Below are positions 1-64,000 of a stretch of DNA of 64,000 nt, one piece after another. The notes below the pieces were generated by a model. That model was not told the origin of the DNA and ran no database searches. It saw only the letters and a list, made by a program, of their open reading frames with translations. A program made the position numbers and the translations under genes. Origin of the DNA: Solibacillus sp. FSL R5-0449 (GTDB lineage: Bacteria > Bacillota > Bacilli > Bacillales_A > Planococcaceae); NCBI RefSeq assembly GCF_037975215.1, contig NZ_CP150239.1, positions 1,650,001-1,714,000 on the forward strand. The letters are read 5' to 3'. Each line of letters begins with the position of its first letter. Within the stretch, counting starts at the first letter, position 1.

Positions 1-152
1 AATATAAAGAACAGTTACGTGCTTATTTCGAAGAGGCTAAAGAGAAAGTGGGCGGCCAAACACCGCATATCCTTGAAAAAGCATTCTCATTCCATAACAA
101 TCTAAAAGAGCATGGGACAATGTTATTTGAGGACGATAAAATTAAACATTAA
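1..152 (+). CDS. C-terminal end of an unrecognised protein (partial)
   Basis: An open frame enters from the left edge and ends at TAA 150-152, giving 49 residues that finish in FEDDKIKH. The segment is charged and looks helical. No family could be recognised from this tail. It lies 30 bp upstream of the DinB/YfiT-like gene on the same strand, without a terminator in between, so the two may be co-transcribed. The start and most of the gene lie outside the window. Confidence 0.6.
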   Translation, partial: YKEQLRAYFEEAKEKVGGQTPHILEKAFSFHNNLKEHGTMLFEDDKIKH

Positions 153-182
153 TGAGTAAAATGATAAAGGTGGCGTTTTAAC

Positions 183-692
183 ATGGATGTAAGATTTCCT
201 ATTGGTCCATTGCAAGTACCTGAACAAGTGACGCTTGACAATGTGAAGGAATGGTTACAACAAACGGAATCGTTTACGACACGTTTAAGAGAAGTTGTCG
301 ATTCATTAAATGAAGAGCAGTTGAATAAAACTTACCGTGAAGGTGCATGGACAGTTCGTCAGCTCGTTCATCATATTGCGGATTCACAGCTGAACATGTA
401 TCAGCGACTGAAGCTGGCACTAACGGACGACAATCCGACAGTACCAGGGTTTGATGAAGAGAAATGGGCCGTTTTGCCGGACACAGACTTACCTGTAGAA
501 AGCTCGATTAAAATGCTTGAAGGTATTAATGAGCGTGTCGTTTCGTTAGGTCATCATTTAACGGAAGACCAGCTTAAGCGGGAATTTACCCATGAAACAA
601 ATGGGCCGGTCACAGTGGCCGCAAAAGTGGCGAAACTGGCATGGCACGAGGAGCACCATTTCGCTCATATTAAAATTGCGCTATCAAATTAA
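183..692 (+). CDS. DinB/YfiT-like putative metal-dependent hydrolase / bacillithiol transferase
   Basis: This 169-residue protein resembles B. subtilis YfiT of the DinB four-helix superfamily. Such proteins bind a divalent metal through three histidines, and several members transfer bacillithiol or act as thiol-dependent hydrolases. The expected ligands are visible as His63/64 in a VRQLVHHIADS motif and His155 and His159 in WHEEHHFAH. The N-terminal YPIG-like segment (FPIGPLQVPE) also matches YfiT. The ATG is preceded by AAAGGTGG at good spacing. A strong hairpin follows the stop codon. The substrate cannot be deduced from sequence. Confidence 0.85.
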   Translation: MDVRFPIGPLQVPEQVTLDNVKEWLQQTESFTTRLREVVDSLNEEQLNKTYREGAWTVRQLVHHIADSQLNMYQRLKLALTDDNPTVPGFDEEKWAVLPDTDLPVESSIKMLEGINERVVSLGHHLTEDQLKREFTHETNGPVTVAAKVAKLAWHEEHHFAHIKIALSN

Positions 693-706
693 TTTAGTTT
701 TAATCA

Positions 707-738
707 AAATGGCTTACCCGAAAAGGTAAGCCATTTTT
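707..738. terminator. Bidirectional rho-independent terminator
   Basis: AAAATGGCTTACC and GGTAAGCCATTTT form a 13-bp stem around a short loop, followed by a T-run on the plus strand and flanked by A/T on the other side. It lies between the convergent YfiT-like gene and the GNAT gene and probably serves both. Confidence 0.85.
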
Positions 739-751
739 TTAATGGAGCGTA

Positions 752-1198
752 CTATTCTATCTCTTTGTATAAAAAGATGAGTCGTTCAATTTCTTCAAAG
801 CCATTATTTTTATAAAACTGTTCTGCCGGTATATTACGGTTTGTGAGCAGTGTCATCGATTCTACTGATCTATCTTTCAACTGGATTTCTAAATAGTTCA
901 GCATTGCTTTACCAATACCTTTATTTTGCAATGTCTGATCGACGCACATTTCATGGATGAAATATTCATGGCCACTATACCATTTCCGTTGCACCCCCAT
1001 TATAAAGCCAAGCAGTTCGTCATTTTCTAAAGCGATTATGCCCAGAAAGTTCGGGGTATTGTAGTAATCGGATAAATACTGGTGTGCACTTTCATAGTTC
1101 CAGTGGTCATTCCATGGCTCTGCATTAAATACTTTGATAAATATTTCTGTGCATATTGCTAAATCAGTTGCTTCCATTAGTTTAAACTCCACAATCAA
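752..1198 (-). CDS. GNAT family N-acetyltransferase
   Basis: A 148-residue single-domain acetyltransferase. The acetyl-CoA pyrophosphate-binding motif A is seen as QNKGIGKA (residues 91-98), after the usual beta-4 strand (HEMCVDQTL). The C-terminal region has the typical NxxAxxFYxxxGF pattern (NIPAEQFYKNNGF). The substrate is unknown. It follows the AAC(6')-like gene by 9 bp on the same strand, so the two are probably one transcript. The start is uncertain: TTG at 1198 lies very close to the AAGGGAG ribosome site, while GTG at 1192 has better spacing. Confidence 0.85.
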   Translation of the reverse strand: MIVEFKLMEATDLAICTEIFIKVFNAEPWNDHWNYESAHQYLSDYYNTPNFLGIIALENDELLGFIMGVQRKWYSGHEYFIHEMCVDQTLQNKGIGKAMLNYLEIQLKDRSVESMTLLTNRNIPAEQFYKNNGFEEIERLIFLYKEIE

Positions 1199-1207
1199 CC
1201 GCTCCCT

Positions 1208-1642
1208 TTATAGTTTTTTTGTAAAGCATATAATGCGATTTGCCTCTGTAAAGCCTAATTTAAGGTGAACATTTAAACTTTCTACATTCGACAATTCACA
1301 GTCACTCGCAAACTCTGTACATCCTTTTGATTTCGCCCACTGTTCACATGCCTGCACTAATTGCTGTGCGAAATGCTGTCTCCGGTAGGGCTCTTCAACA
1401 TATAAGCCTTCCAAATAGCCAACCGGACTGGAATGTGTTCCTTCAACATAATCAAAACGTAGCTGGCATTGTGCAAATCCAATCGGTTTTTCATCATTAA
1501 ATGCTAAGAAAACGGTACTGTTGAGATTGGTAATAACGTCTTCCATGTTTTGTACGAATTCATGTAAATTGTTGCCTGGCCAAAGGAGTAAAGCAAGCCT
1601 GGCTGCTGCGGATGCTTGGTTCAGTGTCGCTTCATTAATCAT
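1208..1642 (-). CDS. AAC(6')-like GNAT acetyltransferase
   Basis: This 144-residue GNAT protein resembles the chromosomal aminoglycoside 6'-N-acetyltransferases of the Acinetobacter AAC(6')-I group. The shared features are the FDYVEGTHSSPVGYLEG block, the YVEEPYRR start of motif A, the GCTEFASDCEL block and the ending LGFTEANRIICFTKKL. In motif A the usual glycine is replaced: the sequence reads RRQHFAQ where RRxGxA is typical. That could weaken acetyl-CoA binding or simply be tolerated. The start ATG has a clear AGGAGG site. Aminoglycoside modification is inference from resemblance; another amine substrate is possible. Confidence 0.75.
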   Translation of the reverse strand: MINEATLNQASAAARLALLLWPGNNLHEFVQNMEDVITNLNSTVFLAFNDEKPIGFAQCQLRFDYVEGTHSSPVGYLEGLYVEEPYRRQHFAQQLVQACEQWAKSKGCTEFASDCELSNVESLNVHLKLGFTEANRIICFTKKL

Positions 1643-1750
1643 AAGTGCCTCCTGTAAGAAAAAGTATATTTACTATTATAGAATAAAATGGAAGATGATA
1701 GGTGACTGAGACAAATAAAAAGCAAGCGATACGATAAACGTACGCTCACT

Positions 1751-2991
1751 TTATAATGGCTTTAATGCTTTTGTCTGTTCAATGTAAATAAAGACATCAT
1801 ATCTTGATCCGACATTGGACGGAACATAATTTCCATACGCTTCATATTCGGGATGATAGACGACACCAATTGCGCGATGCCCAATCCGGTCATTGAACAA
1901 TTCCCGATTTTGATCAGTGAAAATCAATATTTTATCCTGTCCGCCAGCTGCATGGAGTTGTCCTTCCCATGTATTGAGTTTGGAGGAGGGAACTGGGATT
2001 ATTTGGAGAGGATCTCCCCAGTTATCAGCAGCGATGACCGTTCCTTCATATGTTCCGAATCCGATAGCATACGTATTGTCCATTCCATACTGCTCTCGGA
2101 TAAGTTGACCGACGTTGATCATTTGATCTTCTTTCATACTTGTAGCAGATGCATCCCCGATATGTGTATTATGTTCCCAAATAATGATCTTGGCATCTTC
2201 ACCGTGATACTTCAATAATTCATTGATTGCTTCCACCATATGCAAGTCGCGAGTATTCCAGGAGATGGCATCCTGCATCATCTCCCGGTAATAGGTTTCG
2301 GCGTTCTTAGCAACAAGCGCATTTATCATGACATTTAAATCTTCCTCATGTTTGTTCGAGTACTGTTGCTTATTCTCTCATAACGACCTCAATAAATCCG
2401 TTACTTCACGGACACATTCATCGGTAAATTGAGCGGTGGATAGAGCATAGTGCTCCGGCATTCTGTTATAAGGTTCGAAGCAGGAAAATGCTTTCTTTGC
2501 ATGTTCAAAATCAGCTTTGTATTTAGGGTTTTCAGATAAAAAGTGGATTACTTCATCCATCGATTCAAAGAGGCTGTATAAATCAATGCCGTAAAACCGA
2601 CCTTAGTCTCCAATGTATTATTCTTATCCTTTAGCCATTCTACAAATTGTTCTACTTCTTCGTTTGCCCACATCCATTGCGGCCAACGATCAAAAGATTC
2701 TTTCAATATCGCAGCAGCATTTTTCTCATCCTTATCATAACCTTTTACGTAGCGGTTCACTGCCTGAGCTGAAGGCCAGTCTCCTTCTACACCGATAATA
2801 TTAAATCCTTATTGATTAATGAGCATTTTCGTTAATTCTGCGCGGACAGTATAAAACTCTGATGTACCATGGGAAGCTTCACCAATCATCACAATTTTGG
2901 CGTTTCCAATCGCTTCTACAATTTTATTTAAACTTTGTTCGTTAAAGGGCAGTGCATGCTCCTTTATAGCAGCTATAAGTTTTCTTGGCAT
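1751..2991 (-). pseudogene. Erythromycin esterase family protein, broken by two stops and a frameshift
   Basis: Read through, this region encodes an erythromycin-esterase/succinoglycan-biosynthesis-like protein of about 413 residues: GEASHGTSEFY near the start, GVEGDWPSAQAVNRY, GFYGIDLYSLFESM, then WEHNTHIGDA and GHRAIGVVYHPEYE. These are the conserved His/Glu blocks of the family. The frame is broken three times: an in-frame TAA at 2809-2811, a one-base loss in a short homopolymer near 2593-2596, and an in-frame TGA at 2378-2380. The pieces otherwise align end to end. The start ATG at 2991 has a usable ribosome site. A functional enzyme is not expected; three lesions make sequencing error unlikely as the whole explanation. 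Confidence 0.85.
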
Positions 2992-3085
2992 GTTGATTCA
3001 TTCCTTTCTTCAATATCTTTCCCGTGCTACTCATATGAATACCCTGTAGCAACTACATAAAAAACAGCAAAGAATTTTTGTGTTT

Positions 3086-3114
3086 TTGAATAACCGTCAA
3101 ATAACTGGTGATAC
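3086..3114 (+). promoter_or_regulatory. Putative sigma-A promoter of a short transcript
   Basis: TTGAAT (3086-3091) and TGATAC (3109-3114) are separated by 17 bp. The predicted start lies just before two adjacent hairpins. No coding sequence follows for about 180 bp. Confidence 0.4.
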
Positions 3115-3117
3115 TAT

Positions 3118-3183
3118 TAGCGATGGTCGGTTAGCCATCGAATGATTTGGCGCATGATTCCTCGTGAATCTGATGCGCCTTTA
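3118..3183 (+). ncRNA. Candidate short RNA of two hairpins, the second terminator-like
   Basis: Hairpin one is CGATGG/CCATCG at 3121-3140. Hairpin two at 3149-3179 pairs GGCGCAT with ATGCGCC and GATTC with GAATC with a two-base bulge, and is followed by CTTTAATTTT. The region lies between a divergent pair (the esterase pseudogene on minus, glutathione peroxidase on plus), so it does not terminate either flanking gene. A promoter-like sequence directly upstream supports a free-standing RNA of about 65 nt. It could instead be a leader remnant or a relic of an older terminator. Confidence 0.35.
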
Positions 3184-3234
3184 ATTTTGCCCATTTTTAC
3201 ACCATATTTTTTATAACTTTTTGAGTTAGTTATT

Positions 3235-3263
3235 TTGTACTTGTATGAAATTTATAATATGAT
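3235..3263 (+). promoter_or_regulatory. Putative promoter of the glutathione peroxidase gene
   Basis: TTGTAC (3235-3240) and TATGAT (3258-3263) are 17 bp apart. They lie about 35 bp upstream of the ATG at 3299, which follows an AGGGAG ribosome site. Confidence 0.45.
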
Positions 3264-3298
3264 AGCTTTATACTAAACGTTGTAGGGAGAATGACTTA

Positions 3299-3863
3299 AT
3301 GAGCATTTATAATTATTTAGTGAAAAAAAACAAACGGTGAGATACTATCGATGGAAACGTATCGAGATCAAGTCATGTTGATTGTGAATACGGCAAGCAG
3401 TTGTGGATTTACTTTCCAATATGAAGACATGCAAAAGTTATATGAACGCTATGCCGATAAAGGATTCTCAGCTCTTTCGTTTCCATGCAACCAATTTGGC
3501 GAGCAGAACCCGGAGGACGGTGAAACGTCTGCAAGACAATGCAAGCTTCAGTTCGGAGTTACATATCCAGTGTTTGATAAAATCGAAGTGAATGGCAATG
3601 AAACACATCCGCTGTTCAATTACTTAAAACATGAAGTGGATTGTCCGGAATTTGTTCGTGAGACATTACAGCAAATCCGCTTATACAACACAATCCAAAC
3701 GAACTACCCGGAATACTTAATTGGCCGCAATATTCGCTGGAATTTCACGAAGTTCCTGGTAGACCGTAATGGCCGTGTCATCCGTCGATTCGAGCCGGAT
3801 GATTCATTCCTTGATATCGAGAAAGCGATCGAAGAATTATTGGTGCCGGCAGCTGTAAAATAG
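3299..3863 (+). pseudogene. Glutathione peroxidase family protein, frameshifted near the 5' end
   Basis: The C-terminal frame (ATG 3351 to stop 3863, 170 residues) is a thiol-type glutathione peroxidase: VNTASSCGFT with the peroxidatic Cys18, FPCNQFGEQNP, and RWNFTKFLVDRNG with the conserved Trp and Asn. The expected first 17 residues (MSIYNYLVKK..) are encoded upstream from ATG 3299, which has a good ribosome site. They sit in another frame because of a run of eight A (3323-3330) where seven would restore the reading frame. All catalytic residues lie after the break. A protein started at 3351 would lack the first beta-strand. Sequencing error, slippage expression, or real inactivation are all possible. 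Confidence 0.75.
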
Positions 3864-3894
3864 TTTGAAAATATTTAAAGAGGCCTAGACATAA

Positions 3895-4060
3895 CCCAAA
3901 AATGATATTTTTCTCTGAGAGAAAAATATCATTTTTTTGCTGAGCGTTAAAATTGATTTCCATTCCGGGACGCTTTCCGCGGGCGTGGCCTGAGCCTGTA
4001 GTCTCAGGCGTCACGCTATTCCCGCAGGAGTCGCCCTGCATTCCAATCAATTTTGCAAAA
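3895..4060. repeat. GC-rich imperfect palindromic intergenic element
   Basis: A perfect A/T hairpin (AAAATGATATTTTTCTC... at about 3898-3937) is followed by a GC-rich imperfect palindrome, 3951-4052. Its arms start and end with ATTGATT/AATCAAT and pair CCGCGGG with CCCGCAGG and GCGTGGCCTGAG with CTCAGGCGTCACGC. The composition is unlike the surrounding AT-rich DNA. The TTTCCGCGGGC... and CCCGCAGGAGTC segments resemble dispersed intergenic repeats I recall from Bacillus and Lysinibacillus genomes. It separates the convergent peroxidase and ku genes, so it may also act as a bidirectional terminator. Open frames across it are not convincing. Confidence 0.6.
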
Positions 4061-4129
4061 TATCCGTTTCTTAATAAAGGATTTCCTGTTATTTATCGGT
4101 TATTCTACTTATGTCCCAGTTTCTTTAAT

Positions 4130-4954
4130 TTATGCATTTTTCTTCGTTCTTGTAGTCGTTGTCCGCTTTCTCGTTTTCGGTTTCTTCGTTTTATCAAGGG
4201 ATGCTTGCAATGCAGACATCAAGTCGGTCACATTATCAGGCAGCGGTCGTTTTTCGTTTGCAACAACGGTACTTTCCGATTTCTTTTCCTCAATCAGCTG
4301 CATAAGTGCTGTCCGGTAATCATCCGTGTGTTTCGTCGGATCAAACTCGGTTGTCAATTGTTCAACAAGCATAAGCGCGGTATCAAGTTCTTTCTGCACG
4401 ACGGCTTCGACACTTGGGATATTCGGTACATCCCCGACATCCCGCACTTCATCCGGAAAATGAATGATTTCCATCACTAATGCGTTTTTATAAACACGGA
4501 CAATGGCCAATTGCTCTTTTGATCGTATCGTAATTTTTGCTACGCCGATTTTACCGGATTCCTCCAATGTTTTTCGAAGTAGCACATAGGCTTTTGCACC
4601 CGTATTGTCAGGGGATAAATAGTACGTTTTTTCAAAATAAATCGGATCGATTTCTTCCAGCTTCACAAAATCTATAATCTCGACGGATTTATCTTCATTT
4701 TCCTTGCGTAAATTTTCCAAGTCTTCCTCACCCAAAACGACGAATTTGTTCTTTGTATATTCGTATGCCTTTACGATATCTTCATCTTTTACCTCTGCCT
4801 GACAGCCTTCGCACACCTTTTTGTAGCTGATTGGTGTATGGCATTCTTTATGGAGCTGTCGGAGCTTTACGTCTTTATTTTCAGTTGCCGCATGTAGTTT
4901 TACCGGAATATTTACTAAGCCGAAGCTAATACTACCTTTCCAGACAGTATGCAT
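4130..4954 (-). CDS. ku: Ku protein, non-homologous end joining
   Basis: A 274-residue bacterial Ku homologue. Bacterial Ku forms a homodimeric ring on DNA double-strand ends and recruits LigD. The opening HTVWKGSISFGLVNIPVKLHAATE is diagnostic. The Cys-rich block (CHTPISYKKVCEGC) and the ring core (VEIIDFVKLEEIDPIYFEKTYYL) follow, and the protein ends in a Lys/Arg-rich tail typical of DNA-binding Ku extensions. The ATG follows GAGGTGA. It is divergent from ligD with only 45 bp between starts, so the two promoters must overlap. In B. subtilis the pair acts in spore and stationary-phase repair. Confidence 0.95.
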   Translation of the reverse strand: MHTVWKGSISFGLVNIPVKLHAATENKDVKLRQLHKECHTPISYKKVCEGCQAEVKDEDIVKAYEYTKNKFVVLGEEDLENLRKENEDKSVEIIDFVKLEEIDPIYFEKTYYLSPDNTGAKAYVLLRKTLEESGKIGVAKITIRSKEQLAIVRVYKNALVMEIIHFPDEVRDVGDVPNIPSVEAVVQKELDTALMLVEQLTTEFDPTKHTDDYRTALMQLIEEKKSESTVVANEKRPLPDNVTDLMSALQASLDKTKKPKTRKRTTTTRTKKNA

Positions 4955-4999
4955 GTTGTCACCTCATTTTTCCTTACTATGGGACTAAAAATTTAATTT

Positions 5000-6895
5000 A
5001 TGTATCGTCTGCGAAAAAAAACAAAGGATAAATACAAAAAAACGAAAGTTGGCCTTTATGTGAAATCAATGTTATTAACCGATGCACCGGAAATTCCGTT
5101 AGGTGATGATTGGTTATACGAAACAAAATATGACGGTTATCGCGCTGTTTTAATTTGGGAAAAAGGTAATCGGTCGCCAATACTGAAAAGCCGGAATGGG
5201 AATATTTTAAACGAAAAATTCCCTGAAATTATTCATTATTGTGAGCGTATTTATGAAGAAATCGAAGCTTACTTACCGCTTAGCTTTGATGGGGAAGTCG
5301 TATATTTAATAAACAATTTAAAAAGTAAGTTCTCGTATGTGCAAAAACGTGGGAAAATGACGAACCAAAAAAATATTGAATCAAACGCACAGACTTTCCC
5401 GTGTCATTATATTGTGTTCGATTTACTGAAATTAAAAGGGAAAGTTAAGGGAAATAGCCGGTTAACGACAAGAAAACAATTACTATCCGACTTTTTTGAA
5501 CGTCTCAATTTAGCTGGAACTGTTCAATACACCGATTCAAGAAAACTGCAAATGATTGATGTATTTGATGATTCGCATTTACTTTGGCTAAACGTAAAAT
5601 CCCATAATGGCGAAGGGATCATCGCCAAAAAACGTAACAGCAAATGGATGGAAGATACGAGAACGAAAAGCTGGCTGAAAATAAAGAACTGGAAACTCGT
5701 AAATGTTATTCTTACGAAATTTGATCAATCAAACGGTTTCTTTAATGGGGCAATTTATAAAGAAAATACCCTTTTGGAGATTGTGTCGTTTAAACATGGT
5801 TTATCTGAAGAGGAAAGCAAAACGTTGACCACCTTTTTTAAAACAAATGGCACACTGTTGGAAAAAAGTATATTTAAAATACCTCCTTCAATTTGTGTAA
5901 CCGTTGCCTGTATTGATTTTGACGGCACTAAATTGAGGGAACCGCGCTTTCATTCATTCCAGCATCATCTGGAAGCAACAGATTGTAACTGGCAGCAAAT
6001 GCAAAGGCAGTTAAACCCGATTCCGGAAAATGTAACGATAACTAGTCCGGATAAACCGGTGTTTCCCGCAAGCAATATTACGAAGGATGATTACTTATTT
6101 TATTTGCAGACGGTTTCGCCGATGCTGCTGCCTTTCCTGCGGGAAAGATTATTGACGGTGATCCGTTATCCGCACGGTGTTCCGGGAGAAAGCTTTTACC
6201 AGAAAAACTATACTGAAAATTTGCCTGATTTTGTTACGACACAGTTAGTGGACGACACCCATTTTATTTTATGTAATAACATTGAATCCCTTTTGTGGTT
6301 GGGCAATCAGCTCGCTTTGGAATTTCATATCCCGTTTCAGCCGGTCAATTCAGAACAGCCGACAGAAATTGTCTTTGATCTGGATCCACCATCCGTTGAT
6401 GAATTCGGATTAGCGGTAGATGCTGCATTAAAGTTCAAATCGATTTTAGATTATTTTGAACTGACAAGCTTTGTCAAAACGTCGGGCGGGAAAGGTATGC
6501 AAATTTATATTCCATTGCCGCTTCACACGTTCTCCTATGAAGAAACGGGTGTTTTTACAGAGTTTATTTGCCGCTTTCTTGCACAGCAATATCCTGACTC
6601 CTTTACAATCGAGCGGATGAAGAAAAATAGAGGGAAAAGGCTGTATTTGGATTATGTCCAGCATAGGGAAGGCAAAACGATTGTTGCACCGTATTCAGCT
6701 CGCGGCAATGATAAAGGATTGATTGCGACGCCGTTATTATGGGAAGAAGTTAATGAAAAATTAACACCTGATCTTTTCACAATAGCAAATGTAATCAAGC
6801 GTTTAGAGAGCATAGGCAATCCCTTTAAAGATTTCAGGGAAGCGGGTGAGCGGCAGGCTTTTCGAGACGTTCTGGATCAAATAAAGGGGAAGTAA
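5000..6895 (+). CDS. ligD: ATP-dependent DNA ligase LigD (ligase-polymerase)
   Basis: A 631-residue Bacillus-type LigD, with an N-terminal ATP-dependent ligase domain and a C-terminal primase-polymerase domain but no 3'-phosphoesterase domain. The ligase nucleotidyl motif is KYDGYRA near residue 42, followed by FDGEVV, FDLLKLKG and GEGIIAKK. The polymerase domain carries RYPHGVPGESFYQKN, the metal-binding FDLDPP and KTSGGKGMQIYIPL. The protein fills and seals breaks held by Ku. No good ribosome site precedes ATG 5000. ATG 5069 (MLLTDAPEIP) would give an N-terminus closer to B. subtilis YkoU, so the start is uncertain. Confidence 0.93.
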   Translation: MYRLRKKTKDKYKKTKVGLYVKSMLLTDAPEIPLGDDWLYETKYDGYRAVLIWEKGNRSPILKSRNGNILNEKFPEIIHYCERIYEEIEAYLPLSFDGEVVYLINNLKSKFSYVQKRGKMTNQKNIESNAQTFPCHYIVFDLLKLKGKVKGNSRLTTRKQLLSDFFERLNLAGTVQYTDSRKLQMIDVFDDSHLLWLNVKSHNGEGIIAKKRNSKWMEDTRTKSWLKIKNWKLVNVILTKFDQSNGFFNGAIYKENTLLEIVSFKHGLSEEESKTLTTFFKTNGTLLEKSIFKIPPSICVTVACIDFDGTKLREPRFHSFQHHLEATDCNWQQMQRQLNPIPENVTITSPDKPVFPASNITKDDYLFYLQTVSPMLLPFLRERLLTVIRYPHGVPGESFYQKNYTENLPDFVTTQLVDDTHFILCNNIESLLWLGNQLALEFHIPFQPVNSEQPTEIVFDLDPPSVDEFGLAVDAALKFKSILDYFELTSFVKTSGGKGMQIYIPLPLHTFSYEETGVFTEFICRFLAQQYPDSFTIERMKKNRGKRLYLDYVQHREGKTIVAPYSARGNDKGLIATPLLWEEVNEKLTPDLFTIANVIKRLESIGNPFKDFREAGERQAFRDVLDQIKGK

Positions 6896-6900
6896 ATGTT

Positions 6901-6936
6901 TAAAAAGCCTTCGCAAGTTAAGCGAAGGCTTTTACA
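6901..6936. terminator. Terminator after ligD
   Basis: AAAAGCCTTCGC and GCGAAGGCTTTT form a 12-bp stem with a 7-base loop, A-rich on one side and T-rich on the other. It serves ligD and the convergent small gene. Confidence 0.85.
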
Positions 6937-7092
6937 TTATGAAGGGTTAATGACAATAGGCGTATCCTCATGATGGTTATGGTGACTCGGTGCTAATTCA
7001 TACGCAATGAGCGTGACATTTAATTTTTGCTCCAGTTGTTTAATGGCTTCGAGTTTGGTCATATCCAGTTCCGCAAATTTCGTATCTTTCAC
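6937..7092 (-). CDS. Small protein of unknown function (51 aa)
   Basis: A 51-residue frame from GTG 7092 to TAA 6937, with AAAGGA at good spacing. The sequence is VKDTKFAELD..., an amphipathic helix (MTKLEAIKQLEQKLN), a short strand (VTLIAYELAP) and a His-rich turn (SHHNHHED). Codon use is normal and the gene ends at the shared ligD terminator, which supports a real gene. I do not recognise the family. The HHNHH cluster could bind metal, but that is speculation. Confidence 0.6.
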   Translation of the reverse strand: MKDTKFAELDMTKLEAIKQLEQKLNVTLIAYELAPSHHNHHEDTPIVINPS

Positions 7093-7189
7093 AAAAGCAC
7101 ATCCTTTACCGTTTAGCTTTAGTATGAAAAGTTAATTTATATTTATCCATGTTGTATGTTATTGGTAACCCGGTGGAGACAAATAAAAA

Positions 7190-7209
7190 GAGAGATAAAA
7201 TTATCTCTC
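7190..7209 (-). terminator. Terminator overlapping the stop codon of a 57-aa gene
   Basis: GAGAGATAA and TTATCTCTC pair around two bases, with a T-run on the minus strand. The stop codon TGA at 7208-7210 overlaps the stem. Confidence 0.7.
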
Positions 7210-7381
7210 AAGAATTTATCGCATTATATTTTAATTGATGAAGAATATTCGTAAATACATCTTTTTTTACGATAAAGTATGTTTTCTTATTATATGTAAC
7301 GACGACTTGCCCCGGTTTAACAAACACTTTCGCTGTTTTTAAATTAGCATATGGCGCACCTAATAATTTTGAAATGTTCAT
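7208..7381 (-). CDS. Small conserved-looking protein (57 aa)
   Basis: A 57-residue frame (MNISKLLGAPYANLKTA...) from ATG 7381 with an AAGGGG ribosome site 8 bases upstream. A second ATG 6 bases earlier is too close to that site. The protein has a beta-rich middle (KVFVKPGQVVVTYNKKTYFIVKKD) and a helical end. It is followed immediately by a terminator, so it is a single-gene transcript. I do not recognise the family. Confidence 0.6.
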   Translation of the reverse strand: MNISKLLGAPYANLKTAKVFVKPGQVVVTYNKKTYFIVKKDVFTNILHQLKYNAINS

Positions 7382-7507
7382 GATCATTACCCCTTTTTAA
7401 GTTTCTATTTTCGTTATTCCCAAAATAATAATAGCTTGAAACTCTTTCGAATAGATTTTTGCTGTAAAAAGGTCTTAAGTAACAAATTCACTATATGAAT
7501 ATAGAAT

Positions 7508-7540
7508 AAAAGACCTGAGCATCCACTCAGGTCCATAAAA
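7508..7540 (-). terminator. Terminator of the AraC-GyrI gene
   Basis: GACCTGAG/CTCAGGTC with a 6-base loop, followed on the minus strand by CTTTTATTC. Confidence 0.75.
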
Positions 7541-7596
7541 TGACCAGTTATTATAATGTATGTTTCCTAGTTGCAAATTATTACTACTTCAAAACT

Positions 7597-8490
7597 TTAA
7601 CTTTGTATTTTAACTACCGGAATATAAATATCACAAATCTTCCCATCATCGAGCATACAACGATCATCGTATAGTTCGAAATCGTTACAACCCGGTGCGT
7701 ACTCATAACCGGAATTAGGGAACCATTCATTAAAAATATAATTCCACGTTCCTTGAATAGCAGCTACAAAATTTATTGCATCAGAAGGAGGCGTTGAAAA
7801 TACAGCATAAGTTGCAGGAGGTACTTCACAAACATGGTATTCGTCAGCAATTTTAGCACCTTCTTTCGGTTCGACCCCTATTACATACTCAAATTCACTG
7901 GTAGTCGGATCTTCCGGAAAGCATACACCGTATTCATCATGTTTTTTAATAAAGTTTTCCGAGTGAAGTTTTTCCATCTTTCCTTCACTTATATATTTGT
8001 CCCAAAAGGCGGGGATTGCGGTAGAGTTTTCGCCGCCAGTTGACGTCGTTTTAAGGACATAACCAGCAAGATTAATAGCAGGCAGTGTGACAAATTTAGG
8101 TTCCATAATAATACCTCCGATAAAGTATTTGTACGTGCACGATAGGCTTGGTGGAAACGGACGATGATTGTGTGCATGCAAACGGTAAGTTCCTGGTGAA
8201 CAACCGTAATAACGGCGAAAAGCTTTACTGAATCCAGAGTGAGTTTCAAACCCATATTCTATTGAAATATCGAGAATCCGCTTGCCCGAAGTTAGTTCAT
8301 GTGCGGCAAACGCAAGTCGGCGGTTCCGAACATAGTTCATGACCGAATATCCGGTACCCCATTGGAATACTCGGCAGAAATGCCAAGTTGAATAGCCTGC
8401 TCGTGCAGCCAAAATTTCCGGACTAATATTTCCAGTAATATTCTCGTCAATAAACTCTAAAACCATCTGCAAAGTTTCTCTTGTATCCAT
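7597..8490 (-). CDS. AraC family regulator with GyrI-like effector domain
   Basis: A 297-residue regulator. Residues 1-105 hold two AraC-type helix-turn-helix motifs (ISPEILAARAGYSTWHFCRVFQ and ILDISIEYGFETHSGFSKAFRRYYGCSPGTYR). After a linker, residues 128-297 form a GyrI-like/effector-binding domain (PKFVTLPAINLAGYVLKT... VCEVPPATYAVFSTPP... YEYAPGCNDFELYDD). Proteins of this build (Rob, BltR/YdeE type) bind small amphipathic molecules and activate stress or efflux genes. No target is adjacent, since both neighbours are unrelated. It is a single-gene transcript with its own terminator. Confidence 0.88.
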   Translation of the reverse strand: MDTRETLQMVLEFIDENITGNISPEILAARAGYSTWHFCRVFQWGTGYSVMNYVRNRRLAFAAHELTSGKRILDISIEYGFETHSGFSKAFRRYYGCSPGTYRLHAHNHRPFPPSLSCTYKYFIGGIIMEPKFVTLPAINLAGYVLKTTSTGGENSTAIPAFWDKYISEGKMEKLHSENFIKKHDEYGVCFPEDPTTSEFEYVIGVEPKEGAKIADEYHVCEVPPATYAVFSTPPSDAINFVAAIQGTWNYIFNEWFPNSGYEYAPGCNDFELYDDRCMLDDGKICDIYIPVVKIQS

Positions 8491-8664
8491 CTAAATTCCC
8501 CCAGCTGTATAGTGATTCGTACAGTAAATTCAGTATACCAAAGCACAGGTGGAAAGCTGTTCCAAATTTGCTGTATTTGGAAATTCGATAAAATGTAAAG
8601 AAGGATTATAAGTGATCAACAGATTAGTTCGTTTACTGTTTTAAAAACAATCGATTCATTACCC

Positions 8665-8693
8665 TTACAACTCCTTCACTTTAGCGCTATAAT
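8665..8693 (+). promoter_or_regulatory. Sigma-A promoter of the thioesterase gene
   Basis: TTACAA (8665-8670) and a perfect TATAAT (8688-8693) lie 17 bp apart. The ribosome site GAGGTG starts 8 bases after the -10 box, so the 5' leader must be very short. Confidence 0.6.
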
Positions 8694-8712
8694 ACCTCTA
8701 GAGGTGAAGAGA

Positions 8713-9138
8713 ATGTTTATTTCAGAAACAACAGTAGAAGTACGCTATGCGGAGACCGATCAGATGGGTGTCGTTTATCATGCCAATTATCTCGTTTGGT
8801 GCGAAATTGGGCGTACAAAGATTGTGAAGGATTTAGGATTTAACTATGCGAAGCTTGAAGAGGATGGGTATTTATCGCCTGTTATGGATTTCTCGATTCA
8901 ATACAAAGCGGCGATGCGCTATGGTCAAACAGCTACAGTTCGCACATGGATTGAGGAACATACGAAGCTGCGCACTACATACGGCTATGAAATTCTGCAT
9001 GAAGACGGCACCGTTGCAGTAACCGCGAAGTCTCAACATATTTTAGTGAAAAAGGAAAACTTCCGTCCGGTCGCATTGAAAAAGATTGATGCAGCATGGG
9101 ATGCCAAATATGCGGAAGTTGCGAAAATTCAAAGTTAA
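8713..9138 (+). CDS. Acyl-CoA thioesterase, YbgC/YneP type
   Basis: A 141-residue hot-dog-fold thioesterase. The 4-hydroxybenzoyl-CoA thioesterase signature is visible as RYAETDQMGVVYHANYLVWCEIGR, including the catalytic Asp and the HANYL element. These enzymes hydrolyse acyl-CoA thioesters. The order thioesterase, HesB-like protein, plsY, parE, parC elsewhere in this window matches the B. subtilis yneP-to-parC region with insertions, so this is probably YneP. ATG 8713 is preferred because GAGGTG lies 6 bases upstream; a GTG at 8704 overlaps that site. Confidence 0.88.
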   Translation: MFISETTVEVRYAETDQMGVVYHANYLVWCEIGRTKIVKDLGFNYAKLEEDGYLSPVMDFSIQYKAAMRYGQTATVRTWIEEHTKLRTTYGYEILHEDGTVAVTAKSQHILVKKENFRPVALKKIDAAWDAKYAEVAKIQS

Positions 9139-9141
9139 TCG

Positions 9142-9179
9142 ACATGTCCTGTTAAATTAATAACAGGGCATTTTTTCTT
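9142..9179 (+). terminator. Terminator after the thioesterase gene
   Basis: TCCTGTTA and TAACAGGG pair around a 6-base loop, followed by CATTTTTTC. Confidence 0.8.
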
Positions 9180-9259
9180 TAATGAACAGAGGAATATTGT
9201 TATAATCATATACGACCAAACGGAACTGTATATAAAAAAACTATGAGGGAGGTGTGTTC

Positions 9260-12200
9260 ATGGCACCAAAAACAATCGCAAATATTCAAACCCGCTGTCA
9301 TATTTTATTGACGAATACGGCACGCGAAGCGATGAAGGAGCATGTTCCAGATGAACACGCCTTTTTTAATTTACAGCAATATTTCATTGTCGCGCTTGAA
9401 AAAGTATCGGTCGATGCAGAACAAACGCATTTGAGCATCTTTTTTGATAATGATAAAAACGTAAAACTAAAAAATAAATTTGACGAACGCGTCGTCATTA
9501 TGGACTGTGTATTTGACCGGAAAAACGGACTAGTGGCGAAAAGCTTTCGAACACGCGGCAAAGGGACACCGGTTGTCACAAATCGCCGCGCGACAATGAA
9601 AATCCACTTCGTCGCTTCCCGTATTAGTGGCCATACATACCAGGAACCGTTTCTAAAAGCCATCGATGAACTGCCGATTGCACAGGAACGCTTTGATTAT
9701 GTCAATAAACGGATCAGCAGCTGGGAAGGCTATTTAAAAGTGTTAAACAAAAATGCGGACATTGAAGATATTCATGCCCGTTTTTCAAGTGTCACATTTG
9801 ATGCAGACTTTTCTCATATGACCGTGCGTATTAACAACCTCGATAAAAAGCAGTGGAAACAGCTGGAGGGCCTTAGTGCGCGTTTGCGCGGCTATGTCCA
9901 GGAAATCGGGGATGTGGCAAAAATCCGCCGCAACGAAAATACTGTTGAAATTGCCTTAAAACCGTATTACAGCAATTTGGCGCGGAGAAATGAGCTTCAG
10001 TTCCAATCGGAAGACATCGAATTTTCCAATGCCGCGACGAAATCACAGCTAAAACGCTTATTAAAAGGGTTTGAACGGTTAAAAGAAGGATTGGCTGCAA
10101 ATGCGAATCTCGAAACAATTTTATTCGAAGATAAACCGGTTATTGCCGAGCGCAAAAAAACGGTTCCTCTCGATTTTCATAACCGGCTGAATCAGTACCA
10201 GCAGCAGGCAGTCGAAGGGGCAATGAGCTCTGAAGATCTGTATGTTATTCAAGGTCCGCCGGGTACCGGTAAAACGACGGTAATTTCGGAAATTTGCTAT
10301 CAAAATGCAAAAGCGGGTCTGAAAACGCTTGTTGCTTCCCAATCGAACTTAGCGGTCGACAATGCATTAAGCCGGCTTTTATCGAACAAAGATATCCGGA
10401 TTTTGCGTTACGGCCGTACGGAAAGCATTGAAGAAGAAGGGAAGAAGTTCATCGAGGAAAATGTTGCGTCGTATTGGCAGGAGCAGACGTTTGAAGCAAT
10501 CGGCCATGAAATTTCGCTGCATGAGAAAAAAGAACAGCTTTTAAATGATGAAATCAATGTAGCGCAAAATGAGATTGATGCGCTTAAACAAAAACAAAAA
10601 GAGCTGGAACTTCAAATTGAACAAAAAGAAGCGGCAAAGGCAGAATTGCATGTTCTGGCCGAAAAGATTCTGGCATTAAAAAAAGAATTGACCGAATGCA
10701 AAAAAGAACTGGAAGACAATGAACGCAAATTGGAGAAACTGCAGGCGACAGGAAGCACAGTAGCCGAGACCGTCGCTAATTTCGAACAGCAAGTAAAAGA
10801 CGGATTGTCAGTCGAACAACTGACAGAACAAGCGCAACAGTTGAAAGAAGCGCGAGAAAACTACCAGCAGCAACTTACGCAAAGTCATTATAAGGCACAG
10901 CTTGATCAATTCCAGCAGCGTTTTGCTGCAGTTAAGACGAAAATCGAAAAGGCCAATGAGACGTCACAGTATGATCTGCTCGTCGATAAAATTGCTTCGT
11001 TGAAAAAAGTGTACGAAATAGAGGAGTTCATGAGTGAATACAATATTCGCCGGAACTATGCGATGGACCGCTTACTTACAGCACTTGATCGAATTCAGCC
11101 GCAAATGGAGCAGTATAAGCCGATCAAAGATGTGAAAGAACGTCTGGAAAAGGCGTTGCACTACAGTGAAACGGTGTTAGGAATCCATGTAACACCGGAT
11201 AGGCTGGATATGGGGCATCATTATACACTTGAAGAGATTCAGGAGTTTTTGACAAAGCTGAGTATCGCTTTTAGGGACCGCCGCGTAAATGCTCAAAACG
11301 GCACCCGCTCCATTCAGGGAATTCATTTGCGCATGCAATACATCGAGCAGCTGAACAATAAATATATGGATGCGATCCGTGAAACCGTACTTATTTTCGA
11401 AAAGCTGAAAGAGGAAATTATCCTACAGTTCAAAGAGCAAAATGATGTGAAGGCACAGCATCTTCAGCAGCTGGAGGAAGAGGCAACAACGATTAAATCC
11501 CAAATGGATACAATCAACGAAAAAATCGATCCGTCGATAACGCTGAATCATACAACAGATGAGCTGGAAGAACTGCTCGCAACAAATGAACTGGATCAGA
11601 TGAAAACCGAAACACAGCGCCAAAACCGTGAAAAAGTGGAGCTTCAACTGAACAAAAAAGCGGAAGAGCTGGTAGTTTTAAATGAACAGATTGCCCTTGG
11701 TACTGAGACGGTTGAACAGTTAACAGTGCGCTTTAAAGGGATCAACAGCGAAGGCGTACAGCTTGAAAAACGCCGCACAGAACTTGAACAGCTGACAAAA
11801 CTGAACCCTGAGCAGGCAATCATTGAAGTAAACGAAAAAATTACACTTTTTACAGAAAAGATCGAAACGCTAGAAGTGAAAATTAGTTTGCTCCCGGTAA
11901 CAGCAGAACTTCAAAACGAATGGCATGGTTTATTGAAAAATGCCAATGCCCATGACTTGGACGAAATCCGCAAATTGTACGTGAAACATGCCAATGTAAT
12001 CGGCACAACATGTGTTGCCTCGGCGAATAAAGAGTTTATGGACAACTACCCGACGTTTGATGTCGTCATTATTGATGAAGTTTCAAAAGCAACACCACCG
12101 GAACTGTTACTGCCGATGTTAAAAGGCGCAAAAATTATTTTAGTTGGGGACCATCACCAGCTGCCGCCGCTTGTAGGCGATGCGACATTTGAAGAAACAT

Positions 12201-13006
12201 TGGAGCAAGTTGTGAAGGAAAGTACAACATTTGAAGAAAAACGGGAGCTTGAAAAATTACTCGAAGAATCACTATTTGAGCGTTTATATAACAATTTGCC
12301 GTCGCAAAACAAAACGATGCTTGCCCTTCAGTATCGTATGCATAAAAATATTATGTCAACTATTACACCGTTTTATGAAAATGAATCCGAACAGCTGCAA
12401 TGTGGGTTAGAGGATTCGGATGCTGTACGAGATCATTTCCTTGAAACATCCAAAATTACACGAAACCATCATTTGCTATGGCTCGATATACCGAATGCCA
12501 AACCGTATTTTGAAGAGCGGATGAAAGAAGGCTCGAGTTTATTCAATTTAGCTGAGCTGGAACAGATTAAACAGCAGCTGCTCGAATTAAATGCCGCAAC
12601 GGAGCAGGCAAAGGCACAAGGTCTGATTCCACAAGACGCATTAAAATCGGTTGGCGTTATTTCATTCTACGCGGAGCAGGTAAAGCGCATTAATCGTTTG
12701 ATCGAGCAGGAGATCAGTGTACCGCATTTACACATCCGTACTGGATCGGTCGATAAATTCCAGGGGATGGAGATGGATGTCATTATTGTCAGCATGGTGC
12801 GGAATCATGACAATGAGCGCGGAGAAATTGGCTTTGCGAAAGATTACCGACGTCTCAATGTTGCCTTATCCCGCGCCCGGGAACTGCTCATTATGGTCGG
12901 CAGTACCGAAATGTTTACGAAGCGTCCAAAGAGCGCGAAAACAAGGGATATGTATGCCCATGTCTTAACGACCGTAAAAGAACAGGACGGCTATTTTGCT
13001 GTGTAG
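9260..13006 (+). CDS. Large SF1 (Upf1/Dna2-like) DNA/RNA helicase with coiled-coil insertion
   Basis: A 1,248-residue helicase. The SF1 motor is split. Walker A (QGPPGTGKTT, near residue 331) and motif Ia (VASQSNLAVDNALSRL) come first. A long charged region of about 500 residues rich in heptad-like Glu/Lys/Gln runs (roughly 400-870) is predicted to form coiled coils. Then come Walker B (VVIIDEVSKATPPELL, near 935), motif III (LVGDHHQLPPL), QYRMH, and motifs V-VI (GSVDKFQGMEMDVIIVSMVRN and NVALSRARELLIMVG). This is the AAA_11/AAA_12 pattern. The N-terminal 300 residues are unassigned. ATG 9260 follows GAGGGAGG. It is followed 20 bp later by an unrecognised gene. A role in nucleic-acid repair or quality control is inference. 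Confidence 0.88.
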   Translation: MAPKTIANIQTRCHILLTNTAREAMKEHVPDEHAFFNLQQYFIVALEKVSVDAEQTHLSIFFDNDKNVKLKNKFDERVVIMDCVFDRKNGLVAKSFRTRGKGTPVVTNRRATMKIHFVASRISGHTYQEPFLKAIDELPIAQERFDYVNKRISSWEGYLKVLNKNADIEDIHARFSSVTFDADFSHMTVRINNLDKKQWKQLEGLSARLRGYVQEIGDVAKIRRNENTVEIALKPYYSNLARRNELQFQSEDIEFSNAATKSQLKRLLKGFERLKEGLAANANLETILFEDKPVIAERKKTVPLDFHNRLNQYQQQAVEGAMSSEDLYVIQGPPGTGKTTVISEICYQNAKAGLKTLVASQSNLAVDNALSRLLSNKDIRILRYGRTESIEEEGKKFIEENVASYWQEQTFEAIGHEISLHEKKEQLLNDEINVAQNEIDALKQKQKELELQIEQKEAAKAELHVLAEKILALKKELTECKKELEDNERKLEKLQATGSTVAETVANFEQQVKDGLSVEQLTEQAQQLKEARENYQQQLTQSHYKAQLDQFQQRFAAVKTKIEKANETSQYDLLVDKIASLKKVYEIEEFMSEYNIRRNYAMDRLLTALDRIQPQMEQYKPIKDVKERLEKALHYSETVLGIHVTPDRLDMGHHYTLEEIQEFLTKLSIAFRDRRVNAQNGTRSIQGIHLRMQYIEQLNNKYMDAIRETVLIFEKLKEEIILQFKEQNDVKAQHLQQLEEEATTIKSQMDTINEKIDPSITLNHTTDELEELLATNELDQMKTETQRQNREKVELQLNKKAEELVVLNEQIALGTETVEQLTVRFKGINSEGVQLEKRRTELEQLTKLNPEQAIIEVNEKITLFTEKIETLEVKISLLPVTAELQNEWHGLLKNANAHDLDEIRKLYVKHANVIGTTCVASANKEFMDNYPTFDVVIIDEVSKATPPELLLPMLKGAKIILVGDHHQLPPLVGDATFEETLEQVVKESTTFEEKRELEKLLEESLFERLYNNLPSQNKTMLALQYRMHKNIMSTITPFYENESEQLQCGLEDSDAVRDHFLETSKITRNHHLLWLDIPNAKPYFEERMKEGSSLFNLAELEQIKQQLLELNAATEQAKAQGLIPQDALKSVGVISFYAEQVKRINRLIEQEISVPHLHIRTGSVDKFQGMEMDVIIVSMVRNHDNERGEIGFAKDYRRLNVALSRARELLIMVGSTEMFTKRPKSAKTRDMYAHVLTTVKEQDGYFAV

Positions 13007-13026
13007 AAACAGGGGGATTGGATTGA

Positions 13027-13779
13027 ATGGATTTACAAGGAACAGTTTTACAGCTGCAGAAAGAACTCAGCCAAAACCCATCCATTGAAATTAAAAAGCA
13101 AATGCAATATGCCATTCCGATTCATACATTGGAAGTGAAATATCATCCCGTGATGCGCAATGCCATGGATATTTTAATGAAGATGATGCTCATTTCCTTT
13201 GAAAAGGCAAAACTGAAAAATGTGGAGCTCTTAGCCGAAATTTTATTGGTGGAACCGTTATTTATTCATGATTTGACGAATAAAATGTTACGACTCGGCA
13301 TGATAGTGAAAGAACAGGAATTTGCGCTTACTGCTAAAGGGAAAGCACAGCTGGAATCGGGCATTTTTGAAGAGGAACTAGAAGAAACAAGTTACTTCAT
13401 TCAATACAGTCCGATTCATGAACGGCCATTGGAGGGGGACCTGGAAGAATTCGCGGATTTGGAAGAGTTTCCGGAGCCTTTCCCGACAATGGATACAGAA
13501 GAAATTGAAGCGATTGAAGAAACATTGCTCGTTGATTTCATTCAACAGCAGCTTTCCGAACAACCGGTGGCGGAAGACGAAGTTCCGCACTATATAACGA
13601 GTGTTGTGTCGACGGAATCAATCCAGATTAATGATATACCGGTCCTATGTTTTTTATTGTTCGATCAAAAGGAAAACAGACATTTTGTACGTGTATACAA
13701 TACGTTGACACGTGTATGGGATGAGCGGCTGGAAACCATCTTATTCAATATAGAAAAAGAACAGCTTCAGGATGAGTAA
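13027..13779 (+). CDS. Unrecognised protein encoded with the SF1 helicase
   Basis: A 250-residue protein that starts 20 bp after the helicase stop with its own GGGGGATT site. The first 110 residues look like a winged-helix domain: helices (ILMKMMLISFEKAKLKNVELLAEILL), a recognition-type stretch (VEPLFIHDLTNKMLRLGMIV) and a wing (KEQEFALTAKGKAQLESG). The middle (110-180) is very acidic. The last 65 residues are beta-rich (YITSVVSTESIQINDIPVLCFLLFDQ...). I know no characterised homologue. Co-transcription suggests a partner or regulator of the helicase. Confidence 0.75.
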   Translation: MDLQGTVLQLQKELSQNPSIEIKKQMQYAIPIHTLEVKYHPVMRNAMDILMKMMLISFEKAKLKNVELLAEILLVEPLFIHDLTNKMLRLGMIVKEQEFALTAKGKAQLESGIFEEELEETSYFIQYSPIHERPLEGDLEEFADLEEFPEPFPTMDTEEIEAIEETLLVDFIQQQLSEQPVAEDEVPHYITSVVSTESIQINDIPVLCFLLFDQKENRHFVRVYNTLTRVWDERLETILFNIEKEQLQDE

Positions 13780-13798
13780 AATAATATTTTTTGAATTA

Positions 13799-13827
13799 TT
13801 GCAAAACTATAAAGTACATGATACACT
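13799..13827 (+). promoter_or_regulatory. Promoter of the SAM-riboswitch/metA transcript
   Basis: TTGCAA (13799-13804) and TACACT (13822-13827) are 17 bp apart and lie just before the aptamer. Confidence 0.55.
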
Positions 13828-13843
13828 AATGACAATTTAATAG

Positions 13844-14001
13844 TCTTATCAAGAGAAGCGGAGGGACTTGGCCTTATGATGCTTCAGCAACCTCTAGTGT
13901 TACTAGAAAGGTGCTACTTCCAGCAAGGTGTTGACCTTGGCAGATAAGAACGGGTAAAAGCCCCTCTCAATTCTGTTTTGCTGGAGTGAGAGGGGCTTTT
14001 T
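13844..14001 (+). promoter_or_regulatory. SAM-I riboswitch (S-box) with terminator
   Basis: The S-box aptamer is complete. CTTATC (13844-13849) pairs with GATAAG (13943-13948), and between them lie AAGAGAAGCGGAGGGA, GCCTTATGATGCTTCAGCAACC, and a P3/P4 region ending in GACCTTGGCAGATAAG. An expression platform follows: AGCCCCTCTCA (13959-13969) pairs with TGAGAGGGGCT (13987-13997) and runs into TTTTT. In the family, S-adenosylmethionine binding stabilises the terminator and switches off the downstream methionine gene, here metA about 100 bp further on. Confidence 0.95.
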
Positions 14002-14104
14002 ATGTTGTTCTGGAACGGTTCGTTTCGCTCGTAAAACAATGCAATGCCTGAACACGACTGATTATTAAAAGTATTTTGAAATAGTTTATGAGGGGGAAAG
14101 TGAA

Positions 14105-15046
14105 ATGCCGATTAATATTCCGAAACATTTACCGGCGGGTGAGCTGCTTAGAAAAGAGAAGATTTTCGTCATGGAGGAGGACCGTGCGAAAACGCAGCAA
14201 ATTCGACCGCTAAATATTTTAGTGTTTAATTTAATGCCTGAAAAAGAGAAAACCGAGCTGCAGTTGCTACGCTTGCTCGGGAATACACCATTACAGGTAG
14301 ATGTCACATTTTTAAATACAGCTACATACGAATCAAAAAATGTTTCCAAATCGCATTTAGATACATTTTACCGAACATTTGACCAAGTGAAGCACCGTCG
14401 TTTTGATGGTCTTATTATTACGGGTGCGCCAGTAGAGAAAATGGATTTTGAAGATGTCGGCTACTGGAACGAAATTACGCATGTGATGGACTGGGCAAAT
14501 GAACATGTTACTTCAATCATGTATATATGTTGGGGTGCACAGGCTGCCCTGTACCACCATTTTGGCATTGGTAAATTCGAATTGCCGAAGAAATGCTCCG
14601 GTGTATATTCCCATGTGATTACGGATTTAACAGTAGATCTAGTACGTGGATTCAGTGACGAGTATGTTGCACCGCATTCACGCCATACATCGGTTTCGAT
14701 TGATGAAGTACGAGCACATCCCGACTTGCGTTTACTCAGCTATTCGGATGATGCAGGGGTGTTTATCGTTCAATCGAAAAACAATAAACATATTATGATT
14801 ACAGGGCATCTGGAATATGATGCAACGACATTATCGGATGAGTATTTCCGCGATATCGAGAAAGATCCGGACAATACGGATATTCCGGTCAACTATTTTC
14901 CGAATAACGATCCGCTGCAGGCACCGAAAAATGTTTGGCGTGCCCATTCGCATCTATTGTTCTACAACTGGCTGAACTACTACGTATACCAAGAAACACC
15001 GTACGAATGGCATTATGTTGATGAGAATATTGAATATCATATTTAG
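14105..15046 (+). CDS. metA: Homoserine O-acetyltransferase (MetA family)
   Basis: A 313-residue MetA-family enzyme that activates homoserine in methionine synthesis. The nucleophile Cys142 lies in YICWGAQAA; the HSRHTSV and GHLEYD blocks complete the family signature. Residue 111 is Glu (GAPVEKM). Work on B. cereus MetA linked Glu111 to use of acetyl-CoA, while succinyl-transferring enzymes such as that of E. coli have Gly there. The product is therefore predicted to be O-acetylhomoserine, although many annotations name the family succinyltransferase. The gene is preceded by a SAM riboswitch and has a GAGGGGGAAA ribosome site. Confidence 0.95.
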
Positions 15047-15064
15047 TGTGTATAAAATGAAACA

Positions 15065-15099
15065 AACCAGCAAGAGGTGGACTCCTGCTGGTTCGTTTT
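15065..15099. terminator. Bidirectional terminator between metA and the ABC ATPase gene
   Basis: AACCAGCAAGAGG pairs with CTCCTGCTGGTT and is flanked by A-rich and T-rich tracts on the respective strands. Confidence 0.75.
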
Positions 15100-15868
15100 A
15101 TTTAATCGCGACCCAGGCACGTTCGCGTTCGATTTGCAAACTGATTTCACGCCCGAAGAAATCGCTTAATAATTCATCTGTTAAAACCGTTTCCCGTGCA
15201 TTGGCTTCGATATTTTTTCCGTCTTTCATTAAAAGCACATGGCTAAAGCAAGGCAGAATTTCCTCTACATGGTGAGTCACATAGATGAGGGTAGGGCCGT
15301 TTTCAGCTTGTGCAATCTGTTCAATCGTCTGCAGTAAGTTTTCCCGTTCGATTAAGTCCAGCCCGCCACACGGTTCATCCAATATGAGAATTTCGGGATC
15401 TGCCATAATGGCCCTTGCGATTTGAACACGCTGCCGTTCACCTTGTGACAAATGCTCGAATGATTTATTTGCTAAATGGTCACAGTGAAAATGCTTCATA
15501 ATGGAAACCGCATGATCAATTTCTTCATCTGTCACTTCATCGAATAGTCGAAGGGCACCGAATTTTCCGCTGAGCACGATTTCAATCGCATTATCCTGCC
15601 AGTTGAAATTATCGATCATCGCGTTGCTTACCCAGCCGATCCGCGTCCGCATCTTCGGTATATAGGTCTTGCCATATGTTTCGCCCAATACTTGGACGCT
15701 TCCTTCATTTGGCCATATATAGCCGTTAATGACTTTCAACAACGTCGTTTTACCTGAGCCGTTCAACCCTAAAATGGCCCAATGCTGTCCCTTTTGGACA
15801 TGCCAGCTTAAATCGTTTAAAATCTTTTTGTCATTGCGATATAAATGGATATTTTCAATATGTATCAT
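15098..15868 (-). CDS. ABC transporter ATP-binding protein (YlmA-like)
   Basis: A 256-residue ATPase subunit. Walker A is GLNGSGKTT, the signature is LSQGERQR, Walker B is ILILDEPCGGLD, and the switch histidine is in IYVTHHVEE. It resembles B. subtilis YlmA and the PhnC/ModF-like ATPases that stand alone. No permease or binding protein is adjacent, so the transported substrate, or even a transport role, is unknown. ATG 15868 has GGAGGTG at proper spacing; the open frame extends further upstream but without a ribosome site. Confidence 0.88.
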   Translation of the reverse strand: MIHIENIHLYRNDKKILNDLSWHVQKGQHWAILGLNGSGKTTLLKVINGYIWPNEGSVQVLGETYGKTYIPKMRTRIGWVSNAMIDNFNWQDNAIEIVLSGKFGALRLFDEVTDEEIDHAVSIMKHFHCDHLANKSFEHLSQGERQRVQIARAIMADPEILILDEPCGGLDLIERENLLQTIEQIAQAENGPTLIYVTHHVEEILPCFSHVLLMKDGKNIEANARETVLTDELLSDFFGREISLQIERERAWVAIK

Positions 15869-15955
15869 TTTAAAAACACCTCCACTTATTACTATGCACT
15901 TTTTTCCATTGTTACGAAAGTATTTTTTTGAAAATTGTAACAATTCAAATGTAAA

Positions 15956-15990
15956 AAAAGAAAGCAAACGCATAATGCTTGCTCTCTACC
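15956..15990 (-). terminator. Terminator of the yczE-like gene
   Basis: An imperfect stem (AGCAAGC with GCGTTTGCT) is followed by TTTCTTTTTTT on the minus strand. Confidence 0.55.
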
Positions 15991-15995
15991 TATTT

Positions 15996-16628
15996 TTATA
16001 TAACGACACTTTCTACACCTGCTGCGCGGTGGAACAGCTTTCCGTTCCATTTGAGCGCCCATTGTACGACAGGCCCTAAGCCGAACGCCATAAATACCGT
16101 ACCGACTCCGACTGGTCCGCCCAATATAAAACCTATTATAGCAACCGTTACTTCCATTGTTGTACGTGCACGGTTGACACTCCAGCCAAGACGGTGAACC
16201 AACAACAGCATTAACGTGTCACGAGGCCCTACACCAAGGTTAGCCACCATATACATGCCGCAGCCGAAGCCCAGCAGGATAACGCCAACAACAAATGCCA
16301 ATGTTTGTTCAAACAGTGTATTCGCATCCGGTAATACAATCATAAATATATCAATAAAAATACCTGTCAGGAACATGTCCAAATACGTTCCGACTTTCGG
16401 CAATCTTTTCGTGAAAAACGTATCAACAGCCAGAATGAGCAAGCCTAAAATGATAGACCATGTACCGACCGTTAAGCCCAAGTTTTTTTGTAGTCCGATA
16501 TGAAGGACATCCCATGACCCAACGCCAAGTATTTGTCCTTTGATCGTTAATGTCACGCCTAATGATAAAACAATGATGCCTGCAATAAAAAATACGCAGC
16601 GCCAATAAAATTCCTGTTTCGCTTTCAC
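15996..16628 (-). CDS. YczE/YitT-like integral membrane protein
   Basis: A 210-residue protein with about five hydrophobic membrane segments, starting at GTG 16628 behind GAGGGAT. Two repeated motifs mark the YczE family: LGVGSWDVLHIGL near residue 35 and LGVGPRDTLMLLL near 130, each after a transmembrane helix. This is an internal duplication. YczE of B. subtilis influences post-translational steps of bacillomycin/surfactin-type peptide production, but the molecular function is unknown. It has no operon partner here. Confidence 0.85.
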   Translation of the reverse strand: MKAKQEFYWRCVFFIAGIIVLSLGVTLTIKGQILGVGSWDVLHIGLQKNLGLTVGTWSIILGLLILAVDTFFTKRLPKVGTYLDMFLTGIFIDIFMIVLPDANTLFEQTLAFVVGVILLGFGCGMYMVANLGVGPRDTLMLLLVHRLGWSVNRARTTMEVTVAIIGFILGGPVGVGTVFMAFGLGPVVQWALKWNGKLFHRAAGVESVVI

Positions 16629-16767
16629 ATATAATCCCTCATCAATCTTCGATATAATCCTTACTCATTATAACGATTGAATCGGCAAAAACGGATTTAC
16701 TAAAATTTCGAAACATTTGAACTTTTCGACGGCGAATTGTTCGTATTAGAGAGCGATAAAAAGGTGT

Positions 16768-17058
16768 TTATTTTTCATAGGAATAAGTTAATTCATCGGA
16801 TGAATCGGCGACATCTACAACTAAATGATGTTCGTTGAAAAACCACTCATCGGACTTTTCAATATAAAAATGAATATCTTCCACAACGGTTTCAATGCCT
16901 ATTTCATGCGGCTGCTCCCGCGTCATCCCTAACGAAAACCCTTCATGAAAAGGTGAAGAACCTCCATACCTTGCATAAAAACGAATGAAATCGCCTTTTT
17001 CTACTTCCATTTCCTGTTTAAACCAAGTAAGTGCTTTTTCTGATAGTCTGATTTCCAT
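16768..17058 (-). CDS. HesB/YneR-like protein
   Basis: A 96-residue HesB/YadR/YfhF-family protein similar to B. subtilis YneR: MEIRLSEKALTWFKQEM, FIRFYARYGGSSPFHEGFSLGM, then EDIHFYIEKSDEWFFNEHHLVVD. It has the fold of A-type iron-sulfur carriers but none of their cysteines, so cluster binding is unlikely. ATG 17058 is preferred because GAGGTGAA precedes it. The position next to plsY and topoisomerase IV matches B. subtilis gene order. Confidence 0.85.
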   Translation of the reverse strand: MEIRLSEKALTWFKQEMEVEKGDFIRFYARYGGSSPFHEGFSLGMTREQPHEIGIETVVEDIHFYIEKSDEWFFNEHHLVVDVADSSDELTYSYEK

Positions 17059-17136
17059 ATATTTCACCTCTACTGTCATTATGCAGGAAATAAAAAAAAC
17101 TTACAAAGCTCGCGTTCTGAAATTTTGACTACAAAA

Positions 17137-17165
17137 AAAGACTGAAAGGAAACCCCTTCAGTCAA
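17137..17165 (-). terminator. Terminator of plsY
   Basis: GACTGAAAGG and CCTTCAGTC pair around a 5-base loop at 17140-17163, with a long T-run on the minus strand. Confidence 0.8.
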
Positions 17166-17169
17166 TTAG

Positions 17170-17772
17170 TTAAAATCCTTTAATTTTCGGTTCAGTACCG
17201 GCTTTAATCCGTTTAATATTTTCACGGTGACGGTAAAAAATGAAGCCAGCCAATACGACAACTAAAATGAATAACGCATATTCACCCGTTATCATCCAAT
17301 GACCGATGACATAAATCACCGCTGCAGCGGACACAATCATAGATGATAAGCTGACCATTTTTGTTAGTTTTAAAGCGATGACAAATACAATGATTAAAAT
17401 TATAAATAACGGTAAATTATAGCCTAAAATAACGCCACCGCTCGTAGCAACCGCCTTTCCTCCACGGAAACTGGCGAAAATCGGGAACATATGGCCCGCA
17501 GCTGCGATGACACCCAAGATTAAAGGATGGACCGTGCTGTCTGCGAAAAACGGCAATAACGGAAGCAATACCGCAGCCGTCCCTTTTAATATATCAATTA
17601 GCAATACGGCGATGCCCGACTTTTTGCCCAATACTCGAAATGTATTGGTCGTGCCTAAATTGCCGCTGCCCTGTTGTCGAATATCCGTTTTGTAAAAAAT
17701 TTTGCCAATCCATAAAGCTGATGGAATGGAACCGATTAAATAAGCACAAATAATAATTAACGCGTTGATCAA
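17170..17772 (-). CDS. plsY: Acyl-phosphate:glycerol-3-phosphate acyltransferase PlsY
   Basis: A 200-residue membrane enzyme that makes lysophosphatidic acid from acyl-phosphate and glycerol-3-phosphate, the first step of phospholipid synthesis. The three PlsY motifs are present: [12 protein letters not shown] with [18 protein letters not shown], the [18 protein letters not shown] block, and a C-terminal KTKM-like loop with [17 protein letters not shown]. Five or six transmembrane segments are visible. The start is TTG 17772 behind AAGGAGC. It is divergent from parE, as in Bacillus. Confidence 0.95.
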
Positions 17773-18074
17773 GTGTTGTGCTCCTTTCGAATTCAGAATT
17801 ATCAGTTGGTACTAATAGTATGTATTGAATATTTTACAATGTTTTTTAATAGAAGGAAAGAGGTATTATTTTTTCGCCTATGTAAAAAACAGGGAAAAAG
17901 TTACATTTTATTGTTTGCTGCTAAAGGATATGCTTTTAAACGTTCGTTATTGGTGATACAATTAATCTTTGCAAAGCCTAAATCAGTACCTTTAAACATT
18001 GACATCATGCATATTTGAGCGTACGATTAGGTAGTAAATAGAACGGTTGTTTGTATTTTTGGAGGGGATTACAT
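17773..18074. other. plsY-parE divergent intergenic region with both promoters
   Basis: About 300 bp without a convincing gene. For parE there is a perfect TTGACA (17999-18004) and TACGAT (18022-18027) with 17-bp spacing. For plsY, on the minus strand, TTGTAA (17834-17839) and TATTAG (17812-17817) are 16 bp apart, a weaker match. The yneT-type gene found at this place in B. subtilis is absent. Confidence 0.6.
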
Positions 18075-20048
18075 TTGGTAAAAAACCAAACCGGTATTTC
18101 GTATAATGAAGATGCCATTCAAGTATTAGAAGGTTTAGAAGCCGTACGCAAAAGACCAGGGATGTATATTGGTTCTACAGATAGTCGAGGTCTTCACCAC
18201 TTAGTGTATGAAATTGTAGACAATGCAGTGGATGAAGCGCTTGCTGGATTTGGACATCATATCATCGTGAAGATTCATGAAGATAACAGTATTAGCGTGC
18301 GTGACCATGGTCGTGGTATGCCAACAGGTATGCATAAAATGGGCAAACCAACCCCGGAAATTATTTTCACCGTCCTTCATGCAGGCGGAAAGTTTGGACA
18401 AGGCGGCTATAAAACAAGTGGTGGTTTACATGGTGTAGGTTCATCCGTTGTAAATGCCTTATCAACATTTTTGGAAGTAACGATTTATCGTGACGGCCAA
18501 ATTTACCGCCAGCGTTTTGAACAAGGCGGGAAGCCGGCTACATCGCTTGATATGATCGGGAAAACGAAGGAAACAGGAACACTTGTACATTTCCTGCCGG
18601 ATCCATCGATTTTTTCTGTCGTTAAATATAATTATGATACTTTGGCAGAGCGCTTACGCGAATCTGCGTTTTTATTAAAAGGTTTAAAAATCGAACTGAT
18701 CGATGAGCGCGGAGAAGGGAAGCATGAAATTTTCCATTATGAAAGCGGTATTGAGGCGTTCGTTACATACTTGAACGAAGAAAAAGATGTATTGCATCCA
18801 GTCAAATATGTAGAAGGCATCATTCAGGAAATTGAAGTGGAGTTCGCGCTGCAATTTAACGACGGCTATTCCGAAACAATTTTGTCATTCGTTAACAATG
18901 TCCGTACACGTGATGGCGGTACGCATGAAACAGGTGCTAAAACAGCTTTGACACGTGTGTTCAATGAATACGCACGCAAAATCGGACTGCTGAAAGAAAA
19001 AGATAAAAACCTGGAAGGCACGGATATCCGTGAAGGCCTGACAGCAATTGTTTCTGTCCGTATTCCTGAAAATCTGCTGCAATTTGAAGGGCAGACAAAA
19101 GGGAAGCTTGGTACATCCGAAGCACGCTCTGCCGTTGATACCGTTGTTTCAGAACAGTTAATGTATGTCCTAGAAGAAAACGCCGAGCTATCGGCTTCTT
19201 TAGTGCGAAAAGCCATTCGTGCCCAACAAGTGCGTGAAGCTGCACGTAAAGCACGTGATGATGCCCGTAACGGGAAAAAGAAAAAATCAAGTACGCTTCT
19301 GTCCGGTAAGCTGACACCTGCACAGTCGAAAAATGCTTCGAGAAATGAATTGTACCTAGTAGAGGGTGACTCTGCTGGCGGTTCGGCAAAACAAGGCCGT
19401 GACCGTACATTCCAGGCGATTTTGCCATTGCGCGGTAAAGTCATCAATACCGAAAAGGCTAAGCTGCAGGACATTATGAAAAACGAAGAAATCGCGACGA
19501 TCATCCATACGATCGGTGCCGGTGTCGGAGCTGATTTCTCAGTGGAGGATGCCGCTTACGATAAAGTTGTCATCATGACCGATGCCGATACAGATGGTGC
19601 CCATATTCAAGTACTATTGCTGACATTCTTCTACCGGTATATGCGCCCGCTTATCGAAGCAGGGAAAGTGTATATCGCGTTACCGCCTCTTTATAAAGTT
19701 TCAAAAGGTTCGGGTAAAAAGCAGGAGCTGATCTATGCCTGGACTGAACAGGAGCTGAGTGCCGCAACGAAGAAAATCGGCAAAGGCTATATTATTCAGC
19801 GCTATAAAGGGTTAGGCGAGATGAATGCCGACCAGCTTTGGGATACAACGATGAATCCGGAAACACGTACATTAATCCGTGTGAAAATTGAAGATGGAGC
19901 ACGTGCAGAACGTCGTATTACAACATTGATGGGCGATAAAGTAGAGCCCCGTCGTAAATGGATTGAATCAAACGTCAACTTCGGCATGGAAGAGGATGCA
20001 AGCATTTTAGAAAATGAATTCATCCAGCATGAGGAGGTTAACGAATAA
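18075..20048 (+). CDS. parE: DNA topoisomerase IV subunit B
   Basis: The 657-residue ATPase subunit of topoisomerase IV, which unlinks replicated chromosomes. Visible parts are the GHKL ATPase domain ([46 protein letters not shown]), the transducer domain, and the TOPRIM domain ([32 protein letters not shown]). The start is TTG 18075, 8 bases after GGAGGGG. This gives the N-terminus [14 protein letters not shown] expected for Bacillus ParE; a longer frame lacks a ribosome site. It overlaps parC by one base. Confidence 0.97.
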
Positions 20049-22477
20049 TGAGTTTTGTAGAAAAATTTCAAGATTTGCCATTAGAAGAAGTAATGGGTGA
20101 CCGTTTTGGTCGCTATTCCAAATATATTATTCAAGACCGTGCATTACCGGATACACGTGACGGGCTAAAACCTGTACAACGTCGTATATTATATGCGATG
20201 TTCCATGAAGGTAATACTTTTGACAAGCCGTTCCGTAAATCGGCAAAAACTGTCGGTAATGTAATCGGTAACTACCATCCGCACGGTGACAGCTCGGTAT
20301 ATGATGCGATGGTCCGTATGAGTCAGGACTGGAAAAGCCGTCATATGCTGATCGAAATGCACGGTAACAACGGTTCTGTCGATGGGGACCCGCCAGCAGC
20401 AATGCGTTACACGGAAGCACGTCTTTCGGCGATTGCCTCAGAATTGTTACGTGATATTAATAAAAATACAGTTGAATTCGTTCCGAACTTCGATGATCAG
20501 GATATGGAACCGACTGTATTGCCATCTCGCTTCCCAAATCTATTAGTTAACGGCGCAACAGGGATTTCGGCTGGTTATGCGACGGATATTCCGCCACATA
20601 ACCTGCAGGAAGCACTTGATGCGGTTTTAATGCGTCTGGACAACAAAAACTGTACAGTCGATGAACTGATGACCGTTATTAAAGGGCCCGATTTTCCAAC
20701 GGGCGGGATTATTCAAGGGATTGACGGCATTAAAAAAGCGTACGAAACTGGAAAAGGGAAAATCATTGTCCGTTCACGTACTGAAATTGAGCAGTTAAAA
20801 GGCAATAAAGAACAGATTATTATTTCCGAAATCCCGTTTGAAGTAAATAAGGCCAACATGATCCGTAAAATGGACGAGCTCCGTGTAAATGACCGACGTT
20901 TAGACGGCATTTCCGAAATTCGTGATGAATCGGACCGTGACGGTTTACGAATTGTTGTCGAACTGAAAAAAGACGTGCCGGCACAAGGGATTTTAAATTT
21001 CCTATTAAAATCAACGGATTTGCAAGTTTCATATAACTTCAATATGATTGCGATTCATAACCGTCGTCCAATGATGATGACATTGCCGCTCATGTTGGAT
21101 GCGTACATTGATCACCAGAAGGAAATTGTGCGACGCAGATCCCAATATGACTTAACAAAAGCAGAAGATCGCTTACATATCGTTGAAGGTCTTATGAAAG
21201 CCTTATCCATTTTGGATGAAGTAATTGAAACAATCCGTGCATCGAAGGATAAACGCGATGCGAAAAATAACATTATGGAGAAATTCGGCTTTACGGAAGA
21301 ACAGGCAGAAGCAATCGTCAGCCTTCAGCTTTACCGTTTAACAAATACCGATATTACCCAGCTTCAAAAAGAGCAGGATGAGCTCCAACAGCTTGTTGTG
21401 AAATTGAAAGCCATTTTAGAGGACGAAAAGAAATTGATCCGTGTTATTAAATCGGAATTGAACGATATTAAAAAACGTTTCTCATCACCTCGTCTTTCAA
21501 CAATTGAAGCAGAAATCGAAGAGATTAAAGTAACGCGTGATGTATTGGTACCAAGTGAAGAAGTTGTTGTAACTGTGACTAAAGACGGCTATGTAAAACG
21601 GACAAGTCTCCGTTCACACAATGCATCCAACGGCAAGGACTTTGCGATGAAAGATTCCGATTACTTGCTGTATGAAGCCCACTTGAATACGCAGCATCAC
21701 TTACTGCTGTTCACGAGCAAAGGGCATTATATTTACCAGCCGGTTCATGAATTGCCGGATATTCGCTGGAAAGATCTCGGACAGCATATTTCGAGTATTG
21801 TCCCGATCGACTCAAACGAGGAAATCATCGAAGTCATCGGAATTGATACGTTCGAGAAACCGGATCTGTATGTATTTACCGCTACAAGAGAAGGTCAAAT
21901 TAAGCGTTCGGCACTTGCTGATTATATTGTTACGCGTTATTCGAAACCGATTAAGACAATGAATTTAAAAGGCGATGACGAAATGATTTTTGCGCGTCTC
22001 GTTACGGATAAAGAAGAAGTATTGCTTTCGACAAACACAAGCTATACAATTCGATTCCCTATGGAAGATCTTCCGGTAACAGGAGTAAAAACAGCTGGCG
22101 TTAAAGGAATCATTGTTAAAGAGGGCGAGTATCTTGCGGCGGTGGCTATCTTAAATCCGGAGCAGGAACAAGAACTCGTTATCGTTACACAGCGCGGTGC
22201 CGTTAAGCGTATGCTGTTATCCGAACTTGAACTTGGCAACCGTGCAAAACGCGGTGTCGTTATTTTAAAAGAGTTAAAATCGAACCCGCACCGTATTTAC
22301 ACAATTTTAGTTGTGAACTTTAGAAATACATTTACAATCGAGACTGAAAAAGGCATACAGGAAACGATCTCAGTAACATCCTTAACGAGAGCAGACCGCT
22401 ATTCAAACGGATCACTACGAATTGATATAGATGGCGATGGGGCAATCTGCCGCGCCTATGTTGAAAAGACAGAGTAA
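20048..22477 (+). CDS. parC: DNA topoisomerase IV subunit A
   Basis: The 809-residue DNA cleavage subunit. The catalytic Tyr121 is in [10 protein letters not shown]. The quinolone-determining region reads [13 protein letters not shown], with Ser82 and Asp86 at the positions equivalent to S. aureus Ser80 and Glu84, so there is no classic resistance change. The C-terminal half holds the beta-pinwheel repeats ([32 protein letters not shown]). The ATG overlaps the parE stop by one base, which indicates translational coupling, and a strong terminator follows. Confidence 0.97.
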
Positions 22478-22596
22478 GGATTCATGTATATTAGCCGAAA
22501 ACAAAACATATGATAAAAGTAATTCATTGACATGAAAGGCATACTTTCATACAATGAAGTTAGTAAGATTCATGCGTGATGGATCTACAGTAGTAC

Positions 22597-22630
22597 AAAG
22601 CGGTTGGGTGGCCCCCAATCGCTTTTTTAT
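22597..22630 (+). terminator. Terminator of parEC
   Basis: AAGCGGTTGGG pairs with CCCAATCGCTT and is followed by TTTTT. Confidence 0.85.
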
Positions 22631-22655
22631 TTGCTCATTATTGGTGGAAATTAAA

Positions 22656-22690
22656 AACACCACCTAGATGGCGAGTCTAAGTGGTGAAAA
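22656..22690 (-). terminator. Terminator of the 46-aa gene
   Basis: CACCACCTAGA pairs with TCTAAGTGGTG, followed by GTTTTTAATTT on the minus strand. Confidence 0.65.
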
Positions 22691-22698
22691 TAAATTTT

Positions 22699-22839
22699 TT
22701 ACAACATCATTCGGAAAAAACGATAAATGGTATCGACAAGACGGAAAAGATCTGTCGCATAACGAAAAATGGCGAGTTTTTCCTTACGCTTTTTTTCCGA
22801 AACAGCCTTAGCCTTTTCTTTGCGTGATGGATAAGACAC
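22699..22839 (-). CDS. Small basic protein (46 aa)
   Basis: GTG 22839 to TAA 22699, preceded by a near-perfect AAAGGAGGTG at 7 bases. The N-terminal half is highly basic (SRKEKAKAVSEKKRKEK). The C-terminal half is a hydrophobic/aromatic amphipathic helix (LAIFRYATDLFRLVDTIYRFFRMML) that could lie on a membrane. The strong ribosome site and dedicated terminator support a real gene. No family is recognised. Confidence 0.65.
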   Translation of the reverse strand: MSYPSRKEKAKAVSEKKRKEKLAIFRYATDLFRLVDTIYRFFRMML

Positions 22840-22946
22840 AGTAGTACACCTCCTTTACAAAAGGAGTCAGCTGGATGCTGCTTTTCTATTGTACCATGAA
22901 ATATTAAGGAGAATATTCCTGTTTTTACTAGAAAAACAGCCAAGAA

Positions 22947-22993
22947 AAAGCGTCAAAATCCGGCAAGAAATTCTCCGGATTTTGACGCTTTTT
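22947..22993 (-). terminator. Terminator overlapping the 3' end of the 140-aa gene
   Basis: GCGTCAAAATCCGG and CCGGATTTTGACGC form a perfect 14-bp stem, followed by a T-rich run on the minus strand. The stop codon lies inside the hairpin, so translation to the end would cover part of the stem. Confidence 0.75.
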
Positions 22994-23375
22994 TATTCGT
23001 GAGCGTTTTGACAAAAGACCATTTTTGTTCAGGCGGCAAAAGGATATTATTTTGTTTGACCGCACCGATTAGAAATCCTGTGTAATCTTTTTCGACGATA
23101 AACTGGTAAATATCCTGCTGTTCAGCATTCGTTCCGGTAAACTGGACGACATGCTCGCCATTTTGCGCAGTAAAGTACTCCCAGTAGGTCAATTCATAAT
23201 GGCCATCAAATACATCCGCAATGTGCAACGCTTCGTTAAAAGGCCATTGCTGCGCTTTTACATAATCGATATAAGGGGAGTCCGTTTCATTTTCTTTCCC
23301 GTTTAGTACAAAGCCGACAATACAGCCCATCACTACAACACAAATGAATACACGGATATGTTGTCCAAGCGTCAT
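22953..23375 (-). CDS. Membrane-anchored protein of unknown function (140 aa)
   Basis: One N-terminal transmembrane helix (FICVVVMGCIVGFVL, residues 10-25) is followed by a soluble domain of about 110 residues with alternating strands (HYELTYWEYFTAQNGEHVVQFTGTN... YQFIVEKDYTGFLIGAVKQNN). The soluble part would face outside. ATG 23375 follows GAGGAG; an upstream TTG overlaps that site. The gene's last codons form one arm of its own terminator hairpin. The family is not recognised. Confidence 0.7.
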   Translation of the reverse strand: MTLGQHIRVFICVVVMGCIVGFVLNGKENETDSPYIDYVKAQQWPFNEALHIADVFDGHYELTYWEYFTAQNGEHVVQFTGTNAEQQDIYQFIVEKDYTGFLIGAVKQNNILLPPEQKWSFVKTLTNKKASKSGEFLAGF

Positions 23376-23427
23376 CGCATCACTCCTCAATATAGGATAG
23401 GGGAGATTATAAAAACTAGGAAGTTAT

Positions 23428-23465
23428 AAAAAATCAGCCTCTAACAATGTTAGAAGCTGACTTGT
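23428..23465 (-). terminator. Terminator of the first DUF485-actP operon
   Basis: TCAGCCTCTAAC pairs with GTTAGAAGCTGA with one mismatch and a short loop, then a T-run on the minus strand. Confidence 0.75.
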
Positions 23466-23500
23466 TTTTCCTCAACTCGTCAAAGTAAGGAAGAGTATGA

Positions 23501-25045
23501 TTAGTGAGAAATGTCTTGTACAGAAATACCAGTTTGCGCTTTTACTTCAACTTCGCGGTATTTCAGATCATTTCTTTCTTTAGAAATCAATGTACCGATA
23601 AATCCGCCTAAGAAACCAAGTGGTACAGAAATTAATGCAGGGTTCGTTAACATAATTAACGGTTCACCAACAAAGATTGCTTTACCTTCAACCGGATTCC
23701 ATACGTTCGGAGAAACGGCAACTAAGATTAATGCAGAGATTAAACCTGTTAACATCGCTGTAACAGCACCTGATGTGTTGAAACGTTTCCAGTAAATTGT
23801 GTAGATGATTACCGGTAAGTTCGCTGAGGCCGCGATACAGAATGCTAACGATACTAAGAATGCTACGTTTAATGTTTGAGCACCTAAAGCTAACAGTATC
23901 GAAACAACTGAGATAATGATTGAACCGATACGAGCTGCTTTAACCGCTTCTTGTTCCGTAACTTTACCTTTTTTAATAATCTGTCCGTAAATATCATGAG
24001 ATAGGGCAGATGCACCAGAAAGTACTAAACCTGCTACTACCGCTAAGATTGTCGCGAATGCTACCGCACACACGAATGAGAACAGAATGTCGCCACCAAG
24101 CGCTTGTGCTAATAGTGGGGCAGCCATGTTACCTGCCGGGTTCGCTGCTACGATTTCGTCTTTACCAACGAATGCTGCAGCACCGAAACCTAGGAAAATT
24201 GTTAATACATAGAAGATACCAACAATCCAAGTAGCCCAAATTACTGAAGAACGAGCTGTCTGTGCGTCTTTTACTGTGAAGAAACGCATCAGGATATGCG
24301 GAAGACCCGCTGTACCAAGTACTAACGCAAGCAGCATTGAAATTGTATCAATACCATTTGTATAACGTAAACCTGGATTTAAATAAGCTGCACCATGTTC
24401 AGTTTCAGTTGTCATTTGCGTAAACATTTGTGCAATCGAGAAGTCGAATTTTGCTAATACTAAGAATGAAATAATGACAGTACCTAACATTAAAAGACAT
24501 GCTTTAATGATCTGTACCCAAGATGTTGCCGTCATACCACCGAATAATACGTAAATTGTCATCATGACACCAACTAGAAGAACCGCCATCCAGTATTCAA
24601 TACCTAACAGTAATTGAATTAGGGCACCAGCACCTACAAGCTGAGCGATCATGTAGAACAATACAATGGTAATTGTAGATAATGCTGCTGTACCACGAAC
24701 TTTTGCTTTATCGAAACGAGCTGTAATCATGTCGGCTAATGTGAATCGGCCTAAGTTACGTAATGGCTCTGCTACGATATATAAAACTACTAAATAGGCT
24801 ACAAGGTAACCGATCGAGAAGAAGAAGCCATCGAATCCGAATAAGGCAATCGAACCGGCGATACCTAAGAATGATGCTGCTGATAAGTAGTCACCTGCAA
24901 TTGCCAGCCCGTTTTGCCAGCCTGTTAAACCGCCGCCAGCTGTGTAGAAATCCGACGCACTTGATGTACGTTTAGAAGCCCACCAAGTAATGACTAACGT
25001 TAACCCTACGATTGCTACGAAGAAGAAAATCGCTGTAAAACTCAT
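23501..25045 (-). CDS. Sodium:solute symporter, ActP-type (copy 1)
   Basis: A 514-residue SSS-family permease with about 13 transmembrane segments. The ActP/YwcA signature is visible: RRTSSASDFYTAGGGLTGWQNGLAIAGDYLSAASFLGIAG near the N-terminus, GGMTATSWVQIIK, GTAGLPHILMRFFTVKDA and CAVAFATILAVVAGLVLSGASALSHDIY. Relatives take up acetate and other short monocarboxylates with Na+. It overlaps the upstream DUF485 gene by 4 bp. It is about 70 percent like copy 2 by eye, including the identical ending TGISVQD(I/V)SH. Confidence 0.92.
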   Translation of the reverse strand: MSFTAIFFFVAIVGLTLVITWWASKRTSSASDFYTAGGGLTGWQNGLAIAGDYLSAASFLGIAGSIALFGFDGFFFSIGYLVAYLVVLYIVAEPLRNLGRFTLADMITARFDKAKVRGTAALSTITIVLFYMIAQLVGAGALIQLLLGIEYWMAVLLVGVMMTIYVLFGGMTATSWVQIIKACLLMLGTVIISFLVLAKFDFSIAQMFTQMTTETEHGAAYLNPGLRYTNGIDTISMLLALVLGTAGLPHILMRFFTVKDAQTARSSVIWATWIVGIFYVLTIFLGFGAAAFVGKDEIVAANPAGNMAAPLLAQALGGDILFSFVCAVAFATILAVVAGLVLSGASALSHDIYGQIIKKGKVTEQEAVKAARIGSIIISVVSILLALGAQTLNVAFLVSLAFCIAASANLPVIIYTIYWKRFNTSGAVTAMLTGLISALILVAVSPNVWNPVEGKAIFVGEPLIMLTNPALISVPLGFLGGFIGTLISKERNDLKYREVEVKAQTGISVQDISH

Positions 25046-25368
25046 TTGCTTTTACCTCCTTCATATTCCGCAATAATCTCTTTTGCCTCTGCGTCATATT
25101 TATTAGCACGTGCTACATAGAAGTGAGCTAATCCCCAAGTCATTACGAACAACCCTGCCGAATAAAGCCATACCCATGTAATATCACCAATCGCTTTTTG
25201 ATGTAAGATTTCTGTAAACGAAGTTAAGATTGGTAGTAACATATAAAGTACTAAAAAGATTGCGGTAATCGACCATAAAAATGAATTCTTTTTCCGCGCC
25301 AGTTGCCTGAAAGATTGCTGCGATGCAATTCTCTCATAATCAATAATTGGCTTTTGATTATTCCCCAT
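25042..25368 (-). CDS. DUF485 membrane protein (copy 1)
   Basis: A 108-residue protein with two transmembrane helices (FLWSITAIFLVLYMLLPILTSF and WVWLYSAGLFVMTWGLAHFYV) separated by a short loop, the DUF485/YjcH/YwcB pattern. These proteins are almost always encoded just before an ActP-type symporter and are thought to assist it. ATG 25368 has a GGGGG site 8 bases upstream; an ATG 6 bases earlier is too close. Confidence 0.88.
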   Translation of the reverse strand: MGNNQKPIIDYERIASQQSFRQLARKKNSFLWSITAIFLVLYMLLPILTSFTEILHQKAIGDITWVWLYSAGLFVMTWGLAHFYVARANKYDAEAKEIIAEYEGGKSK

Positions 25369-25778
25369 AAACATTCCCCCATTTTGTGATAATTATTACT
25401 GCTTAATGTACGTAAAATTCTGCTTTTAGGATTTTACATTTTCATTCTATTTTAGCTGTAACAAAATTGCAACACTTTTTAAATAAATTATGTGGAAAAA
25501 TTTTTTGAAAAAATAAGTTTAATAGAGAAAAAATAATACATTAAGAGGAGAATATTAAATTGTTATATTTTGGATAATCGATGGAAAGGTAGTATTTACA
25601 TGGGTTTGAAGGGGTCAAAACGTTAAATAATTACAAAAAATCAGAAAATTAATTATAAGAAAATATTATTCAATTCTATAAGTAAAAGTAATATTTAAAA
25701 AATGATTTATTTTACAAAAAAATAAATTCAGTATATTCGAAAAGTTATATTCATGTATAAAATGGTATAAAAAAGCAA
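25369..25778. other. Intergenic region between the two symporter modules
   Basis: About 400 bp of very AT-rich DNA. On the minus strand TTGCAA (25467-25472) and TAGAAT (25444-25449), 17 bp apart, form a likely promoter for DUF485-actP copy 1. Nothing else is recognisable. Confidence 0.5.
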
Positions 25779-25822
25779 AAAACTGCTCGGAAATAGCAAA
25801 TATTTTCGAGACAGTTTTTATT
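25775..25822 (-). terminator. Terminator of the second DUF485-actP operon
   Basis: AAAAACTG..CTCG pairs with CGAG..CAGTTTTT (one bulge) around a 17-base loop, followed by T-rich sequence on the minus strand. Confidence 0.7.
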
Positions 25823-25861
25823 TATTAAAATCTATTGTTCTAATTTACTTTCTTCTAATAA

Positions 25862-27412
25862 TTAATGGGAAACATCCTGCACAGAAATACCTGTATGTGC
25901 TTTAACGCGGATCTCTTTATAAACACGTTCTGCCTCTGCTTGTTCCACCTTATGCGCCGTTAATATTGAGCCCAGGTAACCTGCAAAGAAGCTTAAAGGA
26001 ATGGTAATGATGGCAGGTACCGCTAAATTCACAATTGGTTCGCCTACGAAAATGGCATTTCCTGTAGGACTCCAAATATTCGGACCAAGCGCACCTAATA
26101 CTAGACAAGACACTAAGCCTGTTACCATTGCAGCAACCGCGCCGTTTGCATTGAATTTCTTCCAATAGATCGTATAAAGGATAACCGGTAAGTTTGCCGA
26201 TGCTCCGATACAAAATGCAAACGATACGAGGAAGGAAACATTTAGGCTTTGCGCAAACAGTGCTAAAAGGATCGAAACAACCGCAATCGAAATTGAACCG
26301 ATTCTTGCAGCTAATACTTGTTGCTTTTCTGTTAGTTTACCGTCTTTCAGGATTTCACCATAAATATCATGGGAAATGGCTGATGCACCTGTTAATACTA
26401 AACCGGATACAACCGCTAATATAGTAGCAAATGCCACCGCACAAATGAATGACAGTAATATATTGCCGCCTAAAAACTCAGCCAACAGTGGGGCAGCCGT
26501 ATTACCCGCAGCATTTTCCGCGATGATTTTGTCAAACCCGACGAAATGCATCGCACCAAAGCCTAAGAAGATTGTCAGCGAGAAGAAGATCGCTGTAATC
26601 CACGTTGTCCATGAAATCGATGCACGTGCCGTCTTCGCATCTTTTACTGTAAAGAATCGCATTAGAATATGTGGTAAACCTGATGTGCCAAGCACTAACG
26701 CAAGCATCATCGAAACCGAATCGATCGTAGATGTGTACTTCATCCCAGGCACTAAATATTGGTCCCCGTAATTTGTGCTGACCGTATCAAACATTTTCAC
26801 CAAATTGAAATCAAACTTCGAGAATACTAAAAACGCTAGTAATGTCGTACCGAACAATAATAGGCCTGCTTTAATAATCTGTACCCAGCTCGTTGCCGTC
26901 ATTCCACCGAACAGTACGTACGTCGTCATCATGACTCCTACTATTAATACAGCCATCCAATACTCAATACCGAATAAAAGTTTAATTAGTGCACCGGCAC
27001 CAACCAATTGGGCAATCATATATAAAATGACGATAATGATCGTACCAGTTGCTGCTACACCGCGAATTCGTTTTTCATTAAAACGCGCAGTCAGCATATC
27101 TGCCAATGTATAGCGTCCTAAATTACGCATCGGTTCCGCTATTATATATAGTAGAACTAAATTGGCTACGACATATCCGACAGAGAAGAAGAACCCGTCA
27201 AAGCCTGTTAATGCAATCGCACCCGAAACGCCGAGGAATGCGGCTGCGGATAAGTAGTCACCGGCAATGGCAAATCCGTTTTGCCAACCTTTTAACCCAC
27301 CACCAGCAGTGTAGAAATCACTTGCAGAAGATGTTCTTCTAGCAGCAATATATGTAACAATAAGTGTTAACCCTACGATCCCTATAAAGAAGCCAGCTGA
27401 AACAAGATTCAT
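25862..27412 (-). CDS. Sodium:solute symporter, ActP-type (copy 2)
   Basis: A 516-residue SSS permease closely related to copy 1: ARRTSSASDFYTAGGGLKGWQNG, GGMTATSWVQIIKAG, GTSGLPHILMRFFTVKDAKTA. It starts 2 bp after its DUF485 partner and ends at its own terminator. Two adjacent, independently terminated modules point to a tandem duplication followed by divergence, perhaps with different substrates or conditions of use. Confidence 0.92.
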   Translation of the reverse strand: MNLVSAGFFIGIVGLTLIVTYIAARRTSSASDFYTAGGGLKGWQNGFAIAGDYLSAAAFLGVSGAIALTGFDGFFFSVGYVVANLVLLYIIAEPMRNLGRYTLADMLTARFNEKRIRGVAATGTIIIVILYMIAQLVGAGALIKLLFGIEYWMAVLIVGVMMTTYVLFGGMTATSWVQIIKAGLLLFGTTLLAFLVFSKFDFNLVKMFDTVSTNYGDQYLVPGMKYTSTIDSVSMMLALVLGTSGLPHILMRFFTVKDAKTARASISWTTWITAIFFSLTIFLGFGAMHFVGFDKIIAENAAGNTAAPLLAEFLGGNILLSFICAVAFATILAVVSGLVLTGASAISHDIYGEILKDGKLTEKQQVLAARIGSISIAVVSILLALFAQSLNVSFLVSFAFCIGASANLPVILYTIYWKKFNANGAVAAMVTGLVSCLVLGALGPNIWSPTGNAIFVGEPIVNLAVPAIITIPLSFFAGYLGSILTAHKVEQAEAERVYKEIRVKAHTGISVQDVSH

Positions 27413-27414
27413 CG

Positions 27415-27753
27415 CTATGCACCCGCCTTTTCATATTCTTGTAAAACCGCAGCGGCCGCTTTATCGAATTTAGCTGCCATTTTTACGTAAAGTGTACATA
27501 AAACAATTGTCATAATGAAAAGGGCAAGCGAGTAGACCCATACCCAAGTAATACTGCCGACTGCCTTCTGTTGTAAAACAGGTGTGAATGCAAGCACCGG
27601 CAGTAAGATGTAAAATGTCAAAAATGTTATAGTTATTCCGAATAAAAATGTGTTTTTCTTCTTTACAAACTGATTGAATGTTTCCATGCGATCGATTTTA
27701 TCAAAGTTAATGCCATCGCGTTTCGCTGAGATTTTGTCCCCTAATTGACTCAA
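27415..27753 (-). CDS. DUF485 membrane protein (copy 2)
   Basis: A 112-residue protein with two transmembrane helices (FLFGITITFLTFYILLPVL and WVWVYSLALFIMTIVLCTLYV), parallel to copy 1 and sharing the FxKKKNTFL and KAVGSITWVW motifs. The start is TTG 27753 behind AAGGGGG. It is the first gene of the second symporter module. Confidence 0.87.
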   Translation of the reverse strand: MSQLGDKISAKRDGINFDKIDRMETFNQFVKKKNTFLFGITITFLTFYILLPVLAFTPVLQQKAVGSITWVWVYSLALFIMTIVLCTLYVKMAAKFDKAAAAVLQEYEKAGA

Positions 27754-28298
27754 CGGAATTCCCCCTTAAGAAAAATTATTCTGTTTTAAACGGCAAATTA
27801 CTATTTGAATCCGTTAATAGTACTCATTGTAAGAGGGGATACAATATAATGCAATAATAATTTTTCCGAAAAATTTGAATGTTTAAAATGCGAATGAAGC
27901 AGAATTATCAAGTTTTAAGGAGATATATTTGGAGAAGTTCTGTTTGAAATTGGTATAGAATTATTATTTACGGAAAGGGAAGTAATGAAAAACATATTTT
28001 AGCTAGAAATTAAATTACATAAAGCACAATATTATATTCCGAAACTTAAAATATCGGTAATTTCAGCTGAATTTGAGTTATTCAGCACATTGTACTATAA
28101 CACAAAATAACTAGTAAAAATCTGATATACTAATAATGAGAAATTTTTTTATTTAAGGTGAGGGAATTCTTACATATGGGTGAAAACATGTAATTTATAT
28201 AAAATGGAAGTGAAATAATAATATTTTGACTCTGCATAAGAAAAACCCCGAGATATTATAAACAATACGTCAAAAAAATATTAAATTGGAGGAATACC
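27754..28298. other. Divergent intergenic region, symporter copy 2 / acetyltransferase
   Basis: About 545 bp, very AT-rich. On the minus strand TTGCAT (27849-27854) and TACAAT (27826-27831), spaced 17 bp, form a good promoter for DUF485-actP copy 2. I see no gene, hairpin or clear repeat in 27900-28250. Confidence 0.5.
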
Positions 28299-28838
28299 AT
28301 GTTGAATTTAACTACGCAGCGGTTAACTTTTGAACGCTATACGGAAAAGGATCTACCGACTGTGCTTGACCTCGTTTCGGACCCACTGATGATGAAATTT
28401 ATTGGCAATGGACTAATAAAAGATAAATCATATGCGGTTCATTTAATCGAACGGATGCTTGAACAATACCAAAACTTTGGGGATTACGGGTTACATAAAC
28501 TGATTCATCGTCAAACAGGTGATTTTATCGGACATGCGGGGCTTGTTGCACAAGTTATTGACGATACTTTTGAGATTGAGCTCGGGTATTGGATTAAACG
28601 TGCTTATTGGGGACAAGGCTACGGATTTGAAGCAGCTCAGGCGCTGGCGAAATATGCGGATGAAGAGATGTGGCTTCACCGGTATATTTCAGCGATTCAA
28701 GTAGGAAATGAAGGGTCTAAAAGAATTGCATTAAAAAATGGGATGCATCTGGAGAAAGTCATTGAAATGGACGGGAAAACGGTTGAAATCTATGTTAAGC
28801 TCAATTCATTTGAAGAAGATGAAACGGAAGCGTTATAA
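28299..28838 (+). CDS. GNAT acetyltransferase, RimJ/RimL type
   Basis: A 179-residue acetyltransferase of the Acetyltransf_3 type: LTTQRLTFERYTEKDLP at the start, ELGYWIKRAYWGQGYGFEAAQALAKYA as motif A region, and GNEGSKRIALKNGMHLEKVI near the end. Relatives acetylate ribosomal protein N-termini or small molecules. The ATG follows GGAGGAATACC. The transglutaminase-like gene starts 18 bp downstream, so both probably share a transcript. Confidence 0.88.
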   Translation: MLNLTTQRLTFERYTEKDLPTVLDLVSDPLMMKFIGNGLIKDKSYAVHLIERMLEQYQNFGDYGLHKLIHRQTGDFIGHAGLVAQVIDDTFEIELGYWIKRAYWGQGYGFEAAQALAKYADEEMWLHRYISAIQVGNEGSKRIALKNGMHLEKVIEMDGKTVEIYVKLNSFEEDETEAL

Positions 28839-28856
28839 GAGGAGTATCGACATATT

Positions 28857-30374
28857 GTGAAAACATATTTTGAAAGCTATGAACAGTATAAAAGGCAAGG
28901 AAATTCAATTAAAACGACGACCATTACAGCAAAACAGTTGCTGCCGGCGCTTATTGCCCATATGGAGCGCATGGACAGGCAGTTTACACTGCATATTAAC
29001 GGTCAGCTGCCAATGCCGATTGATTCTTTAATTAAGGAAGCTTTTGATCAATGTCATCTGGAACAGCCATTTTACACCCAACATTGTGAAAAACGCAGCT
29101 ATAAATATCGGCAATTAACGAAAAATCGGGTGAAAGTGGAGTTTAGGATGCGTTACCGTATGGCGCGGCAGGAAGAAAAGTGGATTGTTGACGAAATACA
29201 AAACATTTTAAAAAATCGAATTGCTCCAGATATGTCAACATTGCAAAAGGTTTTCACTGTCCATGACTATATCGCAAGGACGTATAGCTATGAACGGCAT
29301 ACTGAAGGTTCACCATTTGCTGTGTATACGTTTATGAATGAAAAACACGGTGTTTGTATGGCTTACGCACTTCTTTTTGAAAAGATGATGGAAGCTCTGG
29401 AGATTCCTTGTTATTACGTAGTTGGAAAAGCGGCGGGTGAGGGCACAGAGGGGCATGCTTGGAATATGGTGCAGATTGATGAGCATTGGTATCATATCGA
29501 CGTGACTTGGGATGATATCGGTTCCATTCCCGGTAAAGAAGTTCGCTATCGTTATTTTTTAGTAGCAGATGAGAAAATGCGTCTTGATCATGAATGGAAT
29601 GAAAATCATTACCCATTATGTACGAGTAAAAAATTCGAAGCAGTTCATCGTTTATATGATGGCTGTCTTGCCAATACTAGTTTTTATTATGCACATCCTG
29701 GAAATGGTCATTTGTATGAAATGAATTTTGAGGAGTTTCCATTTCAACCTAAACAGAAACTTGCTGTAAAAATTCAATTTTGTTTCTATATCAATGGATT
29801 ATTGTATTTCAGCAATGATTCTCATACTGGCTATTTGTATCAATTGGATCCAGATACTATGGAATTGACTCAGCTAAGCGCGGAACAAGTTATACGAATC
29901 TATAAATCTGATACGACATTAGAAGTCTTGTATGCAGATGAAACGACTGAAAGCATTCAGAAGGTAATTTCAACGGATTCTGTAAGCGAAGATACAATAT
30001 TAGCTGAAACAGCTGAAAACCGCTTGGAAGTTCCGTTACATACATTTGGGGACAGCTGGGTAGCGACAATAGATCAGCAAGATGAATGCCAGCCAATAGT
30101 GTTTAAAAGCGCGGACGGGATCGAATTGACTGTAGATGACGAGTATAAGCAACTAACGGTAGATATATATATTAATAGAGGTTTACATATTCAAATGAAA
30201 AGTAACCGAAAAAATGTCGAATTCAAACAGCCAGCTCAATTAAAGATGCCAATTTCGTTAATACCGGGTCTGGAGAAGCAATTAACTAAACAAAACGCGT
30301 TGGCGTATTTTGCTGATGAACAGTTTATTTATATCCAATTATACAAAAGCGTTACGATCCAACTGAAAAAGTAA
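28857..30374 (+). CDS. Transglutaminase-like domain protein
   Basis: A 505-residue cytoplasmic protein (no signal peptide). Residues 120-225 form a transglutaminase-like core with the Cys-His-Asp triad Cys167 (HGVCMAYA), His200 (EGHAWNMV) and Asp215 (YHIDVTWDD). About 280 further residues look beta-rich and repetitive (GNGHLYEMNFEEFPF, TGYLYQLDPDTMELTQL), perhaps a small propeller. Such proteins are often proteases or of unknown role. Start GTG 28857 follows AAGAGGAG at a long spacing. Confidence 0.8.
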   Translation: MKTYFESYEQYKRQGNSIKTTTITAKQLLPALIAHMERMDRQFTLHINGQLPMPIDSLIKEAFDQCHLEQPFYTQHCEKRSYKYRQLTKNRVKVEFRMRYRMARQEEKWIVDEIQNILKNRIAPDMSTLQKVFTVHDYIARTYSYERHTEGSPFAVYTFMNEKHGVCMAYALLFEKMMEALEIPCYYVVGKAAGEGTEGHAWNMVQIDEHWYHIDVTWDDIGSIPGKEVRYRYFLVADEKMRLDHEWNENHYPLCTSKKFEAVHRLYDGCLANTSFYYAHPGNGHLYEMNFEEFPFQPKQKLAVKIQFCFYINGLLYFSNDSHTGYLYQLDPDTMELTQLSAEQVIRIYKSDTTLEVLYADETTESIQKVISTDSVSEDTILAETAENRLEVPLHTFGDSWVATIDQQDECQPIVFKSADGIELTVDDEYKQLTVDIYINRGLHIQMKSNRKNVEFKQPAQLKMPISLIPGLEKQLTKQNALAYFADEQFIYIQLYKSVTIQLKK

Positions 30375-30564
30375 ACTAACAGCCATAATATAACGGGTCC
30401 GGTTAAGTTATGGCTGTTTATTTAAAAAACGTGTTTCGTCTCACTATTATAAGTATACTTTTGAAACGAGACTTAACTTCCTATAATATATATTATGACC
30501 GTGTCCCTATTTTAGGAGTAATAAATTTGCTCATAATAACAACACCTTCTTCTGTAATTATAAA

Positions 30565-30612
30565 AGAACTTGGAATCAGTTATTATAGACAGATCCCAAG
30601 TTCTCTTCTCTA
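30565..30612 (-). terminator. Terminator-like hairpin after the sulP/uspA chimera
   Basis: AGAACTTGG (30569 on) pairs with CCAAGTTCT, with a long loop of about 22 bases; CTTTTATAA follows on the minus strand. Confidence 0.45.
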
Positions 30613-30614
30613 GT

Positions 30615-31343
30615 CTATTTCACAATTAAAGCTGGACAATGAACACGCTTCATTACTTTATGGCTGACACTACCTAACACCATCTCTTGTAATAAATTCA
30701 AGCCTCGGCTACCTACTAGTACAGGCAAGGGAATATCAATTACTACATTCCCAAGTACTAAAATTAAGAACATCAGGAATAACCCGGCAACGAGTGCAGA
30801 AAGACGACCTCGTCCGCCTGATTTAACGTTAATAATCGATTGGCCAATCATTGCACATCCAGCCATTCCACCGAAGAAACCGTTAATTAAGTTCGCAATC
30901 CCTTGTCCACGCGCTTCCTGATTTTTGTCTGACTTCGTATTCGTCATATCATCGACAATTTGAGCCGTCATCAATGATTCCATTAAGCCGACTAATGCCA
31001 GTGCAAGTGCATATGGGAAAATAATAGACAATGTTTCTAAATTAAACGGTACATCTGGAGTGAAAAAACTTGGTAAGCTTTGTGTAATCGATCCCAAATC
31101 CCGAATTGTTTTTAATTCCACATTAAACATAAAAGTAACAGCTGTTAATAATACGATGGCGATTAATGGGGCCGGAATGGCTTTAAAAAATCGTGGTAAT
31201 ATATAGACGATTAGTAGCGTAATTGCTATGAAGACATACGTCATTGTCCCTTCCCCTAAAAAATGTGGTACTTGTGCCATAAAAATAAGAATAGCTAAAG
31301 CATTCACGAACCCTAACATGACTGAATTCGGAATAAAGCGCAT
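30615..31343 (-). pseudogene. SulP anion transporter fragment fused to a UspA C-terminus
   Basis: Residues 1 to about 209 are the central part of a SulP/SLC26 transporter: RFIPNSVMLGFVNALAILIFMAQ, then ALALALVGLMESLMTAQIVDDMT and GGMAGCAMIGQSIINVKSGGRGRLSAL. The first 100 or so residues are missing, and the frame leaves SulP at IPLPVLVG, where the next membrane helix should follow. The final 33 residues (GSRGLNLLQEMVLGSVSHKVMKRVHCPALIVK) are instead the C-terminal nucleotide-loop end of a universal stress protein. The join is in frame at GTA GGT, a codon pair that fits both genes. This is a deletion scar, probably between neighbouring sulP and uspA genes, and unlikely to work as a transporter. 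Confidence 0.8.
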
Positions 31344-31414
31344 TATTAGATATTAAAAATGAGACAGGTATTAGTAAATCGACGCTGTATCGTTACCTTG
31401 AGTCTCTAGAATAA
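31340..31414 (+). pseudogene. C-terminal tail of a serine recombinase (resolvase/invertase)
   Basis: The plus-strand frame reads ALLDIKNETGISKSTLYRYLESLE and stops at TAA 31412-31414. GISKSTLYRYL is the recognition-helix end of Tn3/invertase-type serine recombinases. The catalytic domain is missing: the fragment begins exactly where the oppositely oriented SulP fragment begins. A clear terminator follows. This indicates a rearrangement junction of a mobile element. Confidence 0.6.
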
Positions 31415-31426
31415 AGAAATGATAAA

Positions 31427-31464
31427 AAAAGCATCTATTGGGTAAACCGACAGATGCTTTTTCG
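31427..31464 (+). terminator. Terminator after the recombinase tail
   Basis: AAAAAGCATCT and AGATGCTTTTT pair around a loop of about 15 bases and end in a T-run on the plus strand. Confidence 0.75.
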
Positions 31465-31502
31465 TATTCTACGCAGTTTTGTACAACATCCAAAAAGCAT
31501 TA

Positions 31503-31990
31503 TTAAAAAGATTTTCTTCTTTCTAATAACACATTGTCTTTCCACTCCCCATCAAGTTGAGCAATCTTTTCTCGAACCCCTACAATTCGAAAGCCATTTT
31601 TTTATGGAGTTTCAGACTAGCAATGTTTTCTTTAAAGATTTTGGATTCCAGGGTCCAAAATCCCTCCTCTTCAGAAGCTAGAATCATATGATTTAATAAC
31701 AAATCCCCAATTCCCTTCCCTTTTGCTTCAGGCGCAATATAAATGCTTACTTCGCCTACGCCTTTGTATGCATTACGTTTTGAAACAGGTGTTAGTTTAC
31801 ACCAACCTAACATTTGATTTTCCTCCAAAGCAACAAATGAACAAGTTGGAATTGCTTCACCAACCCATTCATTATAAGATTCGGGTGCCTTCGATTCGAA
31901 TGTAGCCATTTTTGTATCTATTCCTGCTTCGTAAATTTTTTTCACGTCTGGCCAATCTTAACTTGTAACAAATCGAATTTTAATAGCCAT
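31503..31990 (-). pseudogene. GNAT (phosphinothricin-acetyltransferase-like) gene with stop and frameshift
   Basis: Read through, the gene encodes MAIKIRFVTS-DWPDVKKIYEAGIDTKMATFES... EVSIYIAPEAKGKGIGDLLLNHMI... and ends in GFRIVGVREKIAQLDGEWKDNVLLERR. That is the pattern of phosphinothricin/YwnH-like N-acetyltransferases. Codon 11 is TAA (31958-31960) where GAA is expected. A base is missing in a run of A near 31598-31604 (KLHKK, then frame change), so the conserved ending lies in another frame. Two independent lesions argue for a pseudogene. A GTG at 31945 could restart translation after the stop but would still meet the frameshift. Confidence 0.8.
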
Positions 31991-32033
31991 GAATTAACCT
32001 CCATAAAATCTGAATAATAAAATAATAAAACAT

Positions 32034-32054
32034 ATAGTTGCACTTTACAAGTAT
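32034..32054. promoter_or_regulatory. Palindromic operator upstream of the marR-like gene
   Basis: Half-sites ATAnTTGnA and TnCAAnTAT are separated by 3 bp. The same 21-bp arrangement recurs at 32563-32583. It lies 30 bp before the MarR start, suggesting autoregulation. Confidence 0.6.
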
Positions 32055-32084
32055 TTCTGTTTTCATTTAATTAGAGGTGATTGA

Positions 32085-32531
32085 ATGGAAAACAAACGCG
32101 AAATTTTTCACATACTAACTCGAAGATTTGGCTTATTAAACAAAAATTGTTGCTCTGTTGGATTATTTGAAATATCTACTATCCAAAGTCAAATTCTTTA
32201 CGAAATAGATAAACAGCAAACACCTTCTATGCAACAAATTGCTGAAACACTCGCAATGGATATTACGACATTCAGCCGACAAATTCAAACACTTGTGAAA
32301 ATGGAATTGGTTAAAAAAACACCTTCTCTTCAAGATAAACGTGTATCAATTTTATCGTTGACAACGCAAGGAAAATTTGTTGCAACAACGATAGATGAGT
32401 CCATGAATGCCTATTTAGAAGAAGTATTTTCTCATATGAACGACTTTGAAAAAGAAACTGTCCTTCGTTCGATTCAACTTCTAAACGAAGCAATGTCTAA
32501 ATCGACAGTATGCTGTACCCCAATTTACTAA
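32085..32531 (+). CDS. MarR family regulator with terminal cysteine pairs
   Basis: A 148-residue MarR-type winged-helix regulator: SQILYEIDKQQTPSMQQIAETLAMDITTFSRQIQTLVKMELVKKTPSLQDKRVSILSLTTQGK is the DNA-binding core (residues 35-105). Unusual are two vicinal cysteine pairs near the ends, Cys22-Cys23 and Cys143-Cys144. These could meet in the dimer, because MarR dimers pair their N- and C-terminal helices. Vicinal cysteines bind trivalent arsenicals in ArsD. The gene precedes a Cys-pair flavoprotein under the same operator and lies beside an ars operon, so a thiophilic metalloid or oxidant signal is inferred. Confidence 0.85.
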   Translation: MENKREIFHILTRRFGLLNKNCCSVGLFEISTIQSQILYEIDKQQTPSMQQIAETLAMDITTFSRQIQTLVKMELVKKTPSLQDKRVSILSLTTQGKFVATTIDESMNAYLEEVFSHMNDFEKETVLRSIQLLNEAMSKSTVCCTPIY

Positions 32532-32562
32532 GCAAGAACTTTCTTACTTTTTTATTTATCAT

Positions 32563-32583
32563 ATAGTTGCAAACTACAAGTAT
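32563..32583. promoter_or_regulatory. Second copy of the MarR-type operator, upstream of the flavoprotein gene
   Basis: ATAGTTGCA and TACAAGTAT flank a 3-bp centre, matching the site at 32034-32054 in 17 of 21 positions including all symmetric ones. It ends 3 bases before the flavoprotein ribosome site AGGAGG. Confidence 0.65.
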
Positions 32584-32600
32584 TTTAGGAGGATGTTAAA

Positions 32601-33998
32601 ATGAACATACCGTTAACAATTAAATCTCAAACTGCAAGCTGTTGCGCACCAACAAAAGAGCCCGCTAGTTCTTGCTGTGGATCTGTGGAAGTGCCCAAAA
32701 AAGAAATGTCCATGAAAGAAACACCTTTTGAATTAAATAAAACGTTTCCAGTTGCAATCATTGGTGCAGGTCCAGTGGGTTTAGCTGCTGCTGCCCATCT
32801 ATCTTTAGCTGGTGAAGCGTTTATCCTTCTTGAAAAGGGCTCTGAGGTTGCTGAAAACATTAAATCTTGGGGGCAAGTTCGTCTATTTTCACCGTGGCAA
32901 TACAACGTTGATAAAGCTGCTAAACAATTGCTACTAAAATCTGGTTGGACTACGCCAGAAGATTCCGTCCTACCAACAGGTCAAGAAATTCGTGAGGTGT
33001 ATTTAAAACCCTTAGCAAATTTACCTGGAATCCAACCATTTATTTCGTTTAATACAACAGTTGTAGGTATCAGTAAAAAAAATCACGATAAAATGAAGTC
33101 TGCCAGTCGCGACTCTGCACCGTTTGTACTTTATACAGAACGAAATGGTGAAACAAAGCGAATTCTTGCCAGTGCGGTTATTGATGCGACGGGTACGTGG
33201 GCAACGCCGAATCCTGTTCATGCAGATAATGTTTGGACATCAACTGAACAAAAGCTTGCTGACAAGATCTTTTACGGTATTCCAAATATTGAAACACTAA
33301 AAGAACGCTATACAGGCAAACGTATCGCCGTTATCGGTGGCGGGCACTCAGCTATTAATACGATTTTAGAGTTAGAAAAACTTGAGGATGTTGAAATTAC
33401 ATGGATTTTACGTAAAAAACGTGTAGAAGATGCTTATGGCGGTGAAGAAAAGGATGCCCTTGTTGCTCGAGGTGAATTAGGAAGTCGTATTCATACATTG
33501 GTTGATGAAGGAAAAGTAAAAGTCTTTACCCCATTTTATATCGAAGAACTTACACAAACTTCTGCTGGAATTATTCTTAAAGGCGAAGGCGTGATTGGCG
33601 AACAACAACTTCCTGCAGTTGATGAAATCATTGCAAATACAGGAAGCCGTCCAGACTTCTCGTTCTTAAAAGAAATCCGATTATCGATTGATGCGGCTGT
33701 CGAAAGTGTTGAAGCATTAGCACCGCTCATTGATCCGAACGAACATAGCTGTGGTACGGTTCGTCCACATGGTGAGTTAGAATTAAGGCATCCTGAAACT
33801 GGCTTTTATATTGTTGGAATGAAAAGCTATGGACGTGCGCCTACCTTCTTAATGGCGACTGGCTATGAGCAAGTTCGTTCAGTTGTCGCTTACTTAACAG
33901 GTGATCTCGAAGGAGCTCGTAAAGTAGAGCTAGACCTTCCTGAGACCGGTGTATGTAGTTTAGATTTAAATAGTAATAGCACTTCTAATTGCTGTTAA
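32601..33998 (+). CDS. FAD-dependent oxidoreductase with cysteine-pair tails
   Basis: A 465-residue flavoprotein with two dinucleotide-binding folds: AIIGAGPVGLAAAAHL near residue 53 (FAD) and IAVIGGGHSAINTILEL near 240 (NADPH), plus ATG(T)-type motifs (VIDATGTWATPNP, IIANTGSRPDFS). This is the layout of flavin monooxygenase/thioredoxin-reductase-like enzymes. An extra N-terminal tail carries Cys14-Cys15 and Cys25-Cys26, and the protein ends in Cys464-Cys465. Such tails resemble metal(loid) chelating or electron-relay cysteines. Together with the ars neighbours this suggests a role in arsenic or antimony handling; the substrate is unknown. Confidence 0.85.
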   Translation: MNIPLTIKSQTASCCAPTKEPASSCCGSVEVPKKEMSMKETPFELNKTFPVAIIGAGPVGLAAAAHLSLAGEAFILLEKGSEVAENIKSWGQVRLFSPWQYNVDKAAKQLLLKSGWTTPEDSVLPTGQEIREVYLKPLANLPGIQPFISFNTTVVGISKKNHDKMKSASRDSAPFVLYTERNGETKRILASAVIDATGTWATPNPVHADNVWTSTEQKLADKIFYGIPNIETLKERYTGKRIAVIGGGHSAINTILELEKLEDVEITWILRKKRVEDAYGGEEKDALVARGELGSRIHTLVDEGKVKVFTPFYIEELTQTSAGIILKGEGVIGEQQLPAVDEIIANTGSRPDFSFLKEIRLSIDAAVESVEALAPLIDPNEHSCGTVRPHGELELRHPETGFYIVGMKSYGRAPTFLMATGYEQVRSVVAYLTGDLEGARKVELDLPETGVCSLDLNSNSTSNCC

Positions 33999-34001
33999 AT
34001 A

Positions 34002-34037
34002 ATTATCCTCTTGGAGTATTTTCAAGGGGATTTCTTT
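34002..34037 (+). terminator. Terminator of the flavoprotein gene
   Basis: ATCCTCTTG pairs with CAAGGGGAT (one G-U pair) and is followed by TTCTTTATT. Confidence 0.6.
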
Positions 34038-34054
34038 ATTGGGATAAAAAACAT

Positions 34055-34096
34055 AAAAAGAAAAATCCACCTCTTGTTAGAGATGGATTTCCGTTA
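34055..34096 (-). terminator. Terminator of the ars operon
   Basis: AAATCCACCTCT pairs with AGAGATGGATTT around a 4-base loop; TTTTCTTTTTATG follows on the minus strand. Confidence 0.75.
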
Positions 34097-34145
34097 CTAT
34101 TTTTGAAGCTCAGCCATTGATGTACTCGAATGATGTAATCGCATC

Positions 34146-34427
34146 TTAGCAGCTTGATTGTTCGTAGCCTAGTAATACTAAGCCAAGCTGGCCATTTTCT
34201 TTTTCTGCGTGAATTGTTACGTCTGTTAACTGCTGGGCAATTTGTGGATCTACGGCGATTTCAATTCCTTCAACTGTCTCTACTGTATCGACTTCCTGTG
34301 CTGGTGCAATTTCTGCACTTAAATTCATACCGCAACATCCTGCAACACCGTAAAAGCGCAATGTTGCACCTTCAGCTTGAGCTAATACTTGCTCTATAAA
34401 TTGTTTACCTTCTGAACTCATCTTCAC
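34146..34427 (-). CDS. HesB/IscA-like protein, last gene of the ars operon
   Basis: A 93-residue protein with an A-type iron-sulfur-carrier-like fold: LRFYGVAGCCGMNLSAEIAP, then VEGIEIAVDPQIAQQL and a Cys-terminal tail SSC. The vicinal Cys31-Cys32 sits where HesB-like proteins have their first conserved loop cysteine, and Cys93 is the last residue. The GTG start at 34427 overlaps the arsA stop, so the two are translationally coupled. Its steady place after arsA suggests a metalloid chaperone or cluster-protection role, but this is inference. Confidence 0.75.
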   Translation of the reverse strand: MKMSSEGKQFIEQVLAQAEGATLRFYGVAGCCGMNLSAEIAPAQEVDTVETVEGIEIAVDPQIAQQLTDVTIHAEKENGQLGLVLLGYEQSSC

Positions 34428-36190
34428 TTTAGCTTCTCCCCTTTTAATGCATGTAATCCGTCTTTTCCAACCGGTGATTCATTCACCCAAGGAATCGTGA
34501 CAAAGCGGTTTTCACTTAATTGTTTTACTTTTTCTAACCACTTAACTTCAGACTGCTGTTTTCGCATCAGTATTGGACTTGTTAGTGTAAGACCGGCAAA
34601 TGATTGATTAACGACCCACCAATCCACATGTAAGCCTGCACGTGCTAAATCCTCTTGCAAACGCGTTGCTTCAAATACAGGTGTTGCTTCTGGTAATGTA
34701 ACAATCGCTACACTTGTATAGTCTTTATCGCGTAATCGTGGTAATAAGTTCGATATAGATACAGGTACTGCCCCTTCTGAACGTGAAATTTCCCTATGAT
34801 AGCTTTCCGTTGCATCGAGCAGTAACAGCGTGTGCCCTGTTGGCGCTGTATCAATAATTATAACTTCATCTTGATGCGTTTCAACCAGATTCGCAAATGC
34901 TCGAAAGACAGCAATTTCTTCTGTACAAGGTGAAGCTAAATCTTCTTTTACAAAAGCGAGTCCGTCTTCATTCATTGTCTCACTTGCTTTTGCTAGCACT
35001 TCTGCTTCGTAATTCGCAATTTCTACTTTCGGGTCAATACGACTAACAGTTACGCCTTCTTGTTCCTCTTGACCAAATGTCCAATTTATATGGGCTGCGG
35101 GGTCTGTTGTTGTTAAGTGTACACCCATCCCTTCTTCGGCCATTCTAAGAGCAATATACGAGGCAACAGTCGTTTTCCCTACGCCACCTTTCCCCATCGC
35201 AAAAATAATCTTTGGCTTACGTGCTACGTAGTCCGCGATCATTTCTTCAAGTTCCGGGGTATTTAGTATCGTTGGCTCATTCGCATTTGTCTGGAGCTTC
35301 GTATCCATCATCCATGCTTCCATTCGCTCAATGCTTGATAAAGAATAGGGTACGAACGGTAAGTAAAAATGTTTAAATGCCTTTAATGGTTCTGGCATTT
35401 CTTTTAGCGCCACCGTTTGACGTTCAGAAATGGCCTTTTCAATCGGATCATCGCTTTCTGATTGTAAAAGGCTGTTAATGAGTAACTGCTGATTACGAAG
35501 ACCAATCTCAAATAATTCTTCTGATGCACGTGCTGCTTCCTTTAATGGATTTGCTTCAGGTCGTGTGACAAGCATCAGTGTTGTTTGCACCTCATTCGTT
35601 AACTGTGCAACAGCTTGCTTATACACTTCACGCTGAGGCTCAAGCCCTTTTAATGGACCTAGACAAGACGTACCTGTCGTATTTTCATCTAAAAATGTTG
35701 ACCATGCTGAAGGTAACTGCAATAAACGGAGGGTATGGCCAGTTGGTGCCGTATCAAACACAATCGTATCGTACTGCTTTGTATACGCATCGTTTGTTAA
35801 CAGCATTGCAAATTCATTAAAAGCGGCAATTTCAACAGTGCAAGCACCTGATAATTGTTCCTCCATATTTTGAATCACAACTTCCGGCAATCTCCCGCGA
35901 TAATGGCCAACCATTTGCTCCTTATAACTTGCTGCAGCTTGCTCTGGATCAAGGTTTAGAGCATAAAGATTTTCTGTACCATTTATTTTTGTTGGTTCAT
36001 TTTTTAAGTCCTGACCAAATATATCTTGTAAATTCGAAGCTGGATCAGTGCTAATTAACAGCACTTTTCTTCCCTCTTTCGCTAACGCAATGGAAAGACT
36101 GCTAGCAGTCGATGTTTTCCCAACACCACCTTTTCCTGTAAAGAAAAGAAACGGTGTCGTCGGAAAATGCTCACGCGTAAAACGTTCCAC
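34424..36190 (-). CDS. arsA: Arsenite-translocating ATPase ArsA
   Basis: A 588-residue duplicated ATPase that powers arsenite export with ArsB. Each half has a deviant P-loop, GKGGVGKTS at residues 19-27 and GKGGVGKTT near 330, and the DTAPTGHTLRLL signature (DTAPTGHTLLLL in the second half). Cys117 (SGACTVEIAAF), Cys176 (GTSCLGPL) and a third cysteine in ASPCTEEIAVF match the three metalloid-binding cysteines of E. coli ArsA (113, 172, 422). GTG 36190 overlaps the arsD stop by one base. Confidence 0.97.
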   Translation of the reverse strand: MERFTREHFPTTPFLFFTGKGGVGKTSTASSLSIALAKEGRKVLLISTDPASNLQDIFGQDLKNEPTKINGTENLYALNLDPEQAAASYKEQMVGHYRGRLPEVVIQNMEEQLSGACTVEIAAFNEFAMLLTNDAYTKQYDTIVFDTAPTGHTLRLLQLPSAWSTFLDENTTGTSCLGPLKGLEPQREVYKQAVAQLTNEVQTTLMLVTRPEANPLKEAARASEELFEIGLRNQQLLINSLLQSESDDPIEKAISERQTVALKEMPEPLKAFKHFYLPFVPYSLSSIERMEAWMMDTKLQTNANEPTILNTPELEEMIADYVARKPKIIFAMGKGGVGKTTVASYIALRMAEEGMGVHLTTTDPAAHINWTFGQEEQEGVTVSRIDPKVEIANYEAEVLAKASETMNEDGLAFVKEDLASPCTEEIAVFRAFANLVETHQDEVIIIDTAPTGHTLLLLDATESYHREISRSEGAVPVSISNLLPRLRDKDYTSVAIVTLPEATPVFEATRLQEDLARAGLHVDWWVVNQSFAGLTLTSPILMRKQQSEVKWLEKVKQLSENRFVTIPWVNESPVGKDGLHALKGEKLK

Positions 36191-36549
36191 TATTTATTCA
36201 CTCCGATTGATAGACGTACTTTCGGCTTTTTCAAAAGCTCATCTTCACTTAATCCAGACCACTCAGCAAACTGAACTGTTGTCGGGTAATTCCCCTTTAA
36301 TACTAGTTCACCATCCACGAATGTCGCCGGTAAGCTATCCATTCCGTTATTCATCAATAAATCATTAACTGCTTTATTGTCGATAAACATATCCGGATGA
36401 TTCGTTAAATTGAAACGTTCAGCTGACACGTTCGTATTTTTTAAGTTATTCATAATAAAAGACATGCGTAGTAACTCTGGATCGATTGCTGGTCCACATA
36501 CACCCGTAGGACAGCACATCGCCTGCTCAAAAATTTCAATTTTCTTCAA
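36190..36549 (-). CDS. arsD: Arsenic metallochaperone ArsD
   Basis: ArsD hands arsenite to ArsA. Translation from TTG 36549 (LKKIEIFEQAMCCPTGVCG) places the cysteines at positions 12, 13 and 18, exactly the numbering of the binding site in E. coli ArsD, and gives 119 residues. AGGGA lies 5 bases upstream. A longer frame reaches ATG 36567, which directly abuts the arsC stop and has no ribosome site, so it is less likely. The stop overlaps the arsA start. Confidence 0.93.
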   Translation of the reverse strand: MKKIEIFEQAMCCPTGVCGPAIDPELLRMSFIMNNLKNTNVSAERFNLTNHPDMFIDNKAVNDLLMNNGMDSLPATFVDGELVLKGNYPTTVQFAEWSGLSEDELLKKPKVRLSIGVNK

Positions 36550-36567
36550 GTCGATCCCTACAAACAT

Positions 36568-36993
36568 TTATTTTTTTAATTCTTCATTTACGAACTGCTC
36601 AATACGCGTACCGATTGCATCACGTACTTGCTGGAACACTGCCCATTTCTCTTCCTCTGTACCTGTTGCTTTTGCTGGATCTTCGAAACCCCAATGCTCA
36701 CGACGTACGCCTGGAGGGGTCATTGGACACTTATCTGCTGCATCCCCACAAAGTGTTACAACTAATGTTGCTTTATTTAAAATATCCGGGTTAATTAAAT
36801 CTGAAGTGTGGTGAGAAATATCGATACCTACTTCATTCATTGCCTTGATCGCATTTGGATTGACACCATGTGTTTCAATACCTGCTGAATACACTTCCCA
36901 ATCTCCCGGTAATAATTTTTGTGCCCATCCATCCGCCATTTGCGAACGGCAAGAGTTTCCTGTACATAAGAAATAAAGTGTATTTTTTGTCAT
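36568..36993 (-). CDS. arsC: Arsenate reductase, thioredoxin-coupled
   Basis: A 141-residue low-molecular-weight-phosphatase-type ArsC. The P-loop CTGNSCRS starts at Cys10, and Cys82 and Cys89 ([11 protein letters not shown]) complete the relay, as in the S. aureus pI258 enzyme. It reduces arsenate to arsenite with thioredoxin as donor, feeding the ArsAB pump. The ATG has an AGGGAG site 9 bases upstream. It lies between arsB and arsD. Confidence 0.96.
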
Positions 36994-37011
36994 TTGTATA
37001 AACTCCCTTTA

Positions 37012-38307
37012 TTAAAAAATTAGTAATGTAATATAAAGTCCGATTAACGTAAAGATTAAGATCGGTACTGTTAACACAATCCCCGTTTTAAAATACGTAC
37101 CCCAAGAGATTTTCACACCTTTTTGAGACAATACATATAACCAAACCAGTGTCGCGAGTGATCCGATTGGCGTTATTTTTGGTCCTAAGTCTGACCCGAT
37201 AACGTTAGCATAAATTAATGCTTCACGTAACGTACCATCTGTCGTCGTTTCAGCAATTGCCAATGCATTGACCATAACAGTTGGCATATTGTTCATGACA
37301 GATGATAGAAAAGCCGCGATAAAGCCCATGCCAACTGTCGCTGCGAACAATCCTTGCTCTGCTGTCCATTCGATTACACTAGCTAAAGCGGGCGTTAATC
37401 CTGCATTGCCTAGTCCGTATACAACAACGTACATTCCAATTGAGAAAAATACGATATTCCAAGGTGCCCCTTTCACAACGGCTTTAGTGTCAACAACTGC
37501 ACTTTGTCTTGCCATGATTAAAAAGAAAGTCGCGACAAAACCCGCAACAAGCGATACCGGTACACCGATAAACTCACTAGAGAAATACCCAACAACTAAA
37601 ATTGCAAGCACAATCCATGAAAGCTTAAACATTTTCATATCTTTAATCGCATGGCGTGGTTCCTTTAACATCGATTCATTATATTCACGTGGAATTGACT
37701 TGTTAAAGTAAATCAGTAGTACAACAATTGTTGCTACCAGCGAGAATAAGTTCGGAATGACCATACGCGAAGCATACTCCACAAACCCTATATTAAAGAA
37801 GTCTGCTGATACGATGTTGACTAAGTTACTCACGACAAACGGTAAGCTCGTTGTATCAGCAATAAAGCCACTCGCCATAATAAACGGGAAAATCATCTTT
37901 TCGCTGAACTGTAAATTACGCACCATCGCTAACACAATCGGCGTTAATATCAGTGCGGCCCCGTCATTTGCAAATAATGCAGCAACAACTGCACCGAGCA
38001 AACTGACATACACAAACATTTTGATCCCATTGCCTTTTGCAGCCCGTGCCATATGTAGTGCCGCCCATTCGAACAAACCAATTTCATCTAATACTAGGGA
38101 AATTAATATAATCGCAATAAAAGATAATGTGGCATTCCACGTAATATCAATTACTGCTCCGACATCGTTAAAATCAACAACACCAACAAGTAATGCAACG
38201 ATCGCTCCAGCCATTGCCGACCAGCCAATATTGAGTCCCTTTGGCTGCCAGATGACAAAAATCAGTGTGATGATAAAAATGAGTGCCGCAATAACAAACA
38301 TATTCAA
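37012..38307 (-). CDS. arsB: Arsenite efflux permease ArsB
   Basis: A 431-residue permease of the ArsB (not Acr3) type with about 11-12 transmembrane segments. Family marks are [47 protein letters not shown], and [16 protein letters not shown] with [20 protein letters not shown]. It can act alone or as the channel for ArsA. The start is TTG 38307, 7 bases after GGAGGG and just after the arsR stop. Confidence 0.96.
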
Positions 38308-38310
38308 TTT

Positions 38311-38628
38311 TTAGCCCTCCACACATTCACAGTTAATTTTACATTCACATGTCACATCATCATTAATTGAAGCAAGTATATTTTGCATTAACGAAGTTTG
38401 ATTTTCTTGAATACGATAATGTTTCCACGTACCCACCTTACGTTCTGTAATAATGCCTGCTTCTTTTAGCTTACGTAAATGCTGACTCACTGCGGGTTGT
38501 GAAATATTAAGGACGTCCGTAAAATCACATACGCATACTTCACCCTTTTTCAGGCAGGCTAAAATGCGTAAACGATTGGCGTCCGCTACAGCCTTTAACT
38601 GTTTTTCCAATAAATCGAGCTCCATCAT
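38311..38628 (-). CDS. arsR: Arsenical-resistance repressor ArsR
   Basis: A 105-residue ArsR/SmtB winged-helix repressor. The arsenite site is seen as EVCVCDF with Cys32 and Cys34, next to the recognition helix (SQPAVSQHLRKLKEAG). The C-terminus has an additional CECKINCEC cluster that could bind more metal(loid) or alter sensing. It is the first gene of arsR-B-C-D-A-hesB and is preceded by two matching operators. Confidence 0.96.
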   Translation of the reverse strand: MMELDLLEKQLKAVADANRLRILACLKKGEVCVCDFTDVLNISQPAVSQHLRKLKEAGIITERKVGTWKHYRIQENQTSLMQNILASINDDVTCECKINCECVEG

Positions 38629-38640
38629 ATCCCTCCATAG

Positions 38641-38666
38641 CTATATAATAATATACTTATATTATG
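38641..38666. promoter_or_regulatory. ArsR operator, promoter-proximal copy
   Basis: A 26-bp box containing the near-palindrome ATAATATAC/TATATTAT. It overlaps the probable -10 element (minus strand TATATT). Confidence 0.6.
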
Positions 38667-38682
38667 ACTAAAAAGTAAATCA

Positions 38683-38708
38683 CTATATAATAATATGCTT
38701 ATATTATG
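38683..38708. promoter_or_regulatory. ArsR operator, distal copy
   Basis: Differs from the box at 38641 in one base of 26. The two boxes start 42 bp apart, four helical turns, so repressors on both would sit on the same DNA face. Confidence 0.6.
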
Positions 38709-38765
38709 TTAGAAACATTATTTTTGCAACCATAATATTTAATTTACTGTTAGATTCTAAAATTA

Positions 38766-38806
38766 AAAATGAAAAGGGCTTCCATATTCCGGAAGCCCTT
38801 TTCATT
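38766..38806 (-). terminator. Terminator of cadCA
   Basis: AATGAAAAGGGCTTCC and GGAAGCCCTTTTCATT form a 16-bp perfect stem with a 7-base loop; T-rich sequence follows on the minus strand. It abuts the cadA stop codon. Confidence 0.85.
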
Positions 38807-40976
38807 ATTCTTTTACTCTTATAAGCCGTAAACTATTTAGCGATACCAAAAGTGTGGCTCCCATATCTGAAAGTATGGCAATCCACAATGTTAACCAGCC
38901 GGGTATTACTAAAAGTAGTGCAAGGAATTTAATACCTACCGCAAAAGCAATGTTAACCTTAATAACATTTAATGCTTTTCGGCTTAACTTTACAGTGAAT
39001 GGGAGTTTTTTTAAATCATCGCCCATTAAGGCAACATCAGCAGTTTCTAATGCTGTATCGGTACCAGCACCACCCATCGCAATACCTACTGTAGAAGCTG
39101 CTAACGCAGGTGCATCGTTTACACCGTCGCCTACCATCGCTACATTGCCATACTCAGCTCTTAATTTTTTTATAAAACTCAATTTATCTTCAGGCATTAA
39201 GTCGGCTTGTATTTCTGATACCCCAACATAGTCACCTATTGCCCTAGCAGTTCCTTTATTATCACCCGTAAGCATGATTGTTTTTTGAACGCCAAGTTGA
39301 TGCAATTTATTAATTACCTCTTTGCTTGATTCACGGACTTCATCAGCAACAGCAATAATTGCAAGTATTAATTTTTCAGTTCCAATTACCATCACAGTTT
39401 TACCTTGATTTTGAAATTCGGTTACATCCTGTTCTAGATTGTGACTGAAATTTATCGAGTCCATCTCCTTAAATAGTTGGGGACTACCAATATAATAAGT
39501 TATTCCCTTAATTGTACCCTTAACGCCTTTCCCTGTAATTGAAGTAAAGTCTTCTACTACAACACCCGTAAAAGAAATTGAATCATTTTCTGCTTTTTTA
39601 ACAATTGCCGATGCAAGGGGGTGTTGGGAACGATTTTCAAGCGCCGCAATCACTGCAAGTAAATCTTCTTCATTTATATTATTTTCAGTCATTTTATAAT
39701 CTGTAACAACGGGAATACCTTTTGTTAAAGTCCCTGTCTTATCAAATGCGATTGCTTTTAAAGCGCCCATTTCTTCTAAATAAACGCCACCTTTAATAAG
39801 GACCCCCTTATTAGCTGCATTTCCGATTGCCGAAACAATAGAAATAGGTGTAGAAATGACGAGTGCACATGGACAACCAACTACTAAAACGGATAATCCT
39901 TGATAAACCCAAATTTCCCAACTACCATCAAAGAAAAGAGGTGGCACTACTGCAACTAAACCTGCGATCAGCATAATAATGGGTGTATAATACTTTGCAA
40001 ATTTATCTACGAATGCCTGTGAAGGTGCTCGTTCAGCTTGTGCTTCCTCAACTAATTCAATAATTTTTGAAATGGTTGTATCTTCGACTAATTTTGTTAT
40101 TTTAACTTCAAGTAAACCTTCTTCATTTAATGTACCTGCAAATACTTCATCATCTACTGATTTACCGACAGGAACTGATTCACCCGTAATAGCGGCCTGG
40201 TTTACAGAAGAATAACCGTTTACGACAACACCATCCATCGCAATTTTTTGACCAGGTTTTACAATCATGATGTCCCCGACTGTGGTTTCTTCTACATGAA
40301 GCATTAATTCTTGACCATTTCTTCTAACGAGGGCCTCTTTTGGAGCGATATCCATTAATGAGCGAATTGATTGTCTTGCTTTATCCATTGAATAGCGCTC
40401 AAGTGCTTCGCTGATCGCAAAGAGAATCACAACAATCGATGCTTCTGCCCATTCACCGATGAACGCTGCACCAATTACAGCAACTGTCATTAAAGTTTTC
40501 ATATCAAAATCTAGACGACGCAAGTTTTGGAAACCGACTTTAAAAAGAGAGTATCCGCCAATAACAATTGATGTGATAAACAATAACGAAGTGATGAGAT
40601 TATCTTCCCCGTTTATAAACTGTGAAAGATAGCCAAAGACAATAAATAACCCGGCATACATTAAAGTACTGTGCTTTTTATAAAAAGGTACTTTTACCTC
40701 TGTAAGTCGATTATTTCCATTCGTATAATTGCCTTCTTCGCGAACAGGCTTATCAGGAATCACTTTCAGATTCTCAAAAGCACCTGCTTTTTCTAATTCC
40801 TCGATTGTCGCATCCCCATACACGCTAATTTTCGAAGCGCCAAAATTCACCTTTGCTTCCTGAACCCCAGTTAGTTCTTTTACATTGCGCTCAAACTTCC
40901 CTGCACAGTTTGCACAGGAAAAACCCTCAACTCTAAATACCTTTTTATCCATTAATGAATCCGTTGAATTATTCAA
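38805..40976 (-). CDS. cadA: Cadmium/zinc/lead-exporting P1B-type ATPase CadA
   Basis: About 720 residues, closely like the staphylococcal pI258 CadA along its length. Visible elements: N-terminal HMA domain ([15 protein letters not shown]), TGES actuator motif ([12 protein letters not shown]), the CPC metal site ([11 protein letters not shown]), the phosphorylated DKTGTLTKG, the HP motif ([10 protein letters not shown]), and [11 protein letters not shown]. It expels Cd2+, Zn2+ or Pb2+. The start is uncertain: TTG 40976 overlaps the cadC end behind GCAGGTG, while ATG 40952 begins [11 protein letters not shown] as in relatives but lacks a clear site. Confidence 0.95.
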
Positions 40977-41346
40977 CTTGAACACCTGCCTTTTGATGGG
41001 CAAATGCTATTTCAATGAGTTGTTTTACATGATCGTCATCCAATGAATAATAAACTAATTTCCCTTCTTTACGGTATTTAGCTATTCCGAGATTTTTAAG
41101 TAGTCTTAAATGATGTGAAGCTGTAGCTGTAGTTGCTCCTACAATATTGGCAACGTCACAAACACACAGTTCATTTTGTGACAATGCATAAGCAATTTTA
41201 ATTCTTGTATCATCTGATAAGGCTTTGAAAATTTTGGCTACTTCTATTGGGTTTTCCATAGATAATTTCTTTTGAATCCAGACGACATTGTCCTCATTTA
41301 TACACGTGATTTCACACACATCATTTGCTTTCTGCAAAGTATTCAC
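40969..41346 (-). CDS. cadC: Cd/Pb-responsive repressor CadC
   Basis: A 125-residue ArsR/SmtB-family repressor. Cys11 and Cys15 (CEITC) and Cys61 and Cys63 (ELCVCDV) correspond to the four-cysteine Cd/Pb site of pI258 CadC (7, 11, 58, 60). The recognition helix is [17 protein letters not shown]. It precedes and overlaps cadA. The distinct N-terminus ([12 protein letters not shown]) differs from the staphylococcal protein, so this is a related rather than identical lineage. Confidence 0.94.
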
Positions 41347-41402
41347 CTCTATATTCTAATATACGTTTGATTGTATATATTAGGTTATGCTTCTTCATCT
41401 AA

Positions 41403-41421
41403 ATAGTCAAATGAATATTTG
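41403..41421 (-). promoter_or_regulatory. cadC -35 box overlapping a palindrome
   Basis: CAAAT-GAAT-ATTTG (41408-41421) is a perfect inverted repeat. On the minus strand its end merges with TTGACT (41403-41408), a good -35 box, with TAACCT 17 bp further as a possible -10. A CadC operator here would block RNA polymerase. Confidence 0.45.
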
Positions 41422-41546
41422 AATGAAGTATCGATGTTATTCGACAATAGAATAAATTGCATTATCCTTGATTTAAAGGCAAATTTGTATAAAGAGATTT
41501 ACTCCAGGGTAAACTTTTTAAAGAAAAATCTGGAAGTGCGTTTAAC

Positions 41547-41756
41547 GTGTTAGAGAAAAAATTAGCTCTTCATGAAACAATGGAATTTCATGAAGTTATA
41601 AACTTTATGACAACTAGTTTACTTAAATCGAAGTTAAGTCAAGGTGTTGTCTTTGATGATGATTTAAGGGCTTTATTAGATAAAAATGTGAAATTATCTA
41701 CCCCAGCACTTGCCGCAATGGTTAAGCTCTACTCTAAATCGGAACTGGTATATTAG
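41547..41756 (+). CDS. Spore coat protein F-like, YraG type
   Basis: A 69-residue protein beginning MLEKKLALHETMEFHEVINFMTTSLLKSKLSQGVV, like the N-terminal half of CotF/YraG spore coat proteins. In B. subtilis yraG, yraF and adhB are adjacent; the same order follows here. The start is GTG 41547 with GGAAGTG. Expression late in sporulation is expected from the family, but no sigma-factor site could be identified with confidence. Confidence 0.8.
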   Translation: MLEKKLALHETMEFHEVINFMTTSLLKSKLSQGVVFDDDLRALLDKNVKLSTPALAAMVKLYSKSELVY

Positions 41757-41768
41757 GAGGTCAAATTT

Positions 41769-42131
41769 ATGGAAGACTATTTAGATCCAATCAATTCAAT
41801 CGGAATGCCTGAACTAACGGATTCGGGAGTTGCGCTTGAGTTTTTGCTTACAACAAAGACGGGAATTCGAAATCTTTCAATCGCCTTAACCGAAACAGCT
41901 TCCCCAGCACTGCAAAAAATCATGAGAACGCAACTGAATGTCATGATTGATCTGTATTTTGAGATTTCAGAGCTCATGATGAAAAAAGAATGGCTGAAGC
42001 CTTATCATTTGGAAGGTCAAAAGGAATTGGATATTAAATCCGCGGAAAATGCGATAAGTATTGCACAGTTGGATTTATTTCCTAAGAGCATGAATCGTAA
42101 AGGCATGTTCCCTACCCCACCAAAAAAGTAA
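41769..42131 (+). CDS. Spore coat protein F-like, YraF type
   Basis: A 120-residue CotF-like protein: SGVALEFLLTTKTGIRNLSIALTETASPALQKIMRTQLNVMIDLYFEISELMMKKEWLKPY is a helical bundle typical of YraF/CotF. It starts 12 bp after the YraG-like gene with TAGGAGGT and is followed 21 bp later by the dehydrogenase, so the three form an operon. Confidence 0.85.
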   Translation: MEDYLDPINSIGMPELTDSGVALEFLLTTKTGIRNLSIALTETASPALQKIMRTQLNVMIDLYFEISELMMKKEWLKPYHLEGQKELDIKSAENAISIAQLDLFPKSMNRKGMFPTPPKK

Positions 42132-42152
42132 ATGGAAAAGAGGAATTTTTAA

Positions 42153-43289
42153 TTGAAAGCTGTTACTTTTCAAGGCATTAAAAATGTTGAGGTCAAGGAA
42201 GTAAAAGACCCAAAAATAAAAAAAGCCGATGATCTTATTATCCGTCTAACGACAACAGCTATTTGCGGATCTGATTTGCATTTGATGCATGGAATGATAC
42301 CAAATATAGGACAAGATTATGTCGTTGGCCATGAACCGATGGGAATTGTTGAAGAAGTCGGCAAGGATGTGACGAAAGTCAAAAAGGGTGACCGGGTTGT
42401 CATTCAGTTTAATATTGCATGTGGTCAATGCTGGTACTGCAATCATGAGCTCGAAAGTCAATGCGATAATGCGAATGACAATGGTGAAATGGGTGCCTAC
42501 TTCGGTTATTCAGACACAACAGGTGGTTTTCCTGGAGGCCAGGCAGAGTATATGCGTGTTCCCTATGGCAATTTCCTCCCTTTTAAAATTCCGGAAAAGT
42601 CTGAAGTTCCCGATGAAAGTCTCGTTCTCCTCGCCGATGCTGCAACGACTGCTTTTTGGAGTGTAGAGAACGCTGGTGTGAAAAAAGGTGATACGGTTGT
42701 CATCCTTGGCTGCGGACCTGTTGGGCTATTGGCGCAAAAATTTACATGGCTAAAAGGTGCGGAAAGAGTCATCGCTGTAGATTATATCGGTTATCGTCTC
42801 AAACACGCGAAAAAGACAAATAAAGTCGAAATTGTTAATTTTGAAGACCATGAAAATTGCGGTGAATATTTAAAAGAAATTACAAAAGGCGGCGCGGACG
42901 TTGTAATTGATTGTGTCGGGATGAGCGGAAAAATGACGCCTCTAGAATTTCTGGCAAGTGGTATAAAACTGCAGAGTGGTGCAATGGGAGCGATCGTCAC
43001 AGCAAGCCAAGCAGTACGTAAAGGAGGAACTATCCAAATTACGGGTGTTTACGGTGGCCGGTACAACGCTTTCCCCCTTGGTGACATCTTCCAACGCAAT
43101 GTAGCGATACGCACGGGACAAGCCCCTGTTGTGCACCTCATGCCGCATGTCTATAACTTAATTGCTGATGGCAAAGTGAATGCAGGTGATATTATTACCC
43201 ATGTCCTCCCTCTTGAAAAAGCAAAGTATGGGTATGAAATATTCGATGCGAAACAAGAAGGTTGTATTAAAGTTGTTTTAAAACCTTAA
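42153..43289 (+). CDS. adhB: Zinc-dependent alcohol dehydrogenase, AdhB-like
   Basis: A 378-residue medium-chain dehydrogenase. Catalytic zinc ligands are Cys38, His60 and Glu61 (ICGSDLHL, GHEP). Structural zinc ligands are Cys90, Cys93, Cys96 and Cys104. The NAD fold is VVILGCGPVGLLAQ. It is of the group resembling formaldehyde dehydrogenases, with an extended C-terminal domain. TTG 42153 follows AGAGGAA. Position after yraG/yraF-like coat genes supports the name; the substrate is not known. Confidence 0.85.
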   Translation: MKAVTFQGIKNVEVKEVKDPKIKKADDLIIRLTTTAICGSDLHLMHGMIPNIGQDYVVGHEPMGIVEEVGKDVTKVKKGDRVVIQFNIACGQCWYCNHELESQCDNANDNGEMGAYFGYSDTTGGFPGGQAEYMRVPYGNFLPFKIPEKSEVPDESLVLLADAATTAFWSVENAGVKKGDTVVILGCGPVGLLAQKFTWLKGAERVIAVDYIGYRLKHAKKTNKVEIVNFEDHENCGEYLKEITKGGADVVIDCVGMSGKMTPLEFLASGIKLQSGAMGAIVTASQAVRKGGTIQITGVYGGRYNAFPLGDIFQRNVAIRTGQAPVVHLMPHVYNLIADGKVNAGDIITHVLPLEKAKYGYEIFDAKQEGCIKVVLKP

Positions 43290-43298
43290 CTATATTGG

Positions 43299-43341
43299 TG
43301 CGGTACTTTTGTGGCTTCTTACAAAAGTGCCTTTTTTATTG
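43299..43341 (+). terminator. Terminator of the coat-adhB operon
   Basis: GGTACTTTTGT pairs with ACAAAAGTGCC around an 8-base loop and ends in TTTTTT. Confidence 0.75.
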
Positions 43342-43391
43342 TAGTAGTATTCTTTACTGCATCTCCAAATCAAATGGATAAACTGCAGTAA

Positions 43392-43604
43392 CTCCCCTTT
43401 GGAGAAGGTTTCCCTAAAGAAGCCGCGCAATATGCAATCGATAACCTGGAGTTTGACTGGAAAGCAAATGCATTAGATAAAGCAAAATCATACGCTGAAA
43501 CAATGGCGATGTCTGACGCTGCTATATATGATCAATTGATTTCCGAATACGGTGAAAAATTTACGGCTGAAGAAGCTCAGTACGCAATTGATAACTTAGA
43601 ATAA
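43392..43604 (+). pseudogene. Ltp-family (host cell surface-exposed lipoprotein) remnant
   Basis: An open frame without a start, beginning right after a stop codon, reads one and a half copies of the Ltp repeat: GEGFPKEAAQYAIDNLEFDWKAN, then ALDKAKSYAETMAMSDAAIYDQLISEYGEKFTAEEAQYAIDNLE. The signal peptide, lipobox and start are missing. Ltp proteins are surface lipoproteins; one in Streptococcus thermophilus phage blocks superinfection. This is the 3' stump of such a gene, ending before a terminator. Confidence 0.75.
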
Positions 43605-43606
43605 AA

Positions 43607-43645
43607 TGAAAACCTTCCATCGAACTGGTGGAAGGTTTTTTTCGT
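43607..43645. terminator. Bidirectional terminator
   Basis: AAAACCTTCCA pairs with TGGAAGGTTTT, then T-run. It serves the hydrolase gene on minus and the Ltp remnant on plus. Confidence 0.8.
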
Positions 43646-44286
43646 TAAAATGCATCGATTGCCTTGATAACTATTTTTAACAGATCAACGGACTGTACCG
43701 GATCGCTCTTATACTGCAAACTGTGATCCGCTCCTTCGAGTAGTCTTGTTACGAGCTTTGGATTCTGGGCGAATTGACGATATCTTTCCGCATTATAGTG
43801 CGTGTCATCATCCCCAATAAAACATAAACTTTCGTTACGACTCTGTAGCATCGATTGAAAAACATCATCCCGATTAAGAAGCGGTGTTAACCATACTGCT
43901 TTTGCGTTATAAAAGATTTCCCTATTAATCAGTGACGCCATGGCAATCGTACCTAGAGACTTCCCGACAACATAATAGTCATCATACGAATTCTCTTCTA
44001 GCACTTTATCAATAACAGCACCTACATCATGGTGAATCGCTTCGACAAGCTCATCCATAGTGAAATGATCGTAAAACTTATCGTTATACGTATAATTCAC
44101 CTGCAGCACATCGATCGATTTATGTAAAAACACACCCGTTGAATAATGAAAAAGCGGTGCTTGCGCAGTATAGCCGGCTCCAGGAAGCAAAATCGCCAGT
44201 TTCGAAGCATTTTCATTGGTACTTAAAATAGTATAGTGAATATCCTTTTCTTTATAACCTGTAATAGAATTGGTCTCTTTAAACAT
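43645..44286 (-). CDS. Alpha/beta hydrolase family protein
   Basis: A 213-residue small alpha/beta hydrolase. The nucleophile elbow is VVGKSLGTIA, the oxyanion strand is LAILLPGAGYTAQAP, and the acid and histidine are FIGDDDTHYN and EGADHSLQY. The substrate is unknown. ATG 44286 has AAAGGGG at the right distance; ATG 44292 is too near. It begins just after the PP2C-like gene (about 20 bp), so both are likely co-transcribed. Confidence 0.82.
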   Translation of the reverse strand: MFKETNSITGYKEKDIHYTILSTNENASKLAILLPGAGYTAQAPLFHYSTGVFLHKSIDVLQVNYTYNDKFYDHFTMDELVEAIHHDVGAVIDKVLEENSYDDYYVVGKSLGTIAMASLINREIFYNAKAVWLTPLLNRDDVFQSMLQSRNESLCFIGDDDTHYNAERYRQFAQNPKLVTRLLEGADHSLQYKSDPVQSVDLLKIVIKAIDAF

Positions 44287-44307
44287 ATACATAGCCCCTT
44301 TAAATGA

Positions 44308-45108
44308 TTATTTATTGCTCGGCTCCGTTGCATATTCATCGATCTCAACAGCCCATGAAACAATCGTTGTACTGTCCCGTACTCCCTTTGCCTCAATCTC
44401 CTTTAGTAGCTGACCTACAGCATCGTGTGAAGACTGGGAATGAGTAAATACTTGCAGAATGTCCCTCGGGTTATCAAATGAAGTATGGGGACATTCCGTT
44501 AGTCCGTCCGTCGTCATAAAAAGCTGATTTAATCCTTTTCGCAATTCTCTGCGCCCCGTACTGTAACAAGGCACATCCAATTCGAACGTATTAACATTCC
44601 CGATCCATTCATAGAAATTTCTTTGGTTTAGCTGATATTGCTGCATTTCAGCCAGTTCAGGGTGAAACATGTGAAGAATACAGTCTCCAACCGAAAACCA
44701 CCAAATATATTTGTCTTTCCTTAATACAATCAGACAAGCCGTTTCCCCCTGCACTTCCCGACAACGGGCTAAAAAGAGCGGATCTTGAAAAATATGGAGA
44801 ATGTAATGATCCAATTCCTGAAAAGCAACGGAAAGCGGTTTGTTAAAAATTGAAGTGAGGTTATGCTCTTCGTTTAAAATAGTTTCCACAACAAGTTCGG
44901 CACTTTCCGCACTGTTATGGGCATCCAAAATCATGACAAATTCCCAGTTTTGTTCTTCATTCACCCAAACGAGACAACCATCTTCGTTTTTATATTGCCC
45001 TGCTGAAGTATTGCCACCAAACCTTCCAATGACTATGTTCTTGAATTGCAAAGTATCCGGTAAATCTACAAAATGTGTTTCGCTCCCTATCCAGCTGAAT
45101 TTGAACAT
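44308..45108 (-). CDS. PP2C-like protein phosphatase
   Basis: A 266-residue protein with PP2C/PPM character: GRFGGNTSAGQYKNEDGCLVW (first metal motif), FVMILDAHNSAESAEL (the DGH motif appears as DAH), WWFSVGDCILHMF and LFMTTDGLTECP, then DSTTIVSW near the end. The Gly-to-Ala change in the DGH motif is unusual but keeps the aspartate. It would dephosphorylate Ser/Thr residues; the target is unknown. ATG 45108 has AAGGAGG. Confidence 0.8.
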   Translation of the reverse strand: MFKFSWIGSETHFVDLPDTLQFKNIVIGRFGGNTSAGQYKNEDGCLVWVNEEQNWEFVMILDAHNSAESAELVVETILNEEHNLTSIFNKPLSVAFQELDHYILHIFQDPLFLARCREVQGETACLIVLRKDKYIWWFSVGDCILHMFHPELAEMQQYQLNQRNFYEWIGNVNTFELDVPCYSTGRRELRKGLNQLFMTTDGLTECPHTSFDNPRDILQVFTHSQSSHDAVGQLLKEIEAKGVRDSTTIVSWAVEIDEYATEPSNK

Positions 45109-45145
45109 TTCTACTAACCTCCTTAACCGCGCAAACAGAAATAAA

Positions 45146-45184
45146 AGAAAAGCTTAGCCCCTTACGAAACTAAGCTTTTCATCT
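45146..45184 (-). terminator. Terminator after the membrane protein gene
   Basis: GAAAAGCTTAG pairs with CTAAGCTTTTC around 12 bases; TTTTATTTC follows on the minus strand. Confidence 0.75.
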
Positions 45185-45191
45185 TATAAAG

Positions 45192-45731
45192 CTATTTCTT
45201 TTCATACTCATCAAATTTAATCTTTTTCTTACTCGTCATGAGGTAAATATAACTCGTTGCCATCGTTTTATCCTCCTGAACAATTAGCTCATTCCCCGAT
45301 TTATCGATAAATTTATAATTCCCTAATGCATTCGGCACATATTCTAATGCAACCCGGTCAATCGAATCCCATTGCATTTTCTGAGAGCCGATCAGCTGTC
45401 GTTTAAACACTTCCTGTTCATTAATCGCTGTGTAGGTACTAGTGGAACCGTATAGCGTCACCAACCCTCCGATAAGGAGCACTAAACTAAGCGCATATGT
45501 CGCGATTTGGCGTTTCCAGCAAAGCACTGCAAAGGCTACAGCTAATATAAAAAACCCCGCCATAATCAGTTTTACATTTGTGCGAAACGAATAAATATAA
45601 AAATAAGAGCGATCGGTCAAAAATAAATCCGGAACAGTCATCGGTACAAATATGGCGAACAACGGTGAAATAATAATACAAGTAACCGCCATTACACCAA
45701 AAATCAGCCTCGGTGAATAGTTTTTAAACAT
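45192..45731 (-). CDS. Membrane protein with PH-like C-terminal domain
   Basis: About 179 residues. Three hydrophobic helices (LIFGVMAVTCIIISPLFAIF, LIMAGFFILAVAFAVLCW, YALSLVLLIGGLVTLYGS) precede a soluble end (INEQEVFKRQLIGSQKMQWDSIDRVALEYVP... LIVQEDKTMATSYIYLMTSKKKIKFDEYEKK) that resembles bacterial PH-like domains. The function is not recognised. ATG 45731 is chosen; an ATG 12 bases upstream abuts the ribosome site. Confidence 0.65.
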   Translation of the reverse strand: MFKNYSPRLIFGVMAVTCIIISPLFAIFVPMTVPDLFLTDRSYFYIYSFRTNVKLIMAGFFILAVAFAVLCWKRQIATYALSLVLLIGGLVTLYGSTSTYTAINEQEVFKRQLIGSQKMQWDSIDRVALEYVPNALGNYKFIDKSGNELIVQEDKTMATSYIYLMTSKKKIKFDEYEKK

Positions 45732-45831
45732 GGCCGTTCTCATCCCTTCTTAAAAAACCTCTATACTATAAATCTAATGGAAAATGAAAATAATTTCAAT
45801 AATATGGAAAAATAAATATAGAGAGAATGAA

Positions 45832-45862
45832 AAAAAGCAATCGGTTTCCCAATTGCTTCATC
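45832..45862 (-). terminator. Terminator of the RHH-like gene
   Basis: AAGCAATCGG and CCAATTGCTT pair with one mismatch; TTTTTTTC follows on the minus strand. Confidence 0.6.
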
Positions 45863-45872
45863 GTTTTTCTTA

Positions 45873-46247
45873 TTAAACTTCTACACGGTAACGCCAATTT
45901 GCGTGTTTAACATCCTCATAATTGATGTATGCAACACTTGCTTCAATGACATCGTTTAAGTTCAGGTTATGGTCTTTTGCAAATTCCTTCAGGTTATCCA
46001 GTAATTCCTTATCGCATGTCGTCCGAAATTCGATGCGGTCTTTAGGCCGGTTTTTTTTATCGTAAACGATTGTACCCGATTCAATTAAATTACTGTATCC
46101 ATTTTCCAGTAAATAACCGATATGTGTATCATATTTTTTGGCAAGCTGTTTTAAACTGTTAATAATTGCCGCGCTCATACGCGTTTTGTACCGGATTCTT
46201 GATTCGTCCGTTGTTTGAATCAGTTTCCCGTTATGTATCTTCCACAT
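45873..46247 (-). CDS. Protein with two ribbon-helix-helix-like halves
   Basis: A 124-residue protein in which two similar segments appear: RIRYKTRMSAAIINSLKQLAKKYDTHIGYLLENGYSNLI and RIEFRTTCDKELLDNLKEFAKDHNLNLNDVIEASVAYI. Each has a short strand rich in Arg/Thr followed by two helices, the pattern of ribbon-helix-helix DNA-binding domains. A tandem RHH would bind DNA as a pseudo-dimer. ATG 46247 has AGGAG at 8 bases. No target is visible. Database entries for relatives sometimes carry an unsupported rRNA methyltransferase label. Confidence 0.6.
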   Translation of the reverse strand: MWKIHNGKLIQTTDESRIRYKTRMSAAIINSLKQLAKKYDTHIGYLLENGYSNLIESGTIVYDKKNRPKDRIEFRTTCDKELLDNLKEFAKDHNLNLNDVIEASVAYINYEDVKHANWRYRVEV

Positions 46248-46299
46248 TGTCATTCTCCTATCAGCAATTCATTACGTATATTATAGCCATTATTGCCAA

Positions 46300-46652
46300 A
46301 AATAAAACACTCCTTATGGCATAAGGAGTGAAAGGCGTAAAGCTGCGGTCGGTATTGCGTATTCAGTTGTAATGTTTCGTACGTTAGTTTAACATCTTAT
46401 AAAACGTTTGAGCTGAAATTTTCAATAGTATATCTCAATTCGTGTATGCATTTCGCTCGCCTAACTTTAGTTGGCATCTTTCGAAAATCTTCGTTAAAGC
46501 ATTTTGTTCATTAATTGCCTAAAATAAACTGTGAATGTTGCTTGATAAACGCATACAACGAAGCTAATAGAAATCATCATATAAACTATCTAAACTAGTG
46601 GTTAACTTACATCTACTCTTCAGTGACCGCAACTTTACTTACAAGTAATATA
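46300..46652 (-). ncRNA. Candidate structured RNA of about 330 nt
   Basis: The minus strand from about 46640 to 46300 has no good ORF but strong RNA features. A 14-bp closing helix joins 46625-46638 with 46337-46350 (13 Watson-Crick pairs and one G-U). A second helix inside joins 46591-46597 with 46385-46391. A hairpin GCCAACT-AA-AGTTAGGC lies in the interior. Six bases after the closing helix comes a perfect terminator (CACTCCTTATG / CATAAGGAGTG) with TTTTATTTTT. A TATATT box precedes the 5' end. It lacks tmRNA, RNase P, SRP and 6S hallmarks. Confidence 0.55.
46305..46333 (-). terminator. Terminator of the candidate RNA
   Basis: ACACTCCTTATG/CATAAGGAGTG-type perfect inverted repeat with T-rich tail on the minus strand only. 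Confidence 0.8.
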
Positions 46653-46746
46653 CCACCTTAAACTACCCTTAAACCTATTTTGAGAACTTTTTTTTCGGAA
46701 TTTTTATGATTCGAGTATATAATAGTAGGAACGGAGGTGTCTTAGC

Positions 46747-48120
46747 ATGCTAAAAATTAAAAAAATCGAGTTTATGAAAGTTCTGTATGATGACGCATTA
46801 GCGCAGAACATCTTTTCAATCGCGAATATTACGTTTTCAAATAGAAGTCCGATACAAGGAGCCCTCCTCTACTGGCAGCAAAATGAATCAAAGGAACCTT
46901 ATACAAAAGAAGGCGACTACAAGTTTTTCTATGACTTGGCAAAAGCGCAATATTTTGCAGCGGTAAAGTTCCCTAAAGACTGTGACTTAACACAGGATGA
47001 ACGCCAGGAACTCGCCTATTTATTATTGGAAGAGCGCGGCGCAATCGGAACATACAGTTTTGTTTCGACGAAGCCAAAAGCCACTTTCCAATTAAATAAG
47101 GCCTTTCAGGAAATTTCGTTCCCTGCCCATTTTTCAGTAGATGATTTTAACGAGCTTTCCATTGTGAAACAGCTGGAATCGAATGACGAAACCGTTTACG
47201 AGCAGCTACCATATGACCGCGTATTTTTAGAAGCTTATAGAAACTGGTGCCATCAGGCTGTTCAGTTGCATCCATCTCGCTTAACGGCTTATTTTCAATA
47301 CTTGCCGTTTGCGTATGTGAGCTATGCCAATACGCTTTTATCGGAACAGTTTTTAATCGATTATTTGCCTGACGTGGATCTGGAAGCACTCCAATATAAC
47401 AAGCCGGTACTTGCCCGGTTGTCGATGTCATTTAAACGTTATTTAGTCACAACGTTAATGGCAAATAAAATGCGTCTGAATCCGGACTTTGTCGATCAGC
47501 TGGATGATTTCATTGAAAGCAATGTCTTTTATAACTCATTTGAGCTTATCTATTTACCGGAAGCCGATGAAATTCCTGATATGGATCTGCAGCTTTTCGA
47601 ATATGACCGTGGTTCGTATAAATGGGCCGGCAGTGAGCATTTAGTGAAAGGAATTCCGTCACTGGTCAGTCAGAAGTATAACCGCTATGGGGACCGTCGA
47701 TTAACAAATGCCGAAATGGATAAAAAGTTTAAAGCGTACAGTGATGAACAAAAGCAGTTATTCACAGCCATTGCGGAGCTGCATTGGTTGAATCGATACA
47801 AAAATGAGCTGGATTGGTCTTATATTTGTCAATACAATGTGCATTTGACGGAACAATTTTTAACAGCACATATCCATTATGTCGATTTCAATGCGCTTGG
47901 CCAAAATACGGATATTGCTGTCAATGCGGAATTTTTATCAACCTATTTACACCGGTTTAACCATCAAAAAGCGGTTCCGTTAATTATTTCCCATTTAACA
48001 GAGCAGTTTTATTTAACACATAAAGATGAAATTAAAGTCGACCTCGATTTGCTCTATAAATATATGGACAATATCGATGAGGAAGAGTTTTTACGAATTG
48101 AAAGTTATTTGCTTGATTAA
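46747..48120 (+). CDS. Unrecognised repeat protein (457 aa)
   Basis: A soluble 457-residue protein. From about residue 190 it carries diverged helical repeats with the pattern L-x-EQFL-x(4)-P/H-x-VD-x(3)-L: LLSEQFLIDYLPDVDLEALQYN, LTEQFLTAHIHYVDFNALGQN, LTEQFYLTHKDEIKVDLDLLYKYM. This recalls short helical-repeat proteins of uncharacterised families. The first half is unassigned. ATG 46747 follows CGGAGGTG, and a terminator follows. No neighbour hints at a role. Confidence 0.7.
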   Translation: MLKIKKIEFMKVLYDDALAQNIFSIANITFSNRSPIQGALLYWQQNESKEPYTKEGDYKFFYDLAKAQYFAAVKFPKDCDLTQDERQELAYLLLEERGAIGTYSFVSTKPKATFQLNKAFQEISFPAHFSVDDFNELSIVKQLESNDETVYEQLPYDRVFLEAYRNWCHQAVQLHPSRLTAYFQYLPFAYVSYANTLLSEQFLIDYLPDVDLEALQYNKPVLARLSMSFKRYLVTTLMANKMRLNPDFVDQLDDFIESNVFYNSFELIYLPEADEIPDMDLQLFEYDRGSYKWAGSEHLVKGIPSLVSQKYNRYGDRRLTNAEMDKKFKAYSDEQKQLFTAIAELHWLNRYKNELDWSYICQYNVHLTEQFLTAHIHYVDFNALGQNTDIAVNAEFLSTYLHRFNHQKAVPLIISHLTEQFYLTHKDEIKVDLDLLYKYMDNIDEEEFLRIESYLLD

Positions 48121-48121
48121 T

Positions 48122-48164
48122 AAAGGGCTGCTTTGTAACTCGATTACAAAGCGGCCTTTTTGCT
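48122..48164 (+). terminator. Terminator of the repeat-protein gene
   Basis: GCTGCTTTGTAA pairs with TTACAAAGCGGC, followed by CTTTTTGC. Confidence 0.75.
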
Positions 48165-48231
48165 GTATAAAGGATTAAGCAATAAAAAAATCAACCTACA
48201 ACGGATTCGTAGATTGATTTAATACAGTAAA

Positions 48232-48399
48232 TTAAGTTGTAATTTCATAAACACCTCGATACAGCATGGCGTAGTTAGCACATATGTGGGACATTTCCAT
48301 CGTCAGATCCGGCTGGATATAATGAATGTTCACAAGTTCGATGGAATGAACCGGCATAACATCCTTATAATAAACGGTTTCGGTTTGAGGACTAACCAT
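48232..48399 (-). CDS. Small protein B of a two-gene operon (55 aa)
   Basis: ATG 48399 to TAA 48232, preceded by GGAGATGAGACGAA that lies within the upstream gene. Its sequence is MVSPQTETVYYKDVMPVHSIELVNIHY..., without recognisable domain. Its ATG lies just before the upstream stop codon (reading on minus), giving near-overlap and likely coupling. I do not recognise it. Confidence 0.6.
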   Translation of the reverse strand: MVSPQTETVYYKDVMPVHSIELVNIHYIQPDLTMEMSHICANYAMLYRGVYEITT

Positions 48400-48553
48400 T
48401 TCGTCTCATCTCCTGTTCCATTGCATAATCGTTATAGGAAAGTAATTGCTGATAAGAAAGCTGATTAACATAATACCGGAAATTCACCGGCTGTAATCCA
48501 AATTGTTCACACTTCTCTACATACATTTGATACCCTTTTTCGAAATAACTCAT
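48392..48553 (-). CDS. Small protein A of a two-gene operon (53 aa)
   Basis: ATG 48553 to TAG 48392, with AAAGGAGAG at good spacing. MSYFEKGYQMYVEKCEQFGLQPVNFRYYVNQLSYQQLLSYNDYAMEQEMRRNG is helical and Tyr/Gln-rich. The promoter just upstream is near-consensus and carries two repeats of TATATAACAGTTT, so the operon is probably strong but repressed. Small size and tight control resemble regulator-antagonist peptides, but no function is established. Confidence 0.65.
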   Translation of the reverse strand: MSYFEKGYQMYVEKCEQFGLQPVNFRYYVNQLSYQQLLSYNDYAMEQEMRRNG

Positions 48554-48568
48554 TGTTCTTCTCTCCTT

Positions 48569-48627
48569 TGTTATATAACAGTTTTTATTTGTAAATTAAA
48601 TATATAACAGTTTATGATTGCTGTCAA
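48569..48627 (-). promoter_or_regulatory. Promoter and repeated operator of the small operon
   Basis: On the minus strand TTGACA (48622-48627) and TATATT (48599-48604) are 17 bp apart. TATATAACAGTTT (plus strand) occurs at 48572-48584 and 48601-48613, one copy on the -10 box and one in the leader. The proximal copy is part of the perfect palindrome TGTTATATAACA (48569-48580). Confidence 0.65.
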
Positions 48628-48752
48628 TAAATTATCTGAATTTTTGTACTAGTATTATACATTTTCGATAAAGGTTTTTATGGGAAATCCGCAGTAGACA
48701 ATCATTTCATCTTATCGACATCTTTGTTACCATAGGAGTCGGGAGGAATTAC

Positions 48753-50006
48753 ATGAATCTTATTTACAAAAAACTTATCGAATTTGGATTAAGTCCATTA
48801 TTTGCTGAATATCTTTCAGTGGCGCTTATGATTATTTTTATTGTAATCATTTGCTTAATCGCAAATTTCATCACGAAAAAGATCGTCATCCGATTTATTA
48901 CACATGTTGTGAATAACAATAAATATCAGTGGGATAACATTCTGTTGGAAAAGAAAGTGTTCCATAAGTTATCTCATATTGTGCCGGCGATCATTATTTA
49001 TTATTTTGCGGAAGCCTTTACGTACCAAGCCCTTATCGAAAAAGGAGCTGTTACGTATATCATAATAGTTGTATTAAGCCTAATAGGCAGTTTATTAAAT
49101 GCTGTTCATGATATTTATCAAACATTTGAGATTTCAAAAGTACAACCGATTAAAGGCTATATTCAAGTCGTGAAAATAATTGTCTATGTTCTCGGGATTA
49201 TCCTGGTCATCGCAAACTTAATCGGAGAAAATCCGCTGATCATTCTAAGTGGACTGGGTGCCTTGTCCGCTGTACTACTGCTCGTTTTTAAAGATTCCTT
49301 ATTAGGTCTTGTCGCTGGGATCCAATTAACATCAAATGATATGGTGCGTGTAGGTGATTGGATTGAAATGCCGAAATACGGCGCGGACGGTGATGTCATT
49401 GATCTTTCATTAAATACCGTGAAAGTTCAAAACTTTGATAAAACCATTACGACCATTCCTAGTTATGCTTTGATTTCGGATTCCTTTAAAAACTGGAGAG
49501 GGATGCAGGTTACTGGTGGCAGACGGATCAAACGCTCGATTTTTATTGATACAACAAGTATCGCGTTTTGTTCGGAGGAAAAGATCGAGCAGTTGCGAAA
49601 CATCCATTATCTTACGGACTATATTGATACGAGACAACGTGAAATTGCCGAGTACAATAGTAAACATCGTATTGATACAAGCAACCAGGTGAACGGCAGA
49701 GCGTTGACAAATGTCGGGCTGTTCCGGACATATATCAGCAACTATTTAAAAAACCATCCGGGAATCCACAAAGACATGACAACGATGGTGAGACAATTGG
49801 CGCCAAGTGAACACGGGCTGCCACTAGAAATTTACACATTTACAAACGATATTAACTGGGCGGTGTATGAGTCGATTCAATCGGATATTTTCGATCATCT
49901 CTTTGCGATCGCATCCGAGTTTGACTTGAGACTATTCCAAAACCCAACCGGCAATGATTTTAAAACAATGAGTTCCTTACAGAATATAACTCAAAGCGAA
50001 TCATAA
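48753..50006 (+). CDS. MscS-family mechanosensitive channel (YbdG/MscM type)
   Basis: A 417-residue channel with an extended N-terminal membrane region (about five helices in residues 10-180) and the MscS pore/beta domain: LSGLGALSAVLLLVFKDSLLGLVAGIQLTSNDMVRVGDWIEMPKYGADGDVIDLSLNTVKVQNFDKTITTIPSYALISDSFKNWRGM. The long C-terminal insert with KNHPGIHKDMTTMVRQLAPSEHGLPLEIYTF marks the YbdG-type. It opens on hypo-osmotic shock. A TCGGGAGGAATTAC site precedes ATG 48753. Confidence 0.92.
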   Translation: MNLIYKKLIEFGLSPLFAEYLSVALMIIFIVIICLIANFITKKIVIRFITHVVNNNKYQWDNILLEKKVFHKLSHIVPAIIIYYFAEAFTYQALIEKGAVTYIIIVVLSLIGSLLNAVHDIYQTFEISKVQPIKGYIQVVKIIVYVLGIILVIANLIGENPLIILSGLGALSAVLLLVFKDSLLGLVAGIQLTSNDMVRVGDWIEMPKYGADGDVIDLSLNTVKVQNFDKTITTIPSYALISDSFKNWRGMQVTGGRRIKRSIFIDTTSIAFCSEEKIEQLRNIHYLTDYIDTRQREIAEYNSKHRIDTSNQVNGRALTNVGLFRTYISNYLKNHPGIHKDMTTMVRQLAPSEHGLPLEIYTFTNDINWAVYESIQSDIFDHLFAIASEFDLRLFQNPTGNDFKTMSSLQNITQSES

Positions 50007-50009
50007 TAA

Positions 50010-50049
50010 AAACACCCATTTTCTCTTGGTTAGAAAATGGGTGTTTTAT
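50010..50049. terminator. Terminator of the MscS gene
   Basis: AAAACACCCATTTTCT pairs with AGAAAATGGGTGTTTT, T-rich end. Confidence 0.85.
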
Positions 50050-50126
50050 TGATTATAGCACGGGGGTGCCGCTCGTCTTCCTTGTTATAAGGCTCGTATA
50101 TTTATTTAGTTTACATAATATAATTA

Positions 50127-51068
50127 TCATAAATTATTGAATGGATTGTTTTTCAGTACTTCCTGAATTTGTTCATCCTCGATATGCGTGTAGATTTGTG
50201 TTGTCGCAACACTGGAGTGGCCAAGAATATGCTGTAATGTTCGAATGTCCGCTCCGGATTTATACATCATGGTCGCGGAAGTATGTCGCAGTTTATGCGG
50301 CGTCAGTTTTTCTTTCGGGGACGGGCTGTTGGTATTGATCACTTTCACAATCCGCGCAATCGACTGTCTCGCAAAACGTGTCCCTTTTTGAGAGGTAAAC
50401 AGCGGTTCTTTCCCTTCCCCTTTATATGCATGCCGCTCCTCTAAATACTTTTCCAATGCGTTCATACATGCATCATTTAAATACACATGACGTTCTTTAT
50501 TCCCTTTCCCGATTACCGTCAGCATCCGGCCATTAATGGAATCGGTATTCAGTGAACATAATTCGGAAACCCGAATACCGAGATTCAGGAAAAAGACCAT
50601 CATGCATTCATCACGTGCACTGTACGATTGTGTTTGGATAGCACCAATGAAATCTTTTGCCTCATTATAGTTTAAATAAATTGGCTGGCGTCGCCCAATT
50701 TTTGGGGTTTCCAAATGTTCGGCCGGATTTTCATCGATGAGACGGCGCTTTCCTTTTAAGTATTTGAAAAAGGCTTTTAATGTGGCTACTTTCCGCGCAC
50801 GGGCTGCTGAGGAATTGCCGCGCTGCACTTCGCAATATTCCATAAATAAATACAAGTCTTCCAGAGACACTTCTTTAATCTGGTCGATTGTAAATTCGGA
50901 AATGTCAATTGTATGTAAACGGTCCAACGAAATATCTTCTTCGATCGCTTTTAGAAAACGCATAAACAGAATAAGGTCATATTCGTATTCTTTTCGGGTT
51001 CTTTGGGACTTTCCGGTAATTGTTGTTAAGTAAATCAAAAAATCACGTAAAAATTTCGGCAGCTTCAT
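50127..51068 (-). CDS. Tyrosine recombinase of the XerC/XerD type
   Basis: A 313-residue site-specific recombinase. The SAM-like core-binding domain (residues 5-115) is followed by the catalytic domain with all key residues: Arg in NLGIRVSEL, Lys in VIGKGNKERHVYL, HKLRHTSATM, LGHSSVATTQIYTH with the nucleophilic Tyr. It resembles the stand-alone integrases of Bacillus (YoeC/CodV-like) rather than phage integrases, because there is no N-terminal arm-binding domain. No att site could be identified. ATG 51068 has a GGGGGGAATG site. Confidence 0.88.
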   Translation of the reverse strand: MKLPKFLRDFLIYLTTITGKSQRTRKEYEYDLILFMRFLKAIEEDISLDRLHTIDISEFTIDQIKEVSLEDLYLFMEYCEVQRGNSSAARARKVATLKAFFKYLKGKRRLIDENPAEHLETPKIGRRQPIYLNYNEAKDFIGAIQTQSYSARDECMMVFFLNLGIRVSELCSLNTDSINGRMLTVIGKGNKERHVYLNDACMNALEKYLEERHAYKGEGKEPLFTSQKGTRFARQSIARIVKVINTNSPSPKEKLTPHKLRHTSATMMYKSGADIRTLQHILGHSSVATTQIYTHIEDEQIQEVLKNNPFNNL

Positions 51069-51113
51069 TTTCGGCCATTCCCCCCTCTATTTAGCTCTTA
51101 TTATAGCATAAAA

Positions 51114-51142
51114 AATGTTCCCAAATTTATATTTGGGAACAT
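51114..51142 (-). terminator. Perfect inverted repeat, terminator-like on the minus strand
   Basis: ATGTTCCCAAAT and ATTTGGGAACAT pair around TTAT. TTTTTTATG follows on the minus strand. It lies upstream of the recombinase start, so it would terminate something transcribed from 51150-51300. Confidence 0.6.
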
Positions 51143-51213
51143 TATTGCTAATTTAGTAGTTTCAAGCGGTTTTTCGACAATAAAAAGGAACATCTGTTCT
51201 TATATCGTAAATT

Positions 51214-51284
51214 CGCTCTCAGACGAAGTGAAATGTCGATTCGTGGATGATGACCCATGTCGAATCGTCTGAGAGCGATTTTTG
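51214..51284 (+). promoter_or_regulatory. Large hairpin in the leader of the CorA-like gene
   Basis: CGCTCTCAGACGA (51218 on) pairs perfectly with TCGTCTGAGAGCG, enclosing about 36 bases with further partial pairing, and is followed by ATTTTTG on the plus strand. It lies about 65 bp before ATG 51347 and could act as a transcription attenuator, or be part of a small mobile repeat. Confidence 0.5.
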
Positions 51285-51346
51285 TCGAAGCCCTTTTTGG
51301 TTAAATTTATCGAATTTTGGGAATAGATGTTTCAGGAGGTGAAAGG

Positions 51347-52768
51347 ATGAATTCCCTTAAAAGTCACTATGTTTTTTATTATCCTTTCAATTATCGACAG
51401 TATGATTTTGGAAAATTACAGCATGAATTAAAGCGCAACAAATTTTATCATTTTACAATCGATGAAGAGGAATTTAATGAAACACTTTATGGACCCGATA
51501 TTCAAGTTTCCCCCCAATTGCTAACACAATTCTTTTATCCTTTTATGGAAGAGAAATTATTGAATAACGATATTTCCGTACGAAACTTCAACCGCTACTC
51601 GAAAAAAATCCATTGCGAAGGAAAAATGAAGACGGCATTCGATGAAGTTCCCTTTACATTATTGAGTGCGGATATCAATCTGTGTCCATTCGGTATTGGG
51701 ATTTTAGCATTGAGAATACAATTGGCAGATGATGTGGACATGAATGCCGCGTTATCATTCGGTCATTATTTTAGAGTGTTGCGGCCAAAAATTGAGGAAG
51801 AACTAGGCGCGGAAATTTATTACGACAATTTTATCTTTCATAATACCGATGAGCTATTATTAAAAAAAATTGCCCCGTTTTTAGAGAAGTATTTTATTGA
51901 TTATTCATCTATTCACAAAAACATTAGCAAAATCCCGTTTTTCGAAGATGAGCGTATGTACGTCAATGCATTCTTTCATATGGGAGAAGACGCGGAAATT
52001 GATGAGGAATTATTATTTCGGGCAGGACAATTAAATGGACGTGATAGTAATGGGGATCCGTATATTTCAAGTACAAATGAAGAATATATAAAACGTTTCG
52101 TCGAGGAACATTGCTACGAAAGATGGGCGCCACAATTTCATATTATTACAACATTGCAAGGTCAAATTCACCTATCAACGATGGATGACAAAAGTATGTA
52201 TAAATCCTTAAACAGCTTTCATTCTGTCTCTTATTACATATTTCTCATTCATTATTTCTATAAACTGATGCTGCTGAAACTTGTCTTTGAACATAGTGAA
52301 CTGAAGTTTTCCAGGGATAAGGATATTGTAAAGGAATTAATTGAACAGATTACGAAGTTTGCATCGAGATATTATTTTTCGGAAGTATCGGCACGTACAG
52401 AAGGAAAAGAAATTTCACATTATCTCCGGAAAGTCTTCCGGATCGACGGACTTTACCGAGAGACGAAGGAAACACTTGAAGAACTGTACCGGATTCAGGA
52501 AGACCGTTCAACAGACCGGTTAAATAAACTGATCTTTATTTTAACGATATTCAGTATGATTTCCGGTATATACGGAATGAATCTAGTGATTGAAATGCTG
52601 GCAGAGCCATTTAAATTATCCGAAATTTTTAGTTTTACTTTCTTTGAATGGACCGCACTTATACTGATGGTTATTGGCTTAATGACGCTGGCACTGCTTA
52701 TTTTAAATCAGGTTTACAAATTTTCGACAAGCTACTATGGAAAAATAAATAGACGAAGACAACGCTAA
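51347..52768 (+). CDS. CorA-like (2-TM-GxN) membrane protein
   Basis: A 473-residue protein. About 400 soluble residues are followed by two C-terminal transmembrane helices (KLIFILTIFSMISGIYGMN and WTALILMVIGLMTLALLIL). The first ends in GMN (residues 410-412), the selectivity motif of CorA/Mrs2 Mg2+ channels. The preceding long helix (SHYLRKVFRIDGLYRETKETLEELYRIQEDRSTDRLNK) fits the CorA stalk. The N-terminal 250 residues do not look like known CorA. ATG 51347 has AGGAGGTG; a longer frame from 51317 has none. Divalent-cation transport is inference. Confidence 0.7.
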   Translation: MNSLKSHYVFYYPFNYRQYDFGKLQHELKRNKFYHFTIDEEEFNETLYGPDIQVSPQLLTQFFYPFMEEKLLNNDISVRNFNRYSKKIHCEGKMKTAFDEVPFTLLSADINLCPFGIGILALRIQLADDVDMNAALSFGHYFRVLRPKIEEELGAEIYYDNFIFHNTDELLLKKIAPFLEKYFIDYSSIHKNISKIPFFEDERMYVNAFFHMGEDAEIDEELLFRAGQLNGRDSNGDPYISSTNEEYIKRFVEEHCYERWAPQFHIITTLQGQIHLSTMDDKSMYKSLNSFHSVSYYIFLIHYFYKLMLLKLVFEHSELKFSRDKDIVKELIEQITKFASRYYFSEVSARTEGKEISHYLRKVFRIDGLYRETKETLEELYRIQEDRSTDRLNKLIFILTIFSMISGIYGMNLVIEMLAEPFKLSEIFSFTFFEWTALILMVIGLMTLALLILNQVYKFSTSYYGKINRRRQR

Positions 52769-52813
52769 AAGGGATATGGGAGATGTCAATGGCACAATCC
52801 CATATCCCCTTTT
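52763..52813. terminator. Bidirectional terminator
   Basis: AAAAGGGATATGGGA pairs with TCCCATATCCCCTTTT around about 18 bases; serves the CorA-like gene and the convergent 134-aa gene. Confidence 0.75.
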
Positions 52814-52820
52814 ACTTTTA

Positions 52821-53225
52821 CTAGACAAATAGAGTGATCTGTTCCCCGCTACGCTCGACTTTCCAGTTTGAAGAAAGCATCGCGCGAATTTGCTGTTCAA
52901 TGACCGGATCGACATGTAGTGATTGCAGACCGTTCCCTTCAGGCAAGAGTTCATACTGATCATCGGATATTTGAAAACGCATGCGCAGCAGGTTTCTCAA
53001 ACCATTGATCGTTACAAACTTCACCTTATAGTTTCCTGCAAAAGCCTGTTCCATCTCTTCAGCCTGTTCATTCCATAAAATTTTCAAACTCTCTGTATCA
53101 ATATCATACGTTTCTTTTAATCGATGAAGATCATCATTTTCAATATATTGTTTTATTTGGTCAAATGTATACGGATGGGTTTTCAGTAGTTCAATCGTAT
53201 ACGCTTCCATCATTGATATTGCCAT
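52821..53225 (-). CDS. Hypothetical protein (134 aa)
   Basis: A 134-residue soluble protein. The first half is helical (YTIELLKTHPYTFDQIKQYIENDDLHRLKETYDIDTESLKILW) and the second mixed (YKVKFVTINGLRNLLRMRFQISDDQYELLPEGNGLQSLHVDPVIEQQIRAML). ATG 53225 follows GAGGG at 8 bases. It lies 39 bp after the degenerate recombinase gene on the same strand and may be in one transcript with it. No family is recognised. Confidence 0.7.
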   Translation of the reverse strand: MAISMMEAYTIELLKTHPYTFDQIKQYIENDDLHRLKETYDIDTESLKILWNEQAEEMEQAFAGNYKVKFVTINGLRNLLRMRFQISDDQYELLPEGNGLQSLHVDPVIEQQIRAMLSSNWKVERSGEQITLFV

Positions 53226-53264
53226 TCGTTTTCCCTCTCAATCTTTCATCAATCCAATTATTTA

Positions 53265-54134
53265 CTAGCCGTTTTTCGGGAAACGTTGCTCCCGTTCAAG
53301 CAATACGCCTTTTCTTGCATAGCCGAACTGCTCGTACAATACTTTCGGATCCTCTTGTTTTGTTAATAGCTTTTGTATTGCATGGTAGCGCATATTAGTA
53401 GCGGTCACTTTAAATTGAAGCTGTTCGGACATCGCCTTAAAAATGCGCTCGATCGTTTTGACGGTGACCGGCTCCCCCATTTTATTGCCGACGCCGAGCC
53501 AAACATAAGGTGACTGCTCCGTCAGCGGCATGAATTCAATTGTGTGGCGTTTATAGTCTTCGAGCAGTTCAAGCAGTTTTTTAGAACACTGCAAAACACG
53601 GTAACTTTTTGAAGCCAGTACGATCACTTCACGTTTTTCAGGATTAATATGCTTCCATTCCATCCGTACAAGCTCTGCTGGCTTAATGCCAAGCTCCGCA
53701 ACAGTAAATACAATGACCGTATTGCGTAATGCGAGCCATTCATGTTCCTCATTCAAGGCAATCTCATACTGCTTCGGCCAATAAGCTAATGCTCGATTGA
53801 ATTGTTTTTCCTTCAGTACGTTCAGTTCCGTCTCCTCTTTAGTCAACGGGGCGATGATTTCTTCGTTATATACGGAAATGACACCGCGCAGCTGCAAGAA
53901 AGTAAGAAAATGGCGAATGGATGCGAATTTGCGGTTGACTGAATTGAACGAAGGATACTTTTCCTGAATCGTTTTTGCATAAAGTTGCAGGGCTTCATTT
54001 ATTTGATTCTCATGCTCAATAATCTCCGCGAATTGCTTTGCATCCAATGTATATTGTTTCGTCGTATGAAAAGATTTATTTAAGGACTTTAAGTAAGCAG
54101 TAAATGCCTTAACATACGGTTGGATTTTTTCCAC
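53265..54134 (-). CDS. Tyrosine-recombinase-like protein without catalytic residues
   Basis: A 289-residue protein with the tyrosine-recombinase layout. A core-binding-like helical domain (AFTAYLKSLNKSFHTTKQYTLDAKQF... NRKFASIRHFLTFLQLRGVI) is followed by a catalytic-like domain (LRNTVIVFTVAELGIKPAELVRMEWKHINPEKREVIV). The first catalytic Arg is Lys (GIKPAE); HxLRH reads TNMRYH, keeping only Arg; LGHSS is FGYARKG; and the end has no Tyr. The frame is intact with a good ribosome site, so it is probably a DNA-binding protein that no longer cuts DNA. Confidence 0.75.
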   Translation of the reverse strand: MEKIQPYVKAFTAYLKSLNKSFHTTKQYTLDAKQFAEIIEHENQINEALQLYAKTIQEKYPSFNSVNRKFASIRHFLTFLQLRGVISVYNEEIIAPLTKEETELNVLKEKQFNRALAYWPKQYEIALNEEHEWLALRNTVIVFTVAELGIKPAELVRMEWKHINPEKREVIVLASKSYRVLQCSKKLLELLEDYKRHTIEFMPLTEQSPYVWLGVGNKMGEPVTVKTIERIFKAMSEQLQFKVTATNMRYHAIQKLLTKQEDPKVLYEQFGYARKGVLLEREQRFPKNG

Positions 54135-54275
54135 ATTTTTCGCCCCTTTCTTTTTATTGTATCATGCCAAGTGGTAAGATTTACATGGATTTGATACAGT
54201 AAATTGCTGAATATTCGTTAAATTTACTTGAACCAACCGGAATGCATGTTATTGTATATTTTTTCGTCTATAATG

Positions 54276-54291
54276 ACTATGTATACATAGT
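54276..54291. promoter_or_regulatory. Perfect 16-bp palindrome between -10 and ribosome site
   Basis: ACTATGTA-TACATAGT lies directly after TATAAT (54269-54274) and before TTAAGGGGG of the enoyl-CoA hydratase gene. Its place fits a repressor operator, for example for a TetR-type fatty-acid regulator; the regulator is not in the window. Confidence 0.55.
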
Positions 54292-54306
54292 TAAGGGGGA
54301 CCATAA

Positions 54307-55110
54307 ATGCAAGTACGTACGACTAGACTTGAAGCGGAAGAAGCGAAAATCATTTATCAGGAAACTGCGGGGCTCGCCATCATTACAATCCACCGCCCAC
54401 AACTTAAAAATGCATTGACGGCGAATATGTGGGACCAGCTTGCCAAAATTGCACTGCGCACATTGGAAAATCCAAAAAACAAGGTGCTGTTATTGCGTGG
54501 TTCGGGCGAGAACTTTACAGCAGGCTCAGATATTAAAGAATTTAATTCGATTTCGCTGGAAAAAGCGGAAGAAGCTTTCGTGCATATGGAAAGAACGATT
54601 TCGACAATTGAAAACTTGCCGATTCCGGTAATTGGTGTCATTAATGGACCGGCAATGGGCGCTGGACTGGAGCTTGCCCTTGCCTGTGATATTCGTATCG
54701 GCTCGGACAAAGCTAAAATGGGGATTCCGGTCGGTAAGCTCGGTATTACATTGAATAATAAATTTGCCAAACGTTTAGTCGATTTGGTCGGCCCATCTGC
54801 AACAAAAGATTTTGTATTCACTGGACGCATGTATAAAGCAGAAGAAGCGTTTAAAGCCGGAATGCTCAATTATTTAGTTGCAGAGAAAGATTTGAACCGT
54901 TTTGCCATCCGTATGGGGAAACTTGTTGCCGGCATGTCTCCGGACTCCTTATTAGCAGTCAAACGTTCGGTTAAAGAATGTGTGGATTCAGCCCCTGCTT
55001 TATGGGAAGGTTCAACACCGTTTGTTTCTGAAAGAGACTTTTCTGAAGGTGTCCGTGCATTTGTTGAAAAACGCCAGCCGGTTTTCACAAGACAGCTTCC
55101 AAATCAATAA
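54307..55110 (+). CDS. Enoyl-CoA hydratase/isomerase family protein
   Basis: A 267-residue crotonase-fold protein. GLAIITIHRPQLKNALTANMWDQL, GSGENFTAGSDIKEFNSI (oxyanion loop) and IPVIGVINGPAMGAGLELALACDIRIGSDKAKMGIPVGKLGI are typical. At the sites of the two hydratase glutamates the sequence has AGLELALACD (Glu present) and GIPVGKLGIT, where the second Glu is replaced. It could therefore be an isomerase or another crotonase-type enzyme rather than a hydratase. It sits alone between an operator palindrome and a terminator. Confidence 0.85.
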   Translation: MQVRTTRLEAEEAKIIYQETAGLAIITIHRPQLKNALTANMWDQLAKIALRTLENPKNKVLLLRGSGENFTAGSDIKEFNSISLEKAEEAFVHMERTISTIENLPIPVIGVINGPAMGAGLELALACDIRIGSDKAKMGIPVGKLGITLNNKFAKRLVDLVGPSATKDFVFTGRMYKAEEAFKAGMLNYLVAEKDLNRFAIRMGKLVAGMSPDSLLAVKRSVKECVDSAPALWEGSTPFVSERDFSEGVRAFVEKRQPVFTRQLPNQ

Positions 55111-55147
55111 AAAAACTGCCTCCGATAAGCGGGGGCAGTTTTTTTAT
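55111..55147 (+). terminator. Terminator of the crotonase gene
   Basis: AAAAACTGCCTCCG pairs with CGGGGGCAGTTTTT around about 6 bases. Confidence 0.8.
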
Positions 55148-55305
55148 AAGTGCAGCAAATTGACAGTCCATCCATTCGAGCAGATTATACAATGTCGTTT
55201 ACTGATTTTAAGGCGACGCTTGTCAATTGCTGTTGAATTTCCTGGTGACTCATTTTCGTCCGTCTCAAAAGCGCATTTCGACAAAACGCTCTATTTCAAC
55301 AAACC

Positions 55306-56670
55306 TTAATCAATAAAAATTTTGCCGGGGTTTAGAATATTGTTCGGATCAAATGCCCGTTTAATTTCTTTCATCCACATATAGGCAAGTCCGTGTTCTT
55401 GCTGTTGGTATTTCTTCTTACCATAACCTACACCATGTTCCCCCGTGCATGTACCCCCAAGTGACAATGCATATTCTACGACATGTTCATTCAGTTCTTT
55501 TGCTCTTGCAATCTCTTCTTTGCTGTCCATATCCACCATCAGCAAGATATGATAATTCCCGTCGCCTACATGACCGACAATCCCCGCGTCGATCTGCATG
55601 CTTTCAATTTTTTCACGGGAATTTTGAATCGCATCCGGCAATGAATTAATCGGAACGACAACATCTGTAGACATCAGTTTTTTCCCTGGCGCGGAATGAA
55701 TATATGTATACGCCATATTATGACGAAGTTCCCACAAATGATTGCGTGCTCGTTCATCCTGCTCGAATGCCAGCTCGATACAGCCATTGTCGTTTAATAA
55801 TTCGGTTGCAAAAACTACATCTGACTGCAAGCCTGCTTCATTACCGTGGAATTCCAAAAATAGTGTTGGCGTTTCAGGGAAATTTGTTCCCGAAGCACTG
55901 TTTACCTTTTCAATACTTTGTTTATCAACAAGTTCCATTCGGGCTATTGGTATACCGGCCTGCTTTAATGAGACAACAGCATCGACCGCCTGCTGAACTG
56001 TTTCAAATGTCGCGCGACCGGCCACAATTCTTTCCGGGATTCCGAAAACGCGTAATGTCAATTCAGTAATGACCCCGAGTGTCCCCTCGGAACCGACCAT
56101 TAAACCATTCAAATGATAGCCTGAGGAAGATTTTGCGGCCAATCCCCCTGTATGAATTACATCCCCATTTGCCAACACCACTTCTAGATCACGCACTTGG
56201 TCACGCATAATGCCGTAGCGAACGGAAGTTGTTCCACTCGCATTTGTCGCTGCCATTCCACCTAATGTCGCATCGGCACCCGGATCGACTGAAAAGAATA
56301 AGCCGTACTTTTTTAATTCTTTATTCAGCTGGCTGCGCGTTACACCTGGTTGAACCTTTACAAGAAAATCCTCAGACCGTACTTCCAATACGGCATTCAT
56401 AAGCGATAAGTCCAGAGAGATTCCCCCTTGATACGGGATGACATGTCCTTCCAAACTTGTCCCAAGACCAAATGGGACTACTGGAATACGCTGTTCATTT
56501 GCTAATGTTAAAATTTCGCTAACTTCCTGTGCCGTTTTCGGGTAGACAACAACATCCGGTAAATGCGGTTCATGATACGATTCATCTTTTCCGTGTTGTG
56601 TACGTAACACTTCATTTGTTGTCACTTGTTCATGTGATAAAATTTCCTTTAACTGTTCAATATAATTCAC
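55306..56670 (-). CDS. FAD-linked oxidase, GlcD / D-lactate dehydrogenase type
   Basis: A 454-residue PCMH-type flavoenzyme. The FAD-binding domain shows PVVPFGLGTSLEGHVIPYQGGISLDLSLMN and VDPGADATLGGMAATNASGTTSVRYG; the C-terminal oxidase domain shows GHVGDGNYHILLMVD and CTGEHGVGYGKKKY with metal-binding His, ending ALDPNN-type KRAFDPNNILNPGKIF. It oxidises a 2-hydroxy acid such as glycolate or D-lactate. No glcE/glcF partner is adjacent, as with the single-subunit D-lactate enzymes. GTG 56670 has GGGGGAGAA. Confidence 0.9.
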   Translation of the reverse strand: MNYIEQLKEILSHEQVTTNEVLRTQHGKDESYHEPHLPDVVVYPKTAQEVSEILTLANEQRIPVVPFGLGTSLEGHVIPYQGGISLDLSLMNAVLEVRSEDFLVKVQPGVTRSQLNKELKKYGLFFSVDPGADATLGGMAATNASGTTSVRYGIMRDQVRDLEVVLANGDVIHTGGLAAKSSSGYHLNGLMVGSEGTLGVITELTLRVFGIPERIVAGRATFETVQQAVDAVVSLKQAGIPIARMELVDKQSIEKVNSASGTNFPETPTLFLEFHGNEAGLQSDVVFATELLNDNGCIELAFEQDERARNHLWELRHNMAYTYIHSAPGKKLMSTDVVVPINSLPDAIQNSREKIESMQIDAGIVGHVGDGNYHILLMVDMDSKEEIARAKELNEHVVEYALSLGGTCTGEHGVGYGKKKYQQQEHGLAYMWMKEIKRAFDPNNILNPGKIFID

Positions 56671-56829
56671 TGCTTCTCCCCCTTGCTATTTTCAATGGCC
56701 TGTTGCTTGTCCAAGCACTTAATAAATAGAATATACTAAATCATCTAAAAATAGAAACTACTTATTTATTATATGATATTTCCTATATAAAAAAGCTGAC
56801 ATATTTACGCCAGCTTCTGTTATAGCTAT

Positions 56830-57630
56830 TCATTTAATTCCTTTTATGTGAACATGAATCGTTTCGGGTTCAATACCGAAATGCAGGAAAAATTCCTGTG
56901 AAATTTCCTTTTGAAGTTCATATAGAAATTCCGGAACTACATAGGCAACTGGTGACTTTAAGAACAGTGCAATTGTCATTTGGGGTACGCTGTCTGTTTG
57001 CATATTGGCTATTTCGAATTTTGTCAGTTTGTCCTGCTTTTCAAGGACATGTTCCAATACATCGGTAAATACAGTACGGGAAATATAGACACTATTTTGA
57101 TGAAAATCCGGCTGTACAATCGTTGTTTCTCCGAGCTTCACTTGTGAAGATGAGAAAATTTCCTTCCCCCGCTGGATAAGACGTTTGAAAAAGTTTTGTT
57201 CTACTTGGCGGTATGGAACTGGCATGACATGTTTTCCCTGAATTTCCCGCACATACTTGGCGATGCGAATTTCTTTTTCCGTACGGATATTATGGACATA
57301 ATGAAATTCATCGATTTCTCCAAGCTGTAAACGGGCTGCAATCTTTTTTGTCATCTTGTCGGAGGTACCGATCAATAAAATGGAATTTACATTATGAGTG
57401 TGAATTGCCTCCAGTACTTCCGCTTTATGTAAGTCATCGTCCAAAATGGCGCGGCGCACTGCTTTTAAGGTATTTTTCTCAAATTTAGCCGATGTTCCTG
57501 CCGCTTTTTCTCCGTTTACAATTAATATCCCGTCATCCATGATGGCCTCAATGTTATTGTCATGCGCAAATTGCAAAGCACTTGTACTCTTTCCTGTACC
57601 GCTTGGCCCGCTCAACGAATAGATTTTCAT
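56830..57630 (-). CDS. P-loop ATPase with Asp23-like C-terminal domain
   Basis: A 266-residue protein. The N-terminal 160 residues are a P-loop NTPase with Walker A GPSGTGKST (residues 8-16) and a probable Walker-type strand SILLIGTSD. The last 100 residues (QNSVYISRTVFTDVLEHVLEKQDKLTKFEIANMQTDSVPQMTIALFLKSP... LQKEISQEFFLHFGIEPETIHVHIKGI) have the strand-helix order and ending of Asp23/YloU alkaline-shock proteins. The combination recalls an uncharacterised Firmicutes family. ATG 57630 follows AGAGGTG. The role is unknown; the domain call for the C-terminus is inference. Confidence 0.7.
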   Translation of the reverse strand: MKIYSLSGPSGTGKSTSALQFAHDNNIEAIMDDGILIVNGEKAAGTSAKFEKNTLKAVRRAILDDDLHKAEVLEAIHTHNVNSILLIGTSDKMTKKIAARLQLGEIDEFHYVHNIRTEKEIRIAKYVREIQGKHVMPVPYRQVEQNFFKRLIQRGKEIFSSSQVKLGETTIVQPDFHQNSVYISRTVFTDVLEHVLEKQDKLTKFEIANMQTDSVPQMTIALFLKSPVAYVVPEFLYELQKEISQEFFLHFGIEPETIHVHIKGIK

Positions 57631-57812
57631 CCTACACCTCTTAATAATTTATTTTTCTATGAATAATATTTTCCGGTACTTTTTATTGCTCTTCCACTAC
57701 GGTTTCGTGCTTTATGTTGTGAATTAATTCTCTTTTCTGATTTCATCCCCATTATACGTGATGTGTATGATAAAATGGTGCTTACAATTGAAAGTTTTAA
57801 GGAGTGTTAAGA

Positions 57813-58976
57813 TTGAATATCCAACCGTCTAAAAAAATGTCATTGTTTGTGCCGGCAATATTTGGTGACTTAAAAAAGCATGCCAAATTGCAAGAGCAAC
57901 AAGGAACGGAACTGATCGATTTAAGTCTTGGGAGCCCTGATATCGCTCCGGCAGAGAATTTGCGGCAAAAAATGTCCGAGCTTACCGCACTCTCTTCTTC
58001 TTACGGCTACACTTTAACGGGTATTCAAACATTCAATGAAGCGGTATGTCGTTATTATAAACGAGTCAACAAGGTTGAGTTAGATCCGGAAACTGAAGTT
58101 GTACAAACAATTGGCTCACAGGAAGGGTTAGTCCATCTGCCGGTAGCATTCTGTGATCCAGGTGACATCGTACTGACTACAAACCCGGCATATGTTGCGT
58201 ATGATGCAGGAATTCACTTGGCTGGTGCAACGCCTTATTATATGCCATTGACAAAGGAAAATCAGTATTTGCCGGATCTGTCAGCTATTCCAGAAGAAAT
58301 TCGCCAAAAAGCTAAATTACTCATTTTAAATTTGCCGGGTAACCCGGTACCGGCCATGCCATCCATTGCGTATTTTGAAGAAGTTGTGGCATTCGCGAAA
58401 AAGTATAATATTATCGTTCTGCATGATGCGGCCTATTCTGAGTTCTACTTTAAAGGAGATGCTCCGATCAGCTTCCTTGCGACACCTGGTGCAAAAGAAG
58501 TCGGTCTGGAAATTAACTCGTTATCGAAAAGTTTCAGTTTGGCTGGGACTCGTATTGCCTACATAGTTGGAAATGCACAATTGGTCGGTATTATGAAACA
58601 GCTGAAGTCAAATTTGGATTTCGGTATTTTCGAACCGATTCAGCAAGTAGCTGCATTAGCATTGGATAATGCAGAAGAAGTTACAAATGTACTGAGAGAA
58701 ACGTTTTCTGTCCGTCATAAAACGCTTATGGAAGGCTTAACATCAATCGGCTGGCAAGTTGCACCGAGCGATGGCGGGATGTTCGTCTGGGCAAAATATC
58801 CGTATGATATTAAATGTATCGATTTTGCTTATAAAGCAATCGAACAGGCAGGTGTTGTCATGGTACCAGGCACGGTATTTGGCACAGCTGGTGAAGGCTA
58901 TATGCGTCTTGCACTCGTACAACCTGTGGAAAAGCTTCAAGAAGCTGTTAAACGACTATCATCAATCAAATTCTAA
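57813..58976 (+). CDS. Class I/II aminotransferase, PLP-dependent
   Basis: A 387-residue fold-type I aminotransferase. LSLGSPDIAPAENLRQ, SYGYTLTGIQTFNEAVCRYY, NLPGNPVPAMPSIAYFEEVVAFAKKYNIIVLHDAAYSEF and the PLP lysine in SLSKSFSLAGTRIAY are the key blocks. It is in the group of LL-diaminopimelate/alanine/aspartate aminotransferases; the exact amino acid cannot be told. TTG 57813 is 8 bases after AAGGAG; the upstream GTG overlaps that site. Confidence 0.88.
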   Translation: MNIQPSKKMSLFVPAIFGDLKKHAKLQEQQGTELIDLSLGSPDIAPAENLRQKMSELTALSSSYGYTLTGIQTFNEAVCRYYKRVNKVELDPETEVVQTIGSQEGLVHLPVAFCDPGDIVLTTNPAYVAYDAGIHLAGATPYYMPLTKENQYLPDLSAIPEEIRQKAKLLILNLPGNPVPAMPSIAYFEEVVAFAKKYNIIVLHDAAYSEFYFKGDAPISFLATPGAKEVGLEINSLSKSFSLAGTRIAYIVGNAQLVGIMKQLKSNLDFGIFEPIQQVAALALDNAEEVTNVLRETFSVRHKTLMEGLTSIGWQVAPSDGGMFVWAKYPYDIKCIDFAYKAIEQAGVVMVPGTVFGTAGEGYMRLALVQPVEKLQEAVKRLSSIKF

Positions 58977-58977
58977 A

Positions 58978-59019
58978 GGAAAGGCGCTGCTGAATGTAAT
59001 TATCAGCAGCGCCTTTTTG
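58978..59019. terminator. Bidirectional terminator
   Basis: AAGGCGCTGCTGA and TCAGCAGCGCCTT form a 13-bp perfect stem, then TTTT. Confidence 0.85.
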
Positions 59020-59020
59020 T

Positions 59021-59407
59021 TTATTCAATGGCGCTATACGTAATAACACCTTGTTCTTCGATTGCCACTCCATCCAAAAATACAACAGTTGTCTGTAAGA
59101 TGAGCTCCTCATCTTTCCCGCATACCCAGCGCTCGTCCGGAATGATCTCAAACGGAATGATTTCCCCATCTTTTGAACGGATCCCGCCAACTAGCTGAAA
59201 CGAGTGTTTTCCAAGTATCGAAAATTCGCCGTCCAATTCTTCACAAAGTACTTTTAATGAAATGTAATCGATTTGATGCTCTTCTGTATGTGCTGTCACA
59301 TAAACAGAACCATTTAATATGTCACCTTCTACAAGTTCTGTCTTTTCGATAACGGTTTCAACTTTTACGCCATTTTCTTCTACTGATGTTAGCCATTTGC
59401 TTAACAT
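59021..59407 (-). CDS. Spo0M-like arrestin-fold protein, short form
   Basis: A 128-residue protein with the N-terminal arrestin-like beta-sandwich of the sporulation-control protein Spo0M: VKVETVIEKTELVEGDILNGSVYVTAHTEEHQIDYISLKVLC, then IPFEIIPDERW. B. subtilis Spo0M is about 258 residues with two such halves; here only one is present, with a normal start (GAGGAGAATAC, ATG 59407) and stop. It may be a natural single-domain form. A sporulation role is inferred from the family only. Confidence 0.7.
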   Translation of the reverse strand: MLSKWLTSVEENGVKVETVIEKTELVEGDILNGSVYVTAHTEEHQIDYISLKVLCEELDGEFSILGKHSFQLVGGIRSKDGEIIPFEIIPDERWVCGKDEELILQTTVVFLDGVAIEEQGVITYSAIE

Positions 59408-59513
59408 GTATTCTCCTCCAGTTAAATATGTAATTGATGATCGATTTTAAAAAAGGGAGCATGTTAAAAGTTTTTCTTTTAACATACCCCATCTTTACAA
59501 TTTCCTGTTTTTC

Positions 59514-60743
59514 TTATTTCAATTCTTCATACAGATTCGTCTCGTCTGATTGGAAACGATTGTAGCGTTGTTTAAAGAGTCGATACGTATGTGAAATGAG
59601 AACTTTAATTAAAGCATAACCAGGAATACCTAGCACGACACCTGGAACTCCAAATAAAGAGCCAGCTGTTAATAATACAAAAATAATCGTAATAGGATGG
59701 ATACTTAATGATTTACCCATAATCTGCGGGGAAATAAACTTCCCTTCAATTAATTGTACAATTGTCCATACAATTGCTAACTTTACTAACAGCCAAGGTG
59801 AATTCACAATCGCAATAATTGCGGCAGGTGTTGCTGCAATGGCTGGTCCCAAATATGGAACAACACTTGTAATCATCGCCAGGAAGCCAAGCAATAGAGC
59901 ATAAGGCATTCCGATAATTAAAAAGCCGATTGTCATCATAACACCAATACAAAACGATACTAAAATCTGGCCTTGTATGTAGGAGCTGATTTGCTTGTCC
60001 ATATCATGCAGCACTTCTCCGATTTGCTTACGCATGCGTGGCGGGAATAGGAATAAAATGAAGCGCGGCATTTTATCGCCTTCGTATAATAAGTAAAATG
60101 TAATAAACGGTACAATGACAAGCGATAAAATGATACCTGTAACGGTTGATAGGAAACCTGTTATTCCACTAGCCACACCAGTAGCTAAACTGCCTAAAGT
60201 TACCTTGACCGTCGTTATAAAGCTGTCTGTAAAATCCGTTAAGATCTGATTGTAGTCAAAGTTGATTTTTTCAAAATACTCGCTGAAATGAGAGTTATTT
60301 AAAAATGCCAATAAATCATTCGCGAGTGCCATTAAAACTACAGGGAATTCTTGTACTAAGTTTGTAAACTGATCACGTAAAAACGGGAAAACAAGTAAGA
60401 CCAGTAAAGTGATCAATGCGATTACTACTATATACAAAATCAGAATCGCCAATGCGCGCGGCACTTTCCATCTTACTAGAAGCTTCAATGGAGGGCGTAA
60501 TAAGTAAAACAAGATGACTCCTAAAACCCCGGGTAATATGATGACTTCGAATAATACATGTAACGGTTCGAATATAAAAGAAATTTTATCGTATACGAAT
60601 ACCGTACAGCCAACTAATAAGATGATCACTAATAAGAATAATAAATTTTTACCACCTAAAAATCGAATAAATTTAGAAGAGAAAAATTTAGACGTTTCCT
60701 GGGGTAATGAATTTACTTTATTCATTTCATTCTTTCTCTGCAA
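59514..60743 (-). CDS. AI-2E family transporter (YdgG/YtvI type permease)
   Basis: A 409-residue permease with seven or eight membrane helices: LLFLLVIILLVGCTVFVY at the start, VLFEVIILPGVLGVILFYLLRPP, the central VVPFITFYLLYEGDKM and the conserved IGMPYALLLGFLAMITSVVPYLGPAIAATPAAI. Members include E. coli TqsA and Na+/H+ antiporter-like proteins; the substrate cannot be assigned. The start is TTG 60743 behind GAGGTGG; ATG 60725 is an alternative. Confidence 0.88.
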   Translation of the reverse strand: MQRKNEMNKVNSLPQETSKFFSSKFIRFLGGKNLLFLLVIILLVGCTVFVYDKISFIFEPLHVLFEVIILPGVLGVILFYLLRPPLKLLVRWKVPRALAILILYIVVIALITLLVLLVFPFLRDQFTNLVQEFPVVLMALANDLLAFLNNSHFSEYFEKINFDYNQILTDFTDSFITTVKVTLGSLATGVASGITGFLSTVTGIILSLVIVPFITFYLLYEGDKMPRFILFLFPPRMRKQIGEVLHDMDKQISSYIQGQILVSFCIGVMMTIGFLIIGMPYALLLGFLAMITSVVPYLGPAIAATPAAIIAIVNSPWLLVKLAIVWTIVQLIEGKFISPQIMGKSLSIHPITIIFVLLTAGSLFGVPGVVLGIPGYALIKVLISHTYRLFKQRYNRFQSDETNLYEELK

Positions 60744-60818
60744 AAGACCACCTCAATATTTCAACAATATTTAATTTATAACTTATTTTATCATGAAAAA
60801 CCTTCATACATATAATGC

Positions 60819-61757
60819 TTACTCGTTTAAATTTAAAAAATCATGCAAAATTTGAGAATTTTTCTCCACATCTATTTCCAGTACTTCCCCTGCATGTCGG
60901 TACTTATTAATTTTATACGTTCCTTCAGCTGGAATTGTCATTTTTTCAACATTGATTTCCCCGCCTGATACTGCTTTTAATGCAGTTGTCAGTTGGTCTT
61001 TGCTCGTTAAGTCTGTTGTGATATATCCTTGTGTCGCACCGATAAATTTAGGGATGTTTGCAATATTTTTTGGTGAAAACAACTGATCTTTTAATGCTTC
61101 AATAACCTTCTGCTGACGCGCTACACGTCCGAAGTCTCCTTCAGCATCGCTACGGAAACGGGCATAGCCGAGCAGTTCTTTACCATTCAGGTTTTGAAGG
61201 CCTTTTTTAATTTCCACATAGATTAAACCGCCCATGTCTTTTTCAACATCCATTTCAATACCGTTTGGAGCCAAAATATCGATCAATGTTTCAAAGCTTT
61301 TAAAATCAATCATGGCATAATGGTGGATCGGGATATCAAACATATTATTTAACGTTTCCTGAAGTAACGGTACCCCACCTAAATAATAGGCCGTATTCAG
61401 TTTATAGGATTGATAACCAGGTATTTCCGCATAAATATCACGCATAAAGGAAACGAGCTTCATATCATTCGTTTTTCGGTTCCATGAAAGCACCATCATC
61501 GTATCGGAACGCGATTTTTCCTCGCCTCGAGTATCAACACCTAAAATTAAATAATTTTCTATAGTCGGATGATTATCATCTGGTTCAAAGTCTTCTACTA
61601 CAATTTTATTGTCACTTGCCATTTCCTTCCCTTTATTAAACTGGACATATCCATATCCAATTACACTTAAAAGCAAAAGAAAAATGACTACGAATATTCC
61701 CCGGCCTTTACGCATTTTTTTCTTTTGATAGCGGGTTTGACGTGTCTGTTCTTCCAT
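60819..61757 (-). CDS. LytR-CpsA-Psr (LCP) family cell-wall glycopolymer ligase
   Basis: A 312-residue membrane-anchored protein: a basic start, one TM helix (GIFVVIFLLLLSVIGYGYVQF) and the extracellular LCP domain. The domain shows NYLILGVDTRGEEKSRSDTMMVLSWNRKTNDMKLVSFMRDIYAEIPGY with the Arg/Asp pyrophosphate-binding residues, then LNTAYYLGGVPLLQETLNNMF and LLGYARFRSDAEGDFGRVARQQKVI. LCP proteins attach teichoic acids or other polymers to peptidoglycan (TagT/U/V). ATG 61757 has AGGAAG. Confidence 0.93.
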   Translation of the reverse strand: MEEQTRQTRYQKKKMRKGRGIFVVIFLLLLSVIGYGYVQFNKGKEMASDNKIVVEDFEPDDNHPTIENYLILGVDTRGEEKSRSDTMMVLSWNRKTNDMKLVSFMRDIYAEIPGYQSYKLNTAYYLGGVPLLQETLNNMFDIPIHHYAMIDFKSFETLIDILAPNGIEMDVEKDMGGLIYVEIKKGLQNLNGKELLGYARFRSDAEGDFGRVARQQKVIEALKDQLFSPKNIANIPKFIGATQGYITTDLTSKDQLTTALKAVSGGEINVEKMTIPAEGTYKINKYRHAGEVLEIDVEKNSQILHDFLNLNE

Positions 61758-62029
61758 TCCTACAACTTCCTTTCTATTTCTGTGAAGTTTAGACGATTTA
61801 CATTAAATTTAGTTGCAAATTACTTATAGTATACCATTTTATGCACATTTTCTTCCTAACTAATGATATGTCCGCATATCTTTTTTCTTTATTTTTATTA
61901 CGAAGCTTACTATTATATGCTATTAAAAGTTTAATAAATTGAATGTCATTCTTATCCATGTTAGAATACATCATATTTACTTTATTGAAGTAAAGTGTTG
62001 GTTTACTGGTTTATAAGGAGTGATATGAA

Positions 62030-62551
62030 ATGGAAAAGGCAACATTTGCAGGTGGTTGTTTTTGGTGTATGGTCAAACCTTTCGATCAATGGGAAGGCAT
62101 CGAAAAAGTAACAAGCGGTTATACAGGCGGCCATGTGGAAAACCCTACATATGAAGATGTAAAACGTGGAGACTCTGGTCATGTGGAAGCAGTGGAAATT
62201 GAATTTAACCCAGAGATTTTCAGCTATGAAAAGCTATTGGATATATATTGGATGCAAATTGATCCAACAGATGCTGGTGGTCAGTTCCACGATCGCGGCG
62301 AATCTTATAAGACCGTGATTTTTACGCATAACGAAGAACAATATGCGGCTGCATTGCAGTCGAAGAAAAACCTGGCGGAAAGCGGCCGATTCAAAAAGCC
62401 GATAGTAACTGAAATTAAACCGGCAGAAACTTTTTGGCCAGCAGAAGATTATCATCAGGATTATTATAAAAAAGAAGAAGCACATTATAAGGAAGACCGT
62501 GACAAATCCGGTCGTGATGAGTTTATTGACACCCACTGGAAAGAAAGTTAA
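62030..62551 (+). CDS. msrA: Peptide methionine sulfoxide reductase MsrA
   Basis: A 173-residue MsrA that reduces methionine-S-sulfoxide. The catalytic Cys10 lies in [43 protein letters not shown] and [21 protein letters not shown] follow. There is no C-terminal resolving Cys pair like that of E. coli MsrA; Cys13 is the only other cysteine and may act as resolving residue, as in some Bacillus-type enzymes. There is no msrB downstream. ATG 62030 follows AAGGAGTGAT. Confidence 0.95.
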
Positions 62552-62564
62552 TCTTTCTGCATAA

Positions 62565-62610
62565 AAGGAACGTACCATTCGATATTTCGAGCGGTACGTT
62601 CCTTTTTTCG
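62565..62610. terminator. Terminator of msrA
   Basis: AGGAACGTACC pairs with GGTACGTTCCT around about 15 bases, then TTTTTTCG. Confidence 0.8.
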
Positions 62611-62627
62611 TAAAATTATGAACTAGA

Positions 62628-63875
62628 CTAAATGAAGATTTCATTGAAAGCTTTGTAAATGAATTTTTTATAAATCGTCTCGGGAAAGTCTTCTACGCCA
62701 TTTTTTGCGAAGATGATATCACGCTTTGCGGCAACTGCATCTTTCTCATAATACGAAGCTAATGCCCTTACAGCAAAGAACTGATAATATTTAGCTAAAT
62801 CAATGGGATGGTGTAAATAGTCAGGAATGGTTAAAGCAGCACCGATTTGGAGTGCTTTCGAGTAGTTTTGTAATTTAAATTCCGCATACATTTCTTCACC
62901 GACGAAGATTGGGTTTTTAAACAAAAATAAATAATCTTGCAGTTTTGTTTTGTAATGTTCGATTTCCGGTACGATTTGGGCATATTTCTTTTCAACAATG
63001 TTCATATAGTGCAGTTTACTGTATAAATACCTGACCGAAATTGCCGGATCATCAGCAAACTCAGATAAAAGCATTAATTTTTCTATGTACTCTTTACTTT
63101 TGTTAATATTCTCATTCGCAATGGATTGAATAAACAACAAATGATAAAAGCGGTCCATCCGATAAAATATTTGCTTCTTTTTTGCCATTTCCAATGCCTT
63201 TTGTAAATAATGATCCGACATTTTAACATCATCAGCTGCCGAGTAGGAAATCGTTAAATTGTAATACAGATCAAGGATGACCATCGGATCCATCATCAAT
63301 TCATATGGTTCAATCCGTTTTTCCCCTTGCTTTAATATAGCTAGTGTTTCACTGTAATTGCGCTGATCGATTGCAGCCTGGCATAAATAAAAATAACAGC
63401 GAAGCATTCGGCTATACGCATGGATTTCCTCATATTGATCGATAAACTTCCAATATTCGTCGAGGGATTTAGCTTTATTGATCGTACGATTCATTAAGAA
63501 ATAAACTTCTCTTAAGCGAATTTGTTCATAGTTTGTGCCTTGTATTTCCGGTAAATAAGGTTCGATTTTTTCGATTATTTTAATCGTAAGTGATTGGAGT
63601 TCTTCAGGGTCGCGGATGAGCTTTCTACGCTCTACATCTTCTTCGATTGCTGTATACAAGTTTCTGAGCATTGTCAGTGTACCGTCATCGAGTAGATAAT
63701 CGACATCGACATTTAATCTTTTAGCAATAAAACGTAGACTTTCCATTGAAGGCTGAGCTTTACCATTCTCGATTAAACTTAGCATACCTTTCGTTAAACG
63801 TTCCCCTACTAACTCGGTCTGAGTTAATTTTTTCTGTTTTCTCAGCTTTTTTATGCGTTCTCCTAGTATATTCAA
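62628..63875 (-). CDS. XRE-type regulator with TPR-like sensor domain
   Basis: A 415-residue regulator. Residues 1-65 are an XRE helix-turn-helix (IKKLRKQKKLTQTELVGERLTKGMLSLIENGKAQPSMESLRFIAKRLNV). The remaining 350 residues are helical and repeat-like (RCYFYLCQAAIDQRNYSETLAILKQGEKRI, LYYNLTISYSAADDVKMSDHYLQKALEMAKKKQ), as in the RRNPP group that sense secreted peptides (PlcR, NprR, Rgg). No peptide gene is visible within the window downstream; the upstream side is cut off. Start TTG 63875 follows AGGTGAAATA. Confidence 0.85.
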   Translation of the reverse strand: MNILGERIKKLRKQKKLTQTELVGERLTKGMLSLIENGKAQPSMESLRFIAKRLNVDVDYLLDDGTLTMLRNLYTAIEEDVERRKLIRDPEELQSLTIKIIEKIEPYLPEIQGTNYEQIRLREVYFLMNRTINKAKSLDEYWKFIDQYEEIHAYSRMLRCYFYLCQAAIDQRNYSETLAILKQGEKRIEPYELMMDPMVILDLYYNLTISYSAADDVKMSDHYLQKALEMAKKKQIFYRMDRFYHLLFIQSIANENINKSKEYIEKLMLLSEFADDPAISVRYLYSKLHYMNIVEKKYAQIVPEIEHYKTKLQDYLFLFKNPIFVGEEMYAEFKLQNYSKALQIGAALTIPDYLHHPIDLAKYYQFFAVRALASYYEKDAVAAKRDIIFAKNGVEDFPETIYKKFIYKAFNEIFI

Positions 63876-64000
63876 TATTTCACCTACACTTCTTAACTGA
63901 ATATTCTTATTAAACTATGAATACAGAATTTTTACAATATCTTAACTTAAAGTTTAATGATTTAAACCGTAAAATAGTCAAAAAAGAATGTACTGCACAT

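Follow-up and report, generated by a model that had tools for sequence, protein, structure and literature searches.

The window (the whole 64,000-nt stretch of Solibacillus DNA that was analysed) contains, between a gene for a 126-aa protein on the minus strand (45873-46253) and a gene for a 457-aa protein on the plus strand (46747-48120), the features of an RNA of ~345 nt read from the minus strand (46298..46643, the ends being inferred from promoter and terminator). A closing helix, P1, is formed by 14 bp including one G-U, with GTAAAGTTGCGGTC as its 5' arm (46625-46638, minus strand) and GACCGCAGCTTTAC as its 3' arm (46337-46350), the two arms lying 274 nt apart. A second helix, P2, would join TAGTTTA (5' arm, 46591-46597, minus strand) to TAAACTA (3' arm, 46385-46391). 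Beginning 6 nt past P1, an intrinsic terminator occupies 46298..46330 of the same strand and consists of a hairpin at 46308-46330, CACTCCTTAT-GCC-ATAAGGAGTG, followed by the T-tract TTTTATTTTT. Both helices and the terminator with its minus-strand T-tail had been proposed in an earlier note on this DNA, and we found the position and pairing of P1 to be exact, P2 to be present where it had been placed and the terminator coordinates to be correct. A gene for a PP2C-type phosphatase with weak SpoIIE similarity lies near the RNA (44308-45108, minus strand).

When compared with dinucleotide shuffles, the P1 duplex of the window copy was equalled in 0 of 1000 cases, and in each of 15 copies by 0-4 of 1000. 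The folding energy of the whole stretch was mildly low on the minus strand (z = -2.09) and on the plus strand (z = -2.02); these values do not distinguish the strands, and the minus strand follows from the T-tract of the terminator and the promoter described below. No internal ORF of 40 aa or more was found on either strand of 46300-46652, into which the end of one ORF reaches (to 46324). ATG-initiated ORFs of at least 15 aa were present on the RNA strand in 14 of 15 copies, some of them common to close relatives, and none at all was present in G033, so that no ORF is common to all 15 copies.

No Rfam model scored above threshold on the window copy; six divergent copies, chosen from the 15, likewise had no such match inside the RNA, and ARAGORN detected neither tRNA nor tmRNA in the window. 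This outcome answers the Rfam check proposed in the earlier note with no family at curated score, including tmRNA, RNase P, SRP and 6S RNA, of which the note had seen no hallmarks. A diverged form of one of these housekeeping RNAs, to which the size and the closing helix are of similar order, has in our estimation scarcely any probability: even with the E limit raised to 10, the only match of the window copy was a Dictyostelium snoRNA, far under the gathering score and regarded as a chance match, the six divergent loci had no Rfam match in the RNA, and the Solibacillus genome G009 lacks the RNA, which is thus dispensable. A miRNA-model match obtained at lax Rfam thresholds in one relative was discarded as lying outside the RNA. 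At gathering scores, Rfam recognised just one element in the window, a SAM riboswitch at 13843-13950 on the plus strand. Among the published titles listed, in a search mostly outside subscription journals, none was found describing this RNA.

A DNA search of 61 genomes produced matches in 16, of which 15 were Solibacillus. Fifteen of the 16 Solibacillus genomes of the collection carry a homologue at this locus, in every case between the 126-aa gene and the 457-aa gene. Thirteen of these copies are full length and two are shortened, G001 having lost part (much) of the interior and G015 nearly all of it, with P1 and the terminator kept in both; in the sixteenth genome, G009, the syntenic gap and the 126-aa gene are present without the RNA. 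A core model additionally recovered the RNA outside Solibacillus, in G033 and G089 of the Lysinibacillus odysseyi group (the second genus), at the same place and divergent to the 457-aa gene. At least one other member of the second genus (G074) carries the 457-aa gene and no core, and upstream of the 457-aa gene at 14 loci of other genera the core motif was seen in G089 only. Inspected by eye, two loci look like decayed forms of the RNA: one in G029 (L102), with a relic 3' end and the core gone, and one in G074 (L112), with terminator and degenerate ends and, again, the core gone.

Model R1, built from 13 copies, was searched against 261 family genomes with E up to 0.1 and matched 73 of them. 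Fourteen Solibacillus genomes and two others were retained, and the other 57 (best E 0.001-0.1), including a match in G009 that lies elsewhere in its genome, were dropped in bulk as noise. Model R2 matched 16 of the 261 genomes, the same 16 as retained from R1, 15 of which are in the model and match by construction while G001 is outside it. Applied to 398 genomes of the class, R2 matched the window's own copy and none of the other 397, searches over 40 genomes being run with stricter filters that may miss weak relatives. The core pattern occurred in five stretches of the genome contigs, one of them (L127) a chance match in coding sequence, and in none of the viral contigs. A 27-nt match in G032 (E = 7e-4), distant from the 457-aa gene of that genome and excluding the core, was also dropped. 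The reading as a non-coding RNA proposed in the earlier note is supported, with the word class to be taken narrowly, as the RNA was found in two genera only among the genomes searched.

Each of the 13 full-length Solibacillus copies forms all 14 pairs of P1; four of these pairs show two-sided changes, three show one-sided changes and seven are invariant. When mapped by parsimony onto a tree built from the adjacent 457-aa protein, the two-sided changes required at least six independent events. For the whole named structure, none of 500 shuffles, which ignore the kinship of the copies, reached the observed percentage paired, the number of cells with two-sided changes or the covariation score, and one of 500 equalled the number of pairs with two-sided changes; slid registers all scored lower on these four favourable measures. 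A fifth measure, further pair types, went in the opposite direction (14 vs a shuffled mean of 17.3). In the second genus P1 is rebuilt from other letters in G033, as 19 bp with one bulge, and is weaker in G089, with mismatches. The hairpin of the terminator is kept in G014, G033 and G089 with its letters changed. P2 displayed no two-sided change and only 87.5% of its cells were paired across the 13 Solibacillus copies, and its pairing is for this reason plausible but unproven. Of the two helices that the earlier note had put forward for a covariation check, the closing one therefore stands up strongly and the second does not.

Inverted ends around a variable interior, sometimes lost as in G015 and G001, might be expected of a small MITE-like mobile element with terminal inverted repeats, or of its remnant. 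We consider this origin highly improbable, given that the sequence occupies one place per genome, namely this locus (with the exception of a self-match of the terminator palindrome on the other strand), that within Solibacillus its two ends show the covariation of an RNA helix, and that a promoter and a terminator flank the RNA.

Most letters invariant across both genera fall in two segments, A (CTTCGTTGTATGCGTTT, 46547..46563, minus strand) and B (AATGCTTTAACGAAGATTTTCGAA, 46480..46503, minus strand), B being almost invariant across the two genera. A can pair either with B or with another later segment complementary to it, C (AAATGCATACACGAA, 46439..46453, minus strand); the letters of C differ between the genera, with complementarity to A kept. 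Both A:B and A:C hardly vary within Solibacillus, which makes covariation uninformative there. The A:C duplex was the stronger of the two in 15 of 15 copies, and shuffles of the C region (300 per copy) did as well in 0-12 cases in 14 copies and in 26 cases in G002. Equilibrium folding of truncated RNAs, as distinct from kinetic simulation, gave A:B a probability of at least 0.77 in 13 of 15 copies when the RNA ended 10 nt past B, and of at least 0.54 in 13 of 15 when it ended just before C. At full length, A:C reached at least 0.89 in 11 of 15 copies; G006, G002 and G089 mostly retained A:B, and G033 had neither pairing. An exchange in which A:B forms first and gives way to A:C in the complete RNA is accordingly what folding models predict for 11 of the 15 copies.

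One segment with two competing partners is familiar from attenuators and riboswitches, which the RNA resembles in that A is complementary to the later B and C and the earlier pair is the weaker; it differs from them in that the terminator stands outside the alternative pairing and the RNA is not leader-like. The gene that such a leader would control encodes the 126-aa protein and has its start codon 54 nt beyond the terminator hairpin. An extended -10 box (TGGCTATAAT, 46280..46289, minus strand), judged by eye against the sigma-A consensus, suggests that this gene may have a promoter of its own. The 126-aa gene was present in 65 of 151 family genomes, and follows the RNA in 15 of 15 Solibacillus copies. 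A 361-aa ORF takes its place in G033, in whose genome the 126-aa gene had no match; the comparison covers the 15 Solibacillus copies and G033, the contig of G089 stopping too early. Neither the 126-aa nor the 457-aa protein had a Pfam or NCBIfam match above cut-off. By eye, the 126-aa protein is made of two similar halves, like tandem ribbon-helix-helix units, and in other genera its gene often stands beside a resolvase-like or homing-endonuclease-like gene.

The shared strand, the short distance and the switch-like A:B and A:C alternatives would fit a riboswitch or attenuator that acts in cis as the leader of the 126-aa gene. This reading appears very unlikely, however, as the terminator overlaps none of P1, A, B and C and a promoter-like box stands directly before the 126-aa gene itself. 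It was rejected on three further observations: the different gene downstream in G033, the lack of the core motif in the upstream 650 bases of all 14 homologues of the 126-aa gene read outside the genus, and the retention of the gene in G009 while the RNA is gone.

Upstream of the RNA, a sigma-B-type promoter was recognised at 46650..46674 on the minus strand, with GTTTAA as -35, a 13-nt spacer and TGGTAT as -10. This GTTTAA...GG motif, rather than the TATATT box singled out in the earlier note, is the best-conserved promoter element: it occurs 10-11 nt ahead of P1 in 15 of 15 Solibacillus copies as GTTTAA-N13/14-TGGTAT or variants such as GGGTAT and GGGTAA. PMC9847131 gives the sigma-B consensus as GTTTAA-N15 (+/-2)-GGGTAT and describes one class of sigma-B promoters that retains GTTT and NGG. 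Scored against GTTTAA/GGGTAT, 13 of the 15 Solibacillus copies matched at 11 of 12 positions and two at 10 of 12. Among 7000 letter shuffles, 14 reached at least 11 matches and 177 at least 10, figures that overstate independence because the motif had been noticed before scoring and because of the kinship among the copies. The promoter of the RNA in the second genus looks sigma-A-like (TATAGT) instead, with sigma-B scores of 8 and 9 of 12 in G033 and G089, despite the presence of sigB there. All four sigB loci read, two per genus, carry GTTTAA-N13-GGGAAT before the gene that stands ahead of sigB and, from its position, is presumably rsbV. Across the window genome, 10 sites fitted the promoter pattern vs 4 for a reversed control; one of the 10 is the RNA's own, four are inside ORFs, and two precede genes that by eye are SDR-like and BCCT-like.

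Of 20 genomes tested, 18 had a sigB gene scoring above its curated cut-off. It was lacking from G009, the Solibacillus without the RNA, and from G029, an outgroup with a 3' relic recognised by eye; resting on two sigB-less genomes, the co-occurrence of sigB and RNA is suggestive and not statistically strong. G009 contains a fragment with two stop codons that resembles the final part of sigB (G009:C1:3984462-3984629). The RNA is dispensable, since the interior has been lost in G001 and G015, both of which carry sigB, and the core is absent from G074.

Targets were sought with the complement of segment B only. A 17-mer search of the window genome allowing up to three mismatches returned 40 matches vs 52 for the control, and a 16-mer search of 12 genomes allowing up to two mismatches returned 95, of which 12 were the RNA itself, leaving 83 non-self matches vs 90 for the reversed control. 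Eight sites taken from both searches were read, six antisense to an ORF and two in sense well inside an ORF. Eleven more, recurring in seemingly orthologous places (orthology and family names being assigned by eye), comprised four in sense ~0.6 kb inside a DEAD-box-helicase-like ORF (G000, G003, G008 and G011), two in an ArsR-like regulator ORF, also in sense, and five antisense to long ORFs. None of the 19 near-complementary sites read was at a start codon, and no mRNA target of B stood out in the 12 genomes. The site in the DEAD-box-helicase-like ORF, a 16-base near-complement of B with two mismatches (L190-L193) that recurs in four of the 12 genomes, probably reflects coding conservation, although it may be a target; the ORF lies ~10.7 kb from sigB in these four genomes.

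Comparison with known RNAs offers two parallels. According to PMC12596718 and PMC3565269, Rli47/SbrE of Listeria is a sigma-B-dependent non-coding RNA spanning bases 1-515 in the alignment; the Solibacillus RNA is likewise non-coding, from a genus of Bacillales, tied to sigma-B and large for a small RNA. Rli47 has a CU-rich loop and binds the Shine-Dalgarno region of ilvA (PMC12596718), an example of a sigma-B-linked non-coding RNA several hundred bases long that binds such a region. No such target was found for the Solibacillus RNA, however, and the resemblance is one of kind. OLE RNA is a ~600-nt RNA of a membrane ribonucleoprotein, involved in stress adaptation. It shares with the present RNA a large structured non-coding form in Gram-positive bacteria, highly conserved stretches of letters and a tie to stress; the Solibacillus RNA differs in its ~345 nt, its restriction to two genera, the absence of an Rfam match and the lack of a constant adjacent protein gene.

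A large structured RNA serving, together with a protein partner, as a scaffold or ribozyme, as has been proposed for OLE RNA, and in which B and P1 would be parts of the fold and B no antisense seed, could account for strings of invariant letters longer than pairing needs, for the end-to-end closing helix and for the failure of any RNA target to be enriched. We nevertheless judge it rather unlikely. No linked protein gene was found, the 126-aa gene not following the RNA in G033 and the 457-aa gene being present in 52 of the 261 family genomes vs 16 of 261 for the RNA core, and intact copies are known from two genera only.

The RNA is conserved, has a paired and covarying P1, a promoter motif and a terminator, and co-occurs with sigB. 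Our best explanation, which we hold to be probable on balance, is a structured, non-coding small RNA of ~345 nt that stands alone and is driven by sigma-B in general stress, and in which an exchange from A:B to A:C frees B. Sigma-B RNA polymerase would transcribe the minus strand in general stress, P1 would close the RNA end to end and its own terminator would end it. During synthesis, segment A would pair first with B; once C has been made, A would pair with C and B would be released. The freed B, nearly invariant, would then probably be the working surface binding another RNA or a protein, and we infer that it is the contact site for such a partner. More tentatively, and with distinctly less confidence, these RNAs might be a new family of stress RNAs that fold in two steps, start out inactive with B held by A and arm only when nearly complete, the core having stayed fixed while one genus came to use a sigma-A promoter and the other a sigma-B promoter.

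The Solibacillus lineage, for which little RNA biology was found in the literature searched, gains a defined and testable RNA. With its promoter, ends and core motif, and with natural loss and deletion variants at hand, it constitutes a testable system, and its apparent joint loss with sigB, if true in more genomes, would provide a natural test of the purpose of a sigma-B-linked RNA.
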